Source: Pedobacter cryophilus
GTDB lineage: Bacteria; Bacteroidota; Bacteroidia; Sphingobacteriales; Sphingobacteriaceae
Assembly: GCF_005116455.1 (NCBI RefSeq)
Contig: NZ_SWBP01000001.1
Location: 248,001 to 312,000 of the forward strand
DNA: 64,000 nucleotides
Direction: 5' to 3'
Translations under genes and position numbers: made by a program
Shown here: positions 1 through 64,000 of the stretch, piece by piece
Position numbering within the stretch: position 1 is the stretch's first letter
How the letters are laid out: every line of letters starts with the position of its first letter
The notes under the pieces: model-generated
Told to the model about the DNA's origin: nothing
The model's input: the letters and a program-made list of their open reading frames with translations, nothing else
The model's database searches: none

Positions 1-3000
1 ATCTCCTTGAGGCCCTTTATCGCCGTCTGAACCTTTTAAACCTTTATCGCCGGCTAAACCTTTGTCGCCATCTGCTCCTTTTGAACCAGCTAATCCTACT
101 GGTCCTTGATCACCAATTACTCCTTTGTCGCCTGTTAATCCCTTGTCTCCTGTTAAGCCTTTATCACCCGCTATTCCTTTTGATCCTGTATCGCCAGTTA
201 AACCTTTGTCGCCTACTATTCCTTTATCGCCATCTGCTCCTTTTGAGCCAGTTGCTCCAGCTAATCCTATCGGACCTTGATCGCCTATTAAACCTTTATC
301 CCCTGTTAAGCCTTTATCACCATCTGCTCCCTTTGATCCTGCATCGCCGGTTAATCCTTTATCACCCGCTATTCCTTTGTCGCCGTCTGCTCCTTTTGAT
401 CCTGCATCGCCAGTTAATCCTTTATCACCTGAAATTCCTTTATCGCCATCTGCGCCTTTTGTTCCTGCATCTCCAGTTAATCCTTTGTCGCCTGAAATTC
501 CTTTGTCGCCGTCTGCTCCTTTTGAACCGGTTGCTCCGGCTAATCCTATTGGACCTTGATCGCCTACTAAACCTTTATCTCCTGAAATTCCTTTATCGCC
601 ATCTGCTCCTTTTGAACCGGTTGCTCCAGCTAATCCTATTGGACCTTGATCGCCTACTAAACCTTTATCTCCTGAAATTCCTTTGTCACCATCTGCTCCT
701 TTTAAACCTGCATCGCCGGTTAAACCTTTGTCGCCATCTACGCCTTTTGAACCAGCTAATCCTACTGGACCTTGATCACCAATTACTCCCTTGTCGCCTG
801 TTAAACCTTTATCACCTGTTAAGCCTTTATCGCCATCTGCGCCTTTTGAACCGGTTGCTCCAGCTAGTCCTATCGGACCTTGATCGCCAATTAATCCTTT
901 ATCACCTGCTATTCCTTTATCGCCATCTGCGCCTTTTGTTCCAGCATCGCCGGTTAAACCTTTGTCGCCTGTAATTCCTTTGTCACCATCTGCTCCCTTT
1001 GATCCTGCATCTCCAGTTAAGCCTTTGTCGCCTGTAATTCCTTTTTCGCCATCTGCTCCTTTTGAACCGGTTGCTCCAGTTAATCCTTTGTCACCTGCTA
1101 TTCCTTTTTCGCCATCTGCGCCTTTTGAACCGGTTGCTCCAGCTAGTCCTATCGGACCTTGATCGCCAACTAAACCTTTGTCGCCTGAAATTCCTTTGTC
1201 TCCATCTGCTCCTTTTGAACCAGCATCGCCAGTTAAACCTTTGTCTCCTGAAACTCCTTTATCACCATCTGCTCCTTTTGAACCGGTTGCTCCAGCTAGT
1301 CCTATCGGACCTTGATCGCCAACTAAACCTTTGTCGCCTGAAATTCCTTTATCGCCATCTGCTCCTTTTGAACCAGCATCGCCAGTTAAACCTTTGTCAC
1401 CTGTTAAGCCTTTATCGCCATCTGCGCCTTTTGAACCAGCATCGCCAGTTAAACCTTTGTCACCTGCTATTCCTTTTTCGCCATCTGCGCCTTTTGAACC
1501 AGTTGCTCCAGCTTGTCCTATCGGACCTTGATCGCCTACTAAACCTTTGTCGCCTGCTATTCCTTTATCGCCATCTGCTCCTTTTGATCCTGCATCGCCA
1601 GTTAATCCTTTGTCTCCTACTAATCCTTTATCGCCATCTGCTCCTTTTGATCCTGCATCGCCAGTTAATCCTTTGTCGCCTGAAATTCCTTTGTCTCCAT
1701 CTGCTCCTTTTGAACCAGCATCGCCAGTTAAACCTTTGTCACCTGTTAAGCCTTTATCGCCATCTGCGCCTTTTGAACCAGCATCGCCAGTTAAACCTTT
1801 GTCACCTGCTATTCCTTTTTCGCCATCTGCGCCTTTTGAACCAGTTGCTCCAGCTTGTCCTATCGGACCTTGATCGCCTACTAAACCTTTGTCGCCTGCT
1901 ATTCCTTTATCGCCATCTGCTCCTTTTGAACCAGTTGCTCCAGCTAGTCCTATCGGACCTTGATCGCCAATTAAGCCTTTGTCGCCTGAAATTCCTTTGT
2001 CGCCATCTGCTCCTTTTGATCCTGCATCACCAGTTAAACCTTTGTCTCCTACTAATCCTTTATCGCCATCGGCGCCTTTTGATCCTGCATCGCCAACTAA
2101 ACCTTTGTCGCCTGTAATTCCTTTGTCACCATCTGCTCCCTTTGATCCTGCATCTCCAGTTAAGCCTTTGTCACCTGCTATTCCTTTTTCGCCATCTGCG
2201 CCTTTTGAACCAGTTGCTCCAGCTAATCCTACTGGACCTTGATCGCCAATTAATCCTTTGTCGCCGTCTGCTCCTTTTGTTCCAGCATCGCCAACTAAAC
2301 CTTTGTCGCCTACTAATCCTTTATCGCCATCTGCTCCTTTTGATCCTGCATCGCCAGTTAATCCTTTGTCGCCTACTAATCCTTTATCGCCATCTGCTCC
2401 TTTTGATCCTGCATCGCCAGTTAATCCTTTGTCGCCTGAAATTCCTTTGTCTCCATCTGCTCCTTTTGAACCAGCATCGCCAGTTAAACCTTTGTCACCT
2501 GTTAAGCCTTTATCGCCATCTGCGCCTTTTGAACCAGCATCGCCAGTTAAACCTTTGTCACCTGCTATTCCTTTTTCGCCATCTGCGCCTTTTGAACCAG
2601 TTGCTCCAGCTTGTCCTATCGGACCTTGATCGCCTACTAAACCTTTGTCGCCATCCGCCCCTTTTGAACCAGTTGCTCCAGCTAATCCTACTGGGCCTTG
2701 ATCACCAATTACTCCCTTGTCGCCTGTTAAACCTTTATCACCTGTTAAGCCTTTTGATCCTGCATCACCAGTTAAACCTTTATCGCCATCTGCGCCTTTT
2801 GATCCTGCATCGCCAGTTAATCCTTTGTCGCCTGAAATTCCTTTGTCTCCATCTGCTCCTTTTGAACCAGCATCGCCAGTTAAACCTTTGTCACCTGTTA
2901 AGCCTTTATCGCCATCTGCGCCTTTTGAACCAGCATCGCCAGTTAAACCTTTGTCACCTGCTATTCCTTTTTCGCCATCTGCTCCTTTTGAACCAGTTGC

Positions 3001-6000
3001 TCCAGCTTGTCCTATCGGACCTTGATCGCCTACTAAACCTTTGTCGCCTGCTATTCCTTTATCGCCATCTGCTCCTTTTGATCCTGCATCGCCAGTTAAT
3101 CCTTTGTCTCCTACTAATCCTTTATCGCCATCTGCTCCTTTTGAACCAGTTGCTCCAGCTAGTCCTATCGGACCTTGATCGCCAATTAAGCCTTTGTCGC
3201 CTGAAATTCCTTTGTCGCCATCTGCTCCTTTTGATCCTGCATCACCAGTTAAACCTTTGTCTCCTACTAATCCTTTTTCGCCATCTGCTCCTTTTGAACC
3301 AGCATCGCCAACTAAACCTTTGTCGCCTGTAATTCCTTTGTCACCATCTGCTCCCTTTGATCCTGCATCTCCAGTTAAGCCTTTGTCACCTGCTATTCCT
3401 TTTTCGCCATCTGCGCCTTTTGAACCAGTTGCTCCAGCTAATCCTACTGGACCTTGATCGCCAATTAATCCTTTGTCGCCGTCTGCTCCTTTTGTTCCAG
3501 CATCGCCAACTAAACCTTTGTCGCCTACTAATCCTTTATCGCCATCTGCTCCTTTTGATCCTGCATCGCCTGTTAAGCCTTTGTCTCCTACTAATCCTTT
3601 ATCGCCATCTGCTCCTTTTGATCCTGCATCGCCAGTTAATCCTTTGTCGCCTACTAATCCTTTATCGCCATCTGCTCCTTTTGATCCTGCATCGCCAGTT
3701 AATCCTTTGTCTCCTACTAATCCTTTATCGCCATCTGCTCCTTTTGATCCTGCATCGCCAGTTAATCCTTTGTCGCCTACTAATCCTTTATCGCCATCTG
3801 CGCCTTTTGAACCAGCATCGCCAGTTAAACCTTTGTCACCTGCTATTCCTTTTTCGCCATCTGCGCCTTTTGAACCAGTTGCTCCAGCTTGTCCTATCGG
3901 ACCTTGATCGCCTACTAAACCTTTGTCGCCTGAAATTCCTTTGTCTCCATCTGCGCCTTTTGAACCAGCATCGCCAACTAAACCTTTGTCGCCTGCTATT
4001 CCTTTATCTCCAGTTAAACCCTTTTCGCCATCTGCGCCTTTTGAACCAGTTGCTCCAGCTAATCCTACTGGACCTTGATCGCCAATTAATCCTTTGTCGC
4101 CGTCTGCTCCTTTTGTTCCAGCATCGCCAACTAAACCTTTGTCGCCTACTAATCCTTTATCGCCATCTGCTCCTTTTGATCCTGCATCGCCAGTTAATCC
4201 TTTGTCTCCTACTAATCCTTTATCGCCATCTGCTCCTTTTGAACCAGTTGCACCAGCTAATCCTATAGGACCTTGGTCGCCAATTAAACCTTTATCTCCT
4301 GTTAAGCCTTTCTCACCATCTGCTCCTTTTGAACCTGAATCGCCAGTTAAACCCTTTTCGCCATCTGCGCCTTTTGAACCAGTTGCTCCAGCTAGTCCTA
4401 TCGGACCTTGATCGCCTACTAAACCTTTGTCGCCTGCTAATCCTTTATCTCCATCTGCTCCCTTTGAACCTGCATCACCAGTTAAACCCTTGTCGCCATC
4501 TGCTCCTTTTGATCCTGCATCGCCTGTTAAGCCTTTGTCACCTGAAACTCCTTTATCACCATCTGCTCCTTTTGAACCAGCATCGCCAGTTAAACCTTTG
4601 TCACCTGCTATTCCTTTTTCGCCATCTGCTCCTTTTGAACCAGTTGCTCCAGCTTGTCCTATCGGACCTTGATCGCCAACTAAACCTTTGTCGCCTGAAA
4701 TTCCTTTGTCGCCATCTGCTCCTTTTAAACCTGCATCGCCGGTTAAACCTTTGTCGCCATCTACGCCTTTTGAACCAGCTAATCCTACTGGACCTTGATC
4801 ACCAATTACTCCCTTGTCGCCTGTTAAACCTTTATCACCTGCTATTCCTTTTTCGCCATCTGCGCCTTTTGTTCCAGCATCGCCGGTTAAACCTTTGTCG
4901 CCTGTAATTCCTTTGTCACCATCTGCTCCCTTTGATCCTGCATCGCCAGTTAATCCTTTGTCGCCTGTAATTCCTTTTTCGCCATCTGCTCCTTTTAAAC
5001 CTGCATCGCCGGTTAAACCTTTATCACCTGAAATTCCTTTATCGCCATCTGCCCCTTTTGAACCAGTTGCTCCAGCTAGTCCTATCGGACCTTGATCGCC
5101 AACTAAACCTTTGTCGCCATCTGCTCCTTTTGAACCAGTTGCTCCAGCTAATCCTACTGGGCCTTGATCACCAACTAATCCTTTTTCTCCTGAAACTCCT
5201 TTGTCACCATTTACTCCTTTTGATCCTGCATCGCCGGTTAAACCTTTATCACCTGAAATTCCTTTGTCGCCTGTTAAGCCTTTGTCGCCATCTGCTCCTT
5301 TTAAACCTGCATCGCCAGTTAATCCTTTATCACCGTCTGCTCCTTTTGAACCAGCTAATCCTACTGGACCTTGATCACCAACTAAACCTTTGTCTCCCGC
5401 TATTCCTTTATCCCCATCTGATCCTTTTGAACCGGTTGCTCCGGCTAATCCTACTGGACCTTGATCGCCTACTAAACCTTTATCCCCTGTTAAGCCTTTA
5501 TCGCCATCTGCTCCTTTTGAACCAGTTGCACCAGCTAATCCTATAAGACCTTGGTCGCCAATTAAACCTTTATCTCCCGTTAAGCCTTTCTCACCATCTG
5601 CTCCTTTTGAACCTGAATCGCCAGTTAAACCTTTGTCTCCTGAAATTCCTTTGTCGCCATCTGCTCCTTTTGAACCAGTTGCTCCAGCTAATCCTACTGG
5701 ACCTTGATCACCTATTAATCCTTTGTCGCCTGTTAAACCTTTATCGCCATCTGCTCCCTTTGAACCTGCATCACCAGTTAAACCCTTGTCGCCATCTGCT
5801 CCTTTTGATCCAGTTGCACCAGCTAATCCTACTGGGCCTTGATTACCAACTAATCCCTTGTCTCCTGCTATTCCTTTGTCACCACTTAAACCTTTGTCGC
5901 CATCTGCGCCTTTTGAACCAGCTAATCCTATTGGACCTTGATCGCCTGTTAAACCTTTGTCTCCTGCTAATCCTTTGTCACCACTTAAACCTTTGTCGCC

Positions 6001-7269
6001 ATCTGCGCCTTTTGAACCAGCTAATCCTATTGGACCTTGATCGCCTGTTAAACCTTTGTCTCCTGCTATTCCTTTGTCACCACTTAAACCTTTGTCGCCA
6101 TCTGCGCCTTTTGAACCAGCTAATCCTGTTGGACCTTGATCGCCTGTTAAACCTTTGTCTCCTGCTATTCCTTTGTCACCACTTAAACCTTTGTCGCCAT
6201 CTGCGCCTTTTGAACCAGCTAATCCTGTTGGACCTTGATCGCCTGTTAAACCTTTGTCTCCTGCTAATCCTTTTGAACCAGAATCGCCAGTTAAACCTTT
6301 GTCGCCATCTACTCCTTTTGAACCAGCATCGCCAGTTAAACCTTTATCTCCTGAAACTCCTTTATCACCAGTTAAACCCTTTCCGCCATCTGCTCCTTTT
6401 GAACCTACATCGCCGGTTAAACCTTTATCACCCGCTAATCCTTTATCGCCGTCTGCTCCTTTTGAACCAGTTGCTCCAGCTAGTCCTACTGGACCTTGAT
6501 CGCCTGCTAAACCTTTATCGCCTGAAACTCCTTTATCACCAGTTAAACCCTTTCCGCCATCTGCTCCTTTTGAACCTACATCGCCGGTTAAACCTTTATC
6601 ACCCGCTAATCCTTTATCGCCGTCTGCTCCTTTTGAACCGGATACTCCAGCTAGTCCTATTGGACCTTGATCGCCTACTAAACCTTTATCGCCTTTTGCT
6701 CCAGCATCGCCAATTAAACCCTTGTCACCAACTGGCCCTTTTGGACCACTATCTCCAGTTATTCCTTTTTCTCCTTGTGGACCTTTTTCTCCAATAGGAC
6801 CTTGAGGGCCAACTGCTCCGGCAGAGCCCACACCACTGTTACTGAGATTACTTGATCCGCTTGATTTAGCGTAAAGGGCAAAAGGAACCGCAATTAATTC
6901 GGAACTACCAAAGGGTTGAAAATTATTTCCCCCAGTTAAATCTAGTTCTACTTTTAAATAATAATTAGATACTGAAAAGTCAATATCAATTAATTTTATA
7001 GAAGAAACCGGTGTTCCACGACCTATGATATGGGTAAAAAGACCAAATTGATTTGAATTTATCTTTTGTGTTTCAGAATATACCTCTACGCCGTTAGATG
7101 ATCCACTTAAAAGCGTAAACCTTGCGTTAATTTTTTGATTAGAGAGTTCTTTTCCATCTGCCTTTCTAACAACAGCCTGGTATTGGAAACCATTTAATCC
7201 GTTTTGAGCATAGGCGGTACCTAATGACAAAAACAATAAACAAAAATAAAGGAGTAAAGATTTTTTCAT
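1..7269 (-). CDS. giant collagen-like surface protein (3' end outside window)
   Basis: The minus strand is open from ATG at 7269-7267 to position 1, 2423 codons without a stop, with the same frame giving Gly-X-Y at both ends. Residues 1-22 look like a signal peptide ending AYAQ. Residues 23-145 form a globular head with the pattern FQYQAVVR ... NQFGLF ... LIAVPFALYAKS, seen in other Bacteroidetes collagen-like proteins. From about residue 151 to the edge there are roughly 757 Gly-X-Y triplets dominated by GDKG, GSKGADG and GDQGPIG. Lys and Asp at X/Y positions could give the salt bridges that replace hydroxyproline in bacterial triple helices. Role unknown: inferred exported, fibrous, trimeric, adhesion or spacer-like. 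The gene is built of recent internal duplications. The C-terminal domain, which would show the anchoring route, lies outside the window. Confidence 0.9.
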   Translation of the reverse strand, partial: MKKSLLLYFCLLFLSLGTAYAQNGLNGFQYQAVVRKADGKELSNQKINARFTLLSGSSNGVEVYSETQKINSNQFGLFTHIIGRGTPVSSIKLIDIDFSVSNYYLKVELDLTGGNNFQPFGSSELIAVPFALYAKSSGSSNLSNSGVGSAGAVGPQGPIGEKGPQGEKGITGDSGPKGPVGDKGLIGDAGAKGDKGLVGDQGPIGLAGVSGSKGADGDKGLAGDKGLTGDVGSKGADGGKGLTGDKGVSGDKGLAGDQGPVGLAGATGSKGADGDKGLAGDKGLTGDVGSKGADGGKGLTGDKGVSGDKGLTGDAGSKGVDGDKGLTGDSGSKGLAGDKGLTGDQGPTGLAGSKGADGDKGLSGDKGIAGDKGLTGDQGPTGLAGSKGADGDKGLSGDKGIAGDKGLTGDQGPIGLAGSKGADGDKGLSGDKGLAGDKGLTGDQGPIGLAGSKGADGDKGLSGDKGIAGDKGLVGNQGPVGLAGATGSKGADGDKGLTGDAGSKGADGDKGLTGDKGLIGDQGPVGLAGATGSKGADGDKGISGDKGLTGDSGSKGADGEKGLTGDKGLIGDQGLIGLAGATGSKGADGDKGLTGDKGLVGDQGPVGLAGATGSKGSDGDKGIAGDKGLVGDQGPVGLAGSKGADGDKGLTGDAGLKGADGDKGLTGDKGISGDKGLTGDAGSKGVNGDKGVSGEKGLVGDQGPVGLAGATGSKGADGDKGLVGDQGPIGLAGATGSKGADGDKGISGDKGLTGDAGLKGADGEKGITGDKGLTGDAGSKGADGDKGITGDKGLTGDAGTKGADGEKGIAGDKGLTGDKGVIGDQGPVGLAGSKGVDGDKGLTGDAGLKGADGDKGISGDKGLVGDQGPIGQAGATGSKGADGEKGIAGDKGLTGDAGSKGADGDKGVSGDKGLTGDAGSKGADGDKGLTGDAGSKGADGDKGLAGDKGLVGDQGPIGLAGATGSKGADGEKGLTGDSGSKGADGEKGLTGDKGLIGDQGPIGLAGATGSKGADGDKGLVGDKGLTGDAGSKGADGDKGLVGDKGLVGDAGTKGADGDKGLIGDQGPVGLAGATGSKGADGEKGLTGDKGIAGDKGLVGDAGSKGADGDKGISGDKGLVGDQGPIGQAGATGSKGADGEKGIAGDKGLTGDAGSKGADGDKGLVGDKGLTGDAGSKGADGDKGLVGDKGLTGDAGSKGADGDKGLVGDKGLTGDAGSKGADGDKGLVGDKGLTGDAGSKGADGDKGLVGDKGLVGDAGTKGADGDKGLIGDQGPVGLAGATGSKGADGEKGIAGDKGLTGDAGSKGADGDKGITGDKGLVGDAGSKGADGEKGLVGDKGLTGDAGSKGADGDKGISGDKGLIGDQGPIGLAGATGSKGADGDKGLVGDKGLTGDAGSKGADGDKGIAGDKGLVGDQGPIGQAGATGSKGADGEKGIAGDKGLTGDAGSKGADGDKGLTGDKGLTGDAGSKGADGDKGISGDKGLTGDAGSKGADGDKGLTGDAGSKGLTGDKGLTGDKGVIGDQGPVGLAGATGSKGADGDKGLVGDQGPIGQAGATGSKGADGEKGIAGDKGLTGDAGSKGADGDKGLTGDKGLTGDAGSKGADGDKGISGDKGLTGDAGSKGADGDKGLVGDKGLTGDAGSKGADGDKGLVGDKGLVGDAGTKGADGDKGLIGDQGPVGLAGATGSKGADGEKGIAGDKGLTGDAGSKGADGDKGITGDKGLVGDAGSKGADGDKGLVGDKGLTGDAGSKGADGDKGISGDKGLIGDQGPIGLAGATGSKGADGDKGIAGDKGLVGDQGPIGQAGATGSKGADGEKGIAGDKGLTGDAGSKGADGDKGLTGDKGLTGDAGSKGADGDKGISGDKGLTGDAGSKGADGDKGLVGDKGLTGDAGSKGADGDKGIAGDKGLVGDQGPIGQAGATGSKGADGEKGIAGDKGLTGDAGSKGADGDKGLTGDKGLTGDAGSKGADGDKGISGDKGLVGDQGPIGLAGATGSKGADGDKGVSGDKGLTGDAGSKGADGDKGISGDKGLVGDQGPIGLAGATGSKGADGEKGIAGDKGLTGATGSKGADGEKGITGDKGLTGDAGSKGADGDKGITGDKGLTGDAGTKGADGDKGIAGDKGLIGDQGPIGLAGATGSKGADGDKGLTGDKGLTGDKGVIGDQGPVGLAGSKGVDGDKGLTGDAGLKGADGDKGISGDKGLVGDQGPIGLAGATGSKGADGDKGISGDKGLVGDQGPIGLAGATGSKGADGDKGISGDKGLTGDAGTKGADGDKGISGDKGLTGDAGSKGADGDKGIAGDKGLTGDAGSKGADGDKGLTGDKGLIGDQGPIGLAGATGSKGADGDKGIVGDKGLTGDTGSKGIAGDKGLTGDKGLTGDKGVIGDQGPVGLAGSKGADGDKGLAGDKGLKGSDGDKGPQGD
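2142..4268 (-). repeat. ~1.2-kb internal duplication in collagen gene
   Basis: The segments around 1979-2629 and 3194-3907 are near-identical and offset by exactly 1215 bp (135 triplets of 9 nt). A shorter ~200-bp block recurs at 1331, 1673, 2429 and 2825, with spacings of 342, 756 and 396 bp, all multiples of 9. This is seen by comparing antisense translations, which are the same apart from a few residues. Confidence 0.8.
5882..6277 (-). repeat. four 99-bp tandem units in collagen gene
   Basis: The string ccacttaaac recurs at 5882, 5981, 6080 and 6179, exactly 99 bp apart. Each unit encodes 33 residues (11 Gly-X-Y triplets: GDKGLSGDKG ... GLAGSKGAD). Next to it a block starting at 6368 recurs at 6539 (171 bp, 19 triplets). 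Near-identity indicates recent slippage or unequal recombination. Confidence 0.85.
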
Positions 7270-7859
7270 GCGTTTTGGATTATGTATTATATTAATCAAG
7301 AGTTAAGCCACTAAGAATTTGAACTGAAATTTATTTATTTTGTACATTTATTTTATCTGCATTATTCGTCTTTTAATAATTAAAGTTGCATTTAAACGCC
7401 CTTTATATTACAATTTTGAATAAAGCGATCAAAATAATAGGTTAAACAGATTTTAAAATCATGAATATTTTTTTTCTAAATAATTAAAACTAATGTAGTT
7501 TAATTTGACCCCATAATTAAGTCGGTTATAATCGGGCAAATAGTTCCCATATATTTTATTTTTTGTAGAATATTTTACCTCCTTAAAATCCACTAAGGTT
7601 TTGCACATTTTTTTATTGTAATGTTAATAACTTTTTGAAGCCTTGTTAAAAAACATCCTTCTAGGCATCATAACTTAGTGTTTTTGTTTTAAACATTTTA
7701 TTCTATTTGTAAGATAGCATGTATTGGCTTTACCTTTTAGTTCTAAATCCAATCATAATCAATGATACAATTGAAATCAATCACAAGTTTGTTAAATTTT
7801 AAACAACGCATTCAAAAGACAAAATTCTTAATGTTTGCCAGAAATGTTAAATTTGGGCT
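7270..7859. other. 590-bp AT-rich divergent intergenic region
   Basis: The region lies between the divergent collagen-like and LutB-type genes and must hold both promoters. The only TAnnTTTG match seen near a start is TAAATTTG at 7848-7855 on the plus strand, just 5 nt before the lutB ATG and without a matching upstream TTG, so it is weak. No ORF, RNA or clear hairpin was found. Confidence 0.4.
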
Positions 7860-9239
7860 ATGACAAGCATTGCTGAGAAGTTTGTAGAAGTTTCTACTCA
7901 AAAATCTTTTGATTTATCCCATCGTGGGATTATCAACCACAATATTGGGAAATATGATTCTGCGGTAGAAAGAGGGTTATCAAGATTGATAAATTTAGAG
8001 CATGCTAAAAAGAAAAGCCATTTAATTAAATGGAAGGTGATGGAGAATTTGGATAAAATACTACCTGAATTTGAAGCTAATTTTCAAAAACGTGGAGGCA
8101 AAGTATTATGGGCTAATACAATTGAGGAAGCTCAAAAAGAGATTCTAAATATTATTACTAAAGCCAATGCTAAATCTGTTATCAAATCAAAATCTATGGT
8201 AACAGAGGAAATTCATTTAAATGAATTTTTAGAGAGCCATCAAATTTCTTCTTTGGAATCTGACTTAGGAGAATATATTGTTCAATTGCTTGGTCAAAAA
8301 CCTTATCATATTGTGACCCCTGCAATGCATTTGAGTAAAGAGAATATAGCTGATCTTTTTCACGAAAAATTTGGAACGCCAAAAGATGCTACTCCAGAAC
8401 AACTCACGATGAAAGCCCGTGAATTGCTAAGAGATAAATATTTAAGCGCTGATGTTGGAATATCTGGAGCTAATTTTTTAATAGCAGATACTGGCAGTAT
8501 TGCCATTACAGAGAATGAGGGCAATGCAAGGCTAACTACCACATTCCCAAAAATACACATTGCTATTGTAGGAATTGAAAAACTAGTTCCTTCTATTGCT
8601 GATTTGGATTTATTTTGGCCAATGCTTTCTACGCATGGAACTGGCCAAAATTTAACAGTTTACAATACTATTTTAAGTGGCCCAAAACAAGCTGGTGAAA
8701 CTGATGGACCAGAAGAAATGTATGTAATCTTATTGGATAACGGCAGAACGGATTTATTGGCTCAAAAAGAACAAAGACAAGGCCTTTATTGTATCAGATG
8801 TGGCGCTTGCTTAAATGGATGCCCTATTTACAAAAACATTGGCGGCCATGCTTATGACACTACTTATAGCGGACCAATTGGCTCTATTATTACCCCTCAT
8901 TTGAGCGGAATGAAAGAGTTTAAACATTTAAGCTATGCATCAAGTTTGTGCGGCAAGTGTACCGAGGTTTGTCCGGTAAAAATTGATATTCATAAAATGT
9001 TACTTTTTAACAGAAGAGATGCCGTAAATGAACAACTCACCACTAAGACTGAACGTTGGGGATGGTTTTTTTGGAAAAAGGGAATGCTAAAACGAAGCTA
9101 TATGGATAAATTTGGAGGAAAATTCAAAAACACTATTTTGCGCAAGTTTTTTAGTAAAACCTGGGGAGAGAAAAGGGTTTTACCGGAAGTTGCCCAAAAA
9201 TCTTTCAGTAGTGAATGGAAAGAAAATCATCCGTCTTAA
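7860..9239 (+). CDS. lutB: LutB-type iron-sulfur protein (lactate utilization)
   Basis: This 459-residue protein has an LUD domain (about residues 70-300) followed by two 4Fe-4S motifs, C311-I-R-C-G-A-C-L-N-G-C-P and C364-G-K-C-T-E-V-C-P. That is the layout of LutB/YkgF, a subunit of the LutABC L-lactate oxidation complex, and the length is typical. The partners lutA and lutC are not adjacent here, so either they lie elsewhere or the protein works with other partners. The start is the first ATG; there is no convincing Shine-Dalgarno site, as is common in Bacteroidetes. A 74-bp gap follows before the SprT-like gene on the same strand. Family assignment is firm; the lactate role is inferred from homology. 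Confidence 0.85.
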   Translation: MTSIAEKFVEVSTQKSFDLSHRGIINHNIGKYDSAVERGLSRLINLEHAKKKSHLIKWKVMENLDKILPEFEANFQKRGGKVLWANTIEEAQKEILNIITKANAKSVIKSKSMVTEEIHLNEFLESHQISSLESDLGEYIVQLLGQKPYHIVTPAMHLSKENIADLFHEKFGTPKDATPEQLTMKARELLRDKYLSADVGISGANFLIADTGSIAITENEGNARLTTTFPKIHIAIVGIEKLVPSIADLDLFWPMLSTHGTGQNLTVYNTILSGPKQAGETDGPEEMYVILLDNGRTDLLAQKEQRQGLYCIRCGACLNGCPIYKNIGGHAYDTTYSGPIGSIITPHLSGMKEFKHLSYASSLCGKCTEVCPVKIDIHKMLLFNRRDAVNEQLTTKTERWGWFFWKKGMLKRSYMDKFGGKFKNTILRKFFSKTWGEKRVLPEVAQKSFSSEWKENHPS

Positions 9240-9313
9240 GCTTTAAAGATTGAGGCTGAAGCCGAGCTGCTGAAAGCCTACTTAAAATTTACTCTCAAAA
9301 GAATTGTTTAATA

Positions 9314-9937
9314 GTGGATCAAAAAGTTAAAATTCTATCTAAATATATTCCTGAAGAAGCAGCGCCTTTGATCAGTAAATGGATTGATTTTTATAAATGC
9401 GATTTTAAAATTTCTAAAAGCCGAGATACAAAATTAGGAGATTACAGATCTCCTTATAATGGCGACGGGCATAAAATATCTGTAAATTACAATCTTAATC
9501 CGTATGCTTTTTTGGTAACTACGGTACATGAATTTGCACACTTAATTACCTGGAATGAGCATAAGCATCATGCTAAACCTCATGGACAAGAATGGAAGAA
9601 CAACTTTAAGAGGATGATGATCCCTTTTTTTGAGTTAGAGGTTTTTCCAATGGATGTAAAAAAAGCGATAGTTTCTTATTTACAAAATCCGGCTGCTTCT
9701 AGCTGCTCTGATTTAAATTTATACAAAACATTAAGAAATTACGATCAAAAAGATCCTTCTTTTATTTCTGTGGAAAAGATCCCCCATCAACATCATTTTA
9801 TGATGAAAAATGGGCGGGAATTTAAAAAATTAGAGAAAATTAGAAAAAGGTATCGCTGTGTGGAAGTAAAAACAGGGCTAATTTATCTTTTTAGCCCCAT
9901 TGCCGAGGTGATGTTATTGAATTCAGAAAGCGCTTAG
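9314..9937 (+). CDS. SprT-like zinc metalloprotease domain protein
   Basis: A 207-residue protein with the zinc-protease motif H72-E-F-A-H76 and a further His at 90 in KPHGQEW, the arrangement of SprT-like domains. In eukaryotes such domains (Spartan) degrade DNA-protein crosslinks; bacterial homologues are poorly characterised. Translation appears to begin at GTG 9314: no upstream in-frame ATG exists after the stop at 9257, and the next in-frame ATG is about 100 residues in, beyond the catalytic motif. The 3' end overlaps the convergent lipoprotein gene by 15 bp. No signal peptide is visible, so it is probably cytoplasmic. Substrate unknown. Confidence 0.75.
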   Translation: MDQKVKILSKYIPEEAAPLISKWIDFYKCDFKISKSRDTKLGDYRSPYNGDGHKISVNYNLNPYAFLVTTVHEFAHLITWNEHKHHAKPHGQEWKNNFKRMMIPFFELEVFPMDVKKAIVSYLQNPAASSCSDLNLYKTLRNYDQKDPSFISVEKIPHQHHFMMKNGREFKKLEKIRKRYRCVEVKTGLIYLFSPIAEVMLLNSESA

Positions 9938-10729
9938 TTCTCCACCTTTATAAATCATTCTTGTGCCTTGTTTAGCATGCTTAACTTTCAGTTTCTTTCC
10001 TTTATAAGCATAAGGATTCTCTTTAATTTTTGAAATTAAAGAATCGGCTTTTGTAATCTGATAGGTTGATTCATAAGTGTTGGCCTTTTTATTTGCCATC
10101 ACTAAGTATTGTTTGGTTGCAGAAAGTGAATCTATCCTATCAAAAGTCAAATTAAAATCTCCTACCTCGGCATTTGCATCTTCTAATCTTTTAAAATCAA
10201 ACTGCTTATTCTTGTCTAACAAATAATCATCCACTAAAACAAACGGAATTTGACTCAATAAAGAATCACCGGCGGCTACTCTTTCCTCTCCTTTTAAGAA
10301 AACATTGTTTCTAAAATATATTCGGGTTTCTTTAAACTCATAAACAGGTTTTTCTGTAGAAGATGCCTGTTTAGTTTTCTCCCAATAAAGCACCAATTCT
10401 CCATTATCCAAATAATACTTTTTCTCTACAAATCCGTTATCACCAGCTTCTCCATATTCTATAAAAAGTACAGGAACACTATCTTGACTGTAAATTGAAG
10501 TATAAAATGAATAATCTCCTTTGGTGAAAACCGGACTTTCTTTATTTGCTAATGACTCTTTTAATTTTTCTAAACCATCAGTATATATTAAAATACTGCT
10601 ATCAGAACTGTTAAGAGCCTTTAAAGAATCTTGAACTTGAGCCATTTTTTGCTGGTTAGATTGGCAGCCCATCCAGCTTATAGAAATGAGTAAGAAGAGT
10701 ATTAAATAATAAGCGTAGTTTTTTTGCAT
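9923..10729 (-). CDS. predicted lipoprotein, unknown function
   Basis: This 268-residue protein begins with a hydrophobic segment ending in the lipobox-like WMGC (Cys at about residue 22), so it is predicted to be lipid-anchored in the envelope. The mature part is hydrophilic and Lys/Asp rich with no family I recognise. It lies 16 bp downstream of the fused E1 dehydrogenase on the same strand, so the two may be co-transcribed, and it ends inside the convergent SprT-like gene (15-bp overlap). Confidence 0.6.
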   Translation of the reverse strand: MQKNYAYYLILFLLISISWMGCQSNQQKMAQVQDSLKALNSSDSSILIYTDGLEKLKESLANKESPVFTKGDYSFYTSIYSQDSVPVLFIEYGEAGDNGFVEKKYYLDNGELVLYWEKTKQASSTEKPVYEFKETRIYFRNNVFLKGEERVAAGDSLLSQIPFVLVDDYLLDKNKQFDFKRLEDANAEVGDFNLTFDRIDSLSATKQYLVMANKKANTYESTYQITKADSLISKIKENPYAYKGKKLKVKHAKQGTRMIYKGGELSAF

Positions 10730-10745
10730 TTAAGTTAATTTGCGT

Positions 10746-12722
10746 TTAAAATGATATCAATTTCTGTATGTTTTGATGCAATCTAGAATTAGCCAAAAAC
10801 TGATGTTCTAATGCTTTATTCATAGGTATTGCGGTGTCTAAACTAGCACACCGAAGTACAGGTGCGTCTAAAAAAGCAAAACAATGCTCAGTAATAGAAG
10901 CGGCAATTTCTGCACCAAAACCACAACATAATGTATCTTCATGCAAAATGAGTGCCCTACCCGTTTTTTTAACCGATTTATATACCGCCTCTTTATCCCA
11001 AGGCTGTAAAGACCTTAAGTCTAAAATATCAAAATCATATTCAGAATGCTCTTTTTGATACGCTATAGCCCAATGAACGCCTAAACCATAAGTAATAATG
11101 CTAAACATATCTCCATTTGCATGTAGTTTTGCTTTTCCTATCGGGATACTAAAATAACCATCGGGAATAGTTCCGGAGCTTTTTCTGTACAAATATTTGT
11201 GTTCAAAAAACATCACTGGGTTGGGATCTTCAACTGCTGCAATCATCAACCCATAAACATCTTCTGGAAAAGCAGGATAAACCACTTTTAACCCCGGAGT
11301 TTTAGTAAACCAAGCCTCGTTACTTTGCGAATGGAAAGGTCCGGCTCCAGTACCTGCTCCGGTTGGCATTCTTATCACTACATCTGCTTTTTCTCCCCAC
11401 CTATAATGCGTTTTAGCCAAATTATTTACAATCTGATTAAAACCACAAGTTGCAAAATCTGCAAATTGCATTTCCATAATAGCCTTATAACCATTAATGG
11501 ATAAGCCTAAAGAGGCTCCCACAATTGCCGATTCGCAAATAGGGGTATTCCTCACCCTCTCTTTGCCAAATTTTTCAACAAAACCTTGTGTAATTTTAAA
11601 AGCGCCACCATACTCGGCAATATCTTGTCCCATAATTACCAAATTGTGGTATTTCTCCATCATTAAGCTCATGGCTTTGCTTATGGCATCAATATATCTT
11701 CCATCAGTAAATTCAGTTGGTTTATTTATAGGCTTTTGCTGATAAGGGAAATACATATCCTCTATTTCCAGCTCTTCATCAACAACAGGTTCTGGTTCGG
11801 CGAAAGCCTTCTCTATCTCTGAATTGATATAAGCTGTATTATCTGACCGAATTTGTAGGATGAAATTTTCGTCAATTATTTCTTGCTCTAATAAATAGGT
11901 TTCATAATTTTTTAGAGGATCTTTTTGTTCCCATTCTGTAAACAACTCTTGTGGAACATACTTAACTCCTGAGGCCTCCTCATGTCCACGCATTCTAAAA
12001 GTGATACATTCAACTAAAACTGGTCGGGGGTTTTCTCTTAAATCTTCGGCCAAAGCTTTAATGGTGTGGTAAACTTCTAACACATTATTTCCATCAATTT
12101 TAACACCTTGCATTCCATAACCTTTGGCTCTATCTACCAATTGTGCGCATCGGTATTGTTCGTTGGTTGGTGTAGATAAACCATAGCCATTATTTTCGAT
12201 GATGAAAATAACAGGCAAATCCCAAACGGCGGCAACATTTAATGCTTCATGAAAATCGCCTTCGCTGGTTGCGCCTTCACCTGTAAAGGCCAGAGTTACT
12301 TTTTCCTTTTTTTCTAAAATATCTGCTAGCGCAATTCCATCTGCTAAAGCCAACTGAGGCCCTAAATGGGAAATCATTCCAATAATTTTATATTCTTGAG
12401 TGCTAAAGTGAAAAGAGCGATCTCTACCTTTTGTAAAGCCTGTTGCTTTGCCCTGCCACTGCGCCATTAATTTCCATAAGGGAATCTCACGAGCAGTAAA
12501 AACCCCTAAATTTCTATGCATTGGCAAAATATACTCATCAGCATTTAATGCTAAAGTACAACCAACAGCAATAGCTTCTTGCCCAATGCCCGAGAACCAT
12601 TTCCCAATTTTTTCTTGCCTTAACAACTTCAACATTTTCTCTTCAATCATTCGCGGAAGCAAAAGATTTTTATAAATGTTTTTAAGTTCTGTTGTAGAAA
12701 GGTTTTTAGGATCAAAAATCAT
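10746..12722 (-). CDS. 2-oxoacid dehydrogenase E1, fused alpha and beta subunits
   Basis: At 658 residues the protein joins an E1-alpha half (about 1-310) and an E1-beta half (about 325-658), which are separate genes in many bacteria. The thiamine diphosphate motif starts at G148-E-G and ends near N177-N-G. The beta half starts near FTDGRYIDAISKAM and contains the MGQDIAEYGG segment. The sequence most resembles branched-chain 2-oxoacid dehydrogenase E1, feeding acyl-CoA into iso/anteiso fatty acid synthesis, but substrate cannot be fixed by eye. E2 and E3 genes are not in the window. Fused E1 proteins of this kind are common in Bacteroidetes. ATG start at 12722. Confidence 0.85.
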   Translation of the reverse strand: MIFDPKNLSTTELKNIYKNLLLPRMIEEKMLKLLRQEKIGKWFSGIGQEAIAVGCTLALNADEYILPMHRNLGVFTAREIPLWKLMAQWQGKATGFTKGRDRSFHFSTQEYKIIGMISHLGPQLALADGIALADILEKKEKVTLAFTGEGATSEGDFHEALNVAAVWDLPVIFIIENNGYGLSTPTNEQYRCAQLVDRAKGYGMQGVKIDGNNVLEVYHTIKALAEDLRENPRPVLVECITFRMRGHEEASGVKYVPQELFTEWEQKDPLKNYETYLLEQEIIDENFILQIRSDNTAYINSEIEKAFAEPEPVVDEELEIEDMYFPYQQKPINKPTEFTDGRYIDAISKAMSLMMEKYHNLVIMGQDIAEYGGAFKITQGFVEKFGKERVRNTPICESAIVGASLGLSINGYKAIMEMQFADFATCGFNQIVNNLAKTHYRWGEKADVVIRMPTGAGTGAGPFHSQSNEAWFTKTPGLKVVYPAFPEDVYGLMIAAVEDPNPVMFFEHKYLYRKSSGTIPDGYFSIPIGKAKLHANGDMFSIITYGLGVHWAIAYQKEHSEYDFDILDLRSLQPWDKEAVYKSVKKTGRALILHEDTLCCGFGAEIAASITEHCFAFLDAPVLRCASLDTAIPMNKALEHQFLANSRLHQNIQKLISF

Positions 12723-12920
12723 CTATCTAAGCTAATGCTTTTTTAAAAAAACTGGAATGCTTCTTGAAATTTATTTGGGTATAATGCTGTATGCTTAATC
12801 TTTTTGGAAAGAAAAAACCAGAAAGAATTTTAAACACAGAGGGCGCTGAGTTCACAAAGCTACAGGACTGTAAAATTTATGAAATCAATAATCGAAGCTT
12901 ATAAAACCATTTAAATTTCT
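12723..12920. other. 198-bp gap with a degenerate CACAGAG-type repeat
   Basis: No gene is seen. Positions 12833-12859 read like a remnant of a dispersed sequence with CACAGAG/CACAAAG words; a similar one occurs at 34745-34782 after argB. This is visual similarity only. Confidence 0.3.
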
Positions 12921-13262
12921 TTATTTCTCAATATCCAACTCTATGGCTGGATCCCAATAATGGGCTTTGAAATTAATAATCTGATCGTTTTCTACTTTAA
13001 TCCCTTCGTTTTCTAATAGTTCTTCCATTTGAGTTAAGGAACCAAAATGGAATTTACCCGTTAATAACCCATTTCTGTTAACCACCCTGTGTGCGGGTAA
13101 ATTAGGATGAGATTGAATAGCGCCATTCATAGCGTAACCTACCATTCTAGATGATCCTTTTGTGCCCAAATAGGAAGCTATTGCACCATAAGAAGTCACT
13201 TTACCTTTGGGAATTAAAGCGACCACTTGATAAACCTGATCATAAAAAGACGCTCTATCCAT
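12921..13262 (-). CDS. alkyltransferase-like (ATL) protein, MGMT family without catalytic Cys
   Basis: This 113-residue protein matches the DNA-binding domain of O6-alkylguanine-DNA alkyltransferase: IPKGKVTSYGAIA, the SSRMVGYAMN helix and PAHRVV. The canonical PCHRV active-site Cys is Ala57 here. This substitution defines ATL proteins, which bind O6-alkylguanine and hand the lesion to nucleotide excision repair instead of dealkylating it. The start overlaps the 3' end of trmB by 8 bp, so the two are translationally coupled. A C-terminal tail (HYWDPAIELDIEK) is typical of short ATLs. Confidence 0.88.
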   Translation of the reverse strand: MDRASFYDQVYQVVALIPKGKVTSYGAIASYLGTKGSSRMVGYAMNGAIQSHPNLPAHRVVNRNGLLTGKFHFGSLTQMEELLENEGIKVENDQIINFKAHYWDPAIELDIEK

Positions 13263-13908
13263 TAAATTGAAACTTCAGGTAATTGATGTTTTTTCCCTTT
13301 TGTAGGTATATTCTTTCATAATGAGTTTTGATAGAAAGAATTTCGTCTGAATGATGGTCTCTGTAAACGTTGGTGGTTTGCTGTAAAGCAGGAATATTTA
13401 ATTCGGTGATTTTTTCTAAAGTGTAATCGTAAAAACCATCGTTATCTGTTTTAAGATGCATGATTCCGCCTGGTTTTAACACTGTTTTATATTTTCCTAA
13501 AAAAGTGGGGTTGGTTAATCTTTTACGTTCTAATGGGCTTTGCGCCTGGGGATCTGGAAAAGTAAGCCAAATTTCGTCTATCTCATCCACTTCAAAATAA
13601 TCTAATAGATTTTGGATTTGAATTCTTAGAAAACCAACGTTATCTAAACCTTCATCAATAGCCATTTTTGCTCCAACCCATAACCTGTTTCCTTTATAAT
13701 CAATGCCTATAAAATTCTTATCAGGAAATTTCCTTGCTAGGTTAACACTATACTCTCCTTTTCCACAGGCTAACTCTAAAATTATAGGATTTGTATTTTT
13801 AAAAAAATCTTTACCCCAATTTCCTTTAAAGGGTTTTCCTTCTTCTAATTCCTTCACATTATTAAATGTTCCTATTTCTGTGAAACGCTGTAATTTTCTT
13901 TTAGCCAC
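13255..13908 (-). CDS. trmB: tRNA (guanine-N7-)-methyltransferase
   Basis: This 217-residue class I SAM methyltransferase has the SAM motif ELACGKGEYS, IGIDYKGNRLW and the TrmB signature IWLTFPDPQ followed by a basic ERKRLT stretch. It forms m7G46 in the tRNA variable loop. The start is GTG at 13908, with AGGAG only two bases upstream, an unusually clear but tightly spaced Shine-Dalgarno site for this genome. A -7 box lies at 13935-13928. The ATL gene overlaps its 3' end. Confidence 0.9.
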   Translation of the reverse strand: MAKRKLQRFTEIGTFNNVKELEEGKPFKGNWGKDFFKNTNPIILELACGKGEYSVNLARKFPDKNFIGIDYKGNRLWVGAKMAIDEGLDNVGFLRIQIQNLLDYFEVDEIDEIWLTFPDPQAQSPLERKRLTNPTFLGKYKTVLKPGGIMHLKTDNDGFYDYTLEKITELNIPALQQTTNVYRDHHSDEILSIKTHYERIYLQKGKNINYLKFQFNG

Positions 13909-13927
13909 TACTCCTTATTTTATAGCA

Positions 13928-13935
13928 CAAAAGTA
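13928..13935 (-). promoter_or_regulatory. TAnnTTTG -7 box for trmB
   Basis: On the minus strand the bases read TACTTTTG, matching the Bacteroidetes -7 consensus, 20 nt before the GTG of trmB. No clear -33 TTG was seen. Confidence 0.55.
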
Positions 13936-13997
13936 AGATTTCATCTTTATTAATCAGATTATTAAAAGAATAGGTTTTAACACAAGGATTAGAATTT

Positions 13998-14005
13998 TAT
14001 CTTTG
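13998..14005 (+). promoter_or_regulatory. TAnnTTTG -7 box for GDP-fucose synthase gene
   Basis: TATCTTTG matches the -7 consensus. It overlaps the first possible TTG codon (14003), so translation must begin downstream at TTG 14027; the expected leader is roughly 15 nt. Confidence 0.6.
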
Positions 14006-14026
14006 AACATATTTACAACAAACACA

Positions 14027-14956
14027 TTGGAAAAAACAGCAAAAATTTATGTCGCAGGGCATAACGGAATGGTAGGTTCGGCCATTGTAAGAAAATTAGA
14101 AAAAGAGGGTTATACCAACATTATTAAAAGAAGCTCTAAAGAGTTAGATTTAAGAAATCAGTTGGCTGTTGCCGAGTTTTTTGATCAAGAAAAACCAGAT
14201 TATGTTTTTTTAGCCGCCGCTAAAGTGGGAGGCATTATTGCCAATAATACTTACAGAGCCGAGTTTCTTTATGAAAATTTACAAATTCAAAATAACGTTA
14301 TCCATCAATCTTATTTGCATGCAGTAAAAAAATTGATGTTTTTAGGCTCAAGCTGTATTTATCCAAAAATGGCTCCTCAACCTTTAAAAGAAGAGTATTT
14401 ATTAACTGGCTTATTAGAAGAGACTAATGAACCTTATGCCATTGCTAAAATTACTGGAATCAAAATGTGTGATGCATACAGAGCACAATATGGTTGCAAT
14501 TACATATCAGCAATGCCCACCAATTTATATGGTTATAATGATAATTACCATCCTCAAAACTCTCATGTTTTACCTGCTTTAATCAGGAAGTTTCATGAAG
14601 CTAAAGTAAACCATGATAAAACAGTAACCATTTGGGGAAGCGGCAGCCCAATGAGAGAATTTTTATTTGCTGACGATTTAGCTGATGCTTGTTTTTACTT
14701 AATGCAAAATTATGATGAGCCTAACTTAATTAACGTTGGAACTGGGGAAGATTTAAGCATTAAAGATTTAGCTTTATTGATAAAAGAAATTATTGGCTTT
14801 GAAGGCGAATTGGTTTTTGATAGCAGTAAACCTGATGGCACTCCACGTAAATTAATGGATGTAAGTAAACTACATGGCAAAGGTTGGAAACATAAAATTG
14901 ATTTGAGAGAAGGAATAGCTTTAGCTTACCAAGATTTTTTAGAGAAGTTTGTTTAA
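14027..14956 (+). CDS. fcl: GDP-L-fucose synthase
   Basis: An extended short-chain dehydrogenase with the NADP-binding [12 protein letters not shown] near the N-terminus, a SSCIYP serine motif, catalytic YAIAK, and [11 protein letters not shown]. It epimerises and reduces GDP-4-keto-6-deoxymannose to GDP-L-fucose for surface glycans. The start is TTG 14027 ([13 protein letters not shown] follows), chosen over TTG 14003 because that codon lies inside the -7 box. About 309 residues, normal for the family. gmd is not in the window. A strong bidirectional terminator follows 23 bp after the stop. Confidence 0.9.
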
Positions 14957-14979
14957 CAAGGAATTTAAATCTCATAAAA

Positions 14980-15013
14980 AAGCCCTAAAATGATTAAGTT
15001 CATTTTAGGGCTT
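14980..15013. terminator. bidirectional terminator between fcl and the YtxH operon
   Basis: A perfect 14-bp stem (AAGCCCTAAAATGA with its complement) around a 6-nt loop, with an A run before and a T run after, so it can serve both convergent units. Confidence 0.9.
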
Positions 15014-15031
15014 AATTTTTTAACTATTTCT

Positions 15032-15514
15032 TTAGTGAATAGGCTTTCCAGAATAGGTTTCACTTTCTGGCGAAATGCCGTAATCAATATCTTCATTCTT
15101 GCTCCTAGCTTTTTTAGAAGAAGGAGAATCTACCCAGTCTACTAATTTATCTATCCAACCACCCAACATTCCTTTATTAAAAATTTTAGAATTTATGGTG
15201 TTTTGCGAAAGTAAAGAGACAATTGATTTAAAAATAAAACCTCTACCACTCAGTAGCGTTTTATTAAGCAAGAAAGGAATACCTATTCTAGCTAAATTTG
15301 TAACCCAATCTGCTTCTTGTGGTGCTTTACTTTTATTATCTCTTAAGCCTAAAAATGAAAGTGATCCTTTTATAAAACTTAAAGGGCTATTTAAAGCTTT
15401 GCTAAAACTAGTTACCTTTTGGCTTAAATAAATCTCCTGTTCTGCTCTATGCAATCTCAAAATTGCAATTTCTAATCTTAATTGATCAATGTTTTCAATT
15501 TTAGTTTTTGCCAT
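15032..15514 (-). CDS. hypothetical protein, third gene of envelope-stress-like operon
   Basis: This 160-residue protein has no family I recognise. It has an amphipathic N-terminal helix region (residues 1-35), a moderately hydrophobic middle and a charged, Ser-rich C-terminus. The start ATG overlaps the stop of the holin-like gene by one base (TAATG), with AGGAGGAG just upstream. The position after YtxH-like and holin-like membrane proteins suggests an envelope-associated role, but no function can be given. Confidence 0.6.
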   Translation of the reverse strand: MAKTKIENIDQLRLEIAILRLHRAEQEIYLSQKVTSFSKALNSPLSFIKGSLSFLGLRDNKSKAPQEADWVTNLARIGIPFLLNKTLLSGRGFIFKSIVSLLSQNTINSKIFNKGMLGGWIDKLVDWVDSPSSKKARSKNEDIDYGISPESETYSGKPIH

Positions 15515-15873
15515 TACTCCTCCTCCTCGTTTTTAAAGATCTTTTTAATCATTCCATTAATGATTGGCTTTTCTAAATACTTGTCTTTGATTAAATAAAT
15601 TATCAAAGCGAAAATAAAATAAATGATTGCCATGATGAAAAACCCACCAAAAGAGTTTCCTAATAGTTCTGACAAATAAAAACCTAGGGCTAAGCTGGTA
15701 AACAAAAAAGCCAAAATCAGAAATATTACAACTAACCCATCAGTAATTAAATTAGAAAATAAGTAAACGCCTTTTTCTATCAGCGTAAGCTTACCTAACT
15801 TCATTCTGGTGTTAAGGTATTCTTTTAATTTTTCTAATAATTGCTCTAGGCCTTTATTACCGCTATCTTCCAT
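15514..15873 (-). CDS. phage-holin-family (putative Actinobacteriophage holin-like) membrane protein
   Basis: A 119-residue protein with an amphipathic N-terminal helix, two hydrophobic segments (about residues 45-68 and 75-97) and a highly charged tail. This matches the small holin-like / superfamily III membrane proteins that often accompany YtxH genes in Bacteroidetes. No phage genes are nearby, so it is not prophage lysis machinery. Second gene of the three-gene operon. Confidence 0.65.
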   Translation of the reverse strand: MEDSGNKGLEQLLEKLKEYLNTRMKLGKLTLIEKGVYLFSNLITDGLVVIFLILAFLFTSLALGFYLSELLGNSFGGFFIMAIIYFIFALIIYLIKDKYLEKPIINGMIKKIFKNEEEE

Positions 15874-15891
15874 AGTGTTGTATTAAAATCA

Positions 15892-16158
15892 CTATACGTG
15901 ATCAGTTTCTTGAGTGTATTCGTTTTCTGCCTGTTTAATTTTAGATTTAATGTTACTAACAACTTTTTCTTTAAAATCAGTTAGGTTATCAATTTCACTC
16001 GCAGCTCTTTCTTTGATACTATCTCCTAAATTTTTTAATGAATCTGAAAGTTTATCTCTTGTATCTGAACCTTTTTCTGGTGCAAATAACATTCCTAAAG
16101 CGGCGCCAGCAGCTAAACCTGCTAATAAAGCAATTACGGTTTTTGAGTTATTGTTCAT
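15892..16158 (-). CDS. YtxH domain-containing protein
   Basis: An 88-residue protein with a glycine/alanine-rich membrane segment (ALLAGLAAGAALGMLFAP) followed by EKGSDTRDKL and a long amphipathic helix, the YtxH signature. Such proteins are usually stress-induced in Gram-positives; function in Bacteroidetes is unknown. First gene of the operon, 18 bp before the holin-like gene. Confidence 0.8.
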   Translation of the reverse strand: MNNNSKTVIALLAGLAAGAALGMLFAPEKGSDTRDKLSDSLKNLGDSIKERAASEIDNLTDFKEKVVSNIKSKIKQAENEYTQETDHV

Positions 16159-16241
16159 GTTATAGATTTTTAATTTTATGAATAATTTAAGACTTACATT
16201 GATATAAGAAAATACCTTGCCAAACTATTAATTAACACCTA

Positions 16242-17279
16242 TTAATTTTCACTTTTTTGTAGTTGTTGTTCTAATCGCTCGGCAGCAATTTTATCGGTTT
16301 CATAAACTTGTATCAAGTGTAAAAACCAAGATAATAATAATGGACCAAAAACCAATCCTACAAAGCCAAATAAAGGAAGCCCTATTACTACGCCAACTAC
16401 TGTAATGATGGGGTGAGTATCTGCTATTCGTTTATTGATCATAAATCTTATTACGTTATCAATATTTATAATAATTATAAGAGTAACCAGAAGTACAAAA
16501 GTTCCCTGCCAATTTTCTCCGTTAATAAAAAGAATTAATGCGGCCGGAATTGTCACTATAGGCGCCCCAATTACTGGCATAAATGATAAAAACAAGCTCA
16601 CTACTCCCCAAAACACAGCATCGTTAATTCCCGCAATAAAAAAACAAATGCTAACTAACATTCCTTGAATTAGTGCTATAAAACCTTGCCCTAACACATT
16701 GGAATAAGTGGTGTTTTTTAGTTCTGTTGCAAATTTAATGGCGTGATGTTCTCTTAAAGGGGCGTACTTTAATAAGCCTCTTTCAAATTCCTGATATTGT
16801 ACAAACATGAAGTAAAGTATAAAATACATCATGGCTATAGTTAAAAATATATCTAAAGTACCTCCTAACACTGTTGGAAATAAGTCTTGAACAAATTCAC
16901 TAAACCTTGCTACATATTTATCAATTAAATTTGGCTGATCTAATTTTAATCCAACATAATCATCTAAACGAGAAATCATTGCCTTTACCATAAACTGATC
17001 TTTTTTAAGATCACTTAACCTATTTACAATCATAAAACTGAGTGTAAAAAATGGGATGATAATGATGCTAAATGAAATTAAAATTATAGAAACAGCAGAG
17101 AAAACTCTACCTATTTTCTTTTTAAAATATATAAACAACGGCTTAAATATAGTGTAGAGGATAATAGAACCCAAAAAGGCAGTAAATAATCCTTTTAGAC
17201 TGTAGAATATAACAACTGCCAAAATAATAATGGCTAACAGTACTAAATTGTTTCTTTGTTTATAAGAGAAAACCGACAT
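16242..17279 (-). CDS. AI-2E family transporter (permease)
   Basis: A 345-residue integral membrane protein with about eight transmembrane segments: N-terminal pair, a third segment near ILISFSIIIIPFF, a soluble loop (~110-150), then the conserved GQGFIALIQGMLVSI and FLSFMPVIGAPIVTIPAA regions and a C-terminal bundle ending in LLLSWFLHLIQVYE. This is the TqsA/YdiK family. Members export diverse small molecules or ions; the substrate here is not predictable. The start is ATG 17279. Confidence 0.85.
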   Translation of the reverse strand: MSVFSYKQRNNLVLLAIIILAVVIFYSLKGLFTAFLGSIILYTIFKPLFIYFKKKIGRVFSAVSIILISFSIIIIPFFTLSFMIVNRLSDLKKDQFMVKAMISRLDDYVGLKLDQPNLIDKYVARFSEFVQDLFPTVLGGTLDIFLTIAMMYFILYFMFVQYQEFERGLLKYAPLREHHAIKFATELKNTTYSNVLGQGFIALIQGMLVSICFFIAGINDAVFWGVVSLFLSFMPVIGAPIVTIPAALILFINGENWQGTFVLLVTLIIIINIDNVIRFMINKRIADTHPIITVVGVVIGLPLFGFVGLVFGPLLLSWFLHLIQVYETDKIAAERLEQQLQKSEN

Positions 17280-17307
17280 GCTTTAATTTTTTTTCAATCT
17301 AAACAAA

Positions 17308-17335
17308 AAAAGCTCCGAAATTATTCGAAGCTTTT
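17308..17335 (-). terminator. terminator of outer-membrane protein gene
   Basis: A 12-bp stem with one G-U pair on the minus-strand transcript, 4-nt loop, followed by a T run on that strand. It lies about 22 bp after the stop of the 17357-18313 gene. Confidence 0.75.
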
Positions 17336-17356
17336 AATTTTTTTATTGGATGTTAT

Positions 17357-18313
17357 TTATTGTTTTAAAACATTTAAAGGGCAACCTGCTCCATCTACTT
17401 TAACACCTGTTGGCGTACTAGGGCATTTATCTAAATGATCTGCAACTCCGTCTCCATCAGTATCTTTCTTAAGATCCTGAATTTTTTCTTCAACTTTAGT
17501 TGTACGTCCTTTTAATTTGTTAACGTCTTCACGTAATGATGCATCATTTAATTCATCATACATATTGGCTACAGGATTAGCCCAAGTTAAATCTTGTTTA
17601 GATTTTGGCCCTAAAGCAAATTCTAATCCTAATGAAGTATAAGAAAATTTATCTTTAGAATTTGCTTTTGCATAATTAGCATCTAAATTATCACTATCAA
17701 GGTAATTCATTGTGTAACCTAAATCAAAGTTGATCCCTTCTGAAACTTTGAATTTTATGCCCATTCCTAAAGGAATATAAGCTTCTTTAATATAATCATC
17801 ACCGCCATCTGCTTTACCTTTCCAATCAACGGTTGTACCGGTTGCATTTACATAACTTGGTGCGTAACTTAATAAGCCGTATCCCAAATTAAGAGAAAAG
17901 TTAACTGCATTTTCTCTTTTTAAAAAGTCTACAGATCCTAAACTTAATACTCCTCTTAAATCTAAACCAAAAGCCATTTTAGTATCAAAAGATCTGAATC
18001 CGTTTGTTGCAACATCGTTATTACCTGATAATTTACCAAATAACAAATTACCTTGTAAGCCAAAAGAATGCGCTAATTGTTTACGTAAAGAAACACCATA
18101 ACCTAAATTAACGTCCCAATTTGCAAAATCATTTGATCCTCCTGTTAAAACAACCGGAGCTAAAGCGCCTGCATTTACTCCAATAGAAAAAGTTCTGTAT
18201 TGGTCTCTGCCTCCAAAGGTTTTTGCTTTTGCTGATGCTGTTGTTTCTTGTGCATTAGCTGATGCTGATAGTAATAAACCAGCGGTAATAAATAAATTTA
18301 CTATTTTTTTCAT
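17357..18313 (-). CDS. outer-membrane beta-barrel protein with thrombospondin type-3 repeat
   Basis: The protein has a signal peptide ending ASANAQ, a beta-rich region of about 230 residues with alternating aromatic strands, a short coiled segment (NKLKGRTTKVEEKIQDLK) and a calcium-binding TSP3-like tail DTDGDGVADHLDKCP. It resembles the barrel plus linker of OmpA-family porins, but the peptidoglycan-binding OmpA domain that normally follows is missing: the stop comes right after GCPLNVLKQ, followed by a terminator, so this is a naturally short form. The start is ATG 18313; a TTG at 18334 lies within the -7 promoter box and is rejected. Confidence 0.75.
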   Translation of the reverse strand: MKKIVNLFITAGLLLSASANAQETTASAKAKTFGGRDQYRTFSIGVNAGALAPVVLTGGSNDFANWDVNLGYGVSLRKQLAHSFGLQGNLLFGKLSGNNDVATNGFRSFDTKMAFGLDLRGVLSLGSVDFLKRENAVNFSLNLGYGLLSYAPSYVNATGTTVDWKGKADGGDDYIKEAYIPLGMGIKFKVSEGINFDLGYTMNYLDSDNLDANYAKANSKDKFSYTSLGLEFALGPKSKQDLTWANPVANMYDELNDASLREDVNKLKGRTTKVEEKIQDLKKDTDGDGVADHLDKCPSTPTGVKVDGAGCPLNVLKQ

Positions 18314-18331
18314 ATTTAATTTTTTGATCGC

Positions 18332-18339
18332 CAAAGGTA
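18332..18339 (-). promoter_or_regulatory. TAnnTTTG -7 box for the outer-membrane protein gene
   Basis: The minus strand reads TACCTTTG 18 nt before ATG 18313, with a TTG at 18357-18355 upstream (15-nt spacing, slightly short). Confidence 0.55.
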
Positions 18340-18375
18340 ATATTTTTATAAAAACAATTAAATTTTTCTTTTTAA

Positions 18376-19842
18376 TTAAACATCAAAGCCTTCCCACAGT
18401 TGCGTTTGGTTGGTAAGCGGCAATTTAATTACAAATTTAGTCCCCTGATTCTCTGTGCTTTCAAAGTGTAAATTACCTTTATGGTTGATGATGCTTTTTT
18501 GTGCATTGGTTAAACCCAAACCCAAGCTTTTTTGCTTTGTAGTGAAAAAAGGTTCGTAAATTCTAGCTTGATTTTCTACAGAAATCCCTTCGCCATCATC
18601 AATAATTTCTATGATTGCGAAATCATTTTGTTCATATACATTAATGATTATTTCTTTAGAGAATGCTCCAATTGCATTTGATAAAATGTTGTAAAAAGTA
18701 CTTACAATTCTTTCATTATCTACATCAACCAATAAATCTGTTTGATTAAACTCTTTGTTTAATACAACTCTGCTTTTATCTATTTCTAATTTAATTCTAT
18801 CAATACTTTCATCTATTAAAATATTTAAAGCTCGGGGCTGAATATTTAATTCTAATGATTGGGTAGAATTTATAAAATCAGTAATCAATAAATTTATTCT
18901 TTCAAAATTAGTTTGGATAATGTCTATATAAAGATTAACAGACTCATCTTCTGATTGAACATCTAACTTTAACTGCTCTATAGATAAATTGATGTTAGAA
19001 AGCGGGTTTCTTATTTCATTGGCTAAACTTTTTGCAATGCGCTCTGTCACCGCAATTTTCTCAGCATCTACAGAAGCTTTTTCTTCTTTCTTTCTATCGG
19101 TAATATCATGAATAATGCAATAATAAAGTTCTTCTGTAGCATGTTGGTCTATTTGTAAAAAAGCAGATATGGTTACTTTTTTTATCTCTTTATCTTTTGT
19201 AATTAAGTCGGTTTCAAAATCATTTACGGCTCCCTTCTCATCCATTAATTCTGAAAAACTCAAACTATCTTGCTTGTTAGCATAAAGACTAGTTGCATTT
19301 AAATTTCTTATTTCATCAATAGAATATTGAAAAAATTTAAGCCCGGCTTTATTAATATCTCTTACCCCGCCTAAAGAATCCATTATTATGAACGGCTCTT
19401 TTGATCTCTCAAAAATTATTCTGAATTTGTTTTCGCTTTCTCTTAAGGCTTTAATGGTGTGTTTACTTTTTAAGGCATAGCGTAATGATCTTTCAATGGT
19501 GTAAGGATTAATTTGATCTTTCACTAAATAATCTGCAGCACCAGTTTCTAAAGCCTCTTCATCAACTTTAGCATCTCCTTTTCCTGTTAGAATAATGATA
19601 GGTTCATCTACATTAGATTTAATTGCTTCGTGTAATAAATCTAAGCCAGTATACTTTCCCAGGCGGTAATCCACTAAATAAACATCATAATGACTCTTAA
19701 GCATTGCATTAATACCTTCTTCGTAGTTATTAATCCAGCTTAATTTATACTTTTCCTTTTGTGGAATATCATTAAAAATATCTCTGGTTAAGATATAGTC
19801 GTCTTCATCATCATCTACTAATAATACTTTTATTGGTTTCAT
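18376..19842 (-). CDS. receiver-PAS-histidine-kinase-like protein with degenerate H-box
   Basis: This 488-residue protein has a receiver domain (1-125; phospho-acceptor D58 in LVDYR), a PAS domain (about 130-250), a dimerisation helix pair (about 262-330) and a complete ATPase domain (NILSNAIGAF, DDGEGI, EPFFTT, GLGLTNA). In the dimerisation helix the H-box reads LANEIRNPLSN: the phospho-acceptor His is Asn275 (codon AAT). ATP binding appears intact but autophosphorylation on His would be lost, so it may phosphorylate in trans, act as phosphatase, or be a sensor scaffold. Last gene of a four-gene operon, 10 bp after the single-domain receiver. Confidence 0.85.
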   Translation of the reverse strand: MKPIKVLLVDDDEDDYILTRDIFNDIPQKEKYKLSWINNYEEGINAMLKSHYDVYLVDYRLGKYTGLDLLHEAIKSNVDEPIIILTGKGDAKVDEEALETGAADYLVKDQINPYTIERSLRYALKSKHTIKALRESENKFRIIFERSKEPFIIMDSLGGVRDINKAGLKFFQYSIDEIRNLNATSLYANKQDSLSFSELMDEKGAVNDFETDLITKDKEIKKVTISAFLQIDQHATEELYYCIIHDITDRKKEEKASVDAEKIAVTERIAKSLANEIRNPLSNINLSIEQLKLDVQSEDESVNLYIDIIQTNFERINLLITDFINSTQSLELNIQPRALNILIDESIDRIKLEIDKSRVVLNKEFNQTDLLVDVDNERIVSTFYNILSNAIGAFSKEIIINVYEQNDFAIIEIIDDGEGISVENQARIYEPFFTTKQKSLGLGLTNAQKSIINHKGNLHFESTENQGTKFVIKLPLTNQTQLWEGFDV

Positions 19843-19852
19843 ATTAGCTTAA

Positions 19853-20257
19853 TTATCCGTATTTAGATATTAGATTTTTTGTGATTTCAATCATCAAATC
19901 AAAACTAAAAGGCTTGGTAATAAAATCATCAGCCCCCATTTTCATGATCTTCTCTCTATCGTGAGCATTTCTGGATGTGGTGAGAATAACAACAGGAATG
20001 TCTTTAGTTTTATTGCTCTTTTTAATTAAACTCAAAAGCTCTAAGCCATTAATTTTTGGCATATTTAAGTCTAATATCAGCAATGAAGGATAACCTGATA
20101 AACCATCAACTTCATCTTCATTAATTTTTAATAAAACTTTTTCTCCATCCTCAAAAAAACTTAACGTTTCTAGATAATGATTTTCTTCAAAAGCTTCCTT
20201 AATAATTAGCCTATCGTCAGGATCATCTTCTGCTATCCAAATAGATCTTTTCATCAT
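19853..20257 (-). CDS. single-domain response regulator
   Basis: A 134-residue CheY-like receiver: acidic pocket EDDPDD, phospho-acceptor D63 in LILDLNMP, Thr in ILTTS and Lys in TKPF. There is no output domain, so it probably shuttles phosphate between the kinase upstream (20271-23096) and another receiver, or acts by protein contact. Similar to Rcp1-type partners of phytochrome-like kinases. 13 bp after the kinase gene. Confidence 0.88.
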   Translation of the reverse strand: MMKRSIWIAEDDPDDRLIIKEAFEENHYLETLSFFEDGEKVLLKINEDEVDGLSGYPSLLILDLNMPKINGLELLSLIKKSNKTKDIPVVILTTSRNAHDREKIMKMGADDFITKPFSFDLMIEITKNLISKYG

Positions 20258-20270
20258 TCTTGATTATTTA

Positions 20271-23096
20271 TTATTGGTTTACAGGTAATATGATGGTGAA
20301 CATAGTCCCTTCGTTTTGTTTACTATTAACTTTAATAATTCCATTATGTTTCTCAACAATTTTCTTACAAACAGCTAATCCAATACCGGTTCCCTGGTAT
20401 TCATTTCTGGTATGCAATCTTTGAAAAAGTTCGAATATTTTTTCAGAATATTGTTGGTCAAATCCAATTCCGTTATCTTTTACTGTTATTCTGCAGTAAT
20501 CTTTATTTTGCTCTAATTGCTCTTCGTTAAAGGCATCTCCTCTTAATATTTCCGATTTAATTTCCACTAAAGGTGGCACTCCTTCATTAGTAAACTTTAC
20601 TGCATTACTAATTAAATTTTGGAATAACTGCCTAATTTGACCTGGAATTGCACAAATACTGTGGTTAACCATTAAATCTATTGTAGCGTTTTTCTTCTCA
20701 ATAGTAAATTCTAAGTCTTCAATAATTTTTTGAAGTTGATCATGCAAATCTACTTCCACATAACCTTCATCCGTACGGGTTACTCTTGAGAAAGTGAGCA
20801 AATCATCAATAAGGGTTTGCATCCTTTCAGATGCGCTTTGCATTCTTTTAATATAATCTAAACCTTCATCGGCAATATTGCTGCTAAATTTAGTTTGCAA
20901 TCTATCGCCAAAAGCTCTAATTTTTCTTAGTGGTTCTTGCAAATCATGTGATGCTACATAAGCAAACTGCTCTAAGTCTTGGTTAGATCTGTTTAATTCT
21001 TCTACTTTAGATTCTAAACTTTTTTGAACTTTTTTGATCTCTGTAATATCATGCATTACCACCATTACATTAAAAATATCTCCCGAAGCATTTCTTACTG
21101 GTTTAAAATCAATCATGAAAGTTTTCTCGTTTTCAAAATCTTTCTCAACTTGTAATTCTTCACCTTCAAAAGCTCTTTTTAAAATATCTTCATTTTGTTG
21201 AGCTTCTTCTGCCGAAAACATATCACTTAAAGGGATACCGGTGTACAGTTCGTTCTTAAAAGTAATGTTTTCTAAAATTGGGCCATCAAAAAGTATCAAT
21301 TTGAAACTTCTATCGTACATTAATACTACAGAATCTGGCACATTGCTGGCAATAGTTTTATAAATACTTTCTGTTTTTTCTAATAATATAGCGGCATTTT
21401 TTAGCTCGGTAATATCTTGTAGGTTTCCTATAATTTTATTGATACTTTCATCTTTAGACAGGATTACTTTAGCCGTTAAATAAACATATCTTACTTCTTT
21501 ATCTGGCCTAATAATGCGGTATTCTAAAGCAAAATTCTTCTTGCTCTCGGCTATTTTTTGTTGAAGTTTCTCACACCTTTCTAAATCATCAGGATGAACT
21601 AATTTTTTATAAAACTGAAAAGTAAGGTTAATCGAATTAGGTTCATATCCATGAATCCTGAACAACTCATCCGACCAAAAAATATGATCTACTCCATTAA
21701 ACCATTCAAAACTTCCGTTATGAGCAATAGACTCTGCTTCTTTTAATAAAACTTCATTTTGACTTAATTTTTGTGTGGTTTCTTTTAGTTCAGAAATATC
21801 TAAACAAGTACCAATAATCTTTTTATCAGAAGCAATATATCTGCACTGTGCTAAAATGTATCTTCTTTCTCCGTTAACCCATAAAACCTCATACTCTGTA
21901 TTAAAAGAAGTTTGATTGGTAATGGCATTTTCTAACATTTGCTTATACTCCGCCCTGTAATCGGGGATAATCATGTTATACATCAATTCTAAACTTGGAG
22001 ATATAGAATTAGGCATGTAACCAAATATTTTATAAAGTGCATCAGAAAAATTTATTTCCTTGGTTTCTACATCCAAATCCCAACTCCCCATATTGGCTAA
22101 TTTTTCTGCATGTTGTAATAAACTTTGTCTTCTTTCTAAATCTTCTTGTACTTTTTCTTTTGCCCTTATTTCCTCATCTAACATCATATTCATTTGATGT
22201 TGTTTGGCAATATTTCTAGAGTAGTTTAAGCTGATTCCAATTAAAGGAACCACATAGGCTACTAGCTTTAAAAACTGGGCAAAGTTATATTCAATATCAA
22301 AATTCTTAAAAAATATAGCCATGTGTATATTTGAGAAGATGGCTGGTATCATGCTTAAAATAAGCATTTGAAAGAAAATACCCTGATAAATTTTTAATAC
22401 TTTAGGCATCGCTAAGCCTCCCCAAACCAAATAAATAAGGATACTTAATAACTCAAAAGGATGTGTGAAAAAAGAATCTCTTTGGATAATACTTTCGGGA
22501 ATTTCTTTTACTTTAATTACGTAAACAATTAAAAACAACGTGATTACTAAAAATGATATCCCTAATGTTTTAACTAATTTAACTTTTTGCTTATCAGATT
22601 TTATATACTCTGGCCTGGTATTTAAAATAAATATGGTACCTGCCAATAACAACACCGCATGGAGCAACCTACTGATAAACCAACTGTAATAAATAGCTTC
22701 ATCTAAACCTAATTTAACATGTAACGCACCAAGCACAATAAGAAGGTGAACCATATCAAATATGGCACTACAAACCAGTATTAAACCTATTACTGGTGCT
22801 GCAATATTTTTTTTAACCTTAAAATCTATAAGTGTGAGTATGCAAGTAAAAATACCTACGGCGATACTAAAAATGATCCAGATGGTAGTAAAAGTTCTAC
22901 CAAGAATAAGCTCTGTAGAAATACTTTGATTTATTTTTGAAAACGAGATGAGCTTGTATTCATCATAAATAATTTCAACGCCCAACAACGATAATAAAGT
23001 TGGAGTAATACATACTATAAAAATGGCCCAAAAATATCCCATAGGGATGTTGAATCCATTATTTTTTTTCCCTATAGGAATTGCACTTATTGCCAC
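20271..23096 (-). CDS. membrane histidine kinase with MASE-type sensor and multiple PAS domains
   Basis: This 941-residue protein starts with seven or eight membrane segments (about 20-300) resembling MASE3-type sensor modules, followed by a coiled coil (MMLDEEIRAKEKVQ), two PAS/PAC domains (about 330-450 and 450-570), a third PAS (about 575-690), a coiled linker, the H-box H717-D-L-Q-E-P-L-R and an ATPase domain with NLISNAVKF, DNGIGF and GTGIGLAVC. The H-box class matches bacteriophytochrome-like kinases. It is probably the main phosphodonor of the operon. The ligand of the membrane module is unknown. Confidence 0.85.
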   Translation of the reverse strand: MAISAIPIGKKNNGFNIPMGYFWAIFIVCITPTLLSLLGVEIIYDEYKLISFSKINQSISTELILGRTFTTIWIIFSIAVGIFTCILTLIDFKVKKNIAAPVIGLILVCSAIFDMVHLLIVLGALHVKLGLDEAIYYSWFISRLLHAVLLLAGTIFILNTRPEYIKSDKQKVKLVKTLGISFLVITLFLIVYVIKVKEIPESIIQRDSFFTHPFELLSILIYLVWGGLAMPKVLKIYQGIFFQMLILSMIPAIFSNIHMAIFFKNFDIEYNFAQFLKLVAYVVPLIGISLNYSRNIAKQHQMNMMLDEEIRAKEKVQEDLERRQSLLQHAEKLANMGSWDLDVETKEINFSDALYKIFGYMPNSISPSLELMYNMIIPDYRAEYKQMLENAITNQTSFNTEYEVLWVNGERRYILAQCRYIASDKKIIGTCLDISELKETTQKLSQNEVLLKEAESIAHNGSFEWFNGVDHIFWSDELFRIHGYEPNSINLTFQFYKKLVHPDDLERCEKLQQKIAESKKNFALEYRIIRPDKEVRYVYLTAKVILSKDESINKIIGNLQDITELKNAAILLEKTESIYKTIASNVPDSVVLMYDRSFKLILFDGPILENITFKNELYTGIPLSDMFSAEEAQQNEDILKRAFEGEELQVEKDFENEKTFMIDFKPVRNASGDIFNVMVVMHDITEIKKVQKSLESKVEELNRSNQDLEQFAYVASHDLQEPLRKIRAFGDRLQTKFSSNIADEGLDYIKRMQSASERMQTLIDDLLTFSRVTRTDEGYVEVDLHDQLQKIIEDLEFTIEKKNATIDLMVNHSICAIPGQIRQLFQNLISNAVKFTNEGVPPLVEIKSEILRGDAFNEEQLEQNKDYCRITVKDNGIGFDQQYSEKIFELFQRLHTRNEYQGTGIGLAVCKKIVEKHNGIIKVNSKQNEGTMFTIILPVNQ

Positions 23097-23118
23097 CTTA
23101 TTAAGTTAGGTTTAATTG

Positions 23119-24540
23119 TTATTCTAAATTAATTGCTTTCATTTTATTGTAAAGCGTTTTTCTATCAATATTTAAGAGCTGTGCTGCTTTGGTTTTATTA
23201 AAATTCACCTCTTTTAAAACCTTCAAAATAGTTTCATATTCTGCTTCAAGAGCAGCGTTTTTTAAATCTAATTTTCTCTCTTTAATATGGCCATTTGTAG
23301 AAATATCCATGGCGTTTTCAAAAGCAGAAACTTTAGAATGTGTAGAAATCTCTAATGGCAATGCTTTACTTTGTATAAAATCTCCTTCACTTAAAAGAAC
23401 AGCTCTTCTTAACACGTTTTTTAGCTCTCTAACGTTTCCTGGCCAAGGATAAGTTAGAAAACACTCTTCCACTTCGGCAGAAAATCCTTTAACTTCTTTA
23501 TCTAATTCTTTATTTGCTGAAAAAAGAAAGTACTCTGCAAAAATCATAATATCCTTTCCTCTTTCTCTTAGCGGTGGCATATAAATACCAAACTCATTAA
23601 ATCTGTGATATAAATCTTCTCTAAATCTTCCTTTTGTAATGGCATCTATTAAGTTTTCATTAGTTGCAACAATTATTCTTACATCTAAATCTATTTCTTT
23701 GGTAGAACCAATTCGTTTTACTTTTCTTTCTTGTACTGTTCTTAAAAGTGCCGCCTGAATCTCGTAAGAAAGATTTCCAACCTCATCTAAAAACAAGGTA
23801 CCTCCGTTAGCCATTTCAAAATGACCAATTTTGGTGTACAATGCTCCGGTGAACGACCCTTTCTCGTGACCAAAAAACTCTGAACCTGCTAATTCCTTGG
23901 TGAGCGAGCCACAATCCATAGCAACAAAAGGTTTATCTCTTCTAGGGCTTTTAAGATGGATACTTTTAGCTACCGACTCTTTACCGGTACCGCTTTCTCC
24001 AATTAAAATTACGCTGTAGTTGGTTGGCGCAACCAAATCAATTTGTCTAATTAATTCTTTAGCTGCCGGGCTTTGTCCAATAACGTAATCTTCTTGCTCA
24101 AAAGAAGCTTTTTTTGCTTCTCTGTTTTTGGGTAAATCTGAGGTAGACTTTGGCTTGTCCATCTCTTCATTTAAGGCTTGCTGAGTTTCTATAGCCTTAT
24201 TAATAGTATTTAGAATTTCATCTGGATAAAGTGGCTTAGTGATATAATCATAAGCACCCATTTTAATAAGTTCTACCGCAAGCTTAATATCTGAATAACC
24301 TGTAATAATAATCACACCGGTTCTTGGATATAATAACTTAATTCTTTTCAGAATTTCTCGTCCATCAGTATCTTCTAATCTGAAATCACATAAAACAAGG
24401 TTAAAACTCTCGTTACCTAATATCTCAAATGCGGTTGCCCCAGATGTTGCTGTCTTTACTTCAAAGCCATTTCTTGATAAAAACTTAGAAAGAAGCAAGC
24501 CAATATTTACTTCATCATCAACAATCAGAATTCTTTTCAT
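23119..24540 (-). CDS. sigma54-dependent response regulator (NtrC family)
   Basis: A 473-residue protein: receiver domain with D52, linker (about 125-150), AAA+ domain with Walker A G181-E-S-G-T-G-K, GSFTGA loop at 228-233 that contacts sigma54, Walker B LFLDEVGNL, and a C-terminal Fis-type HTH (TKAAQLLNIDRKTLYNKM). It should activate sigma54 promoters when phosphorylated. First gene of the operon, 22 bp upstream of the membrane kinase, which is its probable partner. Targets are not evident in this window. Confidence 0.93.
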   Translation of the reverse strand: MKRILIVDDEVNIGLLLSKFLSRNGFEVKTATSGATAFEILGNESFNLVLCDFRLEDTDGREILKRIKLLYPRTGVIIITGYSDIKLAVELIKMGAYDYITKPLYPDEILNTINKAIETQQALNEEMDKPKSTSDLPKNREAKKASFEQEDYVIGQSPAAKELIRQIDLVAPTNYSVILIGESGTGKESVAKSIHLKSPRRDKPFVAMDCGSLTKELAGSEFFGHEKGSFTGALYTKIGHFEMANGGTLFLDEVGNLSYEIQAALLRTVQERKVKRIGSTKEIDLDVRIIVATNENLIDAITKGRFREDLYHRFNEFGIYMPPLRERGKDIMIFAEYFLFSANKELDKEVKGFSAEVEECFLTYPWPGNVRELKNVLRRAVLLSEGDFIQSKALPLEISTHSKVSAFENAMDISTNGHIKERKLDLKNAALEAEYETILKVLKEVNFNKTKAAQLLNIDRKTLYNKMKAINLE

Positions 24541-24666
24541 GAATATAATTTGTGTTTAAACAGTTTTGCTGTTTAAAAGCATGAAGCGAATATAAATATT
24601 TATTTTAAACGGGAAAAACATTCCACACAATTAACTTTTGATTAAAATTAAATCTATAAAATAAAC

Positions 24667-25449
24667 TTAATCTCTTTCAAAAGTAGATTTACGCTTCTCT
24701 AAAAATGCAGAAACCCCTTCTTTGAAATCTTTGTTGCCAAAACACTTTCCAAATTCTTCAATTTCTACGGTAAAACCGTTTTGATTTTTGTCTAAAGAGG
24801 CATTTACAGCAACTATTGCTGCGCTAATTGCTTTTGGAGAACGACTTAAAATCTTGCTCATCATTTCTTCGCAGCTCAACATTAAATTTTCTTGTGCCAC
24901 TACTTTATTTACCAAGCCACAAACAAGGGCTTGTTCACCATCAATCATATCTGCGGTGAGTATCATTTCCATGGCTTTGCCTTTTCCTACCAGTTCTGTT
25001 AACCTTTGTGTGCCACCATAACCAGGTATTAAACCCAAAGTTACTTCGGGCAAACCCATTTTAGCATTTTCTGAAGCTATTCTGATATGACAAGCTAAAG
25101 CTAATTCCAGACCTCCGCCCAAAGCGAAACCATTAATTGCGGCTATTACAGGCTTTGCGCTATTTGCAATTACGTCAAAAACTTTATGATGCCCTTCTTG
25201 CGAAAGCATTTTCCCTTCCTCCTCATTAAATAACGCAAATTCAGAAATATCAGCCCCAGCCACAAAAGCCTTTTCACCAGCTCCGGTAATGATAATCCCG
25301 CCAACGGTAGCATCTATTTGGGCGCCTGAGATTGCAAAATGCAATTCGGCCAAGGTTGCTTTATTTAAAGCATTAAGCCTATTTTCTCTATTAATTACAA
25401 TGAAAAGAATTTCATTACTAATGTTTAATAAAAGGTTTTCGTAAGTCAT
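24667..25449 (-). CDS. enoyl-CoA hydratase/isomerase family protein
   Basis: About 260 residues of the crotonase fold: AGADISEF oxyanion segment, INGFALGGGLELALACH and the catalytic-Glu region LPEVTLGLIPGYGGTQRL. Both Glu residues of true hydratases seem present. It hydrates 2-enoyl-CoA in beta-oxidation or related degradation. The start is ATG 25449 (MTYENLL), 10 bp after the B12-binding gene; the longer reading from 25491 would overlap it and adds an untypical N-terminus. Co-transcription with a methylmalonyl-CoA mutase-like B12 subunit hints at branched-chain or odd-chain acyl-CoA metabolism. Confidence 0.88.
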   Translation of the reverse strand: MTYENLLLNISNEILFIVINRENRLNALNKATLAELHFAISGAQIDATVGGIIITGAGEKAFVAGADISEFALFNEEEGKMLSQEGHHKVFDVIANSAKPVIAAINGFALGGGLELALACHIRIASENAKMGLPEVTLGLIPGYGGTQRLTELVGKGKAMEMILTADMIDGEQALVCGLVNKVVAQENLMLSCEEMMSKILSRSPKAISAAIVAVNASLDKNQNGFTVEIEEFGKCFGNKDFKEGVSAFLEKRKSTFERD

Positions 25450-25459
25450 GATAAAATTT

Positions 25460-25879
25460 TTAGAAATTTCTATTTTCGTATGCCCAATCATTGATATAAT
25501 TTACAATATCTGTTGTTGGTGTGCCTGGTGTAAAGAGTTTACCCACACCTATATTGGTTAAAGCTTCGCTGTCTTTATCAGGAATTATGCCTCCTCCAGT
25601 AACCAAAACATCATCCATTTCTTTTTCTTTAAGGAGCTGCATAATGCGAGGAAAAACCGTCATGTGTGCGCCAGAAAGTATGGAAACGCCAATAGCATCT
25701 ACGTCTTCTTGTAAAGCGGTATTTACTACCATTTCTGGTGTTTGCCTTAAACCGGTGTAAATCACTTCCATACCTGCATCACGTAATGAGGTAGCAATAA
25801 TTTTTGCGCCTCTATCATGCCCATCTAAACCTACTTTTGCGACCAAAACACGTACCGGACGATTCAATTTTTTTTCCAT
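25460..25879 (-). CDS. stand-alone cobalamin-binding domain protein (methylmalonyl-CoA mutase C-terminal type)
   Basis: This 139-residue protein consists only of the B12-binding Rossmann domain: [14 protein letters not shown] with the cobalt-ligand His21 in DxHxxG, then GVSILSGAH and [10 protein letters not shown]. It equals the small domain of acyl-CoA mutases. No large catalytic mutase subunit lies nearby, so it would either partner an unlinked McmA-type subunit or have another cobalamin role. Likely operon with the enoyl-CoA hydratase. ATG start at 25879. Confidence 0.88.
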
Positions 25880-26023
25880 CTGTTTAAGCTTTTACTGAAT
25901 TGGTTATTTTGGTAAAAGTACTAAGAAAAATTCTTTTGCTGCATTTGCAATAGCTTTGATTTTAAATGGGATATTAAACAATAAAGCATGCCGCTTTTAT
26001 TAAATTGTAGTGTATCTTCATTT

Positions 26024-27010
26024 ATGTTTAGTACGCTAAAAATCTTTAAATTTTTTGTGTTTTTTGTCTTTTACGGTTTAATGATTACCAATGTGAGGGC
26101 AATTTCTTTAAAAGACTTTCTATTGATTAAAAGTTATTCTGTTGAACAAAAATCTTTAATTACAACAGCTTTTAAACATCCTGATTTTTTAATTGGCGAC
26201 CAGCTAATAGATTTAGACTCCAAAAGTTTTATAATAACAGGTGCTGATAAGCTTCAACTAAATATTTATTTAAGTGGGATAAATAATAAGCATTTTATTC
26301 ATTTTGACACTAATTTTGAAGGTGCAACCACTCAGAAACAACTTTTAGCATTTACTAATTTTCAAAAAATCAAAGCCATTAACTTCTGTTACCAAGGTTT
26401 GTATTCATCGGCTATAGCTAATTATAATTCTGCGTTATCAGGTTTTAAAATTTTAAAAGACACACAAAACATGGCTTCAACGAGTGCTAATTTAGCTCGC
26501 TTATATTTTTTAAAACGTGATTTTACACAATCGGGAGCGCATAATAAAACGGCAATAACTTATTACAGTTTGCTAAAAATTAAGAATCAACAAATAAACG
26601 GTCTAATTTTTAAAGCACATCTAGCTTTATTAAATGGCGACTTTAAAACTGCTGAAAATTTAATCCTAAAAAATGTATTATTGTTGGGGGTTAACAAAAT
26701 AAATGAACAGAAATGCTATCTTGAATTAGGAAAAATATATTTAAAAAGCAAAAGATATACCGAAGCAAAATGGTTTTTTATCCAATCTTTAACCTTAGCA
26801 GAAAAACTAAATTCTAAATCATCCAAAATACAATCTTTACTACTTTTAGCTCGGGTTAAAAACATTATCAAAGATCATTCGTTAGCATTGAAAGATCTTA
26901 ATATTGTAAAAATGTTACTAGATAAATCATCTGAGAGTTATAAACAAGATCTGGATTTTGAAATGGCTCAGACTTATTCTTACCTTCAAAACCGAAGCGG
27001 AAAGAAATAA
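26024..27010 (+). CDS. exported TPR-repeat protein, unknown function
   Basis: The protein begins with a hydrophobic signal-like segment (FKFFVFFVFYGLMITNVRA), then about 300 residues of helical repeats with TPR character (GLYSSAIANYNSAL, LARLYFLKRDFTQSGAHN, ELGKIYLKSKRYTEAKWFF). ATG 26024 is preferred because it puts the signal segment at the N-terminus; ATG 25988 would add twelve residues. Such proteins often resemble the sensor half of TPR-HTH regulators, but no DNA-binding domain is present. Alone between divergent and downstream units. Confidence 0.55.
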   Translation: MFSTLKIFKFFVFFVFYGLMITNVRAISLKDFLLIKSYSVEQKSLITTAFKHPDFLIGDQLIDLDSKSFIITGADKLQLNIYLSGINNKHFIHFDTNFEGATTQKQLLAFTNFQKIKAINFCYQGLYSSAIANYNSALSGFKILKDTQNMASTSANLARLYFLKRDFTQSGAHNKTAITYYSLLKIKNQQINGLIFKAHLALLNGDFKTAENLILKNVLLLGVNKINEQKCYLELGKIYLKSKRYTEAKWFFIQSLTLAEKLNSKSSKIQSLLLLARVKNIIKDHSLALKDLNIVKMLLDKSSESYKQDLDFEMAQTYSYLQNRSGKK

Positions 27011-27041
27011 AGATTTAAATAAAAAATAAAAACCTAAATCA

Positions 27042-27049
27042 TACTTTTG
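27042..27049 (+). promoter_or_regulatory. TAnnTTTG -7 box for desaturase gene
   Basis: TACTTTTG matches the -7 consensus 69 nt before the ATG, implying a leader of about 60 nt that contains the hairpin at 27065-27102. Confidence 0.55.
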
Positions 27050-27064
27050 CGCCCAATTACAACT

Positions 27065-27102
27065 TGATAAAGTGAGTTTTTATTAAAAAAATTACTTTAT
27101 CA
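27065..27102 (+). promoter_or_regulatory. hairpin in desaturase 5' leader
   Basis: TGATAAAGT (27065-27073) and ACTTTATCA (27094-27102) are perfect 9-bp inverted arms around a T/A-rich 20-nt loop, 16 nt before the start codon. It could be a regulator site or an RNA structure (possibly temperature-sensitive). Confidence 0.45.
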
Positions 27103-27118
27103 TCAACAAAAAACAAAC

Positions 27119-27853
27119 ATGTATATTATAACCTTTTTTATCGGTCACTGGTTCCTTTCTTTATTTGTTCAAACCTTTTTCTTACATCGCTACGCTTCTC
27201 ATAAAATGTTTAGCTTAAACAGTTTTTGGTATAAGTTTTTCTACGTTTTAACTTATGTTGGTCAGGGTGCATCATATCTAAAACCAAAAGCTTATGCTAT
27301 AATGCACAGGATGCACCATGCTTTTAGTGATACTGAAAAAGATCCTCACTCTCCTCATTTTTTTGAAGATGTTTTTCAAATGATGTGGAACACAAGAGGA
27401 ATGTACGTGATTTACGAAAAAGATTTACAGCAACCAGAACCACAATTTAGAGGCGAATATGCTGAATGGAAACTTGTAGATAAAATGGGGACTTCCATGA
27501 CATCAAGAATTTTATTTAGTGTGGCTTACGTAGCTTTTTACGTTGTTTTTGCAACCCAATGGTGGATGTGGTTATTCTTGCCTTTCCATTTTGTGATGGG
27601 ACCATTGCATGGTGCTATTGTAAATTGGTGCGGACATAAGTATGGCTATTCTAACTTTGATAATCAGGATAAATCAAAAAACACTACCCCGTTTGATTTT
27701 TTAATGCTTGGTGAGTTATTTCAAAACAACCATCATAAGTTTCCAAACAGCCCAAATTTTGGTAAAAAATGGTTTGAGATAGACCCTGTTTATCCAATTA
27801 TGAAGGTTTTAAGCTGGTTAAGAATTATAAAATTTAGAAAAGTACAGTCTTAA
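27119..27853 (+). CDS. acyl-CoA/acyl-lipid delta-9 fatty acid desaturase
   Basis: A 244-residue membrane di-iron desaturase with the histidine boxes H23-R-Y-A-S-H28, H63-R-M-H-H67 and a third N-N-H205-H206-K-F-P, plus four hydrophobic segments. It introduces a double bond into saturated acyl chains to keep membranes fluid; this class is often cold-induced. The length is short but typical for bacterial members lacking a long N-terminal extension. The gene has its own promoter and a structured leader. Confidence 0.87.
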   Translation: MYIITFFIGHWFLSLFVQTFFLHRYASHKMFSLNSFWYKFFYVLTYVGQGASYLKPKAYAIMHRMHHAFSDTEKDPHSPHFFEDVFQMMWNTRGMYVIYEKDLQQPEPQFRGEYAEWKLVDKMGTSMTSRILFSVAYVAFYVVFATQWWMWLFLPFHFVMGPLHGAIVNWCGHKYGYSNFDNQDKSKNTTPFDFLMLGELFQNNHHKFPNSPNFGKKWFEIDPVYPIMKVLSWLRIIKFRKVQS

Positions 27854-27943
27854 AATACACCACCTAAGTGTAGTGAGAACACCTTTTATGTTAATTAAAT
27901 ATTATTTATACAATTATATGTTGTAATTAATAAAAATAATATG

Positions 27944-27977
27944 CTCTTTTGCGGAAGAAAACAGGTATAACTACCTG
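27944..27977 (+). promoter_or_regulatory. putative promoter and upstream hairpin of arginine leader
   Basis: CTCTTTTG at 27944-27951 is close to the -7 consensus, with TTG at 27921 giving 20-nt spacing. A small perfect hairpin CAGGTA/TACCTG (27962-27977) follows, 13 nt before the leader ORF. Confidence 0.4.
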
Positions 27978-27990
27978 ATAGCTAAAGAAA

Positions 27991-28125
27991 ATGAAACAAA
28001 ATAATTTACATACAGAAAAAAGCAATTCATCAAATTACGGTGACGCATTTTCTATGGTTATTTGTTTACCTTCTTCAAGAATAATCTCTTTACGACGACG
28101 ACCCCTATTTATTCCCAGATTTTGA
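27991..28125 (+). CDS. arginine-rich leader peptide (putative attenuator) of arg operon
   Basis: This 44-codon ORF begins at ATG 27991 and ends at TGA 28123. Near the end it reads ...SSRIISLRRRPLFIPRF, with three consecutive CGA Arg codons at 28093-28101 and two AGA codons. An ORF with tandem codons for the pathway's end product, placed just upstream of the biosynthetic operon and overlapping a hairpin, is the classical design of ribosome-mediated attenuation. It starts about 245 bp before the GNAT acyltransferase gene. Whether it is translated is inference. It could also be a fortuitous ORF; the Arg run and hairpin overlap argue against that. Confidence 0.6.
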   Translation: MKQNNLHTEKSNSSNYGDAFSMVICLPSSRIISLRRRPLFIPRF

Positions 28126-28141
28126 TTAATCTGAGAATAAA
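28108..28141 (+). promoter_or_regulatory. hairpin overlapping end of arginine leader ORF
   Basis: TTTATTCCCAGATT (28108-28121) can pair with AATCTGAGAATAAA (28128-28141): 14-bp stem with one mismatch, 6-nt loop containing the leader stop codon. A ribosome stalled at the CGA run would sit at the foot of the stem. No strong U-run follows, so the output may not be a classical intrinsic terminator. Confidence 0.5.
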
Positions 28142-28235
28142 ATTCTAAAACCAAAAAGGTCATTTTCAATGGCTTACGTCAATTAACAATTCCATTTAAT
28201 TAAAAATATGTGGTTTTAAAAGCCACTCTCTATCA

Positions 28236-28895
28236 ATGCATACTCCAAATTTTAATATACTGGTTGCAGGATTACAACATGTAAACTTTGCAGAAACCAT
28301 TTGTGATGAAATGGCTGTATCTGCCAAAGCAAGAGGCACAGGTATTGCTAAACGTTCACCAGAATATATTTCTAACAAAATGCTAGAAGGAAAGGCCGTA
28401 ATTGCGCTTCATAAAGATGGCACATGGGCTGGGTTTTGTTATATCGAAACCTGGAGTCATGGAGATTTTGTAGCTAACTCCGGTTTAATTGTAAACCCAA
28501 TTTATAGAAAAGCAGGTTTAGCAAAGGCTATTAAAACCAAAATATTTGAACTTTCTCGCCAAAAATACCCCGACTCGAAAATATTTGGTTTAACCACTGG
28601 TTTAGCGGTAATGAAAATTAACTCTGATTTAGGTTATGAACCCGTTACTTATTCAGAATTAACTCAAGATGAAAATTTTTGGAAAGGTTGCCAAAGCTGT
28701 GTGAATTACGATATTTTAATGAGCAAGGGCAGACAAAATTGTATGTGTACGGCTATGCTTTATGATCCGGCAGAGAAAAAAATTGAAGAGGAAGAACGTT
28801 TTACAAAAATCGCTAAAAAGGCAAATTTATTAAAACGATTAGAAGCTAAAATTCGCAGTTTCACCAAAATTGTAGCAGTTAGTTTAACAAATTAA
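28236..28895 (+). CDS. GNAT acyltransferase, probable N-acylglutamate synthase of arginine pathway
   Basis: A 219-residue GNAT-fold protein (core about 15-150; acyl-CoA loop near VNPIYRKAGLAKAI) with a Cys-rich segment CQSCVN...CMCTAM and a basic C-terminal helix. It is the first structural gene after the leader, directly upstream of argG. In Bacteroides a homologous gene in the same place supplies the first step (N-acylation of glutamate, reported as N-succinylglutamate synthase). No argA or argJ is present, so this gene is the natural candidate. Whether it uses acetyl-CoA or succinyl-CoA cannot be read directly. Confidence 0.75.
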   Translation: MHTPNFNILVAGLQHVNFAETICDEMAVSAKARGTGIAKRSPEYISNKMLEGKAVIALHKDGTWAGFCYIETWSHGDFVANSGLIVNPIYRKAGLAKAIKTKIFELSRQKYPDSKIFGLTTGLAVMKINSDLGYEPVTYSELTQDENFWKGCQSCVNYDILMSKGRQNCMCTAMLYDPAEKKIEEEERFTKIAKKANLLKRLEAKIRSFTKIVAVSLTN

Positions 28896-28926
28896 ATTTT
28901 ATTGATTAATGATTATGCGATTGCAA

Positions 28927-28978
28927 GGTCTCATATCTCACATCTCATCCCGGTAGCTTATCGGGACTCATATCTGAT
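28927..28978 (+). repeat. heptamer repeats with GC-rich hairpin upstream of argG
   Basis: Degenerate 7-nt units (TCTCATA, TCTCACA, TCTCATC, then ACTCATA, TCTGATA) are interrupted by a hairpin CCCGGTA-gct-TATCGGG at 28949-28965. It looks like a small dispersed repeat inserted between the GNAT gene and argG. Confidence 0.5.
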
Positions 28979-28982
28979 AATA

Positions 28983-30179
28983 ATGAAAAAGAAAGTAGTT
29001 TTAGCTTTTAGTGGAGGATTAGATACCTCATTTTGCTGTATTTATTTAACCAAAGATTTAGACCTAGAAGTCCATTCTGTAATTGTAAATACCGGTGGTT
29101 TTTCTGAAGAGGAATTAAAACAAATTGAAGAAAGAGCTTACAGTTTAGGCGTAACCTCACATCATGCTGTTGATGCCGTTAAAGGATATTATGACAATTG
29201 TTTAAAATATTTGGTTTTTGGAAACGTATTAAAAAACAATACCTACCCACTTTCTGTGAGTGCCGAAAGAGTAACCCAAGCTACTGCAATTGCAAATTAT
29301 GCTAAAAAAATTGATGCTGATTTTGTTGCTCACGGAAGTACCGGAGCAGGGAATGACCAGGTTAGGTTTGATATGATTTTCAATATTTTGGTTCCAAAAG
29401 TGGGTATCATCACTCCTATTAGAGATTTAAAATTAAGCAGAGAAGCAGAGATTGAATATTTACACAAACATGGTGTAGAAATCAACGCAGAAAAAGCTAA
29501 ATACTCTATCAATAAAGGAATTTGGGGCACATCAGTTGGTGGTAAAGAAACTTTAACCTCTAACGGAATGCTTCCTGAAGAAGCTTGGCCAACTCAAGTC
29601 ACTAAATCAGAACCAGAAAATGTTGAATTAGAGTTTGTTAAAGGCGAGTTAGTAGGCCTGAATGGCGCATCTTATAGCCACCCAACAGAAGCGATACAAG
29701 CATTACAAGAAATTGCTGCACCTTTTGGTGTGGGCAGAGATATTCATATTGGTGATACTATTATAGGAATTAAAGGAAGAGTAGGTTTTGAAGCGGCAGC
29801 TCCAATGGTAATTATTAAAGCTCACCACGCTTTAGAAAAACATACTTTAACCAAATGGCAATTAAGCTGGAAAGACCAATTATCTATGTTTTATGGAAAT
29901 TGGATGCATGAAGGTCAGTTTCATGACCCTATTATGCGTGATATTGAAGCTTTTTTAAGTAACAGTCAAAAAACAGTAAGCGGAAAAGTTTTCATCCAAT
30001 TAATGCCTTATCGTTTTGTTGTAATAGGTATTGAATCTGAACATGATTTGATGAGTAGTAAATTTGGAAGCTATGGAGAAATGAATGAAGGATATACCGG
30101 AGATGATGTAAAAGGTTTCTCTAAAATATTTGGAAATCAAGTATCTATTTGGCACAAAGTAAACCCCCAAACCCCCTAA
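28983..30179 (+). CDS. argG: argininosuccinate synthase
   Basis: About 398 residues. The ATP-pyrophosphatase loop AFSGGLDTS is at residues 7-15, followed by AHGSTGAGNDQVRF. It joins citrulline and aspartate with ATP to argininosuccinate, the penultimate arginine step. The start is ATG 28983 (MKKKVVLAFSGGLD); a longer reading from TTG 28902 would translate the heptamer repeat and is rejected. The last codons (NPQTP) come from the left arm of a repeat element that continues into argC. Confidence 0.95.
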   Translation: MKKKVVLAFSGGLDTSFCCIYLTKDLDLEVHSVIVNTGGFSEEELKQIEERAYSLGVTSHHAVDAVKGYYDNCLKYLVFGNVLKNNTYPLSVSAERVTQATAIANYAKKIDADFVAHGSTGAGNDQVRFDMIFNILVPKVGIITPIRDLKLSREAEIEYLHKHGVEINAEKAKYSINKGIWGTSVGGKETLTSNGMLPEEAWPTQVTKSEPENVELEFVKGELVGLNGASYSHPTEAIQALQEIAAPFGVGRDIHIGDTIIGIKGRVGFEAAAPMVIIKAHHALEKHTLTKWQLSWKDQLSMFYGNWMHEGQFHDPIMRDIEAFLSNSQKTVSGKVFIQLMPYRFVVIGIESEHDLMSSKFGSYGEMNEGYTGDDVKGFSKIFGNQVSIWHKVNPQTP

Positions 30180-30282
30180 AAGGGGCTTTCCTACGAGTAG
30201 GAATTAAAAAATTTGAAATTATGAGTAATAATTTAAATAAAGAATTGCAAAGTAATGCCCGCTCAAGGGGCTTGGGGGTGGG
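30164..30282 (+). repeat. inverted-repeat pair at argG/argC junction
   Basis: The left arm (30164-30191) begins CCCCCAAACCCCCT and includes AAAAGGGG; the right arm (30257-30282) is its imperfect inverted copy, GCTCAAGGGGCTTGGGGGT. The arms are about 65 bp apart. The left arm encodes the ArgG C-terminus and stop; the right arm encodes the ArgC N-terminus. Confidence 0.65.
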
Positions 30283-31246
30283 AATTATAGGTGGAGCAGG
30301 TTATACAGGTGGTGAGTTACTAAGAATCCTAATTAACCATCCGAATGTTGAAATTGCATTTATTCATAGCAACAGCAATGCTGGAAACCTAATTTCTGAT
30401 GTACATACTGATTTATTAGGAGACACTGATTTAAAATTTACAGATCAGCTTTCGCAGGATATTGATGTTCTTTTCCTTTGTGTAGGACATGGAGATGCCA
30501 GAAAGTTTTTAGAAGCAAATCCAATAAGTGATACTATTAAAATCATTGATTTATCTCAGGATTTTAGACTAAATCAAAAATCGGAAATTGGAAATCGGAA
30601 ATTCATCTACGGTTTACCCGAACTCCATAAAGAAGCCATTAAAACCGCTCAAAACATTGCTAATCCAGGTTGTTTTGCTACTTGCATTCAAATGGCTTTA
30701 TTACCGCTAGCTAAAGCTGGATTATTAAATGCAGAAGTTCATATTTCTGCTACCACTGGTTCTACAGGTGCCGGACAAAAACCCGGCTCAACTACTCATT
30801 TTAGCTGGAGAAATAATAACCTATCGGTTTATAAAGCTTTTGAACATCAGCATTTGAATGAAATCGGCGAAAGCTTAATACAACTACAAGCCGATTTCTC
30901 TAAAGAAATTAATTTTATTCCTTACCGTGGAGATTTTGCTCGTGGGATTATGGCATCATCTTATATAGAATCTGATTTAACTATAGAAGAAGCAGAAAAA
31001 CTATATACAGACTTTTACGCCGAACATCCTTTTACTCATATCAGCAAGCAAAATATAGATTTAAAGCAGGTAGTAAATACCAATAAATGTTTAATCCATT
31101 TAGAAAAGCATGGTAATAAATTGTTGATTTTATCCATCATCGATAATCTATTAAAAGGTGCATCCGGGCAGGCAGTGCAGAATATGAATTTGATGTTTGG
31201 GTTGGAAGAAATGGCGGGATTAAGGTTGAAAGCTTCTTATTTTTAG
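30221..31246 (+). CDS. argC: N-acyl-gamma-glutamyl-phosphate reductase
   Basis: About 341 residues with an NAD(P)-binding IIGGAGYTGGELLRIL near the N-terminus and the catalytic Cys151 in NPGCFATC, plus conserved GSTGAGQ. It reduces N-acylglutamyl phosphate to the semialdehyde. ATG 30221 is the first convincing start, but it gives an unusual ~20-residue extension encoded by a repeat arm; GTG 30278 inside that arm (reading MGIIGGAGYTGG) would give the family's normal N-terminus and is a serious alternative. Confidence 0.93.
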   Translation: MSNNLNKELQSNARSRGLGVGIIGGAGYTGGELLRILINHPNVEIAFIHSNSNAGNLISDVHTDLLGDTDLKFTDQLSQDIDVLFLCVGHGDARKFLEANPISDTIKIIDLSQDFRLNQKSEIGNRKFIYGLPELHKEAIKTAQNIANPGCFATCIQMALLPLAKAGLLNAEVHISATTGSTGAGQKPGSTTHFSWRNNNLSVYKAFEHQHLNEIGESLIQLQADFSKEINFIPYRGDFARGIMASSYIESDLTIEEAEKLYTDFYAEHPFTHISKQNIDLKQVVNTNKCLIHLEKHGNKLLILSIIDNLLKGASGQAVQNMNLMFGLEEMAGLRLKASYF

Positions 31247-31399
31247 CCTCACCCTAACCCTCTCCAAAGGAGAGGGAACACTGGGCGCAGACTTTAAAAA
31301 AACAGTAAGATTTTCAGATTTAAAAAATCTCAAAACAAATTAAATAAGTATTAAAAATTTATAAGAACTCCCTCTCCCTTGGAGAGGGCTGGGATGAGG
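31247..31399 (+). repeat. REP/BIME-like inverted-repeat element filling argC/argD gap
   Basis: 30-bp arms at 31247-31276 and 31370-31399 are inverted copies (26/30). Each arm is itself a hairpin, CCCTCTCC...GGAGAGGG, with a flanking CCTCACCC-type tail. The element starts on the base after the argC stop and ends 5 bp before the argD ATG, so it makes up the whole junction. Confidence 0.8.
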
Positions 31400-31404
31400 C
31401 AATT

Positions 31405-32532
31405 ATGAAACTATTCGACGTATATCCAATCAACCATATAAACATTGTTAAAGGCAAAGGAAGCCAGGTTTGGGATAATAATGGGCAAGAATATTTAGAC
31501 TTATATGGAGGTCACGCCGTGATTTCTATTGGTCATACTCATCCACATTATGTAAAAAGGCTAAAAGACCAATTGGGTCAAATAGGATTTTACTCTAACT
31601 CTATTGAAATTCCTATTCAAGTAGAATTAGCTAAAAAATTAGGCGAAATATCTGGTAAAGAAGATTTTCAGCTTTTCCTTTGCAACTCGGGTGCAGAAGC
31701 AAATGAAAATGCGCTTAAGTTGGCTTCGTTTGCTAATGGAAGAAAGAAAATTATTGCTTTCACTAAATCTTTTCATGGTAGAACTTCTTTAGCCGTTGCA
31801 GTTACAGATAATCCTAAAATTATAGCTCCGGTTAATGAGAATCCAAATATTATTTTTCTTCCTTTTAATGATATTGAAGCTTTAAAAAACGTTTTTGAAG
31901 ACGAAGGAGAAGAAATTTGTGCTGTAATTATAGAAGGCATTCAAGGTGTAGGTGGAATTAGGGTAGCAAGTGAAGAATTTTTAAAAACCATTCGTATGCT
32001 TTGTGATGAAAACGGAGCTTATTTTATTGCCGATTCTGTACAATGTGGTTACGGTAGAAGCGGTAAATTTTATGCTCATGATTTTTCTGAAGTGGATGCA
32101 GATATTTATTGCATGGCTAAAGGAATGGGCAATGGCTTCCCAATTGGTGCAATTAGCATCAGCCCGAAATTAAAACCTTGGCATGGAATGCTAGGAACCA
32201 CTTTTGGAGGAAACCATTTGGCTTGTGCAGCAGCTTTAGCAGTTTTAGAAGTAATAGAACAAGACAACTTGATTAAAAATGCTGAAACAGTTGGAAATTA
32301 CTTGATTACCGAACTTCAAAAATTTGATAAGATTATAGAAGTAAGAGGCAGAGGTTTAATGATAGGTATTGAATTACCAGAAGAATTAAGTCATGTTAAA
32401 AAAGACTTACTTTTTAAAGAACATATTTTTACCGGCGAAGCCAAACCCAATGTGATTAGGTTATTGCCTGCTTTAAATTTAACAATGGCTCATGCCGATA
32501 GGTTTTTGACTTCGCTGTCAAAGTTTGTTTAA
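31405..32532 (+). CDS. argD: N-acylornithine aminotransferase
   Basis: A 375-residue class III PLP aminotransferase with the NSGAEANENALKLA phosphate-binding segment, SFHGRT, and PLP lysine K239 in MAKGMGNG. It transfers an amino group from glutamate to N-acylglutamate semialdehyde. Length is at the short end of the family but complete. It begins 5 bp after the inverted-repeat element; a -7-like TATATTTG occurs right after its stop, ahead of the antitoxin gene. Confidence 0.93.
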   Translation: MKLFDVYPINHINIVKGKGSQVWDNNGQEYLDLYGGHAVISIGHTHPHYVKRLKDQLGQIGFYSNSIEIPIQVELAKKLGEISGKEDFQLFLCNSGAEANENALKLASFANGRKKIIAFTKSFHGRTSLAVAVTDNPKIIAPVNENPNIIFLPFNDIEALKNVFEDEGEEICAVIIEGIQGVGGIRVASEEFLKTIRMLCDENGAYFIADSVQCGYGRSGKFYAHDFSEVDADIYCMAKGMGNGFPIGAISISPKLKPWHGMLGTTFGGNHLACAAALAVLEVIEQDNLIKNAETVGNYLITELQKFDKIIEVRGRGLMIGIELPEELSHVKKDLLFKEHIFTGEAKPNVIRLLPALNLTMAHADRFLTSLSKFV

Positions 32533-32543
32533 TGGCATTTAAT

Positions 32544-32551
32544 TATATTTG
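32544..32551 (+). promoter_or_regulatory. TAnnTTTG -7 box before antitoxin gene
   Basis: TATATTTG lies 3 nt before ATG 32555, with TTTG at 32524-32527 upstream (16-nt spacing). If used, it would give a nearly leaderless internal transcript for the antitoxin and downstream argF'. Confidence 0.45.
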
Positions 32552-32554
32552 TAT

Positions 32555-32752
32555 ATGACAGTAAAATATTTAATCTACGAAAAGGGGAATAAAACTGCAG
32601 TTCAAATGAGCCTAGAGGATTATCATGCACTTTTGGCAAGTGCAAATATTTTACCTGATTATGTAATTAATGGTATCAAAAAAGGTCAGGAAGAAGGGAA
32701 ATTAGGCATGACCAAATCTACTGAGGAAGTGATGAATAAATACAAATCATGA
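32555..32752 (+). CDS. antitoxin-like protein of a decayed toxin-antitoxin pair
   Basis: A 65-residue acidic protein (MTVKYLIYEKGNKTAVQM...) with the look of short antitoxins (hydrophilic, C-terminal KSTEEVMNKY). Its stop overlaps the next ATG as ATGA, the typical coupling of antitoxin-toxin operons, and the following DNA matches the two ends of a RelE/ParE-type toxin. The first in-frame TTG (32549) lies within the -7 box, so ATG 32555 is chosen. It sits inside the arg operon between argD and argF'. Confidence 0.6.
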   Translation: MTVKYLIYEKGNKTAVQMSLEDYHALLASANILPDYVINGIKKGQEEGKLGMTKSTEEVMNKYKS

Positions 32753-32848
32753 AATTAGAAGTTCGTTGGTCACCTAATTTATGAAGTATTTGATAACTAC
32801 ATCCTTCTAGTTTTCTTCTGGGATAATCGACAACAACCTATTTTTTAA
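32749..32848 (+). pseudogene. RelE/ParE-type toxin remnant with internal deletion
   Basis: Starting at ATG 32749 the frame reads MKLEVRWSPNL then stops at 32784. From 32780 a different frame reads YEVFDNYILLVFFWDNRQQP and ends in TAA at 32848. The first piece resembles the start, and the second the end, of RelE/ParE-superfamily toxins (WSP near the N-terminus, FFDxRQNP at the C-terminus). The middle, with most of the fold, is deleted and the ends are out of frame. This is inferred from remembered family patterns. Confidence 0.6.
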
Positions 32849-32863
32849 ATCAATCTCATATAA

Positions 32864-33850
32864 ATGAAATTATTCACTTCTGTAAATGATGTAACCGACA
32901 TCAAAAAACTGGTTTCAGAAGCCATTTCAATGAAGAAAAATCCTTTTGCTGATGAACAACTGGGCAAACATAAAACTTTAGGTTTAATTTTTTTAAACCC
33001 GAGTTTGCGTACCCGTTTAAGCACTCAAAAAGCTGCCTTAAATTTAGGAATGCAGGTAATGGTAATGAATCTTGACAAAGAAGGTTGGGCTTTAGAAACC
33101 AGAGACGGCGTAATTATGAACGGCACAACGGTAGAACATATCAGAGAAGCTGCCGGTGTAATGGGCCAATATTGTGATGTTATCGGTTTCAGATCTTTTC
33201 CTGGTTTAATAAATAGAGAAGAAGATTATTCGGAAGGAATCTTTAATAAGTTTGTTAAATATTGTGGTGTTCCTGTCGTAAGTTTAGAATCAGCTACCCG
33301 TCATCCTTTACAAAGTTTGGCGGATTTAATCACCATAGAAGAATTAAAGAAAACGGCAAAACCTAAAGTGGTTTTAACGTGGGCACCTCACGTTAAACCT
33401 TTACCTCAAGCTGTTGCCAATTCTTTTGCTGAGTGGATGAATAAAGCCGATTATGATTTTGTAATCACCCATCCAAAAGGTTATGATTTAGCCCCGGAGT
33501 TTGTAGGAAATGCAAGAGTAACTAATAATCAGGATGAAGCTTTGGCTGGCGCCGATTTTGTGTACGTTAAAAATTGGTCGTCTTACAACGATTACGGGAA
33601 AATTTTATCTGACGGTGAAGGTTGGATGATGACTAATGAAAAGCTAAAACTCACCAACAACGCCAGTGTAATGCATTGTTTGCCCGTAAGAAGAGGTTTA
33701 GAACTTTCTCACGAAATTTTAGACGGTACAAATTCTTTAGTTTTAAATCAAGCGAATAACAGGGTTTGGGCAGCACAAGCTGTTTTGAAAAGGTGCCTCA
33801 CCCAAACCCTCTCCAAAGGAGAGGGCTTACCTGAAATGAGAATAAAATGA
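32864..33850 (+). CDS. argF': N-acyl-L-ornithine transcarbamylase (ArgF', probably N-succinylornithine)
   Basis: 328 residues with carbamoyl-phosphate motif SLRTR (47-51), RHPLQSLADL and HCLPVRR. It makes N-acylcitrulline and is homologous to Bacteroides fragilis N-succinylornithine transcarbamylase. The residue that separates acetyl- (Glu) from succinyl-specific (Pro) enzymes aligns with Val90 here in NGTTVEH; a non-acidic residue favours the succinyl substrate. The last ~18 residues (from CLTQTLSKGEG) are encoded by the left arm and interior of an inverted-repeat element, and the stop overlaps argB as ATGA. Confidence 0.9.
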   Translation: MKLFTSVNDVTDIKKLVSEAISMKKNPFADEQLGKHKTLGLIFLNPSLRTRLSTQKAALNLGMQVMVMNLDKEGWALETRDGVIMNGTTVEHIREAAGVMGQYCDVIGFRSFPGLINREEDYSEGIFNKFVKYCGVPVVSLESATRHPLQSLADLITIEELKKTAKPKVVLTWAPHVKPLPQAVANSFAEWMNKADYDFVITHPKGYDLAPEFVGNARVTNNQDEALAGADFVYVKNWSSYNDYGKILSDGEGWMMTNEKLKLTNNASVMHCLPVRRGLELSHEILDGTNSLVLNQANNRVWAAQAVLKRCLTQTLSKGEGLPEMRIK

Positions 33851-33919
33851 GTGATAACAAAAATCAACTAAAAAAGGAAACACTTGGCTCCCTCTCCTTT
33901 GGAGAGGGCCGGGGTGAGG
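33796..33919 (+). repeat. REP/BIME-like element spanning argF'/argB junction and coding on both sides
   Basis: 30-bp arms at 33796-33825 and 33890-33919 are inverted copies (27/30) and match those at 31247-31399. The left arm is translated as the end of ArgF', the right arm as the start of ArgB; the interior holds the ATGA stop/start overlap. Arms are hairpins CCCTCTCC-ttt-GGAGAGGG. Confidence 0.85.
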
Positions 33920-34734
33920 CTCTTTATATCATAAAAATAGGCGGAAATGTAATTGATGATTCTGAAAAATTACATCATTTTTTGAATGCTTTCGCCGATT
34001 TAAAAGGTTTTAAAATACTTGTTCATGGTGGCGGTAAAATGGCGACCAAATTAGGTGATGAAATGGGTATTGAAGCCCAAATGATTGATGGTAGAAGAAT
34101 CACAGATATTGAAACTTTACGCATCGTAACCATGGTTTATGCGGGTCTAATCAACAAAAAATTGGTGGCACAACTACAGATGAATAGTTGCAATGCTATT
34201 GGTTTAAGTGGTGCAGATGGAAATATCATTACAGCAAAAAAAAGACCTATAAAAAAATTGACAGCCAAAGATGGAAGCATTAAAGAAATAGATTTTGGTT
34301 TTGTTGGCGATTTAGAAGAAAAATCTATCCACACTAAAAACCTTTCCATTTTAATTGATAACGGCTTTGTCCCTGTTTTTTCGGCAATTACTCATGATGG
34401 CGAAAGTCAGCTATTAAACACCAATGCAGATACCATTGCTTCGGTAATTGCAGTAGCCATGTCGGCTCATTATGAAACCTCATTGGTTTACTGTTTTGAG
34501 AAAAAAGGCGTTTTGATTGACGTTGATGATGAAAATTCTGTTATTAGAGAAATTAACCCTATCACTTACGAAGAATTAAAAACCACCGGAGTGATTACCG
34601 ATGGAATGTTGCCTAAATTGCATAATGCTTTTGAGGCTATTAATAAAGGAGTAAAAGAAGTTTTTATTGGCAAAGCCGATGATTTAACCGACTTAAAAAA
34701 CGGAACATTATTTGGCACACGATTAATGAAATAG
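33847..34734 (+). CDS. argB: N-acylglutamate kinase
   Basis: 295 residues with the amino-acid kinase core: IIKIGGNVIDD, LVHGGGKMA, GLSGADGNII and VFSAITHD...LNTNADTIAS. It phosphorylates N-acylglutamate. The normal N-terminus of the family begins near LYIIKIGGN; here about 25 extra residues (MSDNKNQLKK...GRGEA) precede it and are encoded by the repeat element. No ATG, GTG or TTG lies in frame between 33847 and the kinase core, so this extension is required unless a non-standard start is used. Confidence 0.93.
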   Translation: MSDNKNQLKKETLGSLSFGEGRGEALYIIKIGGNVIDDSEKLHHFLNAFADLKGFKILVHGGGKMATKLGDEMGIEAQMIDGRRITDIETLRIVTMVYAGLINKKLVAQLQMNSCNAIGLSGADGNIITAKKRPIKKLTAKDGSIKEIDFGFVGDLEEKSIHTKNLSILIDNGFVPVFSAITHDGESQLLNTNADTIASVIAVAMSAHYETSLVYCFEKKGVLIDVDDENSVIREINPITYEELKTTGVITDGMLPKLHNAFEAINKGVKEVFIGKADDLTDLKNGTLFGTRLMK

Positions 34735-34744
34735 TATTTTTTTT

Positions 34745-34782
34745 ACCACAAAGAGAACAGAGATTTGCACAAAGAACACAAG
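34745..34782. repeat. CACAAAG-type degenerate repeat after argB
   Basis: Words CACAAAGAGAACAGAG and GCACAAAGAACACAAGG resemble a dispersed non-coding repeat; a fainter relative is at 12833-12859. Recognised by eye only. Confidence 0.3.
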
Positions 34783-34834
34783 GATATAAATATTTGACTG
34801 ACTAGATTAGGAGAATTAAACTATAACATTGCCT

Positions 34835-34935
34835 GCGTTAACGATGGAAGCGGCATCCTTTTTTGTCATTCTGAGCGGAGTCGAAGAATAAGGCAAAAAA
34901 GATATAGCGAACAGCGTGTTTAAACGCCCAAATTA
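34835..34935. repeat. modular ~100-bp repeat, copy A (argB/proC junction)
   Basis: A 24-bp arm GCGTTAACGATGGAAG... (34835-34858), a T run, a hairpin core GTCATTCTGAGCGGAGTCG (34865-34890), an A run (34895-34900) and a 35-bp arm ending CGCCCAAATTA. A second copy lies at 54627-54728 with arms inverted (24/24 and 32/35 identical) but the core in the same orientation. The core is a commonly seen Bacteroidetes intergenic sequence, from memory. Confidence 0.8.
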
Positions 34936-34972
34936 ATTATGTTTTAGTCTCGTCAACTAACAAACTGAAAAA

Positions 34973-35785
34973 ATGAACTCAAATAAAATCACCATTATAG
35001 GAAGTGGAAACATTGGTTTATCACTTGCAAAAGGCTTGGTAAAAAGCGGACTTTATCCTGCCAGTGCCATCACCTTAACCAGAAGAAATATAAACTCTTT
35101 AGCAGAATATGCAGCACAAGGTTTCCAAACTTTTGATAATAATGCCCAAGCTGTTAAAAATGCAGATATCATTGTTTTAGCCGTTTTGCCGCAACAGGTA
35201 AACAAAGTTTTAGATGAAATTAAGCCTTCTATCAACCCAGAAAAGCAATTATTTACCTCTGTAGTTTCTGGCGTAACCTGTAATAATATCAAAGCAAAAT
35301 TATATGATAGCTTACAAGTGGTGCGGGTAATGCCAAATACTTCTATCGCTATTCAGCAATCTATGACTTGTTTTGCCACTGATAATGCATCGGCGGAAAG
35401 CCTAAAATTAGTGAAAGATATTTTTGATACCGTTGGCATGACCATCCAAATTGAGGAAGGATTAATGACATCAGCTACCGCTTTGTGTGCTTGCGGAATT
35501 GCTTTCTTTTTACGCTCTATCAGAGCGGCTTCGCAAGGTGGTGTAGAAGTTGGTTTTCATGCTCATGATGCTTTAATGATGGCGGCACAAACCGCAAAAG
35601 GTGCAGCAGATTTATTGTTGCAATTGGCTTCTCATCCAGAACATGAGATTGATAAGGTGACATCGCCAAAAGGCTGTACCATAGCCGGCTTAAATGAAAT
35701 GGAGCACAATGGTTTTAGTTCTGCAATGATTAAAGGGATTAAAACATCGGCTAAAATTGCAGGAGAATTGTACACCAAAGAGTAG
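34973..35785 (+). CDS. proC: pyrroline-5-carboxylate reductase
   Basis: 270 residues with N-terminal NAD(P)-binding ITIIGSGNIGLSLAKGL, a VVRVMPNTSIAIQQSMT substrate region and the C-terminal family region VTSPKGCTIAGLNEME. It reduces pyrroline-5-carboxylate to proline. Its placement in the arginine cluster is common in Bacteroidetes because both routes branch from glutamate semialdehyde/ornithine chemistry. The gene is preceded by a 238-bp gap almost filled by two repeat types and followed by argE after 18 bp. Confidence 0.92.
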   Translation: MNSNKITIIGSGNIGLSLAKGLVKSGLYPASAITLTRRNINSLAEYAAQGFQTFDNNAQAVKNADIIVLAVLPQQVNKVLDEIKPSINPEKQLFTSVVSGVTCNNIKAKLYDSLQVVRVMPNTSIAIQQSMTCFATDNASAESLKLVKDIFDTVGMTIQIEEGLMTSATALCACGIAFFLRSIRAASQGGVEVGFHAHDALMMAAQTAKGAADLLLQLASHPEHEIDKVTSPKGCTIAGLNEMEHNGFSSAMIKGIKTSAKIAGELYTKE

Positions 35786-35814
35786 CAAGATATAAGTATC
35801 AAGATGCAAGACAA
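35786..35814 (+). repeat. heptamer repeat covering the argE start
   Basis: Units AAGATAT, AAGTATC, AAGATGC, AAGACAA run in 7-nt register. The third unit supplies the ATG of argE and the next codons. Related in style to the heptamers before argG. Confidence 0.4.
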
Positions 35815-36871
35815 AAATACGCTATATGAAAATGCAGTTGAGCTTTTAAAAAACCTCATCTCCACCCCTTCTCTAAGTAAGGAAGAAGAGGGAACATTTA
35901 ACATTTTATGCAATTTTTTTAAGCAAAATGAGATTCCATGCCATACCAAAGGCTTTAACATTTGGGCTTATAACAAGCATTTCGATAGCAAAAAACCAAC
36001 AATTCTTTTAAACTCTCATCATGATACCGTAAAGCCAAACAAAAGCTATAGCCGAGATCCTTTTGCTCCTGATGAAGAAAATGGTAAATTATTTGGCTTA
36101 GGAAGTAATGATGCTGGCGGTTGTTTGGTTTCATTAATTGCTGCTTTTCTTCATTTTTATCCTCAAGAAAATCTTAAATATAATATAGCGGTAGCAACAA
36201 CCGCCGAGGAAGAAAACTCGGGGAAAGGCGGTATAGAATCTATCCTTCCTGATTTAGGGAAATTAGATTTCGCCCTAGTTGGCGAGCCTACTTTAATGGA
36301 TTTGGCTATTGCCGAGAAAGGCTTACTGGTTTTAGATTGCTTAGTAAAAGGAAAATCTGGTCATGCTGCCCGAAATGAAGGCGACAATGCCATTTACAAA
36401 GCGCTACAAGATATAGAATGGTTTCAAAATTATCAGTTTACTAAAGTTTCTGAAACTTTAGGCCCAATAAAAATGACGGTGACTATGATTAACGCTGGCA
36501 GTTTGCATAATGTAGTGCCAGACCAATGTTTGTTTACGGTAGATGTTAGGATAACTGATGCTTATAATAATGAAGATGTTTTAAAAATCATTCGATCTTT
36601 TGTGAGTTGTGAAGTAACGCCAAGGTCAGTAAGATTGAAGCCTTCCTCCATCCCAAAAGAGCATCCAATTGTACAAGCCGGATTAGCCTTGGGTAGAACA
36701 ACTTATGGCTCGCCAACCACCTCAGACCAAGCTTTATTAAATATTCCATCTTTAAAATGTGGCCCTGGAGATTCCGCTAGGTCGCATACAGCAGATGAAT
36801 TTATTTATTTAAAAGAAATTGAAGAAGGAATAGAAGGATATATTAAAATGATTGAGAGGGTGGTAATTTAG
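35804..36871 (+). CDS. argE: N-acylornithine/N-acylcitrulline deacylase (M20 peptidase family)
   Basis: 355 residues of the M20 zinc-peptidase fold: metal ligands in NSHHDTVKP (H72-H73-D74), GSNDAGG, catalytic Glu pair in TTAEEENSG, then GEPT and the dimerisation domain with SGHAARNEGDNAIYKA. It removes the acyl group late in the linear pathway; in the ArgF' route the physiological substrate is N-acylcitrulline, likely N-succinylcitrulline here. ATG 35804 lies within a heptamer repeat; no other start fits better. Confidence 0.88.
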   Translation: MQDKNTLYENAVELLKNLISTPSLSKEEEGTFNILCNFFKQNEIPCHTKGFNIWAYNKHFDSKKPTILLNSHHDTVKPNKSYSRDPFAPDEENGKLFGLGSNDAGGCLVSLIAAFLHFYPQENLKYNIAVATTAEEENSGKGGIESILPDLGKLDFALVGEPTLMDLAIAEKGLLVLDCLVKGKSGHAARNEGDNAIYKALQDIEWFQNYQFTKVSETLGPIKMTVTMINAGSLHNVVPDQCLFTVDVRITDAYNNEDVLKIIRSFVSCEVTPRSVRLKPSSIPKEHPIVQAGLALGRTTYGSPTTSDQALLNIPSLKCGPGDSARSHTADEFIYLKEIEEGIEGYIKMIERVVI

Positions 36872-36884
36872 GATTTGGGCAATT

Positions 36885-36903
36885 CCCTGATGAAAAATCA
36901 GGG
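36885..36903 (+). repeat. small hairpin repeat after argE
   Basis: CCCTGAT-gaaaa-ATCAGGG, followed by TCGGGCTTTGC. It is not followed by a U run, so it is probably a repeat fragment, not a terminator. Confidence 0.4.
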
Positions 36904-36953
36904 TCGGGCTTTGCAAAAAAACCTGTTCAAAACGAACAAATTATTCAAAATTC

Positions 36954-37046
36954 ATATGTCGATTCAATCGACATATAATTATAACGTGTCGATTTTTTTG
37001 ATTATTTTCGACATATCAATTCCTTATGTCGATTCAATCGACATAT
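36954..37046. repeat. upstream triad of palindromes flanking the Fic gene
   Basis: Two near-perfect 21-bp palindromes (TATGTCGATT, one base, AATCGACATA) at 36955-36975 and 37025-37045 bracket a looser one (TGTCGA ... TCGACA, T-rich centre) at 36987-37013. Centres are at 36965, 37000 and 37035, exactly 35 bp apart. The Fic start codon lies 17 bp after the third. The downstream triad at 38168-38260 has the same order and spacing. Confidence 0.95.
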
Positions 37047-37061
37047 ACAAAATCAAAAAAA

Positions 37062-38156
37062 ATGAAGAGTTTTGATAGAAATAAACCTTTTAATAGCATT
37101 GCAAATTTACCTCCAAAAGTAAATTTAGAAAGCGTAGAAATACTAAAAGCGAGTATTGAGGCGAACAAACTATTAGCAGAATTAAAAGGATATTGCCAAA
37201 CACTTCCAAATCCAAATTTATTGCTAAACACCATTGTGCTGCAAGAAAGTAAGGAATCTAGCGCTATAGAAAACATTGTTACCACACAAGATGAGCTTTA
37301 TCAAGAAACGTTAAGAATATCTGAAAACATAAAAAATGCATCTGCTAAAGAAGTAATTCAATACCGCGAGGCCATGTATTGGGGTTTACATGAAATGCAA
37401 AAGAACGGGTTAATCACCACCAATTTGTTAGTTGGCATTATGCAGCGATTAAGAAATACTAATGAAAACATCAGAAACACACCCGGAACAAAATTAGCAA
37501 ACCCAAGCAATCAACAAATTGTATATACTCCGCCTGAGGGAGAAAACATCATTAGAGAAAAGCTAAAAGAACTAGAACAATTTATGAATGATGATGAATT
37601 TTCTGGTTTAGATGGCTTAGTAAAAATGGCGCTCATACATTATCAATTTGAAGCTATACATCCTTTTTCTGATGGAAATGGCAGAACCGGAAGAATCTTA
37701 AATGTTTTATACCTCATTAATCAAAATTTAATTGGCTTACCAGTTTTATACTTAAGCTATTACATTATCCAAAATAAATCTGATTATTATAGATTATTAA
37801 GAGAAGTTACAGAAAAAGGTAATTGGGCAGAGTGGGTACTTTTTATTGTAAAAGGCGTAGGTGAAACAGCAGCATTAACCTTACAAAAAATCAACGCAAT
37901 CTTACAACTAAAAGCAAATTCTGAAGAGAAGATAAGAGCGGCGTTAAAGGCCTCCTACTCTAGAGAATTATGTGATTTATTGTATAGTTATCCTTATATC
38001 AAAATAAAAATTTTAGAAGAGAATAATATTGCAAAAAGGCAAACAGCTTCAGAATATCTTAAAAAATTATCAAAAGCTGGCTTGTTAGAGGCGGTTAAAA
38101 TTGGGCAAGAAATGTATTACATCAATAAAGGATTGATGGAAATTTTAGTGAAATAA
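37062..38156 (+). CDS. Fic family protein (class II, self-inhibited AMP-transferase type) with C-terminal winged helix
   Basis: 364 residues from ATG 37062. N-terminal Fic_N region; inhibitory motif S66-S-A-I-E70-N71, which in class II Fic proteins places Glu against the ATP site; intact catalytic H200-PFSDGNGRTGR; C-terminal part (about 290-364) reads like a winged helix (NIAKRQTASEYLKKLSKAGLL). Such proteins transfer AMP to target hydroxyls. The ATG at 37026 falls inside a palindrome and is rejected. It sits alone between argE and argH, flanked by matching palindrome triads, which suggests a self-contained cassette. Targets unknown; DNA binding of its C-terminus to the palindromes is a hypothesis. 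Confidence 0.9.
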   Translation: MKSFDRNKPFNSIANLPPKVNLESVEILKASIEANKLLAELKGYCQTLPNPNLLLNTIVLQESKESSAIENIVTTQDELYQETLRISENIKNASAKEVIQYREAMYWGLHEMQKNGLITTNLLVGIMQRLRNTNENIRNTPGTKLANPSNQQIVYTPPEGENIIREKLKELEQFMNDDEFSGLDGLVKMALIHYQFEAIHPFSDGNGRTGRILNVLYLINQNLIGLPVLYLSYYIIQNKSDYYRLLREVTEKGNWAEWVLFIVKGVGETAALTLQKINAILQLKANSEEKIRAALKASYSRELCDLLYSYPYIKIKILEENNIAKRQTASEYLKKLSKAGLLEAVKIGQEMYYINKGLMEILVK

Positions 38157-38167
38157 TTAAAAAGCAT

Positions 38168-38260
38168 ATATGTCGATTGAATCGACATATCTAAAACATA
38201 TGTCGATTTTTTTTAATTTTTTCGACATACAAAATTCTTATGTCGATTCAATCGACATAC
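38168..38260. repeat. downstream triad of palindromes flanking the Fic gene
   Basis: Palindromes at 38169-38189, 38199-38229 (T-rich centre) and 38239-38259 share the TATGTCGA...TCGACATA arms. Centres at 38179, 38214 and 38249 are exactly 35 bp apart, repeating the upstream triad in the same order. The triad starts 12 bp after the Fic stop and ends 32 bp before the argH ATG, so it could also influence argH. Confidence 0.95.
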
Positions 38261-38291
38261 ATATTTATATTTAAAACAATAGTAAATCAAA

Positions 38292-39623
38292 ATGAAACTT
38301 TGGCAAAAAGAAACATCAACTAACAATTTGGTAGAACAATTTACTGTTGGACAGGATAGAGAAATGGATTTACATTTAGCCGCATTTGATGTATTAGGTT
38401 CATTAGCTCATACTCAAATGCTAGAAAGCATTGGATTAATGAGTGCTGATGATTTAGTTCAAATACAAAAAGAGCTTAAAAATATTTACCAAAGTATTCA
38501 AAAAGGAGAATTTGTAATTGAGGAAGGTGTAGAAGATGTACACTCTCAAGTAGAAATGCTTTTGACTAAGAAACTAGGCGAAGCCGGAAAAAAAATACAT
38601 AGTGGCCGTTCTCGTAACGACCAGGTTTTGGTGGACTTAAAACTTTTTTTTAGAAGTCAGATTGCAGAAATGGTGACTTCTGTAAACGAATTATTTGAAC
38701 TGCTCATTCAACTTGCTGAAACTCATAAAGGCAAATTAATGCCTGGCTATACGCATTTGCAAATTGCTATGCCATCATCTTTTGGTTTATGGTTTGGCGC
38801 TTACGCCGAAAGCCTAATTGATGATTTAGAGTTGATGTTGGCCGCTTATAAAATTTGCAATAAAAACCCTTTAGGTTCTGCTGCAGGATATGGTTCTTCG
38901 TTTCCGCTAAACAGAACCATGACAACTCAATTATTAGGTTTCGAATACCTGAATTACAACGTAGTTTATGCGCAGATGGGACGTGGAAAAACCGAAAGAA
39001 TATTAGCTCAGGCAATGTCATCCATCGCGGCAACGCTCAATAAAATGGCGATGGATGCCTGTTTATTTATGAATCAGAATTTTGGTTTTATTTCTTTTCC
39101 TGATGAATTAACTACTGGTAGTAGCATTATGCCACATAAGAAAAACCCTGATGTTTGGGAACTAATTAGAGGCAGAAGCAATCAATTACAAGCTTTACCA
39201 AACCAAATCATGATGTTGACTACTAATCTACCATCAGGCTATCACAGAGATATGCAATTACAAAAGGAAACGCTTTTTCCTGCTTTCCAAAGTTTAATGG
39301 CTTGTTTGGATATGTCTAAATTGATGTTGCAAAACATCAAAATTAAAGACAATATTTTAGACGATCCTAAATATCAATACCTTTTTTCAGTAGAAGAAGT
39401 CAATAACTTAGTCTTAGCCGGAACACCTTTCAGAGAAGCGTATAAAAAAGTAGGTGCGGATATTGAAGCTGGAAATTTTGGTGGTAAATATGAAATTAAC
39501 CATACTCATGAAGGTAGCATTGGCAATTTGAATTTGCCTGAAGTGAAGGAAATGATGGAGAAAATTTTGGGTGAGTTTGAATTTGAGAAAGTGGAGAGGG
39601 CGATTAAAAAATTGGTCTCTTAA
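38292..39623 (+). CDS. argH: argininosuccinate lyase
   Basis: 443 residues of the fumarase/aspartase superfamily with the signature GSSIMPHKKNPD near residues 275-287 and the N-terminal HSGRSRNDQV substrate loop. It splits argininosuccinate into arginine and fumarate, completing the pathway. It is the last gene of the cluster, separated from argE by the Fic cassette, and followed by a good terminator at 39675-39703. Confidence 0.95.
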   Translation: MKLWQKETSTNNLVEQFTVGQDREMDLHLAAFDVLGSLAHTQMLESIGLMSADDLVQIQKELKNIYQSIQKGEFVIEEGVEDVHSQVEMLLTKKLGEAGKKIHSGRSRNDQVLVDLKLFFRSQIAEMVTSVNELFELLIQLAETHKGKLMPGYTHLQIAMPSSFGLWFGAYAESLIDDLELMLAAYKICNKNPLGSAAGYGSSFPLNRTMTTQLLGFEYLNYNVVYAQMGRGKTERILAQAMSSIAATLNKMAMDACLFMNQNFGFISFPDELTTGSSIMPHKKNPDVWELIRGRSNQLQALPNQIMMLTTNLPSGYHRDMQLQKETLFPAFQSLMACLDMSKLMLQNIKIKDNILDDPKYQYLFSVEEVNNLVLAGTPFREAYKKVGADIEAGNFGGKYEINHTHEGSIGNLNLPEVKEMMEKILGEFEFEKVERAIKKLVS

Positions 39624-39674
39624 ATCTATATCAACAAAAAACAGCAAGGCTTACTTCAAAAAAAGCTTAAAAAC

Positions 39675-39703
39675 AATTGAATTTTATACTTAAAAATTCA
39701 ATT
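39675..39703 (+). terminator. terminator of the arginine operon
   Basis: AATTGAATTTT and AAAATTCAATT form a perfect 11-bp stem around a 7-nt loop, followed by a T run. Confidence 0.8.
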
Positions 39704-39725
39704 TTTTTGAGCCCTCAATAGATTT

Positions 39726-40907
39726 TTAAGCGTTTTGAAAAAGTTGAAAAATAGTTTCATAACCCATCCAAGCCATAAAAATCACTACTAAACCACCCAA
39801 AATACTCAGCCATAAAGGATGCTTATACGTATTTACAATTTTTGTTTTATAGGCCGCGATGAGCATCACACCAAGTGAAACAGGTAATATCATCCCATTT
39901 AAAGCGCCAACATAAATTAATGTTTTTATAGGTTTCCCGATAGATAAAAATAAACCCGTAGAGATTAAAATGAACAAGATGGTTATTGGTCTATCCCATT
40001 TTACAATTAGCGGATGAAACGATTTAATAAATGAAACTGAAGTATAAGCAGAACCAACCACAGAGGTAATTGCAGCCGACCACATTACTAAGCCAAACAA
40101 TTTATAGCCTATTTCTCCGCTTGCTATTCTGAAAATTGATGCTGGTGGATTTGCAGGATCTAAATGAAAGCCTTTATAAACTACGCCAAAAGCGGCTAAG
40201 AAAAGTAAAATCCGCATTAATGATGCAATACCTATGGCAGTAACTGCACCTTGGTTTACATGTTTTAAATTAGCTTGTCCAGTTATGCCAGCTTCAAGTA
40301 GGCGATGCGCACCCGCAAAAGTGATATAACCACCAACAGTTCCACCAACTATCGTTAATACAGCGGGAAAACTAAACTGCAAAGGAACAAAAGTACGGAG
40401 TACTGCTTCCTGGATTGGTGGACTACTAGAATAAGCAATGTAACAAGTTAAGGTGATCATCACTAAACCCAATAATTTTGTCACCCAATCCATTAATGCC
40501 CCAGCTTCTTTATAAATAAAAATAGCTATTGCTAGTATAGCACTTATTAAACAGCCTTGCCAAATACTTATCCCAAATAAAACATTTAGGCCTAAACCTG
40601 CTCCAGCTACATTTCCAATATTGAAAGCTAAACCGCCTAAGAAGACTAAAAATGATAAAAAATAACCTAAACCAGGGAGAACAAGGTTAGCGATTTCTTG
40701 AGCTGGTTGATTAGAAACAGCAATAACTCGCCAAATATTTAATTGAGCAATGGCATCTAAAAAAACTGAAATTAAGATCACAAAACCGAAACTCGCCCCC
40801 AATTGCTCGGTAAATACCGCTGTTTGTGTTAAAAAACCTGGTCCAATGGCTGAAGTAGCCATTAAAAATGCTGCTCCAACTAAAATACTTCTGGTAGACT
40901 TTTTCAT
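39726..40907 (-). CDS. Nramp-like transporter without metal motifs, linked to 5-oxoprolinase genes
   Basis: 393 residues with about eleven membrane segments and overall Nramp character ([19 protein letters not shown]). The hallmark metal ligands are absent: the TM1 DPGN is replaced by TEQ-type sequence after GPGF, and the TM6 MPH reads TFAGAH. It is the counterpart of Bacillus YcsG, which also sits beside the oxoprolinase genes. The start overlaps pxpA by 4 bp (ATGA), so it is co-translated. Uptake of 5-oxoproline or a related compound is a reasonable inference; manganese transport is unlikely. Confidence 0.8.
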
Positions 40908-41668
40908 GAACGAGTTGGCGATTTGATACTGATTCCTTCTCTTATTAATGTCTCTTTAATTGTTTTTGCAAACTCAACGGCATGTAAACCATCACCATGA
41001 ATACACAATGTATCTGCTTTTATTGAGATAATTTTTTTATTCACAGTTTCTACTTGTTGATGATTCACCATTCTTAAAACTTGTCTTAGAGATTCCTTTT
41101 CATCAGTAATTAAAGCATTACTTTGAGAGCGAGGAGTAAGTGAACCATCATCCTGATAAGTACGATCAGCAAAAACTTCTGAAGCCGTTATTAATCCGAT
41201 TTTTTGAGCAGCGGTAATCATCTCACTTCCTGCCAAAGCAAATAATATTAAAGATGGATCAAAATCATGAATAGCACTTACTATAGCTTTCGCTAAATTC
41301 TCATCTTTAGCTGCCATATTATATAAAGCACCATGTGGTTTTACATGATTAAGCTTTCCTTGTGCCGCCTTTACAAAAGCATAAAGGGCTCCAATTTGGT
41401 ATAAGGTAAGCTGATAAGCTTCTTTGGCTGAAATTTTAATTTCACGTCGACCAAAACCTTGAAGATCTTGCAAACCAGGATGCGCACCAATAGACACGCC
41501 TTTTCTGATAGCCATGTTTACGGTGTTTTGCATTACTTGTGGATCACCTGCATGAAAACCACAAGCAATACTCGCAGAAGAAATATAATCGAATAAAATT
41601 TCATCATTTGGCATTGGATAATTCCCAAATGCTTCCCCCATATCACAGTTAATATCTATAGTTGCCAT
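40904..41668 (-). CDS. pxpA: 5-oxoprolinase subunit PxpA (LamB/YcsF family)
   Basis: 254 residues with the family start [47 protein letters not shown] and [14 protein letters not shown]. With PxpB and PxpC it forms the ATP-dependent prokaryotic 5-oxoprolinase converting 5-oxoproline to glutamate. Third gene of the operon, 9 bp after pxpC. Confidence 0.95.
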
Positions 41669-41677
41669 GGTACTTAA

Positions 41678-42682
41678 TTAAATAATATTGAATTTAAATT
41701 GGATAGCATGATTCAATTTTCGCAAATCCTTTTCTTGATTAAGATACAGAATTTCAGCTTGTTCCATACTTATTGGCTCAAAATTCAAAAGATCTCCTGG
41801 TTTTAACTGAGCACATAAAGGCATATCAACTTCTGCTACTTTAGCTATTCTTGGATAGCCCCCAGTTGTTTGGCAATCAGCCATTAATAAAATAAGAGCC
41901 CCGCTACCAGTTACCTGGATAATTCCTGGAGCGACAGCTGTTGAAAGCAACTCTTGTTGATGGCTGTTTTTTCTATTCAAAACCGGCCCATCTAAATGAT
42001 AACCCATTCTATTACAATTAGCTGTTAGTTGATACGGCTTTGTTAAAAAATCAGCAATTGCAGATTCATCAAACCACTCAAACTCTCTTCCTAAAATAAC
42101 CCTTATTGTATTGGCTGTATTTGTTAAGAACTGCTTTGGCGGAACACTCCACATGGTGTAATTTATCTTCTCTCCTTGTAATTGAGCTAAAATTATTTGG
42201 CTTGTTAAAGAAAGTTGCTCATTACTACTTGGCACATCATTTTCTTGGAGCTGTCTTCCTTCAAATCCACCAAAAGAGGCAGTAAGAAAAGTACTTTTAC
42301 TACCTAAAACTTCCGGCACATTCCATCCCCCAGCTACTGCGAGATATGAATGACTTCCTTGTGTGTTATTTTCAATAAAAACTTGCGTTCCTTTGGGGAT
42401 AAATACCGGTCTGTTTAATGGAATTTTAATTTCATTAGCCTTAAAAAAAGCACCTAATCCTACTAATGCTATTAAGCAATCTGTTTCTGTTGTAAAAAGG
42501 ATGCCTCCGTAAGTAAATTCAATCACAGCATCGTTATCGGCATTTCCAAGTAATTTATTAGCTATACCAGATAACAATTGATCTAAAGCCCCAGAAATAG
42601 GAACTGCTTGAGCAAGAAATTTTATTCTCCCTGCATCCTGTATGGTGCTTAATAAGCCTGGTTTTTTAATCCTTATCCTCAT
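41678..42682 (-). CDS. pxpC: 5-oxoprolinase subunit PxpC (biotin-dependent carboxyltransferase-like)
   Basis: 334 residues matching the KipA/allophanate hydrolase subunit 2 fold: LSTIQDAGR, PISGALDQ, SYLAVAGGWNVPEVLGSKST and SGALILLMADCQTTGGYPRIA. Partner of PxpB in ATP-dependent ring opening. It overlaps pxpB by 17 bp, indicating coupling. Confidence 0.93.
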   Translation of the reverse strand: MRIRIKKPGLLSTIQDAGRIKFLAQAVPISGALDQLLSGIANKLLGNADNDAVIEFTYGGILFTTETDCLIALVGLGAFFKANEIKIPLNRPVFIPKGTQVFIENNTQGSHSYLAVAGGWNVPEVLGSKSTFLTASFGGFEGRQLQENDVPSSNEQLSLTSQIILAQLQGEKINYTMWSVPPKQFLTNTANTIRVILGREFEWFDESAIADFLTKPYQLTANCNRMGYHLDGPVLNRKNSHQQELLSTAVAPGIIQVTGSGALILLMADCQTTGGYPRIAKVAEVDMPLCAQLKPGDLLNFEPISMEQAEILYLNQEKDLRKLNHAIQFKFNII

Positions 42683-43397
42683 GATAAGATTGAAAATTTG
42701 CTAAACTAATTGGATTAAATTTCACACTATCGCCAGCTTTTAATAAAGAAGGTTGTTCTCTATTTACATCAAATAATGTTAAGGGTGTTTTACCAATAAT
42801 TTGCCATCCACCTGGAGTTTCTAAAGGATATATCCCTGTTTGCTGTCCAGCTATCCCAACAGAACCAGCTGGTATAAATTTACGTGGCGTTAACTTTCTT
42901 GGACTAGCCAAAAGCTCAGGCATTCCTCCCAAATAAGCAAAACCAGGCACAAAGCCAATCATAAAAACAGTATAAATTGCTGAACTATGTAATTTAATAA
43001 TTTTTTCTTTAGGTACCTGATGCAAGATAGACAACTCATCTAAATCTAATCCAAATTGTTCATCATAACATACCGGAATATTGATGATATCCTTAGGTTT
43101 CTCAATAGAATTATCATTTGTTTGAGCCATTTGAGACAAATAGTTAGAGACTTTATCAAAACAAAATTTCCCACTTAAATTTTTATCACTAATAACTTTT
43201 ACAGGGTTATAAAACAAAGTTAAAGTTGTGTATGCTGGCACTGTACAGTCTAACCCAATAAAAGGATTTTCTAGAATAAGCCGATTCAAATTGCTTATTC
43301 TTTTCATTATCTCTGCCTCTATCTTTTGCCCAAACTCTATTGAAACCGCTTTTTCGCTGATAGGATAAATAAGAAATTTTGTGTGATTATGGGCCAT
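42666..43397 (-). CDS. pxpB: 5-oxoprolinase subunit PxpB (KipI family)
   Basis: 243 residues with the allophanate hydrolase subunit 1 hallmarks: VPVCYDEQFGLDLDEL-like stretch (INIPVCYDEQFGLDL), FMIGFVPGFAYLGGMP, PRKLTPRKFIPAGSVGIAGQQTGIYPLETPGGW. First gene of the pxpB-pxpC-pxpA-transporter operon. Confidence 0.94.
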   Translation of the reverse strand: MAHNHTKFLIYPISEKAVSIEFGQKIEAEIMKRISNLNRLILENPFIGLDCTVPAYTTLTLFYNPVKVISDKNLSGKFCFDKVSNYLSQMAQTNDNSIEKPKDIINIPVCYDEQFGLDLDELSILHQVPKEKIIKLHSSAIYTVFMIGFVPGFAYLGGMPELLASPRKLTPRKFIPAGSVGIAGQQTGIYPLETPGGWQIIGKTPLTLFDVNREQPSLLKAGDSVKFNPISLANFQSYHEDKD

Positions 43398-43434
43398 AAT
43401 TTGATTGAAATATACTTAATTTTCTACCCAATAA

Positions 43435-43461
43435 AAAAGCCCCTGAATTTCAGAGGCTTTT
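43435..43461 (-). terminator. terminator of the giant surface protein gene
   Basis: 12-bp stem (with one G-U on the minus transcript) around a 3-nt loop, T run on the minus strand. It lies about 70 bp after the stop at 43532, with the tRNA fragment in between. Confidence 0.75.
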
Positions 43462-43469
43462 GTGTTTCA

Positions 43470-43504
43470 GACGAGAATCGAACTCCTATCTAAAGTTTAG
43501 GAAA
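43470..43504 (-). repeat. tRNA-Arg(CCT) partial duplicate, candidate attachment site
   Basis: 35 bp match 34/35 with 52311-52345, i.e. from the anticodon loop through the variable and T-arm region of the tRNA-Arg gene, in the same orientation. The 5' half and acceptor stem are absent, so it is not a working tRNA. Confidence 0.85.
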
Positions 43505-43531
43505 ATCTAGCTATTTCGGAATAATTTTAGC

Positions 43532-46500
43532 CTATTGTTTCACAAATTGTTTAATCATCACACCGCTTTTTCCTTGTAATTTGATGATGAAAGTTGAAGC
43601 AGGTAATTCTAAAATGTTTAAACTAACTTTACTTTCTGTTTCAGCAATCTCTTTTTTGATGATTACTTTCCCAGCCAAATCTATCACTGATATATTACTG
43701 AATTGATTAGTTTCAAATTCAACGTTTACAATAGATGTACTAGGGTTTGGATAAATTTTAATTTCACTGCCATCATCAAAACTAAAGTTTACAGCTTTTA
43801 TACCTAACACTGTTTTTGTGCCATCTAAATCTATTTGGACCAACTTGTAATAGTTTTCTCCTTTAACGGGAAATAAATCTGTAAAACTATATTGATTTTT
43901 GCTACTGCTATTTCCGTTTCCTTTAATAAAACTAGTCTTGCTGAAGATCTTACCATCTGTGGATTTTAAAATCTCGAAGCCCTGGTTATTTTGCTCTGAT
44001 ATTGTTGTCCAGCTTAACAGCACTGATTTATTATTTTGGATCTTAGCTTGGTAATCAATCAAACTAACAGGCAATGTACCTTTCTCAACAGTTATCGTAT
44101 AGGTTTTAGTAGTACTACCATCTTGTGCCGTAACTTTTACCTCTACGGTATTGCTACCTGCGTTTAAAACTAATGCTGTGGAAGCGTTTCCACTGATTAA
44201 CGTTGCATAGCCACCAGAATTTACTTGTACTTGAATAGTTGTACTAGCATCTGATTTTGTTGGTGTTACGGTAATGCTTGTTGTTGTGTTATCAACATTA
44301 GCTGTGTATGTAATTGTGCCCGCAGCAAAAGTAGGACTCAATGTTCCAGAACTGATGCTTAAATTACTTAAATCTGCATTTTTGGATACATTTTGTAATA
44401 CCGAAAAAACTGCCTGACTTGAAATCACTAATTCAGGCTTACTGTCTCCATTCAAATCGCCAATGATTACTAAATATGGGTTTGAACTAGTTATAAAATC
44501 AACCTTTGGGGTAAAACTACCTGATCCAATGCTGCCAGTAGATGATGTATTTCTATAGACGGAAACCGTACTTGAACCCTGATTTGTAACTGCCAAATCG
44601 GGTTTTCCATCCCCGTCCAAATCGCCTATGGCTACTGAAAATGGACTATTACCTGTAACAAAATCTTGTTTAACTGCAAAGCTGCCAGCACTTATACTGC
44701 CACTACTAGAGGTATTCCGTAATACCGAAACAGTACTTGAACCCTGATTTGTAATTGCCAAATCGGGTTTCCCATCCCCGTCCAAATCGCCTATGGCTAC
44801 TAAAAATGGATTATCACCTGTTGTAAAATCTTGTTTAACTGCAAAGCTGCCAGCACTTATACTGCCACTACTAGAGGTATTCCGTAATACCGAAACAGTA
44901 CTTAAACCACTATTGGTTACTGCTAAATCAGGTTTTCCATCCCCATCCAAATCGCCTATGGTTACTGAAATTGGATTATCGCCTGTTGAAAAATCTATCT
45001 TTGACGCAAAACTTCCAGTACCTAGGCTTCCAAGAGTGGAGGTGTTACGTAAAATTGATACGTTATATGAACTATAATTCGTTACTGCTAAATCGGGTTT
45101 TCCATCTCCGTCCAAATCGCCTATGGCTGCTGACCAAGGACTTAATCCTGTTGCAAAATCAACCTTTGTGGCAAAACTACCTGATCCAATGCTACCAATA
45201 GATGATGTATTTCGATAGACTGAAACCGTATGTGAATCAAAATTTGTAACCGCTAAATCAGGTTTGCCGTCTCCATCTAAATCTCCTATGGCTACCGACC
45301 ATGGCTGTGATCCTGTTGCAAAATCAACCTTTGCGGCAAAACTACCTGATCCAATGCTGCCAGTGGATGATATATTTCGATAGACTGAAACCGTATTTGA
45401 GCCGTAAGTTGCAACCGCCAAATCGGGTTTGCCATCTCCATCCAAATCTCCCATGGCCAATGAAAAAGGATTTGTTCCTGCTGTAAATTCTTGTTTTGTT
45501 GCGAAATCACCAGCTGCAATGTTGGTTTTAGCTGGGCTATAAGTAGGTGTAAAGTTTTTTAAGGTATAAGCCGCTAAACTAGTACCTGTATTTAATAAAG
45601 TGATAGGCGCATAAGTAGCTCCGCTGGGTACTGTTACGGTTACGCTTGTTGCAGTTGCTGCAGTTACTGTTGCTTGGGTTGCGCCAAAGAACACGATATT
45701 ATTGGCACTGGTGGTGTTAAAACCTGTACCTGTTAATGTTACTGGATCTCCTGGTTTGGCATTTAATGGACTAAAACTAGTAATGATAGGTGGGCCAATT
45801 GCTCTAGTAACTGTTGTAGTATAAGTTTTGATGGTTGCGCCGTCTTGTGCGGTAACTTTTACATCTATGGTATTTGTACCCACTGCTAATGTTAATGAAC
45901 CTGATGCATTTCCACTGGTTTGTGTAGCGTAACTACCTCCATTTACTCTTACTTCTATCGTTGCATTTGCATCCGATTTTGTTGGGGTTACTGTTAAACT
46001 GCTTACTCCGTTAGTTACACTTGCTGTATATGCAATTGTGCCAGCAGCAAAAGTAGGACTCAATGTTCCAGAACTTAAGCTTAAATTACTTAAATCTGCA
46101 TTGTTGGATACATTTTGTAATATAGAAACAGTATTTGAACCTGAATTTGTTGCTATCAAGTCGGGTTTGCCATCTCCGTCTAAATCGCCTATAGCTACTG
46201 AATTTGAATATGTTCCTGTTGCAAAATCTACATTTGTTGCAAAAATACTACTTGTAATACTACCCATGGTAGCGATATTGCGATAGACTGAAATAGCAGG
46301 AGATTCATAACTTCCAACTGCCATATCGGGTTTGCCATCCCCATCCAAATCGCCTATGGCCATTAGTTTAGAACGATTACTTACAGTTACAACATATACT
46401 TTTGCAGCAAAACTACCACTAGTAATGCTACCATTGGTTGCGGTATTGCGAAATATTTCTACACCTTCGCTATTAAACGCAGCTACGTCTAGTTTTCCGT

Positions 46501-49500
46501 CTCCATCTAAATCGCTTAGGATTAAAGACGATAGAATGCCATCAGTTGCAAAATCGACCTTTGCTGCAAAACTGCCTGAAGATATATTACCGCTGATAGT
46601 GGTATTTCTCAATACCGAAAACCCATTAACACCATAATCATTTTTAGTAATTACTAAATCGGGTTTGCCATCTCCATCTATATCACCTATATCTATTGAA
46701 TTAGGAAAACCCCCGGTTGTAAAATCTTGCTTTGCAGCAAAACTACCTGTATTGATGTTGCCACTTGTAGTGGTATTTCTAAATACTGAAACACCATTTA
46801 AATAAGCGACAGCCAAATCAAGCTTGCCATCCCCATCTAAATCGTCTATGGCTACAGAATTAGGTGAATTACCTGTTACAAAATTTACCTTAGTTGCAAA
46901 ACTACCTGTTGTTATGCTTCCACTAGTTGATGTATTTCTAAATATCGAAATATCATTTGCAGAGTAATCGTTTGGACCAAAATCAAATGAACGATAGTTC
47001 ACAAACACCAAATCAAGCTTACCGTCCCCATCCAAATCGGCTAAGGCGATTGATGATGCTTTTGTATTTGTCGCAAAATCTACCTTAGGTGCAAAACTGC
47101 CTGCTCCAATGCTACCAGAAGATGATATGTTTCTATAGACAGAAAAACTACTACCAGAATTTGCCACTACTAAATCGGGCTTCCCATCCCCATCTATATC
47201 ACCTACGGCTACCAAATTAGGAGCATCCACGGTTGTAAAATCTACCTTTGCAGCAAAATCACCAGCTAAAATATTAGTTTTAGCTGGGCTATAAGTAGGT
47301 GTAAAGTTTTTTAAGCTATAAGCCGCTAAACCATTACCTGTATTTAATAATGTGATAGGTGCATAAGTAGCTCCGCTTGGTACCGTAACGGTAACGCTTG
47401 TTGCAGTTGCTGGGGTTACTGTTGCTTGGGTTGCGCCAAAGAATACGATATTATTTGCAACTGTGGTATTAAAACCTGTACCTGTTAATGTTACTGCATC
47501 TCCTGGTTTGGCGCTGGTTGGGCTAAAACTAGCGATAATAGGAGGCCCAATTGCTCTAGTAACTGTTGTAGTGTAAGTTTTAATGGTAGTACCATCTTGT
47601 GCTGTAACTTTTACATCTATGGTATTGCTACCTTCATTTAAGCTTAGTGCTACTGATGCGTTTCCACTGTTTACCGTAGCGTAGCTTCCGCTGTTTACCC
47701 TAACCTCTATCGTTGCAGTAGCATCTAATTTTGTAGGCGTTACTGTTACACTTGTTATGTTGTTGCTCACGCTTGCAGTGTAGGTTGTGGTGCCAGATGC
47801 AAAAGTAGGACTTAACGTTCCAGAACTGATTGCCAATGCACTTAAATCTGCATTGCTAGATATGTTTTGTAAAATAGAAACGGTATTTGAACCTTCATTT
47901 GCCACCACTAAATCAGGCTTGCCATCTCCATCCAAATCGCTTATGGCTACTGAATAAGGACTTGTTCCTGTTGCAAAATCTACTTTGGCGGCAAAACTAC
48001 CTGATGTTATGCTGCCGTTAATTGCCGTATTGTGAAAGACTGAAATATTTTGTGAATTTTGATTAGTCACCGCCAAATCAGGCTTACTATCTCCATCCAA
48101 ATCGCTTATGGCTACTGAATAAGGACTTGTTCCTGTTGTAAAAGCTACTCCAGTAGCAAAACTACCTGCTGTTATGCTGCCACTAGTTGTCGTATTGCGA
48201 AAGACTGAAATATTTTGTGAATTTTTATTAGCCACCGCCAAATCAGGCTTGCCATCTCCATCTAAATCGCCTATAGCTACTGAAGTAGGACTAGTTCCTG
48301 CTGTAAAATCTACTCTAGTAGCAAAACTACCTGCTGTTATGCTGCCAATGGTGGAGGTATTGTGAATGACAGAAATATAACTTGTATTAGAATTAGCAAC
48401 CGCCAAATCAGGCTTGCCATCGCCATCTAAATCACCTATAGCTACTGAATAAGGAGAACTTCCTGTGGCAAAATCTACTTTAGCGGCAAAACTACCTGCT
48501 GTTATGCTACCACTGGTAGAGGTATTGCGAATCACTGAAACAGAAGATTGATTTGTCACCGCCAAATCAGGTTTGCCATCGCCATCTAAATCGCCTATAG
48601 CTATTGAATTAAGACTACCTCCTATGGCAAAATCTACTTTAGCGGCAAAACTACCTGCTGTTATGCTGCCACTGGTAGAGGTATTGCGAAAGACTGAAAA
48701 AGTAGTTGAACTTCGATTAGCGACCGCCAAATCAGGCTTGCCATCGCAATCTAAATCGCCTATAGCTACTGAAATAGGTTGACTTCCTGTTGCAAAATCT
48801 ACTTTAGCAGCAAAACTGCCACTGCTCACACTACCATTAGTACTGGTATTGCGATAGACAGAAACACTATTTGAGTAATGATTAGCTACCACTAAATCAG
48901 GCTTGCCATCACCGTCCAAATCGCTTATGGCTACTGATTGAGGATTATATTCAGTTGCAAAATCTTGTTTAGCGGCAAAATCACCAGCTAAAATATTGGT
49001 TTTAGCAGGGCTATAAGTAGGGGTAAAGTTTCTTAAACTATACGCCGCTAAACTAGAGCCTGTATTTAGTAAGGTGATTGGTGCATAAGTAGCTCCGCTG
49101 GGTACTGTTACAGTAACACTTGTAGCTGTTGCTGCTGTTACAATAGCCCTAGTTGCACCAAAAAATACGATATTATTAGCAGTTGTAGTGTTAAAACCTG
49201 TACCTGTTAAAGTTACTGCATCTCCCAGTTTGGCATTTAAAGGACTAAAACTAGTGATGTTAGGGGCGGGTATTGATGTAACAACGCCGGCCACCCAATT
49301 GCTGCTATTACCAGATAATGCGAAACCACTTAATGTTCCATTATTGGCATTTCCAGAAGCATCTATAGCAGTAGTTATTCCAGTATTGGTGCCATTAGCA
49401 ATACCTTGATTAAAACGATATAAGCCTACCAAGCCTGTTTGTGCACTTAATTCGGTATTCATATTGGCCGCTAATTGTGCTTGTGTACGCACCACATTCC

Positions 49501-50005
49501 AAACCCTAACCTCATCTATTGTTCCATTAAAATAGTAGGGCTGGTTGTGTATTCTTCCTATTGAAAAATGAGTACCAGTGGGCATTTGTGATGGGGAAAG
49601 GGTATTGCTGTTACTAGCAACCTCTACTCCGTTTACATATAATTTTTTACCATTAACAGAACTATTGGTAATAGCAATGTGATACCAAGTATTTGCAACG
49701 ATGGTACCTCCTGCAAAAACACTTGTTCCTACACCTGCACTTTGGTTGTAGGATACTAACTGACCGCCACCTATTTCTAATTGAAGTCTTTCGTTTAGTG
49801 TCCCATCAGAAAAGTGCATAATCCACGCTGAGCCTCCTTTGTAATAGATATTGGCCTCTATGGTATAATCAGTTATCGAGGACATTCCTGTTCCTGCGTC
49901 AACATAATCATCTGTTCCGTCAAAATCTAAGGCGTTTCCGGTAACTTGCGCAAACGATAAATTGCCCAAAAAGAGAAATGTAAAAATGAGTAAAAGTTGT
50001 TTCAT
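43532..50005 (-). CDS. giant type IX-secreted surface protein with LamG, TIG, FG-GAP and cadherin-like modules
   Basis: 2157 residues. Signal peptide (1-19); LamG-like jelly-roll domain (about 22-240); then three repeated modules, each a TIG/IPT domain (ITSFSPLNAKPGD...), seven FG-GAP/VCBS repeats with calcium loop DLDGDGKPDLAV, and a cadherin-like beta domain (NADLSNLSISSGTLSPTF). Modules start near residues 250, 820 and 1405. A linker leads to a Por-type C-terminal sorting domain (IKIYPNPSTSIVNVEF to the end, about 2078-2157). Role inferred as adhesin or glycan-binding surface protein. Followed by a tRNA fragment and terminator; preceded by a TPR-HTH regulator. Confidence 0.92.
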   Translation of the reverse strand: MKQLLLIFTFLFLGNLSFAQVTGNALDFDGTDDYVDAGTGMSSITDYTIEANIYYKGGSAWIMHFSDGTLNERLQLEIGGGQLVSYNQSAGVGTSVFAGGTIVANTWYHIAITNSSVNGKKLYVNGVEVASNSNTLSPSQMPTGTHFSIGRIHNQPYYFNGTIDEVRVWNVVRTQAQLAANMNTELSAQTGLVGLYRFNQGIANGTNTGITTAIDASGNANNGTLSGFALSGNSSNWVAGVVTSIPAPNITSFSPLNAKLGDAVTLTGTGFNTTTANNIVFFGATRAIVTAATATSVTVTVPSGATYAPITLLNTGSSLAAYSLRNFTPTYSPAKTNILAGDFAAKQDFATEYNPQSVAISDLDGDGKPDLVVANHYSNSVSVYRNTSTNGSVSSGSFAAKVDFATGSQPISVAIGDLDCDGKPDLAVANRSSTTFSVFRNTSTSGSITAGSFAAKVDFAIGGSLNSIAIGDLDGDGKPDLAVTNQSSVSVIRNTSTSGSITAGSFAAKVDFATGSSPYSVAIGDLDGDGKPDLAVANSNTSYISVIHNTSTIGSITAGSFATRVDFTAGTSPTSVAIGDLDGDGKPDLAVANKNSQNISVFRNTTTSGSITAGSFATGVAFTTGTSPYSVAISDLDGDSKPDLAVTNQNSQNISVFHNTAINGSITSGSFAAKVDFATGTSPYSVAISDLDGDGKPDLVVANEGSNTVSILQNISSNADLSALAISSGTLSPTFASGTTTYTASVSNNITSVTVTPTKLDATATIEVRVNSGSYATVNSGNASVALSLNEGSNTIDVKVTAQDGTTIKTYTTTVTRAIGPPIIASFSPTSAKPGDAVTLTGTGFNTTVANNIVFFGATQATVTPATATSVTVTVPSGATYAPITLLNTGNGLAAYSLKNFTPTYSPAKTNILAGDFAAKVDFTTVDAPNLVAVGDIDGDGKPDLVVANSGSSFSVYRNISSSGSIGAGSFAPKVDFATNTKASSIALADLDGDGKLDLVFVNYRSFDFGPNDYSANDISIFRNTSTSGSITTGSFATKVNFVTGNSPNSVAIDDLDGDGKLDLAVAYLNGVSVFRNTTTSGNINTGSFAAKQDFTTGGFPNSIDIGDIDGDGKPDLVITKNDYGVNGFSVLRNTTISGNISSGSFAAKVDFATDGILSSLILSDLDGDGKLDVAAFNSEGVEIFRNTATNGSITSGSFAAKVYVVTVSNRSKLMAIGDLDGDGKPDMAVGSYESPAISVYRNIATMGSITSSIFATNVDFATGTYSNSVAIGDLDGDGKPDLIATNSGSNTVSILQNVSNNADLSNLSLSSGTLSPTFAAGTIAYTASVTNGVSSLTVTPTKSDANATIEVRVNGGSYATQTSGNASGSLTLAVGTNTIDVKVTAQDGATIKTYTTTVTRAIGPPIITSFSPLNAKPGDPVTLTGTGFNTTSANNIVFFGATQATVTAATATSVTVTVPSGATYAPITLLNTGTSLAAYTLKNFTPTYSPAKTNIAAGDFATKQEFTAGTNPFSLAMGDLDGDGKPDLAVATYGSNTVSVYRNISSTGSIGSGSFAAKVDFATGSQPWSVAIGDLDGDGKPDLAVTNFDSHTVSVYRNTSSIGSIGSGSFATKVDFATGLSPWSAAIGDLDGDGKPDLAVTNYSSYNVSILRNTSTLGSLGTGSFASKIDFSTGDNPISVTIGDLDGDGKPDLAVTNSGLSTVSVLRNTSSSGSISAGSFAVKQDFTTGDNPFLVAIGDLDGDGKPDLAITNQGSSTVSVLRNTSSSGSISAGSFAVKQDFVTGNSPFSVAIGDLDGDGKPDLAVTNQGSSTVSVYRNTSSTGSIGSGSFTPKVDFITSSNPYLVIIGDLNGDSKPELVISSQAVFSVLQNVSKNADLSNLSISSGTLSPTFAAGTITYTANVDNTTTSITVTPTKSDASTTIQVQVNSGGYATLISGNASTALVLNAGSNTVEVKVTAQDGSTTKTYTITVEKGTLPVSLIDYQAKIQNNKSVLLSWTTISEQNNQGFEILKSTDGKIFSKTSFIKGNGNSSSKNQYSFTDLFPVKGENYYKLVQIDLDGTKTVLGIKAVNFSFDDGSEIKIYPNPSTSIVNVEFETNQFSNISVIDLAGKVIIKKEIAETESKVSLNILELPASTFIIKLQGKSGVMIKQFVKQ

Positions 50006-50045
50006 GATTTGATATTTTATGTGAGCGTTTTATAAAATTTAAGCA

Positions 50046-50153
50046 CTAGACTTTTTTAATCTGAAGCGAAAACAAAAACCATATAATAGCAATCAAAACT
50101 ATGGTTGCCATCAACAGTAAAATGAATGGAAGTTTTGATTCTTCTTGCTTCAT
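50046..50153 (-). CDS. small single-membrane-span protein
   Basis: A 35-codon ORF (MKQEESKLPFI ... SLQIKKV): charged N-terminus, one hydrophobic helix (about residues 9-29) and a Lys-containing tail. It lies between the TPR-HTH regulator and the giant surface gene on the same strand. No family recognised; coding status rests on the clean membrane-protein pattern only. Confidence 0.4.
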   Translation of the reverse strand: MKQEESKLPFILLLMATIVLIAIIWFLFSLQIKKV

Positions 50154-50304
50154 TAACAAACGTAGTAAAGCCAATAGCTTAAAACATCATTTTTAGGCGG
50201 ACCATTTCGGACGATTAACAATTAATTGAAAATCAGTTATTTACGCCATTAAAAGGAGATCTTAATTGATTTATTAGTATTGGAGAAACACTAGATTGGA
50301 GAAA

Positions 50305-52065
50305 TTAGATCAAGGTAATGATGTAGTCTTCGAGCTGCTCGATGCTATTAAAGTTTAGGTTAGCTCTTAAACGTCGCTTAGATTTACTAACGCTATCTTT
50401 ACTAATTCCTAGGGTGTGTGCAATTTTTTCATTATCCAATTTCAGGAAAATGAGCATGGCCAAACGTTCATCTGATTGAGTGAGTTCTTGGTGCTTAGAG
50501 CGAATGAAAGGTAAAAAACGTGGGTAGGCTTTAGTAAAATCAATTCTGAATTTATTCCATCCATCGTCTGTAATCAAAGTGAAATGATGGAGACTTTCTG
50601 GTAATTCTTCTACATTTCTCCAGCTTGCTTCTGCTTTAGCTTCTAAACTAGCAATCAAGTCTTCTTTTTCAAAAATATTCTTTTTGAAAATTTCAATCTG
50701 ACTTAATGCGTTTTCCACTTCCTGTTCTTTTAGCTCCGTTTCTAGTGCCAAAATCTGTATTTTCTTCTGCTGCTTAGATTTATAATTACGGTAAATGAAA
50801 AAGCCGAAAAATGAAAGGAGAATCACAAACCCTATTAATGAATTTCTAATCCATGTTAATTGGTTTATTTTTAACAGTCTTTCTCCTTCCTGTTTTTGAA
50901 TGTTATTGTAATAGAGCTCTGTTTCAATTTTTTTTAGTTTACTATTCTCTATCAAAGATTGGTCGACTTTCTGATATTGATTATAAAGCTCTAAATAAGT
51001 AATTGCCTTTTCTAAGCTACCTAACCTTTGGTTTGCTTGATATAAAACTTTATAAATTTCGGCAGCAATTTTTCCCTTATAGATTAACTTGTTTAAATAG
51101 GTTTCTGCTTTTAAAGCGTACTTGATAGCCTGCTCGTCTTCACCTTTTAAATAATATATATTGGCTATATTTTGGAGAAATTCGCAAGTATTACCTTGAT
51201 CATTATATTTAATAGAAGCATTTAATCCTCTTTCTAACAAAGGTAAGGCTTGGCTTATTTTCTCATCCGCTAAATAGGCTTGACCTATATTTCCATAAGT
51301 AAATTCATACCAAAAATCATAGAAAGGAATTCCCTTTAAATGATTCATTTCTATTGCATTAGTAATTTGTTGGTAGTAAAAAATAGAAGTTTTGTATTGC
51401 CCAATTTTTTTATTTGCCGCACCTAATATGTCATTCATTAAAATATTTGGTTCTTTACTTTCATTCTTTTGCAGGTTAAAATATTTTAATGAAAGCTGAC
51501 CATAATAAATACATTTTTTATAATCTCTGGTTTGATATAAGGCTTTAGCTAAAGAATAATAAACATTACTAAAAACCGCAAAAGAGTATGACTTAATACC
51601 TACCTTTTCATGTAAATCGACAGATAGTTTAAGGTAATAAACAGCTTTTTCAAGTTCCCCTTTCCAAAAACACACATCACCCAAAAACCGGAAATACCAA
51701 GCCAATGCGTAGTCATTTTTTACCTTAGCTGCAAGCGGTAGTAAATTGAGCATTTCATTATAAATGGGTTTTTTATTATCCCCAGCTATATCAGAGCCCG
51801 TTATTAACTTAGAGATCTCAAAATAAAGCTTTATTTTAGGGTCAGCATCTTCATCAATTAAATTGGCTATCTCATGATACTGTTCTTTTACAGAATCTGG
51901 TAAGCCATAATCCAAATACTTCGCAAGGTCTCTATATTTAGGGTCAGTCTTTTGCTCATCATTTTCCCAATAATCAACAATCTGCTTGGAAGTATATTTA
52001 TGAGCTTTGGCAACCTTAAATAGAAAGCTTAGAATAAGGACAAGTAGAAATAGTTTTTTAGACAT
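50305..52065 (-). CDS. TPR-repeat transcriptional regulator with membrane span and C-terminal HTH
   Basis: 586 residues: signal-like N-terminus (about 1-21), TPR array (about 100-380, e.g. AVYYLKLSVDLHEKVG, LANIYYLKGEDEQAIKYALKAE-like), transmembrane helix (about 400-420, SLIGFVILLSFFGFFIY), coiled coil, then a LuxR-like HTH ending LAMLIFLKLDNEKIAHTLGISKDSVSKSKRRLR. The layout is a Bacteroidetes one-component sensor that reads the periplasm and binds DNA from the membrane. It lies directly upstream of the small membrane protein and the giant surface gene, so it may control them. Confidence 0.82.
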   Translation of the reverse strand: MSKKLFLLVLILSFLFKVAKAHKYTSKQIVDYWENDEQKTDPKYRDLAKYLDYGLPDSVKEQYHEIANLIDEDADPKIKLYFEISKLITGSDIAGDNKKPIYNEMLNLLPLAAKVKNDYALAWYFRFLGDVCFWKGELEKAVYYLKLSVDLHEKVGIKSYSFAVFSNVYYSLAKALYQTRDYKKCIYYGQLSLKYFNLQKNESKEPNILMNDILGAANKKIGQYKTSIFYYQQITNAIEMNHLKGIPFYDFWYEFTYGNIGQAYLADEKISQALPLLERGLNASIKYNDQGNTCEFLQNIANIYYLKGEDEQAIKYALKAETYLNKLIYKGKIAAEIYKVLYQANQRLGSLEKAITYLELYNQYQKVDQSLIENSKLKKIETELYYNNIQKQEGERLLKINQLTWIRNSLIGFVILLSFFGFFIYRNYKSKQQKKIQILALETELKEQEVENALSQIEIFKKNIFEKEDLIASLEAKAEASWRNVEELPESLHHFTLITDDGWNKFRIDFTKAYPRFLPFIRSKHQELTQSDERLAMLIFLKLDNEKIAHTLGISKDSVSKSKRRLRANLNFNSIEQLEDYIITLI

Positions 52066-52277
52066 TTATGATAAATATTCTACCTAAAATAGAATTTGTT
52101 TTTCTTTTAAAAAGAAAAATAGTATAATAAGTTAAAATAGAGCTAAAACAGTAATTATTTTAATTTTCAATACATTAAAAAAACTCAGCGGAATTTATAA
52201 TCTCCAAACATGTAACTAATTTTATAAAGGCAAAACCATTGTTTTAAATCAATAATTGACTATTTGTACATAAAAAA

Positions 52278-52298
52278 ACCTCTAAGATTATTAGAGGT
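52278..52298 (-). terminator. terminator of tRNA-Arg
   Basis: ACCTCTAA and TTAGAGGT form a perfect 8-bp stem with a 5-nt loop; the minus strand then has a T run. It lies 5 nt beyond the tRNA 3' end. Confidence 0.85.
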
Positions 52299-52303
52299 AT
52301 TTG

Positions 52304-52375
52304 TGGTCCCGACGAGAATCGAACTCATATCTAAAGTTTAGGAAACTTCTATTCTATCCGTTGAACTACGGGACC
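52304..52375 (-). tRNA. tRNA-Arg (anticodon CCT)
   Basis: 72 nt on the minus strand fold as a cloverleaf: acceptor GGTCCCG/CGGGACC (7 bp), anticodon stem GAAGT/ACTTT with loop TTCCTAA (anticodon CCT, reads AGG), T-arm loop TTCGATT, discriminator A. CCA is not encoded. Confidence 0.95.
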
Positions 52376-52421
52376 ATTCTATTTTTGATTTACTATTGCA
52401 AAGCAAATCTAAAATCGTGAT

Positions 52422-54485
52422 TTATCTTATCACACTTCCAGCAGGAAATTTATCCTTTGGAGTCGCAAAAGTAAGTTTTCCATCCGAGTTTTCGGCCATT
52501 AAAATCATCCCTTGAGATAAAATGCCTTTTATCTCTCTGGGTTCCAAATTAATTAAAATATTGACTTGCTGTCCAATAATATTTTCAGGTTCAAAAAACT
52601 CGGCTATGCCAGAAACAACTGTTCTATGATCCAACCCTGTGTCTATGGTTAACTTCAATAATTTCTTGGTTTTAGCTACTTTCTCGGCGGCTAAAATAGT
52701 CCCGACTCTAATGTCTAAACTCGCAAAAGATTCAAAACTGATGTTCTCTTTTGCAGGTAAAACCTCTATTTTTTGCTCAATAACCATTTGTTCTTTTTTA
52801 TCTGCTAATTTTTTGATTTGGAAATCCACCACTTCATCTTCTACTTTCTCAAATAATAAAGAAGCCGGGTTTAGCTGATGTCCATCGGCGAAGGTAATTT
52901 CCTCATCGTAAGAATAGCCATCTTTATCTGCGTTAAGCATATAAAACAACTTTTTAGCGCTGTTAGGTAAAAATGCCTGCGTTAACGTTGCCAAATGAGC
53001 AATAATATGCAAGCAATTTTGCAATACTTCTCTGGCTGCCTCTGGGTTTTCTTTATAAACCTTCCAAGGTTCGTTTTCTGTTAAATAACGGTTACCTAAT
53101 CTGGCTACATCCATTATTGCAGAAATGGCATTTCTAAATTTATAGGCATTTAAATTTTGTTCCACTTCATCATAAGCAGTCCCAATTTGATCGTAAATAG
53201 ATTGATCTTTTAAAACCTCTCCACCCAAAACTTTACCATCATAAAATTTGTGCATCAAAATCATCACCCTGTTCACAAAGTTTCCTAAAATAGCTACCAA
53301 CTCATTATTTACCCTAGCTTGGTAATCTTTCCAGGTAAACTCGCTATCGCTAGTTTCGGGCATAATAGAGGTCAAAACGTAACGTAATTCGTCTTGCTTA
53401 TTAGGGAATTCTTCTAAATACTCATGCAACCAAACCGCATGATTTCTAGAAGTAGACAATTTATCGCCTTCTAAATTTAAAAACTCATTAGCGGGCACTT
53501 GTTCTGGTAAAATATAATCTCCGTGTGCCTGCAAAATGGAAGGGAAAGTAATGCAATGGAAAACAATATTATCCTTACCTATAAAATGAATCAAACAGGC
53601 ATTATCGGCTTCATTTTCTTGCTTTTTCCAATACAATTGCCAATCCTTATCATTGTCAATAGCCCATTGTTTTGTGGCAGAAATATAACCAATAGGTGCA
53701 TCTAGCCAAACGTATAATTTCTTTCCTTTTGCTTCTGTTAAAGGCACATCTACACCCCAATCTAAATCTCTGGTCATAGAACGAGGCTGCAAACCCTGCT
53801 TTAACCAAGAACTGCACTGCCCGTAAACGTTGGTTTTCCAAACATCTTTTTTACCTTCTAACAACCATTTTTCTAACCAAGGCTGGTATTTATCTAATGG
53901 CAAATACCAATGTTTAGTAGGTTTAAGAATCGGGTTGTTTCCGCTTAAAGTAGAGCGAGGATTGATTAACTCGGTCGGACTTAATGAAGTACCACACTTT
54001 TCACACTGATCTCCGTAAGCATTATCGTTTCCGCAATTAGGGCAGGTTCCAATAATATACCTATCCGCTAAAAACTGCTGAAATTCTTCGTCAAAATATT
54101 GATCCGAAAATTTCTCTATAAACTCCCCTTTTTCATATAAATTCAAGAAAAACTCTTTCGATAAATCATGATGAATAGGAGAAGAAGTACGGTGGTAAAT
54201 ATCAAAAGCAATCCCAAAATCTTCGAAACTCTTTTTAATTTGAGTATGGTATTGATCTATAATGGCTTGCGGAGTAGTACCCTCCTTTTTTGCCTTAATA
54301 GTAATTGCCGCACCATGCTCATCAGACCCACAAACGTAAACTACGTCTTTCTTTTTTAAGCGTAAGTGTCTTACAAAAATATCGGCAGGTAAATAAGCTC
54401 CAGCTAAATGGCCAATATGTAAAGGTCCGTTTGCGTAAGGCAAAGCCGATGTAATGGTATATCTTTTAAAAATTTTATCCGTCAA
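52422..54485 (-). CDS. metG: methionyl-tRNA synthetase
   Basis: About 687 residues: class I HIGH motif at residues 23-26 (PLHIGH), zinc knuckle CPNCG...CEKCG, KMSKS-like KLSTSRN, anticodon-binding helical domain, and a C-terminal tRNA-binding (Arc1p/EMAP-type) domain SFASLDIRVGTILAAEK. It charges tRNA-Met. The start is TTG 54485 (reading MTDKIFKRYTITSALPYANG); the longer reading from TTG 54518 is rejected because that codon is part of a -7 promoter box. Located 46 bp downstream of tRNA-Arg on the same strand's far side. Confidence 0.95.
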   Translation of the reverse strand: MTDKIFKRYTITSALPYANGPLHIGHLAGAYLPADIFVRHLRLKKKDVVYVCGSDEHGAAITIKAKKEGTTPQAIIDQYHTQIKKSFEDFGIAFDIYHRTSSPIHHDLSKEFFLNLYEKGEFIEKFSDQYFDEEFQQFLADRYIIGTCPNCGNDNAYGDQCEKCGTSLSPTELINPRSTLSGNNPILKPTKHWYLPLDKYQPWLEKWLLEGKKDVWKTNVYGQCSSWLKQGLQPRSMTRDLDWGVDVPLTEAKGKKLYVWLDAPIGYISATKQWAIDNDKDWQLYWKKQENEADNACLIHFIGKDNIVFHCITFPSILQAHGDYILPEQVPANEFLNLEGDKLSTSRNHAVWLHEYLEEFPNKQDELRYVLTSIMPETSDSEFTWKDYQARVNNELVAILGNFVNRVMILMHKFYDGKVLGGEVLKDQSIYDQIGTAYDEVEQNLNAYKFRNAISAIMDVARLGNRYLTENEPWKVYKENPEAAREVLQNCLHIIAHLATLTQAFLPNSAKKLFYMLNADKDGYSYDEEITFADGHQLNPASLLFEKVEDEVVDFQIKKLADKKEQMVIEQKIEVLPAKENISFESFASLDIRVGTILAAEKVAKTKKLLKLTIDTGLDHRTVVSGIAEFFEPENIIGQQVNILINLEPREIKGILSQGMILMAENSDGKLTFATPKDKFPAGSVIR

Positions 54486-54515
54486 AACTGAATTTCTGTT
54501 TGTTTTACTAATTTG

Positions 54516-54523
54516 CAAAGATA
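54516..54523 (-). promoter_or_regulatory. TAnnTTTG -7 box for metG
   Basis: The minus strand reads TATCTTTG 30 nt before TTG 54485. The box contains the TTG codon that would otherwise be taken as the start. Confidence 0.6.
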
Positions 54524-54626
54524 ATTGATATTATGAGAATGGCTCAAGAGAATGAGAAAAGAAAAAATAGAATCTCTTATCAATCAATTTAATGCACAAA
54601 CCAAAAGGTAATATAATTAGTCCTAT

Positions 54627-54728
54627 TAATTTGGGCGTTTTAACACGCTGTCCGCTTTATCTTTTTTTGTCACCCTGAGCGGAGTCGAAGGGCGCTCAAA
54701 AAAAGGATGCCGCTTCCATCGTTAACGC
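54627..54728. repeat. modular ~100-bp repeat, copy B (metG/ldcA gap)
   Basis: Arms at 54627-54661 and 54705-54728 are the reverse complements of those at 34835-34935, while the central hairpin (54669-54697, GTCACCCTGAGCGGAGTCG) has the same orientation as there. Stem bases differ in a compensated way (CCCT/AGGG versus ATTCT/AGAAT). Confidence 0.8.
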
Positions 54729-54753
54729 TTTAAAAAAGAGAAAATATTCAAAA

Positions 54754-55647
54754 ATGATTCAACCACCAGCTTTAAAAAAAGGAGACAAAATAGCCATCAC
54801 ATGTCCTGCAAAATCATTACTAAACCCTATGACAGCAGCCATTCAGCTTTTAGAATCTTGGGGGTTAGAAGTGATTTTGGGAGAAACTGTAGACGCTAAG
54901 TTTCATCAATTTTCTGGCACTGATGAATTAAGAGCCAAGGATATGCAAACGTTTATCAACGATAAGGAGATTAAAGCCATAATAGCTGCCAGAGGCGGAT
55001 ACGGTTGTATTAGAATTGTAGATCAAATTGACTGGACTCCTTTAATTGAAAACCCTAAATGGATTATTGGTTTTAGCGACATTACCGTTTTTCATCTTCA
55101 ACTGCAAAGTTTAGGAATACAAAGTTTACATGCTCAAATGCCCTCAACCATTAAAGAAAGTAGTAAAGAGGGATTAGAAAGTTTAAGAAAAGTTTTATTT
55201 GGAGAAGAATTGGCTTATGAAATTGAAACGTCTAATTTAAATAAACAAGGAATAGCCCAAGGAGAATTAATTGGAGGAAATTTGAGTCTATTGATTGCCA
55301 GTTTAGGATCTAAAACAGATGTAGATTATACCAACAAAACCCTCTTTATTGAAGACGTTGGCGAATATTTATACAGTATTGATAGGATGATGAGGACGCT
55401 TGACAGAGCAGGCAAACTAGCCCAATTAAAAGGTTTAATTGTTGGTGGCTTTACTTCTCTAAAAGATAACGACATCCCTTTTGGCTTTACACATCAAGAA
55501 ATCATAAATGATGTAATTTCAAAATACAATTATCCGGTTTGTTATGATTTCCCTGCAGGACATTTGCCAGATAATAGGGCCTTAATTTTTGGGAGGACCG
55601 TACAATTAGAAATTAATGACCATTGCACAAAAATCACTTATAAATAA
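54754..55647 (+). CDS. LD-carboxypeptidase (peptidase S66 family)
   Basis: 297 residues with GDKIAITCPAKSLL, AARGGYGCIRIVDQIDW and the nucleophile Ser in IGFSDIT, then GGNLSLL and ED(V)GE with the C-terminal His region GHLPDN. It cleaves the terminal D-alanine from murein tetrapeptides during peptidoglycan recycling (LdcA role). No signal peptide, consistent with a cytoplasmic enzyme. The DoxX gene follows 4 bp downstream. Confidence 0.9.
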   Translation: MIQPPALKKGDKIAITCPAKSLLNPMTAAIQLLESWGLEVILGETVDAKFHQFSGTDELRAKDMQTFINDKEIKAIIAARGGYGCIRIVDQIDWTPLIENPKWIIGFSDITVFHLQLQSLGIQSLHAQMPSTIKESSKEGLESLRKVLFGEELAYEIETSNLNKQGIAQGELIGGNLSLLIASLGSKTDVDYTNKTLFIEDVGEYLYSIDRMMRTLDRAGKLAQLKGLIVGGFTSLKDNDIPFGFTHQEIINDVISKYNYPVCYDFPAGHLPDNRALIFGRTVQLEINDHCTKITYK

Positions 55648-55651
55648 AAAT

Positions 55652-56059
55652 ATGGCTTACTTATCAAAAATTAAAAATTACAAAGACCAAGGATTATTGA
55701 TTGCTAGAATTGGACTTGGCGGCATGATGATTTTTCATGGATTACCAAAACTTATGGGTGGTATAGCAAAATGGGAAGCCATTGGTGGCAGTATGCAAAA
55801 TTTGGGAATTACCTTTATGCCTGCATTTTGGGGATTTATGGCCAGTGCTGCCGAAGGTGTTGGTGGTTTACTCATTCTAATAGGCTTACTATTTAGACCA
55901 GCTGCAATACTCATCATCTTCACCATGATAGTTGCTGCAATTCAACATTTATCAGCAGGTGACGGCTTAATGGGCGCCTCTCATGCCATTGAAACCGCTT
56001 TTGCATTCTTTATTCTGTTATTTACTGGTCCGGGGAGATTTAGTTTGGATAAGAAATAA
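55652..56059 (+). CDS. DoxX family membrane protein
   Basis: About 135 residues with four membrane segments and the family pattern LLIARIGLGGMMIFHGLPKL plus AEGVGGLLILIGLLFRPAA. DoxX proteins are small quinone- or redox-associated membrane proteins of mostly unknown role. The start is ATG 55652; a longer reading overlaps the LD-carboxypeptidase gene. A terminator directly overlaps the stop codon. Confidence 0.85.
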   Translation: MAYLSKIKNYKDQGLLIARIGLGGMMIFHGLPKLMGGIAKWEAIGGSMQNLGITFMPAFWGFMASAAEGVGGLLILIGLLFRPAAILIIFTMIVAAIQHLSAGDGLMGASHAIETAFAFFILLFTGPGRFSLDKK

Positions 56060-56087
56060 AAAAGTCTCCCTAATTGGGAGACTTTTT
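56059..56087. terminator. bidirectional terminator between doxX and susD
   Basis: AAAAAGTCTCCC-taatt-GGGAGACTTTTT: perfect 12-bp stem, A run before and T run after, serving the convergent units. Confidence 0.9.
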
Positions 56088-56109
56088 TTAAACTCATTTA
56101 AATATTCGA

Positions 56110-57600
56110 TTAGTTTGGGACAATTAATGTATTTGTTCTTATTTCATTAATTGGAATTGGCCAAATATATGCCTTTTCTGTAGGAGCAACTGCATTTACA
56201 GGTTCTGTCGGGCTAATTTTTCCTGGAATAGTTTGATTTGTTCTTAATAAATCAATTGATCTAAATCCTTCGCCAATTAATTCAATTCTTCTCTCCGTTA
56301 AAATTGTATTAATCAATGCTGCTGGAGTAGCAAGATTAGTAGGGTCAAAGTTATATGTTGCATCTGATCTTTGTCTAACTGCATTTAGTAACGCAATTGC
56401 TCTTAAACTTGGCGTAACAGATGTTCTAGCATTTGCTTCAGCAAGATTTAATAAAACCTCTGCATACCTTATAACAGGAACATAATCTGCAAATGGCGAA
56501 GTTTTATTATACTTTATTAAGTAAGATTGCCCTCCACTTACTGTAATGAAGTTTGTTTTTCTTGCATCCGTAGCAGGCCATAATGGATTATTCAAGATTC
56601 CAGCTGAGGCAGTATTCAAATAATATTCTCCGTTTCCAAATCCAGAACCAGCTTTATTAAAATAATATCCAAGTTGGTTTTGAGTGCCTGGAGGGTTTGC
56701 ATCTGTCATAGGCATAGACATAATGGACTCTACTGTTGTATAATTTGTATATGGAGTAGCCACACTAGCCTGAAGCTGGTGAAGAACTCCTGTAGGGGCT
56801 CTATATGGAGCAACTGCAGGAACCAATTTGTTACCTTCTGTGATCACATCAGCATATCTTCCCATGGTTAAATATACTCTAGTTTTAAGTGCTATTGCGG
56901 TATTTTTATGCGCTCTTGTTGTGTTTAACAATGCTGTTGAATAAGTTGAAGGCAAACCTGGTTCCGCTTCATTTAAATCCAAAAGAATTTGAGTATAAAC
57001 TTGTGCAACAGTACTGCGAACTAAATCATTATTTGCACCGGTAGACTCAGGAAGTAATCTCAAAGGCACACCTAATGAAGCACCATTATCCAACGTAAAA
57101 GGTTTAGCATATAACTGTAATAAACTATAGTAAGTTAAAGCTCTTATTAATTTAGCTTCTCCTCTATAACTTGCTAAAAGAGTAGGGTCTATTTTAGCAG
57201 CATTATCATCTAATCCTTTTAAAAACACATTTACTCTGTTAATAGTTGAATAGGCTGTAGCCCATAGATTATTAACTTCATCTCTGCCAGACTCTACGTT
57301 TAGAGACCACACCGCTTTACCTGTAACAAGGTTATCTAACCTGTTGATAAATTCTTCACCTCGTATATCGTTATAAATTAAATACCTGCCACCATAAAAC
57401 TGACCACTTTTTAATGTAGAGTAAAGTCCATTTATTTGTTGCTCAATTCTAGTAGGAGTATCAAAAGCATTGGCATCTGAGATAGCCGTTTCTGAGACAG
57501 GACTAAGTATTTCTTTATCGCAAGAGGATAATAAAAATAAGGTTGTCAGAGACAGTAAAACTATCTTCTGATTATGTTTTTTAAATATTCTAAATTTCAT
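56110..57600 (-). CDS. SusD/RagB-family outer-membrane nutrient-binding lipoprotein
   Basis: 496 residues. Lipobox LLSSC near residue 28, a helical SusD N-domain with TPR-like repeats (NALYSTLKSG-type, RALTYYSLLQLYAKPF), and the C-terminal signature LNLAEANAR...ERRIELIGEGFRSIDLLR. It forms the lid of the SusC channel and binds an oligosaccharide or peptide. 17 bp downstream of susC. No glycosidase or regulator is adjacent, so the ligand cannot be guessed. Confidence 0.93.
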   Translation of the reverse strand: MKFRIFKKHNQKIVLLSLTTLFLLSSCDKEILSPVSETAISDANAFDTPTRIEQQINGLYSTLKSGQFYGGRYLIYNDIRGEEFINRLDNLVTGKAVWSLNVESGRDEVNNLWATAYSTINRVNVFLKGLDDNAAKIDPTLLASYRGEAKLIRALTYYSLLQLYAKPFTLDNGASLGVPLRLLPESTGANNDLVRSTVAQVYTQILLDLNEAEPGLPSTYSTALLNTTRAHKNTAIALKTRVYLTMGRYADVITEGNKLVPAVAPYRAPTGVLHQLQASVATPYTNYTTVESIMSMPMTDANPPGTQNQLGYYFNKAGSGFGNGEYYLNTASAGILNNPLWPATDARKTNFITVSGGQSYLIKYNKTSPFADYVPVIRYAEVLLNLAEANARTSVTPSLRAIALLNAVRQRSDATYNFDPTNLATPAALINTILTERRIELIGEGFRSIDLLRTNQTIPGKISPTEPVNAVAPTEKAYIWPIPINEIRTNTLIVPN

Positions 57601-57617
57601 CTTAGTAAATTTTAAAG

Positions 57618-60600
57618 TTAAAATCCAACGTTTAAACCAAAAGTAAAAGTCCTTCCTTGTGGCACACTGTTTCTCTCTACTCCTGGAGCTAAGTTAGAAT
57701 TACCATTTGTAGAAGTTTCTGGATCAGAACCAGTATAATTTGTTATCAAAAATGCATTGTTAACAGATGCATAAATTCTAACTGATCCAATTTTTGCTTT
57801 AGTCAATAAATTAGTTGGCAATTTATATCCCAATGTAGCATTAGAAAGTCTTAAAAAGTCTCCGTCTTCAACGTTAGCATCAATTGGGAAAGCAGAGCCA
57901 TTTGAGACGTTATCACCAAAAATAGGTCTTGGAATATCTGTGATTTGTCCTGGTGTAGTCCATCTTCTCAAAACATCAGTCTGGTTGTTCCAAAAACGTT
58001 GATCTCTTAATCCTGCTTGAGAACCATTGTAGATAACATTACCACCACTATAAGTAAATTGTAAACCTAAATCTAACCTTCCGTAAGAAAAGTTATTGTT
58101 AAACCCACCATACCATTTTGGAATTGCGCTTCCTTGAATTTGAGCATCAGCCAAAGTGATAGCAGGAGCAATTGATCCATCCATAAAAGTCCATCTACTT
58201 TGTCCAGTCAAATTAACATGCTGATATTGAACCATTTGACCAGCTTTATTGATGAATATTCTTCTACCGTTATCAGGATTAATACCTGCAGTTTTAACGG
58301 CGTTTATACTTCCAACGGAATAGCCAACTCTTGTAATATTAGCTGTTTCTAAAGATGTAACACCAGCTATGTCGGCGTTACCTGTAGCTAATGATGTAAC
58401 CTCATTTTTAACATTTGTATAATTGATATTTGCATTCCATTTGAACTTTCCTTTTTCTAAAATAGATGCATTAATACCAAGTTCAATTCCTTGATTGTAC
58501 ATTGAACCAATATTTTGTAATATAGTATTTCCAGGAATACCTTTAGATGGGGATTGTGGCGCATCTAAAATTAAACCATCAATGTTGTTTTTGAAATAAG
58601 TGGCTTCAAAAGATATTCTATCGTTTAAAAACCCTAAATCTAAACCAATATTGGTTTGCTTACTAGTTTCCCATTGCAATTCTGTATTTCCTGCTTGCGC
58701 AAATACTAAAGTAGAAGAAGCTCCATAAAGACCCGATCCAAATAAGAAATTTGAACCAAAGTCAGAAGGAAGATTTCCATTACCAACAACTCCATAACTT
58801 CCTTTAATTCTAATTTTAGAAATATTATCAGATAACTTTGAGTTTTTAAAGAATCCTTCTTCTGATATTAACCAACCAGCAGAAACACCACCAAAATTTC
58901 CATATTTTCTACCAGCTGCAAGAGTTGAATTACCATCTCTTCTTAAGTTAGCTGTTACAAAATATTTACCTCCATAGTTATAATTTAATCTAGTAAAAAC
59001 AGCTGCAAAAGCTCTTTGACCAATTGCATTTCCTACTGGAGGCTGGTTAAGTGTATAATTACCTTGATAATCGTTGAAGAAAGGATCAGCTACTTGCTGA
59101 CGTAAGCCACCCCAGTTTCTGGTAGTGAATTCTTGCGCCTCATAACCAACTAAAGCATCAACATTATGTTTTGTGGCAAATGTTTTATTATAATTTAATG
59201 AACTTGACCAATTCCAATTATTCCTATTTCCTAAATAATTTGCTGCTTCTCCTTGAACGGTAAAGCCATCACCATGCACTGGAGATGAAAAAGAAATACT
59301 TTCTGTAGTAATTTTATCAACAGAATAATTAGAAGTTAATGTTAATCCTTTAACTAAGTTAATTGTAGTACCAACAGTTGCTAAAATTCTATTACTTTCG
59401 GAAGTAAAAGTGTTTAAATCAAGAATTGCTGCTGCGTTTGTAAAACCAGATTGACTTAAATTATTACCTTGACCAACTAGGTTAGCACTCGAAATATTAT
59501 AAGATCCATCTGGATTAACTGCATAAACGTTAGGAGCTGTTAGAACAGCTAATCTACCTAATCCAGAAGTGCCAAAAGCTTGACCTGGTAAAGACCCTGT
59601 ATTTGGCGCTTCATTTTTAGAATTGGTTATATTAATGTTTCCTACAAATTTCAACCAATCTGTAACTTTTTGATTTACATTAAATCTAGCCGTGTTCCTT
59701 TTAAAATTGTTCCTTTTGATGAAACCATCTTGATCTGATAAACCTGCTGAAAAATAATAAGTAGTTTTATCAGTAGCGCCAGAAATTGACAGCGAATGAT
59801 TTTGAGAATAGGCTTCTCTGTAAACTTCATCATACCATCTCGTATCTACTATAGAACCATCAGGATTATTGATTGGGAAGAAAAGTGCAGACGCTACTGC
59901 AGGATTAGCTGCATTTCCACCGGAAATCTTCGAATTTAATACGGCTTCGTTTTTATACGCAATATATTCAGAAGCATTTAAAATGTCAGGCAATCTTGTT
60001 GGGTTTGTAATCCCAAACCAACTGTCTAAATTAACTTTAGCTTGGCCTTGCTTACCTTTTTTTGTTGTGATAATTAATACTCCGGCGGCACCTCTTGACC
60101 CATAAATGGACGTTGAAGCAGCATCCTTAAGGATGTCTATTGATTCGATATCTGAAGGATTAATATCTCCTAAAGTATTGTTAGCCGCATTATTTGGAGA
60201 GACATCGCCTGAAACAATAGGAATACCATCTACCACAATTAATGGGAATGAACTTAAAGAAATAGAATTAAAACCTCTTACTCTAATCACAGGTGGATTG
60301 TTTAAAACACCGTTTGGCTGAATAATATTCACTCCGGCGGCTTGTCCTGTTAAACCTTGTCCAAAACTTTGAATTGGCCTATCTTTCAAAACATCACCAG
60401 ATACTTTAGCGCTTGACCCAGTGAATTCATCTCTTTTTTGCGTACCGTAACCAGTTACAACTACCTCAGATAATGCTCTTGAATCAGATTCTAATACAAC
60501 ATTTACAGTGCTCCCTTTAATAATTGCCGTTTTACTTATAAAACCGACATAAGAAAATACTAATTCGCTAGAATTTAAAGGTACTTGTATAGAATACCTT

Positions 60601-60773
60601 CCATCTAAGTTGGTTTGTGTTCCTACCTTATTACCCTTAATAGTAATACTTACTCCTGGCAGTGGTGTACCATCATCTTTTGCTGTGACAGTACCAGTAA
60701 TTGTTCGATCTTGTGCTATTGCGGTAGATGCAATAAACAAAAGCGTGAACAAAATTTGTACAAGTTTTTTCAT
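57618..60773 (-). CDS. SusC/RagA-family TonB-linked outer-membrane transporter
   Basis: 1051 residues: signal peptide, N-terminal carboxypeptidase-regulatory-like domain (ITGTVTAKDDGTPLPGVSITIKG), TonB box/plug (EVVVTGYGTQKRDEFTGS, VDGIPI, ILKDAASTSIYGSRGAAGVL), and a large beta barrel ending in FTFGLNVGF. It imports ligands captured by SusD using TonB energy. The regulatory domain plus plug order is the standard Bacteroidetes design. Its promoter must lie in 60774-61115. Confidence 0.95.
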   Translation of the reverse strand: MKKLVQILFTLLFIASTAIAQDRTITGTVTAKDDGTPLPGVSITIKGNKVGTQTNLDGRYSIQVPLNSSELVFSYVGFISKTAIIKGSTVNVVLESDSRALSEVVVTGYGTQKRDEFTGSSAKVSGDVLKDRPIQSFGQGLTGQAAGVNIIQPNGVLNNPPVIRVRGFNSISLSSFPLIVVDGIPIVSGDVSPNNAANNTLGDINPSDIESIDILKDAASTSIYGSRGAAGVLIITTKKGKQGQAKVNLDSWFGITNPTRLPDILNASEYIAYKNEAVLNSKISGGNAANPAVASALFFPINNPDGSIVDTRWYDEVYREAYSQNHSLSISGATDKTTYYFSAGLSDQDGFIKRNNFKRNTARFNVNQKVTDWLKFVGNINITNSKNEAPNTGSLPGQAFGTSGLGRLAVLTAPNVYAVNPDGSYNISSANLVGQGNNLSQSGFTNAAAILDLNTFTSESNRILATVGTTINLVKGLTLTSNYSVDKITTESISFSSPVHGDGFTVQGEAANYLGNRNNWNWSSSLNYNKTFATKHNVDALVGYEAQEFTTRNWGGLRQQVADPFFNDYQGNYTLNQPPVGNAIGQRAFAAVFTRLNYNYGGKYFVTANLRRDGNSTLAAGRKYGNFGGVSAGWLISEEGFFKNSKLSDNISKIRIKGSYGVVGNGNLPSDFGSNFLFGSGLYGASSTLVFAQAGNTELQWETSKQTNIGLDLGFLNDRISFEATYFKNNIDGLILDAPQSPSKGIPGNTILQNIGSMYNQGIELGINASILEKGKFKWNANINYTNVKNEVTSLATGNADIAGVTSLETANITRVGYSVGSINAVKTAGINPDNGRRIFINKAGQMVQYQHVNLTGQSRWTFMDGSIAPAITLADAQIQGSAIPKWYGGFNNNFSYGRLDLGLQFTYSGGNVIYNGSQAGLRDQRFWNNQTDVLRRWTTPGQITDIPRPIFGDNVSNGSAFPIDANVEDGDFLRLSNATLGYKLPTNLLTKAKIGSVRIYASVNNAFLITNYTGSDPETSTNGNSNLAPGVERNSVPQGRTFTFGLNVGF

Positions 60774-61115
60774 ACAATTCTAATTAATGTTAGTTAGTTA
60801 TTAGTGTTAATTAATTTTAAATATACCGTAACAAAATTGTTAAGTACAAGCAATTATTTAACAATTTTTAACACTAAAAATCAATGATCTGATTTTCAAT
60901 ACTTTAGTTTTTTATTGTAAATAATTATGATACTAATATTAAAAAATGTCTATTAATTAATATTTGCTAAAAAAGACGCCCTAAGCATCCTGTATTTTAT
61001 ATTTATTGTAATTAAAACATGACTGATTAACAATCAGCTCACATTAAAATCAACATTAAAATTTTTTTAGTACTTTGTATTGCATAATACTAAATAAAAC
61101 ATATATCTTTGTATT
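60774..61115. promoter_or_regulatory. divergent regulatory region: susC and padR promoters
   Basis: AT-rich gap of 342 bp. TATCTTTG at 61104-61111 is a -7 box for padR with TTG at 61080 (21-nt spacing). A perfect inverted repeat GTATT-gcat-AATAC at 61077-61090 covers the -33 region and is a candidate PadR operator (autorepression). No clear box for susC was found. Confidence 0.5.
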
Positions 61116-61478
61116 ATGATAATAGATAATACACAAACTCAAATGAGGAAAGGTATTTTAGAATACTGCATCCTCTCCATAATTTCTAGAGGAGAGACTT
61201 ACGCCTCAGATATTATAGAAGAATTGAGGGTGGCTAAACTTCTAGTTGTAGAAGGTACGTTATACCCTCTTCTTACCCGCTTAAAAAATAATGGTCTCTT
61301 AAATTATAATTGGCAAGAATCTACATCGGGGCCACCCAGAAAATACTACCAACTTTCTGATGCCGGTAAAGAAATACTTCACCAATTAGATCAAACTTGG
61401 TTTGATTTAGCTTATGCTGTACAAACCAGCATTAAAGACAGAGTTATAAATATCAACACCAATCCTATTAAACCTTAA
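61116..61478 (+). CDS. PadR-family transcriptional regulator
   Basis: 120 residues of a winged helix: MRKGILEYCILSIISRGETYASDIIEEL, VEGTLYPLLTRLKNNGLL, GPPRKYYQLSDAGK. Typical PadR regulators repress their own operon and respond to membrane or small-molecule stress. ATG 61116 lies only 4 nt past the -7 box, so either the mRNA is leaderless or translation begins at ATG 61143. The PspC-domain gene follows 4 bp downstream. Confidence 0.9.
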   Translation: MIIDNTQTQMRKGILEYCILSIISRGETYASDIIEELRVAKLLVVEGTLYPLLTRLKNNGLLNYNWQESTSGPPRKYYQLSDAGKEILHQLDQTWFDLAYAVQTSIKDRVININTNPIKP

Positions 61479-61482
61479 CATC

Positions 61483-63132
61483 ATGAACAAGACTATTATA
61501 ATAAATATAAGTGGGGTAATCTTTCATATTGAAGAAGACGCCTATGAGATGCTTAAAAATTACATGAATGAGATCAAAAGACATTTTTCTTCTTATCAAG
61601 ATAATTTTGAGATCATTACCGACATTGAAAACAGAATTGCTGAAATGTTTACTGAGTTACTAGAAAAAGAAAGTAAACAAGTAATTGTTACTGCTGATGT
61701 AGTTTTAGTAACCTCTAAAATGGGGAATACAGAAGATTTTGGAGACGACAATGCATCGGATTTTGAGCCAAACCCAACGGCCGATCCCATTGAAAACAAA
61801 AGAAAACTTTTTAGAGATATTGATGACCGAGTAATTGGCGGAGTATGTTCTGGCGTTGGTCATTATTTTGGGATAGAAGCCAGATGGATAAGAATTGCCT
61901 TTTTTGTGCTTTTCATCTTTTATGGCTTTGGCCTTTTCCCTTACCTATTACTTTGGATTATTATGCCAAAAGCGGTAAGTAGAACTGATAAAATGGAAAT
62001 GAAAGGTGAGAAAATAAACCTTCAGGCTTTTCAAAAAAATGTGGAGGAAGAGCTTCAGGCAGTCACACATAATATTTCTAAAGCTCATGAATATGCTAAA
62101 CCAGGCTTAGGTAGATTAGGCTCTTTTATAAGAGATGTGGTTACTGGTTTGTTAAAATTTTTAGGTGGTACAGGAAAACTAATCCTAAAAATTATTGGTG
62201 TTTTGATCATCACTTTTGTTGGATTTTTACTTATCGCCGCTTTTATTGCGCTATTAGTGTTTTTAGGTTATGCTGGTAATACAGATGTTTCTACCATTTT
62301 TCCTATTAATGCACTTACGCCGGCACTAAGACCAGCCATATACGTTTGTGCTTTCTTGGTTATTTTTATTCCGCTTTTAGGGATTATCCTTTTCATTATA
62401 AGAGTACTTTTTAATAGCAGAAAACTAACCAGAACCATTGGTTTTAGCCTATTAATGACCTGGGTTTTAGCCTTAGCTGTTGGCATCTTTTGTATTGCCA
62501 AAAATGCTACAGATTTTAAAGAAGAAGCCAGCTTTAGCGAAGCCACAGGATTAAAAACTAACACGCAAAATATTTATTACCTACAAATGGGCGAAGAAAG
62601 AACCATACAAGAGGATTTTGTAGATGGCAATAGAACCAAAATTATTACTATAACAGGAAATGACAGAGATTTTGATACGCCAAACAGAGTTGATATTGAT
62701 TTACATTTAGTAGAAAGTGGTACACCTACTTTAACCAAAACATATTCGGCAAGAGGTAAAAACTTTGATATGGCTTTGCGTAATGCTAGGCAAATAGAAT
62801 ATTATTATACCCAAAAAGATTCTCTATTAGTTTTTGATTCTCACTCTGAATTAAAAGAAGGAAGTTTATGGCGCAACCAAGAGGTTAGATTAAAACTCAA
62901 TATCCCAATTGGAACAGTCCTCTATATTCAAAAACAATTTGCTAGTCGCTTTTTCCAAAGTCAAATGTATGATTGTTTAGACTATGATGATGACAATGAG
63001 GATTTGATTAAAGTTGTGGCCACTAAAGAAGGTTTTACCTGCCAAAAAACAGATAAAGCAATAGCAAGACAAAAAGAGTATAACCAAGAAAATGAAATTA
63101 AAGACTCGGTAAGCACTATACTTAAATTTTAA
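61483..63132 (+). CDS. PspC-domain membrane protein
   Basis: 549 residues: N-terminal soluble part (1-105), a PspC domain (about 107-165: KRKLFRDIDDRVIGGVCSGVGHYFG ... LLWIIMPK), further membrane segments (about 235-345) and a long extracytoplasmic beta-rich part. PspC-like proteins act in phage-shock/envelope stress. Coupled to padR, so its expression is likely PadR-controlled; this pairing is common in Bacteroidetes. Confidence 0.88.
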   Translation: MNKTIIINISGVIFHIEEDAYEMLKNYMNEIKRHFSSYQDNFEIITDIENRIAEMFTELLEKESKQVIVTADVVLVTSKMGNTEDFGDDNASDFEPNPTADPIENKRKLFRDIDDRVIGGVCSGVGHYFGIEARWIRIAFFVLFIFYGFGLFPYLLLWIIMPKAVSRTDKMEMKGEKINLQAFQKNVEEELQAVTHNISKAHEYAKPGLGRLGSFIRDVVTGLLKFLGGTGKLILKIIGVLIITFVGFLLIAAFIALLVFLGYAGNTDVSTIFPINALTPALRPAIYVCAFLVIFIPLLGIILFIIRVLFNSRKLTRTIGFSLLMTWVLALAVGIFCIAKNATDFKEEASFSEATGLKTNTQNIYYLQMGEERTIQEDFVDGNRTKIITITGNDRDFDTPNRVDIDLHLVESGTPTLTKTYSARGKNFDMALRNARQIEYYYTQKDSLLVFDSHSELKEGSLWRNQEVRLKLNIPIGTVLYIQKQFASRFFQSQMYDCLDYDDDNEDLIKVVATKEGFTCQKTDKAIARQKEYNQENEIKDSVSTILKF

Positions 63133-63198
63133 AAATTTTTAGCCAAAAGGTGTAACCTTTTTTAAAGTTTATACATCTAATCTAAAAACACAAACTCA

Positions 63199-63264
63199 CC
63201 CGTTAAGAAATCTTAACAATTTGATAATCAAATTAAAAGAAAATTTTAGGATTTTCTTAACGGG
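63199..63264 (+). promoter_or_regulatory. competing inverted repeats upstream of receptor gene
   Basis: CCCGTTAAGAAA (63199-63210) pairs perfectly with TTTCTTAACGGG (63253-63264). The same GTTAAG can instead pair with CTTAAC at 63212-63217 in a short local hairpin. The region lies 17 nt before the ATG at 63281. Could be an operator with three half-sites or alternative RNA folds. Confidence 0.5.
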
Positions 63265-63280
63265 ATAAATATTGCTCAAA

Positions 63281-64000
63281 ATGAAGACTTTAAAAACTTT
63301 AATTTACATTTTTGTCGCCCTCTTTACCATTGGAAAAGTAAGCGCACAAAACACAACCCGCATCAATGGAAAAGCCGAATTAAAAAACGGAAGCTCGGCA
63401 GATTTTGCCACCATTACTTTATATAAATCTGCAGATTCTACTTTAGTTAAAGGAGGTTTTAGTGATGATAGCGGAAAATTTACCTTCGAAAACATCAAAT
63501 CTGGATCTTATTATATTGAAGTGAGTTTAATGGGATTTCAAAATACAAAATCCGCGTTTTTTGAGGTGAACGGACAAGAGAAATTAGATCTCCCAACTAT
63601 AATATTAACTGATCAGAGTAGAAGTTTAAAAGAAGTTGTAGTAACAGCAAGTAAGCCTTTTATAGAAAGAAAATTAGATAAAATGGTGATGAATGTTGAA
63701 AACAGCAGTTTAAACGTAGGGAACAATGCCTTAGAAATACTTGAAAAAGCACCTGGTGTAACTATAGATAAAGATGATAATCTGGCTATGAAAGGGAAAC
63801 AAGGCGTTTTAGTGATGATGGATGGAAAACCAACCTATATGAGCAATGCTGATTTGGCTAATATGCTACGTAATACGCCTAGCGCAAACATTGAAAGTAT
63901 TGAGCTCATCACCAATCCATCTGCTAAATATGATGCTGCCGGAAATGCAGGTATCATCAATATCAAAACCAAGAAAAATAAAAATTATGGTTTAAACGGA
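63281..64000 (+). CDS. outer-membrane beta-barrel (TonB-dependent receptor-like) protein, 3' end outside window
   Basis: 240 codons visible from ATG 63281, open to the edge. Signal peptide ending VSAQ, a carboxypeptidase-regulatory-like domain (INGKAELKNGSSADFATI ... IEVSLMGFQN), then EVVVTASKPFIERKLDKMV and a plug-like part (LEKAPGVTIDKDDN, VLVMMDGKPTYMSNADL, NPSAKYDAAGNAGIINI). This is the Bacteroidetes outer-membrane beta-barrel family related to TonB receptors. Not part of a SusCD pair as far as can be seen. Ligand unknown. Confidence 0.9.
   Translation, partial: MKTLKTLIYIFVALFTIGKVSAQNTTRINGKAELKNGSSADFATITLYKSADSTLVKGGFSDDSGKFTFENIKSGSYYIEVSLMGFQNTKSAFFEVNGQEKLDLPTIILTDQSRSLKEVVVTASKPFIERKLDKMVMNVENSSLNVGNNALEILEKAPGVTIDKDDNLAMKGKQGVLVMMDGKPTYMSNADLANMLRNTPSANIESIELITNPSAKYDAAGNAGIINIKTKKNKNYGLNG

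What the first reader, a model, noticed from the sequence alone, without database searches (positions are those of the whole stretch)
36954..38260. Fic gene cassette flanked by two matching palindrome triads with exact 35-bp spacing, inserted in the arg operon
Seen: three palindromes (short, T-rich long, short) on each side of a complete class II Fic gene; centre spacings are 35/35 bp upstream and 35/35 bp downstream, with the same arms (TATGTCGA...TCGACATA) and same order. The cassette splits argE from argH. Inference: a self-contained mobile or autoregulated unit in which the Fic protein's C-terminal winged helix binds the palindromes as a multimer, or in which the triads are recognition sites for mobilisation. 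Fic AMP-transferases bounded by such arrays are not something I know as a described system.
Basis: partly seen in the sequence, partly recalled or inferred. Interest (0 to 1): 0.88.

Follow-up and report, generated by a model that had tools for sequence, protein, structure and literature searches.

The report
Fic toxin's own DNA docking arrays
A bacterial anti-phage enzyme gene is bracketed by evenly spaced mirror-image DNA motifs that its own protein very probably binds, and the same layout, with a matching change of motif for changes in the protein's reading helix, recurs beside related genes in several phyla.

Summary
Six TGTCGA palindromes flank a SoFic-type (class II) Fic gene as two triads, short-long-short, at exactly 35-bp steps; the genome holds no other exact copy. 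Nothing supports mobility: in five of five genomes of the clade (own plus four) the gene follows argE and both arrays are kept while the next gene changes. The layout is a family feature: of 209 distinct SoFic loci, 113 carry a 35/36-bp array (124 of 414 flanks; 0.7 expected). Half-sites differ between clades and change together with the Fic recognition helix: of 305 variable protein columns, residue 327 best tracks half-site bases 4-5 and residue 328 base 6. I conclude the arrays are operators of the Fic itself. Autorepression is likely; the downstream array's job is open. Autorepression by another Fic (CccR) is known; my searches listed no paper on this architecture or code. Against exclusivity: 4 of 27 array genomes in a Fic-blind scan show no Fic trace nearby, and 61 of 62 viral contigs carry a bare two-palindrome form with no Fic in the stretch held; decoys or RNA hairpins, unresolved.

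The parts
36957..36973 (.). upstream array, short palindrome 1 (half-sites 11 bp apart centre to centre)
36987..37013 (.). upstream array, long palindrome (half-sites 21 bp apart, A/T-rich spacer)
37027..37043 (.). upstream array, short palindrome 2; array ends 18 bp before the ATG
37062..38156 (+). SoFic-type class II Fic AMP-transferase gene, 364 aa
37257..37274 (+). N-terminal inhibitory motif SSAIEN (residues 66-71)
37659..37685 (+). catalytic FIC motif HPFSDGNGR (residues 200-208)
37914..38132 (+). C-terminal winged-helix domain (SoFic-like_C, residues 285-357)
38037..38075 (+). recognition helix, residues 326-338 (R326 Q327 T328); 327 and 328 co-change with half-site bases 4-6
38171..38187 (.). 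downstream array, short palindrome 1, 14 bp after the stop codon
38201..38227 (.). downstream array, long palindrome
38241..38257 (.). downstream array, short palindrome 2

Best explanation
The two triads are operator arrays for the Fic protein encoded between them. The protein is a SoFic-type AMP-transferase that uses its C-terminal winged helix to read A-[CT]-[AG]-TGTCGA half-sites, which alternate at one helical turn (11 bp) and two turns (21 bp) within palindromes stepped by 35 bp. Shown by computation: the architecture is shared by SoFic genes of several phyla; it sits close to the gene at preferred distances; the half-site changes together with residues 327/328 of the recognition helix. 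Inferred: a multimer coats the array next to the start codon and represses its own gene, so the toxin stays scarce. Also inferred: the downstream array acts on the same gene, by looping to the upstream one or by holding toxin on DNA. It is kept when the neighbouring gene changes, and in 9 of 23 downstream-only loci fic follows another gene so closely that there is no room for an array upstream.
For: (1) Motif-free scan of 209 distinct SoFic loci: 124 of 414 flanks hold an alternating short/long chain against 0.7 in shuffles; 113 loci have one (77 upstream only, 25 downstream only, 11 both). (2) The step is special: on 172 loci, 35 bp gives 90 flanks, 36 bp gives 15, every other step from 27 to 44 gives 0-4. 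(3) Code: in the 113 loci, helix R326-Q327-T328 without R331 goes with TGTCGA in 54 of 55, all other helices in 6 of 58; RKTA goes with TGTCCA in 4 of 4, RN(T/V/I)A with TGCAC(A/C/T) in 3 of 3, RQAA with R331 with TGTCGC in 3 of 3. (4) Co-change on a tree built without the winged helix: among 305 variable columns residue 327 ranks first for base 5 (7 of 10 changes on the same branch, P 7e-9; next column 1e-3) and for base 4 (4 of 5, P 1.6e-5; next 1.4e-3), residue 328 first for base 6 (5 of 10, P 1.3e-5; next 6e-4). (5) The AlphaFold2 model makes 326-338 the third helix of the winged-helix domain. (6) Preferred positions: the commonest distances are 8, -1 and 1 bp before the start codon (11, 11 and 6 flanks) and 2 bp after the stop codon (13 flanks). 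(7) Within-array mismatches show no G.U preference (GT fraction 0.47-0.51). (8) Fic-blind scan: 17 of 27 array genomes at an intact SoFic, 5 at a SoFic remnant; genome level 19 of 74 SoFic genomes against 8 of 321 others, Fisher 1e-9. [quoted passage not shown]
Against: No binding or expression data. 96 of 209 loci gave no 35/36-bp array; some loci use a 41/42-bp layout, the rest is unexplained. The strict independent-pairs tests on well supported branches have only 2-5 pairs and cannot reach significance; the co-change P values treat branches as equal, and after correction for 305 columns x 3 bases the weaker two are about 0.01; K327 alone against base 5 gives only 2 shared changes, P 0.04. 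Exceptions to the code: L051, L062, L103, L254, L255, L258, L281; at the lower threshold, three further RKT helices (L016, L018, L086) have other letters (CACGTT, GTGGGT, TGGGTA). Long units pair slightly above expectation at the flanking bases (0.71/0.63/0.60 against 0.61/0.55/0.56), and gap pairs slightly at bases 4-6. 4 of 27 array genomes have no Fic trace beside the array. 61 of 62 viral arrays have no Fic in the stretch held. Downstream arrays do not fit plain promoter repression.
Confidence: 0.82

Rival explanations
1. A self-contained mobile cassette: the triads are ends recognised for excision or insertion.
For: The two triads are matching 92-bp repeats. The gene is absent from argE-argH in G014, and the same gap holds other sequence with small ORFs (by eye) in G002, G007 and G012, so the gap accepts insertions.
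Against: Same place after argE in 5 of 5 genomes (own plus four), with arg genes and fic similarly diverged. Only fic lies between the arrays. Arrays are upstream only or downstream only in 102 of 113 loci. Half-sites track the Fic recognition helix, not an outside recombinase.
Confidence: 0.04
2. The palindromes are RNA hairpins or terminators in the fic and arg transcripts.
For: Inverted repeats next to stop codons, T-rich long units. In the largest phage lineage carrying the dyad, the pair across the 13-bp gap covaries like an RNA stem. Long units of SoFic arrays pair slightly above expectation.
Against: In SoFic arrays there is no wobble bias, and short units and gap pairs show no excess pairing of the flanking bases. 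All half-sites share one consensus with constant 35-bp phasing, and that consensus follows two protein residues.
Confidence: 0.05
3. Another regulator, not Fic, binds the arrays and controls fic.
For: Bare arrays exist in viral contigs and in 4 bacterial genomes without Fic beside them.
Against: The half-site is best predicted by two residues of the Fic's own recognition helix among 305 columns. Of nine genomes listed with two or more SoFic loci, five have arrays at two of them, and the half-sites differ in 5 of 5. The same layout occurs from Bacteroidota to E. coli.
Confidence: 0.05
4. The downstream array is an operator for the next gene (argH here; restriction genes elsewhere).
For: It ends 34 bp before the argH ATG. 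In L047, L050, L101 and L037 it lies between fic and an hsdS, hsdR, hsdR or methylase gene.
Against: In G001, G003 and G011 argH is elsewhere and a different gene follows, convergent in G001 and G003, yet the array is kept. Among 23 downstream-only loci the next ORF within 450 bp is convergent in 4 and absent in 10.
Confidence: 0.15

Closest known systems
SoFic / Sofic (E. coli H397, Shewanella oneidensis SO_4266; PDB 3eqx, 3zcn)
   Same: Same domain order and fold: best PDB matches of the model are 3zcn and 3eqx; PADLOC SoFic model 368 bits. Both E. coli loci fetched carry the array: five palindromes long-short-long-short-long ending at the ATG. The E. coli H397 protein is toxic, dimeric and anti-phage (PMC12249575, part 1 of 4 and passages read).
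   Different: 41-47% identical, and below the NCBIfam equivalog cut-off (426 against 550 bits). No DNA binding for SoFic in what I read; PMC10628234 (passages) says it had not been shown by 2023. PDB entries 9tb0, 9tc4, 9tch and 9tcl (named SoFic) were seen by name only.
CccR of Yersinia pseudotuberculosis
   Same: Class II Fic with C-terminal DNA-binding domain that represses its own promoter through an inverted repeat (PMC9755527, passages read).
   Different: One pair of 10-mers 26 bp apart, not an alternating 35-bp array, and a different motif. Secreted effector. That it is another Fic subfamily is my reading of the DUF4172 label in PMC10628234 (passages); not tested here.
CbFic2 of Coxiella burnetii
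   Same: Class II Fic whose C-terminal HTH binds DNA; its authors propose that DNA binding switches it to a deAMPylating dimer (PMC10628234, abstract and passages read).
   Different: DUF4172 N-terminal domain; random DNA used, no specific site known; host histone target.
Toxin-antitoxin autoregulation (Phd/Doc; HTH-Fic fusions discussed in PMC2686095, passages read)
   Same: Toxin gene controlled through operators by its own complex; the Fido paper already suggested that HTH domains fused to Fic may regulate fic expression.
   Different: Here toxin, inhibitory helix and DNA-binding domain are one chain, and arrays lie on one or both sides of the gene.

Membership tests
SoFic-type Fic AMP-transferase | Fic_N + Fic + SoFic-like_C domains | tested here: met
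   fold match to 3zcn/3eqx
SoFic-type Fic AMP-transferase | NCBIfam equivalog cut-off (NF046030) | tested here: not met
   426.5 against 550 bits over residues 4-363; PADLOC SoFic model 368 bits. A family member by domains, not an equivalog by this cut-off.
SoFic-type Fic AMP-transferase | intact catalytic motif and N-terminal inhibitory motif (class II) | tested here: met
   HPFSDGNGR and SSAIEN
SoFic-type Fic AMP-transferase | AMPylation, toxicity, phage defence | not testable with these tools
   -
CccR-type Fic autorepressor | operator AGATAATCAT-N26-ATGATAATCT | tested here: not met
   motif and spacing differ
CccR-type Fic autorepressor | Fic with a winged helix and palindromes at its own promoter region | tested here: met
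   the promoter itself was not mapped
mobile gene cassette | different insertion sites among close relatives | tested here: not met
   after argE in 5 of 5 genomes, own included
mobile gene cassette | recombinase or transposase in the unit | tested here: not met
   only fic between the arrays

The most novel reading that the evidence does not exclude
The array is the toxin's antidote. SoFic docked on its array is held in a safe (non-AMPylating or deAMPylating) state, as is proposed for DNA-bound CbFic2, and is freed when a phage destroys or titrates host DNA. That would explain arrays on either side of the gene with no promoter to control. The bare short-long dyads carried by viral contigs of 25 groups that share no neighbour protein would then be decoys that keep SoFic docked. 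Not excluded: controls with wrong spacing or wrong half-site found none. But dyads of two other SoFic classes were not found either, in the best sampled phage lineage the inner half-sites covary like an RNA hairpin, and 37 of 58 upstream regions of its relatives lack the dyad.
Probability: 0.15. Interest if true: 0.93.

Novelty: new variant of a known kind. Interest (0 to 1): 0.74.

Why it matters
How SoFic, a single-protein abortive-infection system, is kept harmless in uninfected cells is called unclear in the paper read (PMC12249575). This gives a concrete, testable answer at single-residue and single-base level, says where to look for the operator in SoFic genomes (E. coli included), and raises the question why viral contigs carry the same kind of site.

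Tried and rejected
Mobile cassette: no support. RNA hairpin reading of the SoFic arrays: tested and not favoured for bacteria, but it may hold for one phage lineage. Downstream array as argH operator: weakened. Rfam scan of six phage loci gave only two tRNAs in one of them. Matching five phage neighbour proteins to named phages: no match for two, matches below 30% identity in the rows listed for two, and terminase matches up to 63% for one; two named regions fetched hold no array by the exact pattern. E. coli antitoxin AS1: I did not find the H397 locus; no conclusion. Independent-pairs tests agree in direction but are underpowered. Rows dropped before counts: 35 of 244 loci (16 no hit, 10 duplicates, 5 broken, 4 partial). 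Loci fetched by the array pattern itself (L116-L145) were kept out but were, and 14 of them stand in the table. Loci L146-L160 came from a protein search of ten genomes chosen because they held arrays and were not kept out.

Full report
OBSERVATION. Two triads of palindromes, short-long-short, with TGTCGA arms and centre spacings of exactly 35 bp, lie 18 bp before the ATG and 14 bp after the stop codon of a complete Fic gene. No other exact copy of the palindrome exists in the 3.99-Mb genome. The Fic gene separates argE from argH; a relative without it there has 57 bp between the aligned genes.

THE PROTEIN. It has Fic_N, Fic and SoFic-like_C domains, the catalytic motif and an N-terminal inhibitory motif, a PADLOC SoFic match and the fold of Shewanella SoFic. 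It stays below the NCBIfam equivalog cut-off. AlphaFold2 (mean pLDDT 86.9, 36 sequences) shows a C-terminal winged helix with helices 301-307, 315-320 and 326-338 and a wing at 343-354.

CLOSE RELATIVES. Five genomes of the genus, the window's own and four others (G000, G001, G003, G005, G011), hold this Fic at 84-100% identity. In 5 of 5 it follows argE; argH follows only in G000 and G005. All ten flanks keep at least three units of 10 or more matches in 12, with changes of step or unit type in L008 downstream, L009 upstream and L010 upstream. Pairwise differences are 0.15-0.18 per half-site base (inflated by those register changes), 0.30-0.37 per spacer base and 0.64 at fourfold sites of fic. 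So the unit looks inherited vertically here, and the downstream array belongs to fic rather than to argH.

FAMILY-WIDE ARCHITECTURE. A first scan that assumes only the geometry, not the letters, found 60 of 216 flanks of 108 SoFic loci at a score reached by 0.6 shuffled flanks. In the final set of 209 distinct loci (244 considered, 35 dropped), 124 of 414 flanks pass against 0.7 expected; 113 loci carry an array: 77 upstream only, 25 downstream only, 11 on both sides. With 172 loci the step scan gives 90 flanks at 35 bp, 15 at 36, and 0-4 at every other step from 27 to 44. Orders are SLS, LS, LSL, SL, and longer alternations up to six units. The half-site consensus of the TGTCGA class is A-[CT]-[AG]-TGTCGA; the long unit has an A/T-rich inner spacer. 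By the record titles the hosts with arrays include Bacteroidota, Campylobacterota, Acidobacteria, Armatimonadetes and Proteobacteria, many of them MAGs. Two E. coli SoFic genes have LSLSL arrays that end at the start codon. 96 of the 209 loci gave no such array. Among 90 loci without a 35-bp array, 13 hold equal palindromes 41 or 42 bp apart instead (no layout reached more than 2 in shuffles). The remainder is unexplained.

RECOGNITION CODE. In 113 loci the helix R326-Q327-T328 (331 not R) goes with TGTCGA in 54 of 55, any other helix in 6 of 58. Recurrent departures match: RKTA with TGTCCA (L047, L065, L097, L282); RNTA, RNVA and RNIA with TGCACA, TGCACC and TGCACT (L219, L288, L289); RQAA with R331 with TGTCGC (L084, L108, L256); the PKTVG-type helix with AGGGTA-type sites. 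On a quick maximum-likelihood tree of residues 1-285 only, changes of half-site base 5 fall on the same branch as changes of residue 327 in 7 of 10 cases; among 305 variable columns this is the best (P 7e-9; next 1e-3). Base 4 is also best matched by 327, base 6 by 328. Limits: simple parsimony, equal branch weights, and independent-pairs tests with too few pairs. Exceptions: L051 has mixed sites; L062 and L281 (RQAA without R331) and L103, L254, L255 and L258 (RETA or similar) still have TGTCGA; at the lower threshold three RKT helices (L016, L018, L086) have CACGTT, GTGGGT and TGGGTA.

DNA OR RNA. Mismatched pairs inside short units, long units and across gaps show no G.U excess (GT fraction 0.47, 0.47 and 0.51). 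Flanking bases of short units and gap pairs do not pair above expectation; those of long units do slightly, and gap pairs slightly at bases 4-6. I read this as DNA sites.

SPECIFICITY, FIC-BLIND. The TGTCGA dyad pattern (up to 2 mismatches) occurs in 27 of 395 genomes of the phylum, its reversed control in none. At the array (one array per genome examined) there is an intact SoFic in 17, a SoFic remnant in 5 (four by tblastn; L122 only by eye, from its C-terminal codons), another Fic in 1 and nothing within 1.5 kb in 4. In the same 395 genomes, 19 of 74 with a SoFic and 8 of 321 without one hold the pattern.

PLACE AND NEIGHBOURS. Downstream-only arrays go with a gene packed tightly upstream of fic (9 of 23 against 4 of 86 for loci with an upstream array, Fisher 8e-5). 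Neighbours of six such loci were scanned in part (10 proteins). Four are restriction-modification contexts: hsdM-fic-array-hsdS (L047), TIR-fic-array-hsdR (L050), hsdS-fic-array-hsdR (L101), res-fic-array-methylase (L037); L055 follows an integrase; L056 gave no family. Thirteen downstream chains begin exactly 2 bp after the stop codon.

VIRAL CONTIGS. The exact dyad occurs in 28 IMG/VR contigs. A dyad with the gap 4 bp longer, a TGACGA control, and AGGGTA and TGTCCA dyads occur in none. A relaxed dyad occurs in 62 (the 28 included), its wrong-spacing control in none. Only one (L306) has a SoFic in the stretch held (1.2-15 kb of contigs up to 171 kb, so a Fic further away is not excluded); the 62 fall into 26 groups by shared neighbour proteins within 2.5 kb, and the 61 hold 48 distinct arrays. 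None of the 61 has a third unit. Neighbours scanned (10 proteins of seven contigs) include major head protein, head closure, terminase, helicase and virion proteins. Fetching relatives of one neighbour gene without regard to the array, 21 of 58 distinct upstream regions carry the dyad at 18 or more of 24 (wrong-step control 1.0; 12 of the 21 are contigs already known by pattern), several with paired changes across the central gap. In this lineage the inner pair behaves like an RNA stem; in the others the signal is weak. These may be decoys for SoFic, transcription terminators that resemble it, or sites of an unknown protein; I cannot tell. I did not show that bare dyads are commoner in viral than in bacterial DNA.

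MECHANISM. Shown by computation: array, geometry, positions, residue-base co-change. Inferred: binding by the Fic's own winged helix, cooperative filling of the array, repression of fic. The role of the downstream array is open between looping and holding toxin on DNA. CbFic2, whose authors propose that DNA binding shifts the enzyme to deAMPylation (PMC10628234, abstract and passages), makes the second idea plausible.

KNOWN AND NEW. Autorepression by a Fic with a DNA-binding domain is known from CccR (PMC9755527, passages), and regulation of fic by fused HTH domains was suggested in PMC2686095 (passages). PMC10628234 says SoFic DNA binding had not been demonstrated. PMC3667792 and PMC12894286 (word searches of the text) showed nothing on SoFic operators. 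Searches of the open-access library listed no paper on SoFic operators, flanking arrays or a recognition code. Subscription papers and the papers behind PDB 9tb0, 9tc4, 9tch and 9tcl were not read.

Noticed in passing
L298-L359 (IMG/VR contigs): Bare two-palindrome SoFic-type dyads in 61 viral contigs with no Fic in the stretch held, in 25 groups that share no neighbour protein; wrong-spacing and wrong-half-site controls found none.
   Followed up: partly
L362-L429, region just upstream of the 349-aa gene: In one phage lineage 21 of 58 upstream regions carry the dyad, in either orientation, with inner half-sites that covary like an RNA hairpin, in several followed by a T run.
   Followed up: partly
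G000:C1:870304-871404 (L034): A second SoFic gene in the same genome has a different recognition helix (SRTTLTKYF) and a different half-site (TGTTCA); in the five listed genomes with two array-bearing SoFic genes the half-sites differ.
   Followed up: partly
L015, L020, L023, L025, L081, L201, L208, L226, L227, L228, L234, L239, L248: A second array layout in other SoFic loci: equal palindromes 41 or 42 bp apart.
   Followed up: partly
L047, L050, L101, L037: SoFic genes with a downstream array embedded among type I or type III restriction-modification genes.
   Followed up: partly
window 36872-38291; L161, L162, L168, L172: The argE-argH gap holds other sequence in relatives (by eye a four-helix-bundle type ORF and an ORF6N type ORF) or is nearly empty (57 bp in G014).
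   Followed up: no
L124, L128, L139, L140: Arrays in bacterial genomes with no Fic trace within 1.5 kb; L128 is a full triad between metH and a HAD-phosphatase gene (names by eye).
   Followed up: partly
L142:1501-2653: A TGTCGA dyad at the end of a Fic gene of another subfamily (about 31% to SoFic over 103 residues).
   Followed up: no
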